DNA from: an uncultured Lachnospiraceae bacterium
GTDB lineage: Bacteria; Bacillota; Clostridia; Lachnospirales; Lachnospiraceae
Reading direction: 5' to 3'
Length of the DNA: 8,865 bases
Assembly (NCBI GenBank): GCA_900313265.1
Contig: OMRN01000434.1
Span: 1-8,865, forward strand
The notes under the pieces were generated by a model. That model did no database searches and was not told the DNA's origin. It saw only the letters and a program-made list of their open reading frames with translations. Of the stretch, positions 1 through 8,865 are shown one piece after another (position 1 is the first letter of the stretch; the number at the start of each line of letters is the position of its first letter). A program made the position numbers and the translations under genes.

Positions 1-3000
1 ATAACAACTTCTGGTTCTGCTGCAGGTGCTTCCGCTACAGGTGCATCCGCAAACTCGCTAACGGTTGTAAATCCGGTCACCGCCGCAAATCCCGTTGCTT
101 CACTTTCGGTTTCAACAACCGGTTCTGTACTCTCTTCTTCCGCTTCTGTTTCCACGACGGAACTCTCAATCACCGGCTCTGCGGTTTCAATGACCTTATC
201 TGTATCTTCCACCGGTTCCCTGACACTCATAAAGTCTGAGAGGGAAATCGCAGGTGTTTCTTCTGTCACTGCTGTTTCCTCAATTACTGTTTCCCCAGCT
301 GCCGTTTCTTCAATGACTGAGGTTTCTTCCATTGCAGGTTCTTCACTCAGTATTTCTTCCGCTACCGGTGCCACAGTTTCTTCCGTCGCCGGTTCTGCCG
401 CAACGGTCTCCGCTTCGGCCTGACCACCGCTCACCGTCTGTGCAAAAGCTTCTTTATCGAAATTCTTCGGCTTTCTGGTCGAATACAGACTGAAACCTTC
501 TACTAAGGAAACCGGCTGTTCTTCTTTCTCGCCGGCATCTTCCGTATACGAAGGAGCCGGTGAAACTTCCACTACCGGAATTTCCGTAACCGGAGTTTCC
601 ACAACCGGAGTTTGCGTCGACTGATTCTGTATAACACTTGCCGTGTCTGTTTCAGGTGCACTCATCTGAAGCGTACTACCCTCCGGTTCACTCGTTTCAG
701 CCGCTTTTGTCTCGGCCACTGCAGATTTCAAAGCATCCGAAAAGGATGGCGTGGGAGCAGGTGCACTCTGCTTCGGTTTTGGAGAAACAATCTTTCTGTC
801 TTCCGCTCCTTCCAGCATTCTGGTAATACTCTGAATCGCTTCTTCCTGACGTTTAGCACGAAGTTTACGAATCGACTTCACAGTTGTCGTTTCGAAGTCG
901 GATGTGTATTTCTGGATAGTCTTCTTCACCGGCTGTGCGGTCTGAGTCTGCTTACCGTCCGGTGTTGTGGAAGTCTTAACTCCGTTTTTAATTACCGCAA
1001 TAACACGGGCATTTGCAAAAAGATCTTTCGGAACTTCGATATCCGAAATGTTCTTCTTTGCCGGAGGAGTATATGCCGGCTTGGTAATTTCCACTTTTGC
1101 AGCACCTGCCTCTGTTCCGGATGCGGAAAAATCTCCCGATGCGGCCGGTGCATTGCCCGTTCCTGCAAAGTCAGGCGTTTCTCCTGCATTCACTGCGGCA
1201 ATGGCTGCTGCCAGAGCCTGCTGCTGTTCTTTGGCAATCGCTTCCTTACGGGCAGCGGATTCTAAGGATGCGGCAATGGCTGCATCCGCTTCCACCGTAC
1301 CTTCATCCTTTTCGTCATATGTCATATCGGCATAGATATCATACATCGGAAGGTCGCTCTTTTGAACTTTAACAACAACTTCCTCTTCTTTCTTCGGCTC
1401 CAGTTCAGGCAGTTCGCGAAGAGTTTTGGCATTCATGGTCTCCCAGTCCGCCGTAATGCGAACCTTCGGACGGGCAAAGTTCTTCTTTCTCGGTCTTTGA
1501 CGTTCGGATTTCTTCGGTTCTTCCGGAACAGGCTCTTCTTCTTTTTTCTTGAAATTGATAGAAGGTGCAATCGGCCGTTTTGCGCGTTCCTCTGCCTCGA
1601 TTCTGGCTTTTTCCTCTTCCGTCATCGGTTTCGGGGTAAATACGCCTTTCGCCTTTTCGAAGGAAGGTCTCGGAACACTGACAACCATCACTTCGGGTTC
1701 CTCTTCCTGTCCCTTCTTCGGTTTAAAGGAGATTTCCGTCTTCAGTACTTTCTCCACTTTTTCCATCGTATAGGCAGCCGAAGTCTGATCTAAGAATTCT
1801 TTCTTTTCTTCTTTCTTCGGTACCAGGGAAATGATGGGTGCCACCGGATTATACGGTGTATCAAACGAAGCTTTCTTTCCCTTGGTTTCGTCTTCGGTAG
1901 GCATTGCAAAAAGATTACCGAAATCATTGGATTTCTGTACCGCACCATCGGTTTCTACCACGGGAGCGGCCGGTTCATCCGGCGTCGAAACCGATTCGGG
2001 ATAAGGACTTTCCCCGTATCCTGCAGTGGGCGCACTCTCTTCGGGATATGATGTTTCATATCCGTATGTTTCGCCGTAATCTCCGCTGTATGTAGTATCA
2101 TATTCCTCATTACGGGAAGCATAATCAGCATAAGGATCTTCATAACCGGGCTCTTCGTATCCGTATCCGCCGTTTTCGGCATACGGCTGTCCTGTATATG
2201 CCGGATCCGTATAAGCGGGAGCTGCATATCCCTCACTGCCATAAGCCGTTTCAGTACCGAAAGGCTGCCCGTAAGCAGGCGTGCCATATGTACTTTCCTC
2301 CGCCTGCGAAGGAACTGTTGTTTCAGGCACGGGATACTCTTCCATGGGCGGTTCGTCGTGGAAATATCTCGGTGTAAATACCGTGCCCGTTCCCGACGGT
2401 GCCGCACTTTCTTCTTTATTCGCAGGATTGAATTTAGCAGATCCAACTACGCTTGTAGTTGTTTCTTCCGCCACATTATTCTCTTCCGTCAATACAGTCT
2501 GCGGTTCGGTATACACAGGTTCTTCCACTGCTGCGGATTCCGCATATGCTGTTTCCATGGTCGCAGGTTCTGCTGCCACAGGTTCGATGTATACACTTTC
2601 AGTGACTTCGGACTGAACTTCCGCAGGCGCACTGTATACACTTTCGCTTACTACAGGTTCTTCTTCTGCAGGTACACTGTATACGGTATCACTGAATTCA
2701 GGTTCCGTTACTACGGGTTCGCTGTATACTTCTTCGGTGACTTCAGGTTCTGCTACCGCAGGTGCAATGTATACTTCTTCAGTAACTTCAGGTTCTGCTG
2801 CCGCAGGTGCACTGTATACTTCTTCACTGATTTCGGGTTCTGCTGCTACAGGTTCGCTGTATACGCTTTCACTGACTTCGGGTTCCGCTGCCGCAGGTTC
2901 GCTGTATACGCCTTCGCTGAATTCAGGCTGAACTTCCGCAGGCTCACTGTATGTTTCTTCGGATACCACCGGCTGTTCAAATACAGGTTCCGAAGCGGGT

Positions 3001-5174
3001 TCAACCATAACTGCAGGTTCGGTATAAAGTGTCTCGGATGCTACTGCTTCGCTTAAGACCGGTTCTGCCATGGCTGCCACAGTTTTTACTTCTTCCGCTG
3101 CCGGTTCGGTATAAACCGCTTCGGCTGCTGTCTCTTTGCCGGCAACAGGTTCCGTAACCGCAGGCTGCTCCGCTGCCGGTTTTGTGCTTAATGTGCTTTC
3201 TTTTTTCACCGGTGCGGATCCGACAACATAGGTATCCTCCGGCATGGTGGATTTGTTATGAACACCGCTCGGTTTTCTTCGAATCGGAGGTGTGGGCGCG
3301 GATGAACGGTCAACACCCGGATCCTGATAATTGGAGCGGACCGGAACGGCGGGAGTCCGATAGGAACCGCGATCCGTATCATCGTTGTCACCGGATAAAA
3401 GTGCATAGTTAACGGCAGGATTGTTTCCACCCTTCGGCTTTCCGATGCTTCGTCTGCTTAACCGGTCACGGATGGACATCATCGGATTGAAGCTCTTTTT
3501 CTTACTCTCTTCTTCTTTTGCCGCAGCAACCGCTTCGCCTAACGGATCCGAAGCTGCCGGTTTGTTATCCGCCGCACCCTCCACATAAATCACCGGTTTG
3601 GAATGCTCACTGTCCTCCACGGTCGGAATAACTCTTTCGTTATATTCCCGGGACATATTAACCGACCAGACTTTTGTCTTGTCCGTTTTTCCGCTCATGA
3701 TGGTCCGGACGGTTTCGAAAGCCGTCATCATTGTATGGTCCATATTGTTATAACGATGCTGGCCGTTTCGTCCGATGCAGTAAAGATTCGGATAATTATC
3801 CAGATATGTCCGGATTTCATCGAATCTGGAATAGGTATCGAAATATGCGGGATAGGCTTTTTTCACCATCTCTTTGTGGAAATCCAGAATCTTCGGAGGA
3901 TCATCGATGATACCCATCTTGATGAGTTCCGTTACGGCAAGGGTCTGCCACTGGATATCACTCTGATTCCAGTAATAATCCCCTTCATTGCAGAAGTATT
4001 CGAGTCCGATCCACGCTGTTTCGTCCGGATTGCTTACCATATACGGCGACCAGTTGTTATAAATCTGGATGCGGCCGAGTTTGACTGTGGTATCCTGAAC
4101 ATAAATCCAGCATTCCGGAACAAGATTATTCAGCGTTTTGATTTTGGTCGTATTCTGGATTTTAAGAGAAGGAACCAGAATTCCCAAAACAACCAGGTCG
4201 CGGTAAGGCAGTCCTTTTGCGGCATCTTCCACATTAAAAGGCACATGCTTCATACCTGCAATTAAGTCTTTAACCGGCATGGAAGAAATAACGATATCCG
4301 CTTCGATGGTCATTTCTTCCCCGTCTTTGATATAATTAACGCCCTTGATAACGTTATTCGCTGTTTCAATGCCCTTTGCCTTACAGCCGAACATAATTCT
4401 GCCGCCCTTTTCCTCAAAGCGCTTGGCTGCGATTTCCCAAAGCTGGCCGGGACCTAATTTCGGGTACAGGAAATCATCCGACAGCGAAGTATTCGCGTCG
4501 CCCATATCCTGTTTCCCTTTGCGGTTGGATGTATCTTTTAAGATGGAGGATATCGTAAGGCCCTTCATGCGCTGGGCACCCCAGTCCGCACTGATCTGGG
4601 ACGGATGACGTCCCCAGAGTTTCTCCGTATATCCTTCAAAGAAAAGCTGATACAGCTGTTTGCCGTAATGATTCACGTAAAATCCTTCCAGATTGTTCTC
4701 TTTTTTCTTAAAAATCGAACTCTCCAGATAGGAAAATCCGGCCTTTGCCGTCTGGCCGAGACCCATATTTTTGATGGTGGTACTGTTAAGTTTTACAGGG
4801 TATTCAAAAAATTTCTCGTTAAAGTAAATGCTCGAAATTCTCTTCCGGACAAGCATTACCTCGTCTTCGAATTCCGGATCCGGTCCGCCGGGGGACGTCT
4901 GCACATACCGCTTTAATTTGCGGTCATCATACGCCGGCTGCCCCTGTTTGGAAAGAATGTCTTCCCACCAGTTCTTTACTTCCTCACTGTTTGATATAAA
5001 ACGGTGACCGCCCAAATCCATGCGGTTTCCGTTATGTTCCACGGTTTTGGCGATTCCGCCGACCTGGTTACTTTCTTCAAGAATAACGACTTCGTAATCC
5101 TGCGATTTCTTTACAAGCTCATATCCGGCTGTAATTCCGGCAGGTCCTGCCCCAATGATGACAACTTTCTTCAT
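1..5174 (-). CDS. Giant protein: N-terminal FAD-dependent oxidoreductase (UGM/HemY-like amine oxidase superfamily) fused to a >1,200-residue low-complexity tail; 3' end outside window
   Basis: The frame is open without a stop from ATG 5174 to the left edge, about 1,724 codons. Residues 1-505 form a complete flavoprotein. A Rossmann FAD motif GAGPAG lies at 8-13 and a ribose-binding acidic residue at about 33. A second dinucleotide motif VGGIAKT spans 38-44 and DLGGHRF 53-59. EKLWGRHPSQIS, a motif shared by UDP-galactopyranose mutases and protoporphyrinogen-oxidase-like proteins, starts near 184. The C-terminal FAD signature GRNGQHRYNNMDHTM lies near 468-483. The substrate is unknown; relatives act on sugar nucleotides, porphyrins or amines. 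From about 505 the protein becomes low-complexity: a basic patch (560-585), Pro/Glu/Ala tracts with 15-residue repeats (729-878), a Tyr-rich segment (961-1062), Lys/Glu-rich, Ala-rich and Glu/Thr/Val-rich parts. No signal peptide or membrane segment is visible, so the visible part is probably cytosolic. An AAAGGAC-like ribosome site sits 11-12 nt before the start. It follows the DUF1836 gene by 54 bp. Family assignment of the head is fairly sure; the tail function is unknown. Confidence 0.85.
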   Translation of the reverse strand, partial: MKKVVIIGAGPAGITAGYELVKKSQDYEVVILEESNQVGGIAKTVEHNGNRMDLGGHRFISNSEEVKNWWEDILSKQGQPAYDDRKLKRYVQTSPGGPDPEFEDEVMLVRKRISSIYFNEKFFEYPVKLNSTTIKNMGLGQTAKAGFSYLESSIFKKKENNLEGFYVNHYGKQLYQLFFEGYTEKLWGRHPSQISADWGAQRMKGLTISSILKDTSNRKGKQDMGDANTSLSDDFLYPKLGPGQLWEIAAKRFEEKGGRIMFGCKAKGIETANNVIKGVNYIKDGEEMTIEADIVISSMPVKDLIAGMKHVPFNVEDAAKGLPYRDLVVLGILVPSLKIQNTTKIKTLNNLVPECWIYVQDTTVKLGRIQIYNNWSPYMVSNPDETAWIGLEYFCNEGDYYWNQSDIQWQTLAVTELIKMGIIDDPPKILDFHKEMVKKAYPAYFDTYSRFDEIRTYLDNYPNLYCIGRNGQHRYNNMDHTMMTAFETVRTIMSGKTDKTKVWSVNMSREYNERVIPTVEDSEHSKPVIYVEGAADNKPAASDPLGEAVAAAKEEESKKKSFNPMMSIRDRLSRRSIGKPKGGNNPAVNYALLSGDNDDTDRGSYRTPAVPVRSNYQDPGVDRSSAPTPPIRRKPSGVHNKSTMPEDTYVVGSAPVKKESTLSTKPAAEQPAVTEPVAGKETAAEAVYTEPAAEEVKTVAAMAEPVLSEAVASETLYTEPAVMVEPASEPVFEQPVVSEETYSEPAEVQPEFSEGVYSEPAAAEPEVSESVYSEPVAAEPEISEEVYSAPAAAEPEVTEEVYIAPAVAEPEVTEEVYSEPVVTEPEFSDTVYSVPAEEEPVVSESVYSAPAEVQSEVTESVYIEPVAAEPATMETAYAESAAVEEPVYTEPQTVLTEENNVAEETTTSVVGSAKFNPANKEESAAPSGTGTVFTPRYFHDEPPMEEYPVPETTVPSQAEESTYGTPAYGQPFGTETAYGSEGYAAPAYTDPAYTGQPYAENGGYGYEEPGYEDPYADYASRNEEYDTTYSGDYGETYGYETSYPEESAPTAGYGESPYPESVSTPDEPAAPVVETDGAVQKSNDFGNLFAMPTEDETKGKKASFDTPYNPVAPIISLVPKKEEKKEFLDQTSAAYTMEKVEKVLKTEISFKPKKGQEEEPEVMVVSVPRPSFEKAKGVFTPKPMTEEEKARIEAEERAKRPIAPSINFKKKEEEPVPEEPKKSERQRPRKKNFARPKVRITADWETMNAKTLRELPELEPKKEEEVVVKVQKSDLPMYDIYADMTYDEKDEGTVEADAAIAASLESAARKEAIAKEQQQALAAAIAAVNAGETPDFAGTGNAPAASGDFSASGTEAGAAKVEITKPAYTPPAKKNISDIEVPKDLFANARVIAVIKNGVKTSTTPDGKQTQTAQPVKKTIQKYTSDFETTTVKSIRKLRAKRQEEAIQSITRMLEGAEDRKIVSPKPKQSAPAPTPSFSDALKSAVAETKAAETSEPEGSTLQMSAPETDTASVIQNQSTQTPVVETPVTEIPVVEVSPAPSYTEDAGEKEEQPVSLVEGFSLYSTRKPKNFDKEAFAQTVSGGQAEAETVAAEPATEETVAPVAEEILSEEPAMEETSVIEETAAGETVIEETAVTEETPAISLSDFMSVREPVEDTDKVIETAEPVIESSVVETEAEEESTEPVVETESEATGFAAVTGFTTVSEFADAPVAEAPAAEPEVV
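1992..2295 (-). other. Tyrosine/glycine/proline-rich, prion-like low-complexity segment of the giant protein
   Basis: In the frame of the giant gene, residues about 961-1062 contain 20 tyrosines in about 100 residues. The tyrosines are spaced 2-10 residues apart and set among Gly, Pro, Glu, Ala, Ser and Thr (for example GYGYEEPGYEDPYADY). There is only one Arg and no Lys, and hydrophobic aliphatic residues are almost absent. This composition differs clearly from the Pro/Glu/Ala/Val repeats before it and the Lys/Glu-rich part after it. Evenly spaced aromatic 'stickers' in a flexible chain are typical of assembly-prone low-complexity domains; whether this one assembles is inference. Confidence 0.75.
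2542..2991 (-). repeat. Ten tandem 45-bp units encoding a 15-residue Tyr/Pro/Glu repeat
   Basis: On the plus strand (g/c)TGTATAC-like unit starts recur exactly every 45 bp at 2587, 2632, 2677, 2722, 2767, 2812, 2857, 2902 and 2947, with a degenerate unit at 2542. The repeat is in frame within the giant gene and encodes units like VYSEPAAAEPEVSES (residues about 729-878). The Tyr, first Pro and the E-P-E core are the best kept positions; Ser/Thr and Ala/Val vary. Substitutions fall mainly at third codon positions and at a few variable residues, suggesting older duplication followed by selection. Looser copies of the VYTEP motif flank the array on both sides (near 2510 and 3020-3115). Confidence 0.9.
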
Positions 5175-5228
5175 CCCGACTGTAAGTCCTTTCTTTCCCC
5201 TTAGTTTGTATAATCCTTCCTGATCCGG

Positions 5229-5876
5229 CTATTCTTTCCCGGATTTGTTTTTCTCCTTTTTGCCTTTGGCCTCCGGCTGTGTCTGTTCCTTCATTTCATC
5301 GACAATTCGCTCAATTAACAGTTTCTTGATAAAAATATCATAGCTTAGCAGACACACATAAGAAAATAACTGAAGATATTCCCGATCTTCCTTCGGTACG
5401 TCCTCAAAAAGCGTCAGGGAGGTTTCGTACTTCGCATAAAGATCTTCTTTTAATCCGTCCATACGCTGTTCCCCGGCCGCAAAAACCTGATCGTAGATTT
5501 CCTGCATGGACGGAGCTGCTTCTTCCGAAAAATACTGTGCTGTCAGCGGCGCTGTCAGAACCTGAATGTCTCCGATGGACATGATGTTCTTGAAATAATA
5601 AATCAGAATCAGAATCATCATATGCTCCTTGGAGTATTTCTTCTTCTCCGGCGGAGGAATCAGATTATTCTTCGCATAATTATTTATCATTGTTTTGGTA
5701 AAAATGGGTTCTTTAGATTCATGATCCCTTCTTGAATACTCGAGTTTATCATTCATGAAGGTGGTCACCTGATCCATATACAGACTGATATTGGGGATTT
5801 CCGCAGACTTCATCTGCATGATATCTCCCATTTGTTCCAAGATAGAATTCAGGATTTCTTCTACATCGACCGACAT
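5229..5876 (-). CDS. DUF1836 family helix-turn-helix protein
   Basis: A 215-residue protein matching the DUF1836 pattern common in Firmicutes: an N-terminal helical part with the signature IPNISLYMDQVTTFM (27-41), then a winged-helix-like segment IFTKTMINNYAKNNLIPPP (58-76) followed by a basic KKKYSKEH (78-85). The middle resembles the MerR-type 'sign up and choose' helix-turn-helix, so DNA binding is likely, but the regulated genes are unknown for the family. The C-terminal half is helical and charged and ends in a lysine-rich stretch (KGKKEKNKSGKE). A strong GGGGAGGA ribosome site (5887-5894) lies 10 nt before ATG 5876, which decides the start. It is the first gene after a near-consensus promoter and lies 54 bp ahead of the giant oxidoreductase gene with no terminator between, so the two are probably co-transcribed and it may regulate that unit. 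Confidence 0.85.
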   Translation of the reverse strand: MSVDVEEILNSILEQMGDIMQMKSAEIPNISLYMDQVTTFMNDKLEYSRRDHESKEPIFTKTMINNYAKNNLIPPPEKKKYSKEHMMILILIYYFKNIMSIGDIQVLTAPLTAQYFSEEAAPSMQEIYDQVFAAGEQRMDGLKEDLYAKYETSLTLFEDVPKEDREYLQLFSYVCLLSYDIFIKKLLIERIVDEMKEQTQPEAKGKKEKNKSGKE

Positions 5877-5915
5877 GTAACCCGCATCCTCCCCATTTAG
5901 CCGACATTCCTAAAA

Positions 5916-5944
5916 ATTATATACTATTTTCCGATAAATGTAAA
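5916..5944 (-). promoter_or_regulatory. Sigma-A-type promoter for the DUF1836-oxidoreductase unit
   Basis: On the minus strand a -35 box TTTACA (5944-5939) is followed by exactly 17 bp and a perfect -10 box TATAAT (5921-5916). Transcription would begin near 5909, giving a leader of about 33 nt that contains the GGGGAGGA ribosome site. The leader is too short for a riboswitch or T-box. Confidence 0.85.
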
Positions 5945-5984
5945 CCAAAATACCCTCTTATTCTTTCCGTAAAAAAGGCCGTTT

Positions 5985-5999
5985 TGATTTTTAAAATCA
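5985..5999. promoter_or_regulatory. AT-rich near-perfect palindrome, possible operator
   Basis: TGATTTTTAAAATCA reads the same on both strands apart from the central base (7-bp arms). It lies about 40 bp upstream of the -35 box of the minus-strand promoter, and between the two divergent regulator genes. Either regulator could bind here; there is no direct evidence, and AT-rich palindromes arise easily by chance. Confidence 0.3.
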
Positions 6000-6034
6000 T
6001 TTCGTCCGAATACCTTTACAAATCCCGCTCCCGG

Positions 6035-6111
6035 TGTTAAAGTATTTATTATGTTAAAGTGTTAAAGCGTGAAAATTTTACAGTGTGAAAGAAACGGGTA
6101 AAACGCTTTAC
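6035..6111 (+). promoter_or_regulatory. Octamer direct repeats and small palindrome upstream of the TrpR-like gene
   Basis: TGTTAAAG occurs at 6035-6042, 6052-6059 and 6060-6067, and related octamers CGTGAAAA (6068-6075) and TGTGAAAG (6084-6091) continue in the same 8-bp register. A 5-bp inverted repeat GTAAA-acgc-TTTAC (6098-6111) abuts the GGGAGGGG ribosome site (6112-6119). A TATTAT -10-like hexamer lies at 6047-6052, but no well-placed -35 box was found, so the exact promoter is uncertain. The cluster could be an operator for the adjacent repressor (autoregulation). Confidence 0.4.
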
Positions 6112-6122
6112 GGGAGGGGAAA

Positions 6123-6419
6123 ATGAATAATAAAATCAAAACGGAAGCCGTAGACCAGCTGTTTGACGCATTCTTAAAACTGGAAACCAGAGAGGAATGC
6201 TACAATTTTTTTGAAGATTTGTGTACGGTAAACGAACTTTTGGCACTTTCCCAGCGCTTCGCCGTTGCCAAAATGCTTGAAGAAAAGAAAACTTATCTGG
6301 AAATTGCCGAGAAAACCGGCGCCTCCACCGCCACCATTTCAAGAGTCAATCACTCACTTAACTACGGCAGTGACGGCTATGAACTGATTTTTAAAAGATT
6401 AAAAGAAGAAAACGGCTGA
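6123..6419 (+). CDS. yerC: YerC/YecD-type TrpR-related transcriptional regulator
   Basis: A 98-residue all-helical protein of the TrpR-repressor superfamily, with the usual length of the YerC/YecD group found in Firmicutes. Residues 35-52 (TVNELLALSQRFAVAKML) match the conserved core 'L..R..va..L' helices. Residues 57-79 form the helix-turn-helix, with TYLEIAEKTG as the first helix and ASTATISRVNHSL as the recognition helix, followed by NYGSDGY as seen in this family. TrpR itself binds tryptophan, but the ligand and targets of this group are not established, so tryptophan control is only a possibility. A strong GGGAGGGG ribosome site 3 nt upstream sets the start. It is transcribed alone, divergent from the DUF1836 gene, and converges on the shikimate-pathway operon, ending 6 bp from that operon's last stop codon. 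Confidence 0.9.
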   Translation: MNNKIKTEAVDQLFDAFLKLETREECYNFFEDLCTVNELLALSQRFAVAKMLEEKKTYLEIAEKTGASTATISRVNHSLNYGSDGYELIFKRLKEENG

Positions 6420-6432
6420 TTTAAGTCAGCCG
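6398..6432 (-). terminator. Terminator hairpin at the convergent gene ends (best fit to the minus-strand operon)
   Basis: CGGCTGA (6413-6419) and TCAGCCG (6426-6432) form a perfect 7-bp stem with a 6-nt loop (TTTAAG on the plus strand). Read on the minus strand it is followed by the T-rich run TTTTCTTCTTTT, giving an intrinsic terminator for the aro/LytM operon whose T-tract lies inside the end of the TrpR-like gene. On the plus strand no T-run follows, so termination of the TrpR-like transcript there would be weak. The TGA stop codons of both genes lie inside the stem. Confidence 0.7.
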
Positions 6433-7145
6433 CTGATTTCCATCACATCCATGGGATTGATATATTCATCATCATACATAATCTGATATCCCACATGGGA
6501 TGTTATAAAATTCACTTCAAAGAGGAGCTGACCCTGTAAGATGTCATCTCCTTCTTTTACTTTCGGGGCATCATTATAGCGATACACAGTCTTATATCCG
6601 TTGCCGTGATCGATCACTACTTTCTTTCCGAAATCGACATCATCCTCGATGGAAACGACCGTGCCGCTTCCCGCCGCCATAACCTTGGCTCCGTGATTGG
6701 CCCCGAAAATAACCATCTGCGAAAGATCCTTCTTCCTGGCAAGTTCATACTCATCGGGTTCCTCTTCCGTTTCTTCTTCCGGTTCTTCCGCTTCTGCCGG
6801 CTGTTCCTTGATGGTAACCTTTCCGGTAACCGGCAATCCGTTCGGATAGTGCTTGATGGCTTCCTCTTCTTCTTTGGCAATCTGTTCGGCCACCTGATTG
6901 GAAAGCAGCGTAACCTGCGCTTCCAGATCATTTTTCTCTTTTTCGGACTGTATGGCCAGTTCGTCTTTCTGCGCCTTTAAAAGGTCGATTTCCGCTTCCA
7001 GCGATTTAATCTCGGAGCGAGAAACAATAAAAAGCGCGGCAAAAAGCGCACAAAGTGCGAAAAGCACCACAAATAAAATGCGCTTGTGAGCCTTGGCAAA
7101 CTTTATTCCTTTTTCCGCAGTCTGATCGATTTTATCTTGTTCCAT
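6426..7145 (-). CDS. Membrane-anchored coiled-coil protein with degenerate LytM (M23-like) domain
   Basis: A 239-residue protein with a basic cytoplasmic start (KAHKR, 18-22), one membrane helix (about 23-42) and a charged coiled coil (about 44-96). A Glu-rich linker follows (about 113-134) and then an M23/LytM-fold domain (about 150-236) that would lie outside the cell. The fold is indicated by AAGSGTVVS, a central VVIDHGNGYKTVY, VKEGDDILQGQLL and the terminal INPMDVMEI. The zinc ligands look lost: the HxxxD motif is absent before AAGSG, and the HxH position reads HVG. It is therefore probably not a hydrolase but a binding or activating protein, as with EnvC/NlpD-type LytM factors or the non-catalytic SpoIIQ of Bacillus. 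Its ATG lies within the end of aroQ (14-bp overlap) and has no clear ribosome site, suggesting translational coupling. It is the last gene before the hairpin at 6413-6432. Confidence 0.8.
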   Translation of the reverse strand: MEQDKIDQTAEKGIKFAKAHKRILFVVLFALCALFAALFIVSRSEIKSLEAEIDLLKAQKDELAIQSEKEKNDLEAQVTLLSNQVAEQIAKEEEEAIKHYPNGLPVTGKVTIKEQPAEAEEPEEETEEEPDEYELARKKDLSQMVIFGANHGAKVMAAGSGTVVSIEDDVDFGKKVVIDHGNGYKTVYRYNDAPKVKEGDDILQGQLLFEVNFITSHVGYQIMYDDEYINPMDVMEISG

Positions 7146-7569
7146 AATTTTCGGTCAAAAATTCCATGGCTTCTTTGTATCCTCCGAAGCCTTTTCCCAT
7201 AACGGTCTTAACACAGTACTCGCGCACATACGAAATCCGGCGAAAATCATCTCTTTTTGAAACATCGCTTATATGAACTTCCACCGTCGGAATGCTGACT
7301 GCCTTTAATGCATCGAGAATTGCCACGGACGTATGGGTATAGGCTGCCGGATTAATGACGATTCCGTCTGCCTTCCCGTAGGCCGCCTGAATGGCATCCA
7401 CAATCGCTCCTTCGTGATTCGACTGAAAAAACGACACTTCCACACCGAGTTCTTCTGCCGCATCCTCGCAGAATTTCAGCAAATCTTCATAGGTTTCGGT
7501 TCCGTATATATTCTTTTCCCGGATGCCGAGCATATTAATGTTCGGTCCGTTTACAATTAAAATTTTCAT
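7132..7569 (-). CDS. aroQ: Type II 3-dehydroquinate dehydratase
   Basis: A complete 145-residue type II dehydroquinase, which dehydrates 3-dehydroquinate to 3-dehydroshikimate in the cytosolic shikimate pathway. The family's usual length is 140-160 residues. Visible signatures are NGPNINMLG (7-15), the active-site Arg17 and Tyr22, QSNHEG (49-54), INPAAYTHTS (72-81) with Asn73 and His79, the catalytic His99 in VEVHISD (96-102), and Arg106 and Arg110 of the substrate site. All sit about two positions earlier than the equivalent residues known in the Mycobacterium tuberculosis enzyme. The gene lies 42 bp downstream of the aroE-aroK fusion, with no promoter seen in the gap, and overlaps the LytM-like gene by 14 bp. 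The ribosome site is weak: AGGAAAG lies rather far from the ATG and AAGAAAGA directly precedes it. Confidence 0.96.
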   Translation of the reverse strand: MKILIVNGPNINMLGIREKNIYGTETYEDLLKFCEDAAEELGVEVSFFQSNHEGAIVDAIQAAYGKADGIVINPAAYTHTSVAILDALKAVSIPTVEVHISDVSKRDDFRRISYVREYCVKTVMGKGFGGYKEAMEFLTENYGTR

Positions 7570-7611
7570 TCTTTCTTACCGGCTTTCCTGATTATAAATC
7601 CTGCTTAAGTG

Positions 7612-8865
7612 TTAATCGGTTATGCAAAGCGCGCGGATTTCTTCCACACATCCTTTCACATCCCCTTCTTTTATTTCGTATATCACATCCGCCGCACTTT
7701 CATACAAAGACTTTCTTTTTTCGTAAAGTGCTTCGATTGCTCCCTCTCCCATGGAAAGCGGTCTTCCTTCCGAGGAAAGATTTCGGATGTCTCGTTTTAT
7801 GTAAACCACTTTTCCGTTCTGTTTTAAAGCATCCACATTGACCGGTCTGGTTACCACTCCGCCACCGGTGGCAATCACCATGTGATTTAGCAGCGAGATT
7901 CTTCTTACGGTCTGCATTTCCTTTTCGCGAAAAATCTCTTCCCCGAATTTTTCAATACATGCCCCGGGTGTTATTCCGTGCTCTTTTAAAAATTCCTCGT
8001 CGGTATCGACAAAACCGCGTTTCATCGACTCCGCCAGTGCCTTTCCGAGCGTGCTTTTGCCGCTGCCGGGCATTCCGATTAAAACGATATTTTGAAGATT
8101 TTTATATAAATCCCGCTCTACCCGCTCTCCGTCCATGGATTGCGGATTTTTCCCGAAAAGAACCTCAGCTTTAAGCGCCTGCATGACGAGCATATATAAT
8201 CCGTTCGCTGCGGGTATTCCCCTCTTTGCGGCCTGTGCAACAAGCTTTGTACAAAGCGGATTATAGATTACGTCAAAAACACCCTTCAGATTCATAAACG
8301 ATTCCGGTCCGACCGGCATTTCGTCCGCATGCGGAAACATTCCGACCGGCGTTGTATTTACCAAAATCTCCGTATTATTATAAATGTCGCTTCCGATGGA
8401 ATGGATGGGCAGAACTTCCACATCTTTTCCGGCCATGACCGCTTTTGCTTTTTCGGTATTTCTGGCAAGAACCGTAATCTTTGATGCATGCTTTTCCTTC
8501 AGCACGTAAGAAGCGGTTTTGGCGGTTCCGCCGGATCCTAAAATCACGGCATTTTTCCCGGAAAAATCGGCATTTTCCACGCCAAGCGCCCGGTCCATCA
8601 TTTTTGAGAGGCCGTAGGCATCGGTATTGGAACCGTAAAGCGTTCCGTTTTTATTGACAATCGTATTGACCGCACCGATTTCTTTTGCGGCATCGTCCAG
8701 TACGCAATACGGCATAACATCCTGCTTATAGGGAATGGTCACATTCAGTCCGAGGAAATTCTTTTCCGTAAGGAACGCATCAAGCCCCTCTCTCGGAATC
8801 TCTTTTAAGACATATTCCGGATTTCCGAAAGCAGCATGAATCGGTACGGAAAAACTGTGACCGAG
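7612..8865 (-). CDS. aroE-aroK: Bifunctional shikimate dehydrogenase / shikimate kinase (AroE-AroK fusion), N-terminus just outside window
   Basis: The frame runs in from the right edge and 417 residues are visible. Counting from the edge, residues 1-10 (LGHSFSVPIH) are the shikimate-binding start of AroE, so only about 5-12 residues are probably missing. AroE continues with catalytic Lys47 in VTIPYKQD, Asn67 in GAVNT and Asp82 in SNTDAYG. The NADP motif GSGGTA is at 110-115, with Arg135 for the NADP phosphate. NTTPVGM (170-176), DVIYNPLCT (198-206) and NGLYMLVMQA (221-230) complete the domain. After a short linker, AroK begins at about 259: Walker A GMPGSGKST (264-272), DTD (287-289), FREKE with Arg313, ATGGG (332-336), LID segment EGRPL (366-370) and the KRKSLYESAAD adenine-side motif. 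Both domains keep their catalytic residues. The protein should reduce 3-dehydroshikimate to shikimate with NADPH and then phosphorylate it with ATP. An internal GTG at 8742 (residue 42) is not the start, because conserved AroE sequence lies upstream of it. It heads the operon with aroQ. Confidence 0.95.
   Translation of the reverse strand, partial: LGHSFSVPIHAAFGNPEYVLKEIPREGLDAFLTEKNFLGLNVTIPYKQDVMPYCVLDDAAKEIGAVNTIVNKNGTLYGSNTDAYGLSKMMDRALGVENADFSGKNAVILGSGGTAKTASYVLKEKHASKITVLARNTEKAKAVMAGKDVEVLPIHSIGSDIYNNTEILVNTTPVGMFPHADEMPVGPESFMNLKGVFDVIYNPLCTKLVAQAAKRGIPAANGLYMLVMQALKAEVLFGKNPQSMDGERVERDLYKNLQNIVLIGMPGSGKSTLGKALAESMKRGFVDTDEEFLKEHGITPGACIEKFGEEIFREKEMQTVRRISLLNHMVIATGGGVVTRPVNVDALKQNGKVVYIKRDIRNLSSEGRPLSMGEGAIEALYEKRKSLYESAADVIYEIKEGDVKGCVEEIRALCITD

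Follow-up and report, generated by a model that had tools for sequence, protein, structure and literature searches.

What is a bacterial flavoenzyme doing with a predicted disordered tail more than twice its own length? The question is raised by a stretch of 8,865 bases, hereafter the window, in which a minus-strand open reading frame starts with an ATG at 5174, contains no stop codon in its 1,724 codons down to position 3, and is still open at the window edge. Because the window is the complete contig (G000:C160, in a genome of 477 contigs rated 73% complete), the frame ends at a contig break. At the base composition of the window, the chance of a stop-free run this long is log10 P ∼ -34. The frame divides into two parts:

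3660..5174, minus strand: head, residues 1-505, FAD domain resembling UDP-galactopyranose mutase (UGM) (NF005546; best PDB and Foldseek match 4dsg; AlphaFold2)
3..3659, minus strand: tail, residues 506-1724, running off the contig, with predicted disorder (AlphaFold2 pLDDT, composition)

The earlier note read this frame as a fusion that is not obviously two genes joined by an error, with a tail more than twice as long as the head, and both points were borne out. Other genomes supply 20 complete relatives in which head and tail follow each other in the same frame and end in a stop, with no sign of the frameshift considered near 3430-3660; one of these genomes is that of an isolate, Lachnospiraceae bacterium G41 (FNEU01, a 1,506-amino-acid version). 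Four database proteins among the matches listed (P0001-P0004, 1,739-1,837 amino acids) are near-identical to the window protein; their heads are listed as 100% identical to the window head, a rounded value, P0003 and P0004 differing from it by at least one residue. The true C-terminus, which the note placed to the left of the window, lies beyond the contig, of which the window is the whole; P0001, P0003 and P0004, the three proteins checked, extend 154 residues past the match to the window's last residues.

Head and tail as separate genes are nearly excluded. In a protein search with the tail islands, in which part of the candidates was scored, 11 of the 13 matches listed have a head; the other two, P0241 (879 amino acids) and P0242 (1,211 amino acids), comprise tail and islands only and may be genes of their own, products of a start inside a longer frame or proteins cut at a contig edge. 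That the fusion is an artefact of misassembly, of a frameshift or of reading two genes as a single one is barely credible: although the frame stops at a contig edge and the two tail-only proteins exist, the 20 complete relatives lie in other genomes and one of them is an isolate, three of the four near-identical full proteins were checked to their ends, and dN/dS is below 1 in every tail segment with an estimable value. We conclude that the fusion is real and conserved.

The head had been described as an FAD oxidoreductase. By sequence and predicted fold, a UGM-like flavoprotein fits better than a generic oxidoreductase. The whole frame scores 692 bits and the head alone 684.5 bits with NF005546 (PRK07208.1-2), whose cutoff is 418, and the best PDB sequence match of the head is the UGM 4dsg (E 2e-16), which we take to be the enzyme from T. 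cruzi. The predicted head model again matched 4dsg best in Foldseek (TM-score 0.73-0.74 by query and 0.78-0.79 by target), and ranks 1-32 are all UGM chains with query TM-scores of 0.68-0.74; a protoporphyrinogen oxidase comes next at rank 33 (0.68/0.75), which we count against a UGM-type reading. With the UGM equivalog model TIGR00031, the frame and the head reach 27.3 and 34.0 bits, below the cutoff of 303.75, and we therefore call the head UGM-like, not UGM. Identity as a protoporphyrinogen oxidase was considered and rejected: the TIGR00562 scores of 42.1 and 44.9 bits fall below the cutoff of 97.85 and the best PDB sequence and fold matches are UGMs, even though protoporphyrinogen oxidases follow by fold. 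Some relatives (e.g., P0106) carry this name in a source, which TIGR00562 does not bear out.

Residue pairs derived from sequence alignments (window numbering being the chain number minus 3) place H63, R182, R327, R447 and Y453 of the Aspergillus fumigatus UGM at H57, R202, R368, R469 and Y475 of the window head, and all five are kept. According to Table 3 of PMC3624792, R182, R327 and Y453 contact the diphosphate and R447 and H63 the FAD, so equivalents of these diphosphate and FAD contacts are present in the window head; the same source gives further contacts (Y104, F158, N163, W167, N207, Y317, Y419, and N457) outside the five that we mapped. The AlphaFold2 model of the head has a mean pLDDT of 80.7 and drops below 50 at 202-232 and 470-477, stretches that surround R202 and Y475, and this counts against the reading that we favor below.

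The tailed gene is a core gene of an uncharted rumen and gut bacterial group. We found the head in 30 of the 31 genomes of the genus, including 13 of the 13 with a completeness of 90% or more and a contamination of 5% or less. Twenty of the 30 encode complete tailed proteins with a stop, of 974-2,168 amino acids and with tails of ∼450-1,660 residues. As for the other ten, G002 has runs of N in the tail, in eight, counting the window, the contig ends before the tail does, and G016 is cut in the head; no copy of the locus complete enough to judge therefore lacks the tail. Tail-less paralogues also occur, complete in G015 and G004, reaching the contig edge in G028 and cut in the window's own genome, where this second head (L061; G000:C356, 3798-4865) adjoins an 835-amino-acid protein with a sub-cutoff Sulfatase match.

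We also sampled 250 genomes from the family. A head match at an E value of 1e-60 or lower was found in 45, and 43 of these belong to other genera. No such tail was found in these 43 genomes, whose frames measure 428-591 amino acids with two exceptions, neither of which has a C-terminal tail: the 721-amino-acid frame of G268 reflects N-terminal read-through and the 724-amino-acid frame of G245 contains runs of N. To the note's question whether head homologues in related Lachnospiraceae also carry long tails, the answer is yes within the genus (20 complete proteins) and no for the 43 genomes from elsewhere in the family.

Neighbors of the tailed gene in the window are the following:

5229..5876, minus strand: DUF1836 protein, upstream neighbor of the tailed gene (PF08876, E 4e-32)
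6123..6419, plus strand: TrpR-like regulator (PF01371, E 6e-32)
6426..7145, minus strand: M23 peptidase-domain protein (PF01551, E 5e-15)

At 29 tailed loci, the corresponding neighbor clusters were found 29 times for the TrpR-like regulator, 27 times for the M23 protein and 21 times for the DUF1836 protein, and since these neighbors are kept, we regard the tailed genes as one orthologous locus. Downstream, lepA (read by eye) lies at some distance in 14 of the 21 tailed loci with downstream sequence, and rpsT- and hemW-like genes, likewise read by eye, are often found on that side; this neighborhood, which is not a sugar cluster, counts against a scaffold for a sugar pathway. At L040-L045, HMGL-like and TPP-enzyme cluster genes come after the tailed gene, to which L042-L045 add a DegT-type cluster and L042-L044 glycosyltransferase family 2 clusters; Pfam results for these loci come from L044 only. 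Two of the L040-L045 clusters recur at the tail-less copies L059 and L060, together with a nucleotidyl transferase cluster (from Pfam in L059 only). At the far end of the window (7612-8865, minus strand), shikimate dehydrogenase and shikimate kinase domains share one frame, an AroE-AroK-type fusion that is open at the contig edge.

A database search for long relatives gave 353 matches. Among the 120 listed, 78 have hydrophilic tails, 38 have a membrane domain C-terminal to the head and 4 have one N-terminal to it; the last 4, with the head at the C-terminal end, were placed in neither group, and the 78 include near-copies and may not all belong to the window's genus. The membrane-fused heads listed (part of P0047-P0120; P0047, P0048, P0050, P0051, P0060, P0071, P0077, and P0118 are examples) carry 6-11 hydrophobic segments after the head. 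When nine of them were searched with Pfam, P0060 matched GT87, P0050 matched PMT_2, and the other seven had no glycosyltransferase family match. A separate search for head-sized proteins, admitting 0.55-1.75 times the head length, gave 7,998 matches, of which the 120 listed (515-660 amino acids) are tail-less relatives 52-63% identical to the window head; A1 takes in 23 of these 120.

We built a 95-row tree from 19 tailed, 18 membrane-fused and 24 tail-less proteins (drawn from the 78, 38 and 120 listed, respectively), 33 genome rows and the window, and a more careful 60-row tree from which 35 rows had been dropped by hand, these being near-copies and some long branches (e.g., P0060 and P0090). 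The tailed label requires one change, with an SH-aLRT support of 97 in the 95-row tree and of 100/98, together with 100% of 200 bootstrap trees, in the 60-row tree. The membrane-fusion label requires six and five changes, respectively. The tail was likely gained once; as neither tree is rooted, that it was gained and not lost is read from the tail's spread.

Within the tail, five stretches can be told apart:

3447..3491, minus strand: FNPMMSIRDRLSRRS, residues 562-576, basic and in part a predicted helix (moment-plus-charge score, AlphaFold2)
3390..3413, minus strand: VNYALLSG motif, residues 588-595 (N.ALL[SAD] pattern)
2415..3164, minus strand: acidic Pro-/Tyr-containing region, residues 671-920, with a 15-residue tandem repeat (TRF, charge)
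1380..1949, minus strand: island 1, residues 1076-1265, with KSNDFG, GVFTPKP, RPIAPSINFK and ITADWETMNAKTLRELPE (conservation)
780..1064, minus strand: island 2, residues 1371-1465, with IEVPKDLFANARVIAVIKNG and, inside TIQKYTSDFETTTVKSIRKLRAKRQEEAIQSITRMLEG, a predicted helix that is basic (conservation)

The earlier claim that the tail is disordered holds as a prediction: an AlphaFold2 run over residues 506-1700 (1,195 of the 1,219 tail residues, with a shallow alignment of 11 sequences, the window's and ten relatives') gave a mean pLDDT of 36.1, with 1,066 of the 1,195 residues under 50. The model contains five predicted helices that span 9-36 residues and two short ones of 4-6, and over the same residues no hidden folded domain is predicted. 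Low complexity, also claimed, applies to 58% of the 30-residue windows of the tail compared to 1% of those of the head, but the two conserved islands mean that the tail is not featureless. Its composition is marked by an absence of Cys, 15.6% Glu and 9.8% Pro, and its net charge is -127.

The acidic region has a net charge of -54, and TRF places its repeat at 2564-2952 (period 45, 8.6 copies). The 15-residue repeats vary among relatives: over the repeat region, four relatives share 36-49% identity with the window, and the copy number varies even among near-identical proteins (read by eye). Outside the window's gene, the repeat was not found in the same genome or in four more, their tailed genes included. 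The islands behave differently. Island 1 is 71-76% identical to four relatives, with many invariant alignment columns and a dN/dS of 0.05 and 0.08 in two pairs with unsaturated dS; island 2, with a net charge of +8, is 81-85% identical with a dN/dS of 0.07-0.11, and a search of the window's own, 73%-complete genome found no second copy of it.

A short C-terminal motif is common to most tailed relatives among the matches listed. The eight-position island 2 motif [GA][KRT]VI[KA][STAEV][TKNI][IKV] fits 74 of the 78 tailed and 0 of the 38 membrane-fused proteins listed, and three other patterns fit fewer tailed proteins (40, 36, and 11 of the 78); N.ALL[SAD] is present in 36 tailed and 0 membrane-fused proteins. 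The patterns were composed after the tails had been inspected. PISV is present in 29 of the 78 listed tailed proteins, and at L049-L057 a variable tail ends in PISVMLDAKEAAEMTEPLESP or variants of it, a C-terminal signature specific to that clade. The tails of P0001-P0011, which among the matches listed are the window's nearest relatives, showed no hydrophobic window, and P0015, P0017, P0027, and P0033 have one each among the 78 hydrophilic tails. The 18-residue windows around residues 562-576 top the tail's moment-plus-charge ranking with a moment of only 0.25-0.28; a helix is predicted at tail positions 63-71 (residues 568-576), with a moment of 0.43 over those 9 residues. FNPMMSIRDRLSRRS might contact a membrane or a partner, although as a candidate it is weak. 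In P0001, P0003, and P0004, the last 154 residues contain 29 K/R and 30-31 acidic residues, with basic clusters.

Where dS could be estimated, dN/dS was 0.05-0.11 in the islands, 0.16-0.40 in other tail segments and ∼0.07-0.11 in the head, so the islands are about as constrained as the head; these ratios are rough, as many pairs have a dS that is high or beyond saturation. The whole tail evolves much faster than the head, and we count this against our main reading: tail dN (0.107-0.489) exceeded head dN (0.009-0.198) in all ten pairs compared. In three pairs with dS below 1 throughout, tails had a dN of 0.107-0.147 and a dS of 0.650-0.865, and heads had a dN of 0.009-0.019 and a dS of 0.274-0.522; in two B-type pairs, tail dN was 0.40-0.46 versus 0.037-0.054 for the head. 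Also counted against it is that a C-terminal query of 136 residues, taken from a single clade, matched two of six genus genomes, which means that across clades short motifs alone are common.

The head itself has changed within part of the tailed group. All 120 tail-less and all 38 membrane-fused proteins listed have Arg as the R182 equivalent, as do five of five tail-less genome rows. Among the 78 tailed proteins listed, this residue is Arg in 46 and absent in 32, one of them with Lys, and among 28 tailed genome rows it is Arg in 13 and Lys in one. The window's own clade retains it as R202. In the same 78 listed proteins, the Y453 equivalent is kept in 47 and missing in 31, those of H63 and R447 are kept in all, and that of R327 is kept in 77, the last counting against a loss of catalysis. 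In the in vitro results given in PMC3893270, the A. fumigatus mutants R182A and R182K have 6e-6 and 0.10 of wild-type activity, respectively, and the same account describes R327 as critical and R182 as a much lesser contributor than R327.

With the R202 label set by hand and Lys (L047) counted as lost, the loss needs two changes on the 60-row tree; it may nevertheless be one event, since long branches meet in the 95-row tree and L046 is long in the 60-row tree. Heads without the R182 equivalent are still constrained (those of L051 and L052 differ with a dN of 0.009 and a dS of 0.274), so decay can be set aside, and a different use is probable.

The tailed protein likely serves as a scaffold, whether in addition to acting as an enzyme or in place of it, given that the tail is present in every copy that could be judged and that a key predicted substrate-binding residue has changed in part of the lineage. 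Our main reading, to which we give about an even chance, is that a UGM-like head carries a long disordered tail working as a scaffold, in which the islands dock partners and the repeats are spacers. The islands would probably bind proteins of cell-surface sugar assembly, with the acidic repeats acting as flexible linkers between the docking sites; both the binding and the surface glycan pathway are what we infer from the UGM-like head and the membrane-domain fusions seen elsewhere, which suggest that the partners probably belong to envelope glycan assembly. In the window's clade, where the five mapped UGM-type residues are present, the head would still act on a nucleotide sugar. In other tailed branches, this activity may have been lost or changed and the head kept mainly as an FAD-binding carrier of the scaffold. 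A further reading, possible but put forward tentatively and at less than even chances, is that after a single gain the tail became the selected part and that in up to two branches the head became an FAD-loaded docking domain without mutase catalysis, a flavin-sensing or structural hub that organizes envelope glycan assembly.

The earlier note had guessed at a scaffold, a tether or condensates. The guess fits the evidence, and a scaffold appears to fit best. A tail that tethers an active UGM-like enzyme to the membrane or envelope, holding it by a membrane glycosyltransferase in place of a covalent fusion, is suggested by the membrane domains to which the head is separately fused elsewhere and by the basic stretch with its short predicted helix at 562-576. 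We consider it unlikely, because the tails of the window's nearest listed relatives have no hydrophobic span, the moment near that stretch is low, some ∼1,200 residues with several islands would seem unnecessary for the purpose, and the loss of the R182 equivalent in some tailed forms speaks against a role for the enzyme only. Condensates driven by the tail, in which enzyme and pathway would be brought to high concentration with the islands as stickers and the repeats as spacers, would agree with the charge blocks (-54 in 671-920, +8 in island 2), the basic clusters at the C-terminal ends of P0001, P0003, and P0004 and the variable copy number of the repeat. Composition alone is no demonstration of phase separation, however, and island identities of 71-85% suggest specific binding, so we hold this to be quite unlikely as the explanation, although it is compatible with a scaffold.

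Another possibility is that the tail does little. If most of it were repeat expansion that is simply tolerated, the low identity of the repeat region, the faster evolution of tails than heads in ten of ten pairs and the wide range of tail lengths would all follow; its presence in every copy of the locus complete enough to judge, the constrained islands and a motif common to 74 of the 78 listed tailed proteins make this improbable. We also considered that the C-terminal basic clusters (of the KRTRK, KPKRSYRKRAPK and KKSARKPRAKK types) bind nucleic acid or a negatively charged membrane and so link sugar metabolism to the nucleoid or ribosomes. The 29 K/R residues in the last 154 residues of the three near-identical proteins, similar clusters at L036 and L037 and the ribosome-related neighbor genes (read by eye) point that way, but the same stretch holds equally many acidic residues and the family profile searches reported no nucleic acid domain for the reading frame, and this explanation is highly improbable.

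Compared to known systems, the predicted fold of the head is that of UGMs of known structure (3ute from A. fumigatus and 4dsg), with the five mapped residues kept in the window head; it differs from them in sharing 18-20% identity, in having Asn at the equivalent of H68 and in falling below the UGM equivalog cutoff. UGM chains in the PDB are 367-519 residues long, and we know of no UGM with such a tail. The window head is also a member of the tail-less family NF005546/PRK07208, whose models are named "hypothetical protein" and some of whose members are called NAD(P)/FAD-dependent oxidoreductase in a source. Membrane-fused relatives share the head and have an added part, but among the matches listed this part consists of 6-11 hydrophobic segments and not of a disordered tail; they also differ from the tailed proteins in needing five or six changes on the trees and in keeping R202 in 38 of 38. 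In the open-licence literature, with subscription papers mostly outside the search, no tailed UGM-type flavoenzyme was found. Tail-less heads, membrane-fused heads, tailed heads with the mapped residues and tailed heads without the R182 equivalent form a natural comparison set, and together with the isolate G41 in the genus they make it testable whether a scaffold tail takes over the selected function of an enzyme.

For the layout as a whole, our best reading is by analogy with RNase E, with a UGM-fold head and a putative scaffold tail. RNase E is an unrelated enzyme of unrelated sequence. In the passages of PMC7613265 that describe the Escherichia coli protein, an N-terminal catalytic domain is followed by a predicted-disordered scaffold domain, a polyampholyte with conserved microdomains of 20-70 residues. 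The window protein likewise joins a predicted folded head and a long predicted-disordered tail in one chain, and its tail has conserved segments, as islands within the window's clade and as short motifs alone across clades. For the membrane-targeting amphipathic helix of RNase E, the window protein offers a candidate at 562-576 with a weak moment. The partners and membrane contact of RNase E are known, whereas those of the tailed UGM-like protein are putative. A long disordered scaffold tail on a bacterial enzyme is familiar from RNase E, and none on a UGM-type flavoenzyme was found in the open-licence literature searched; if the more tentative reading given above is true, a sugar-mutase flavoenzyme has been turned into a genus-wide scaffold.
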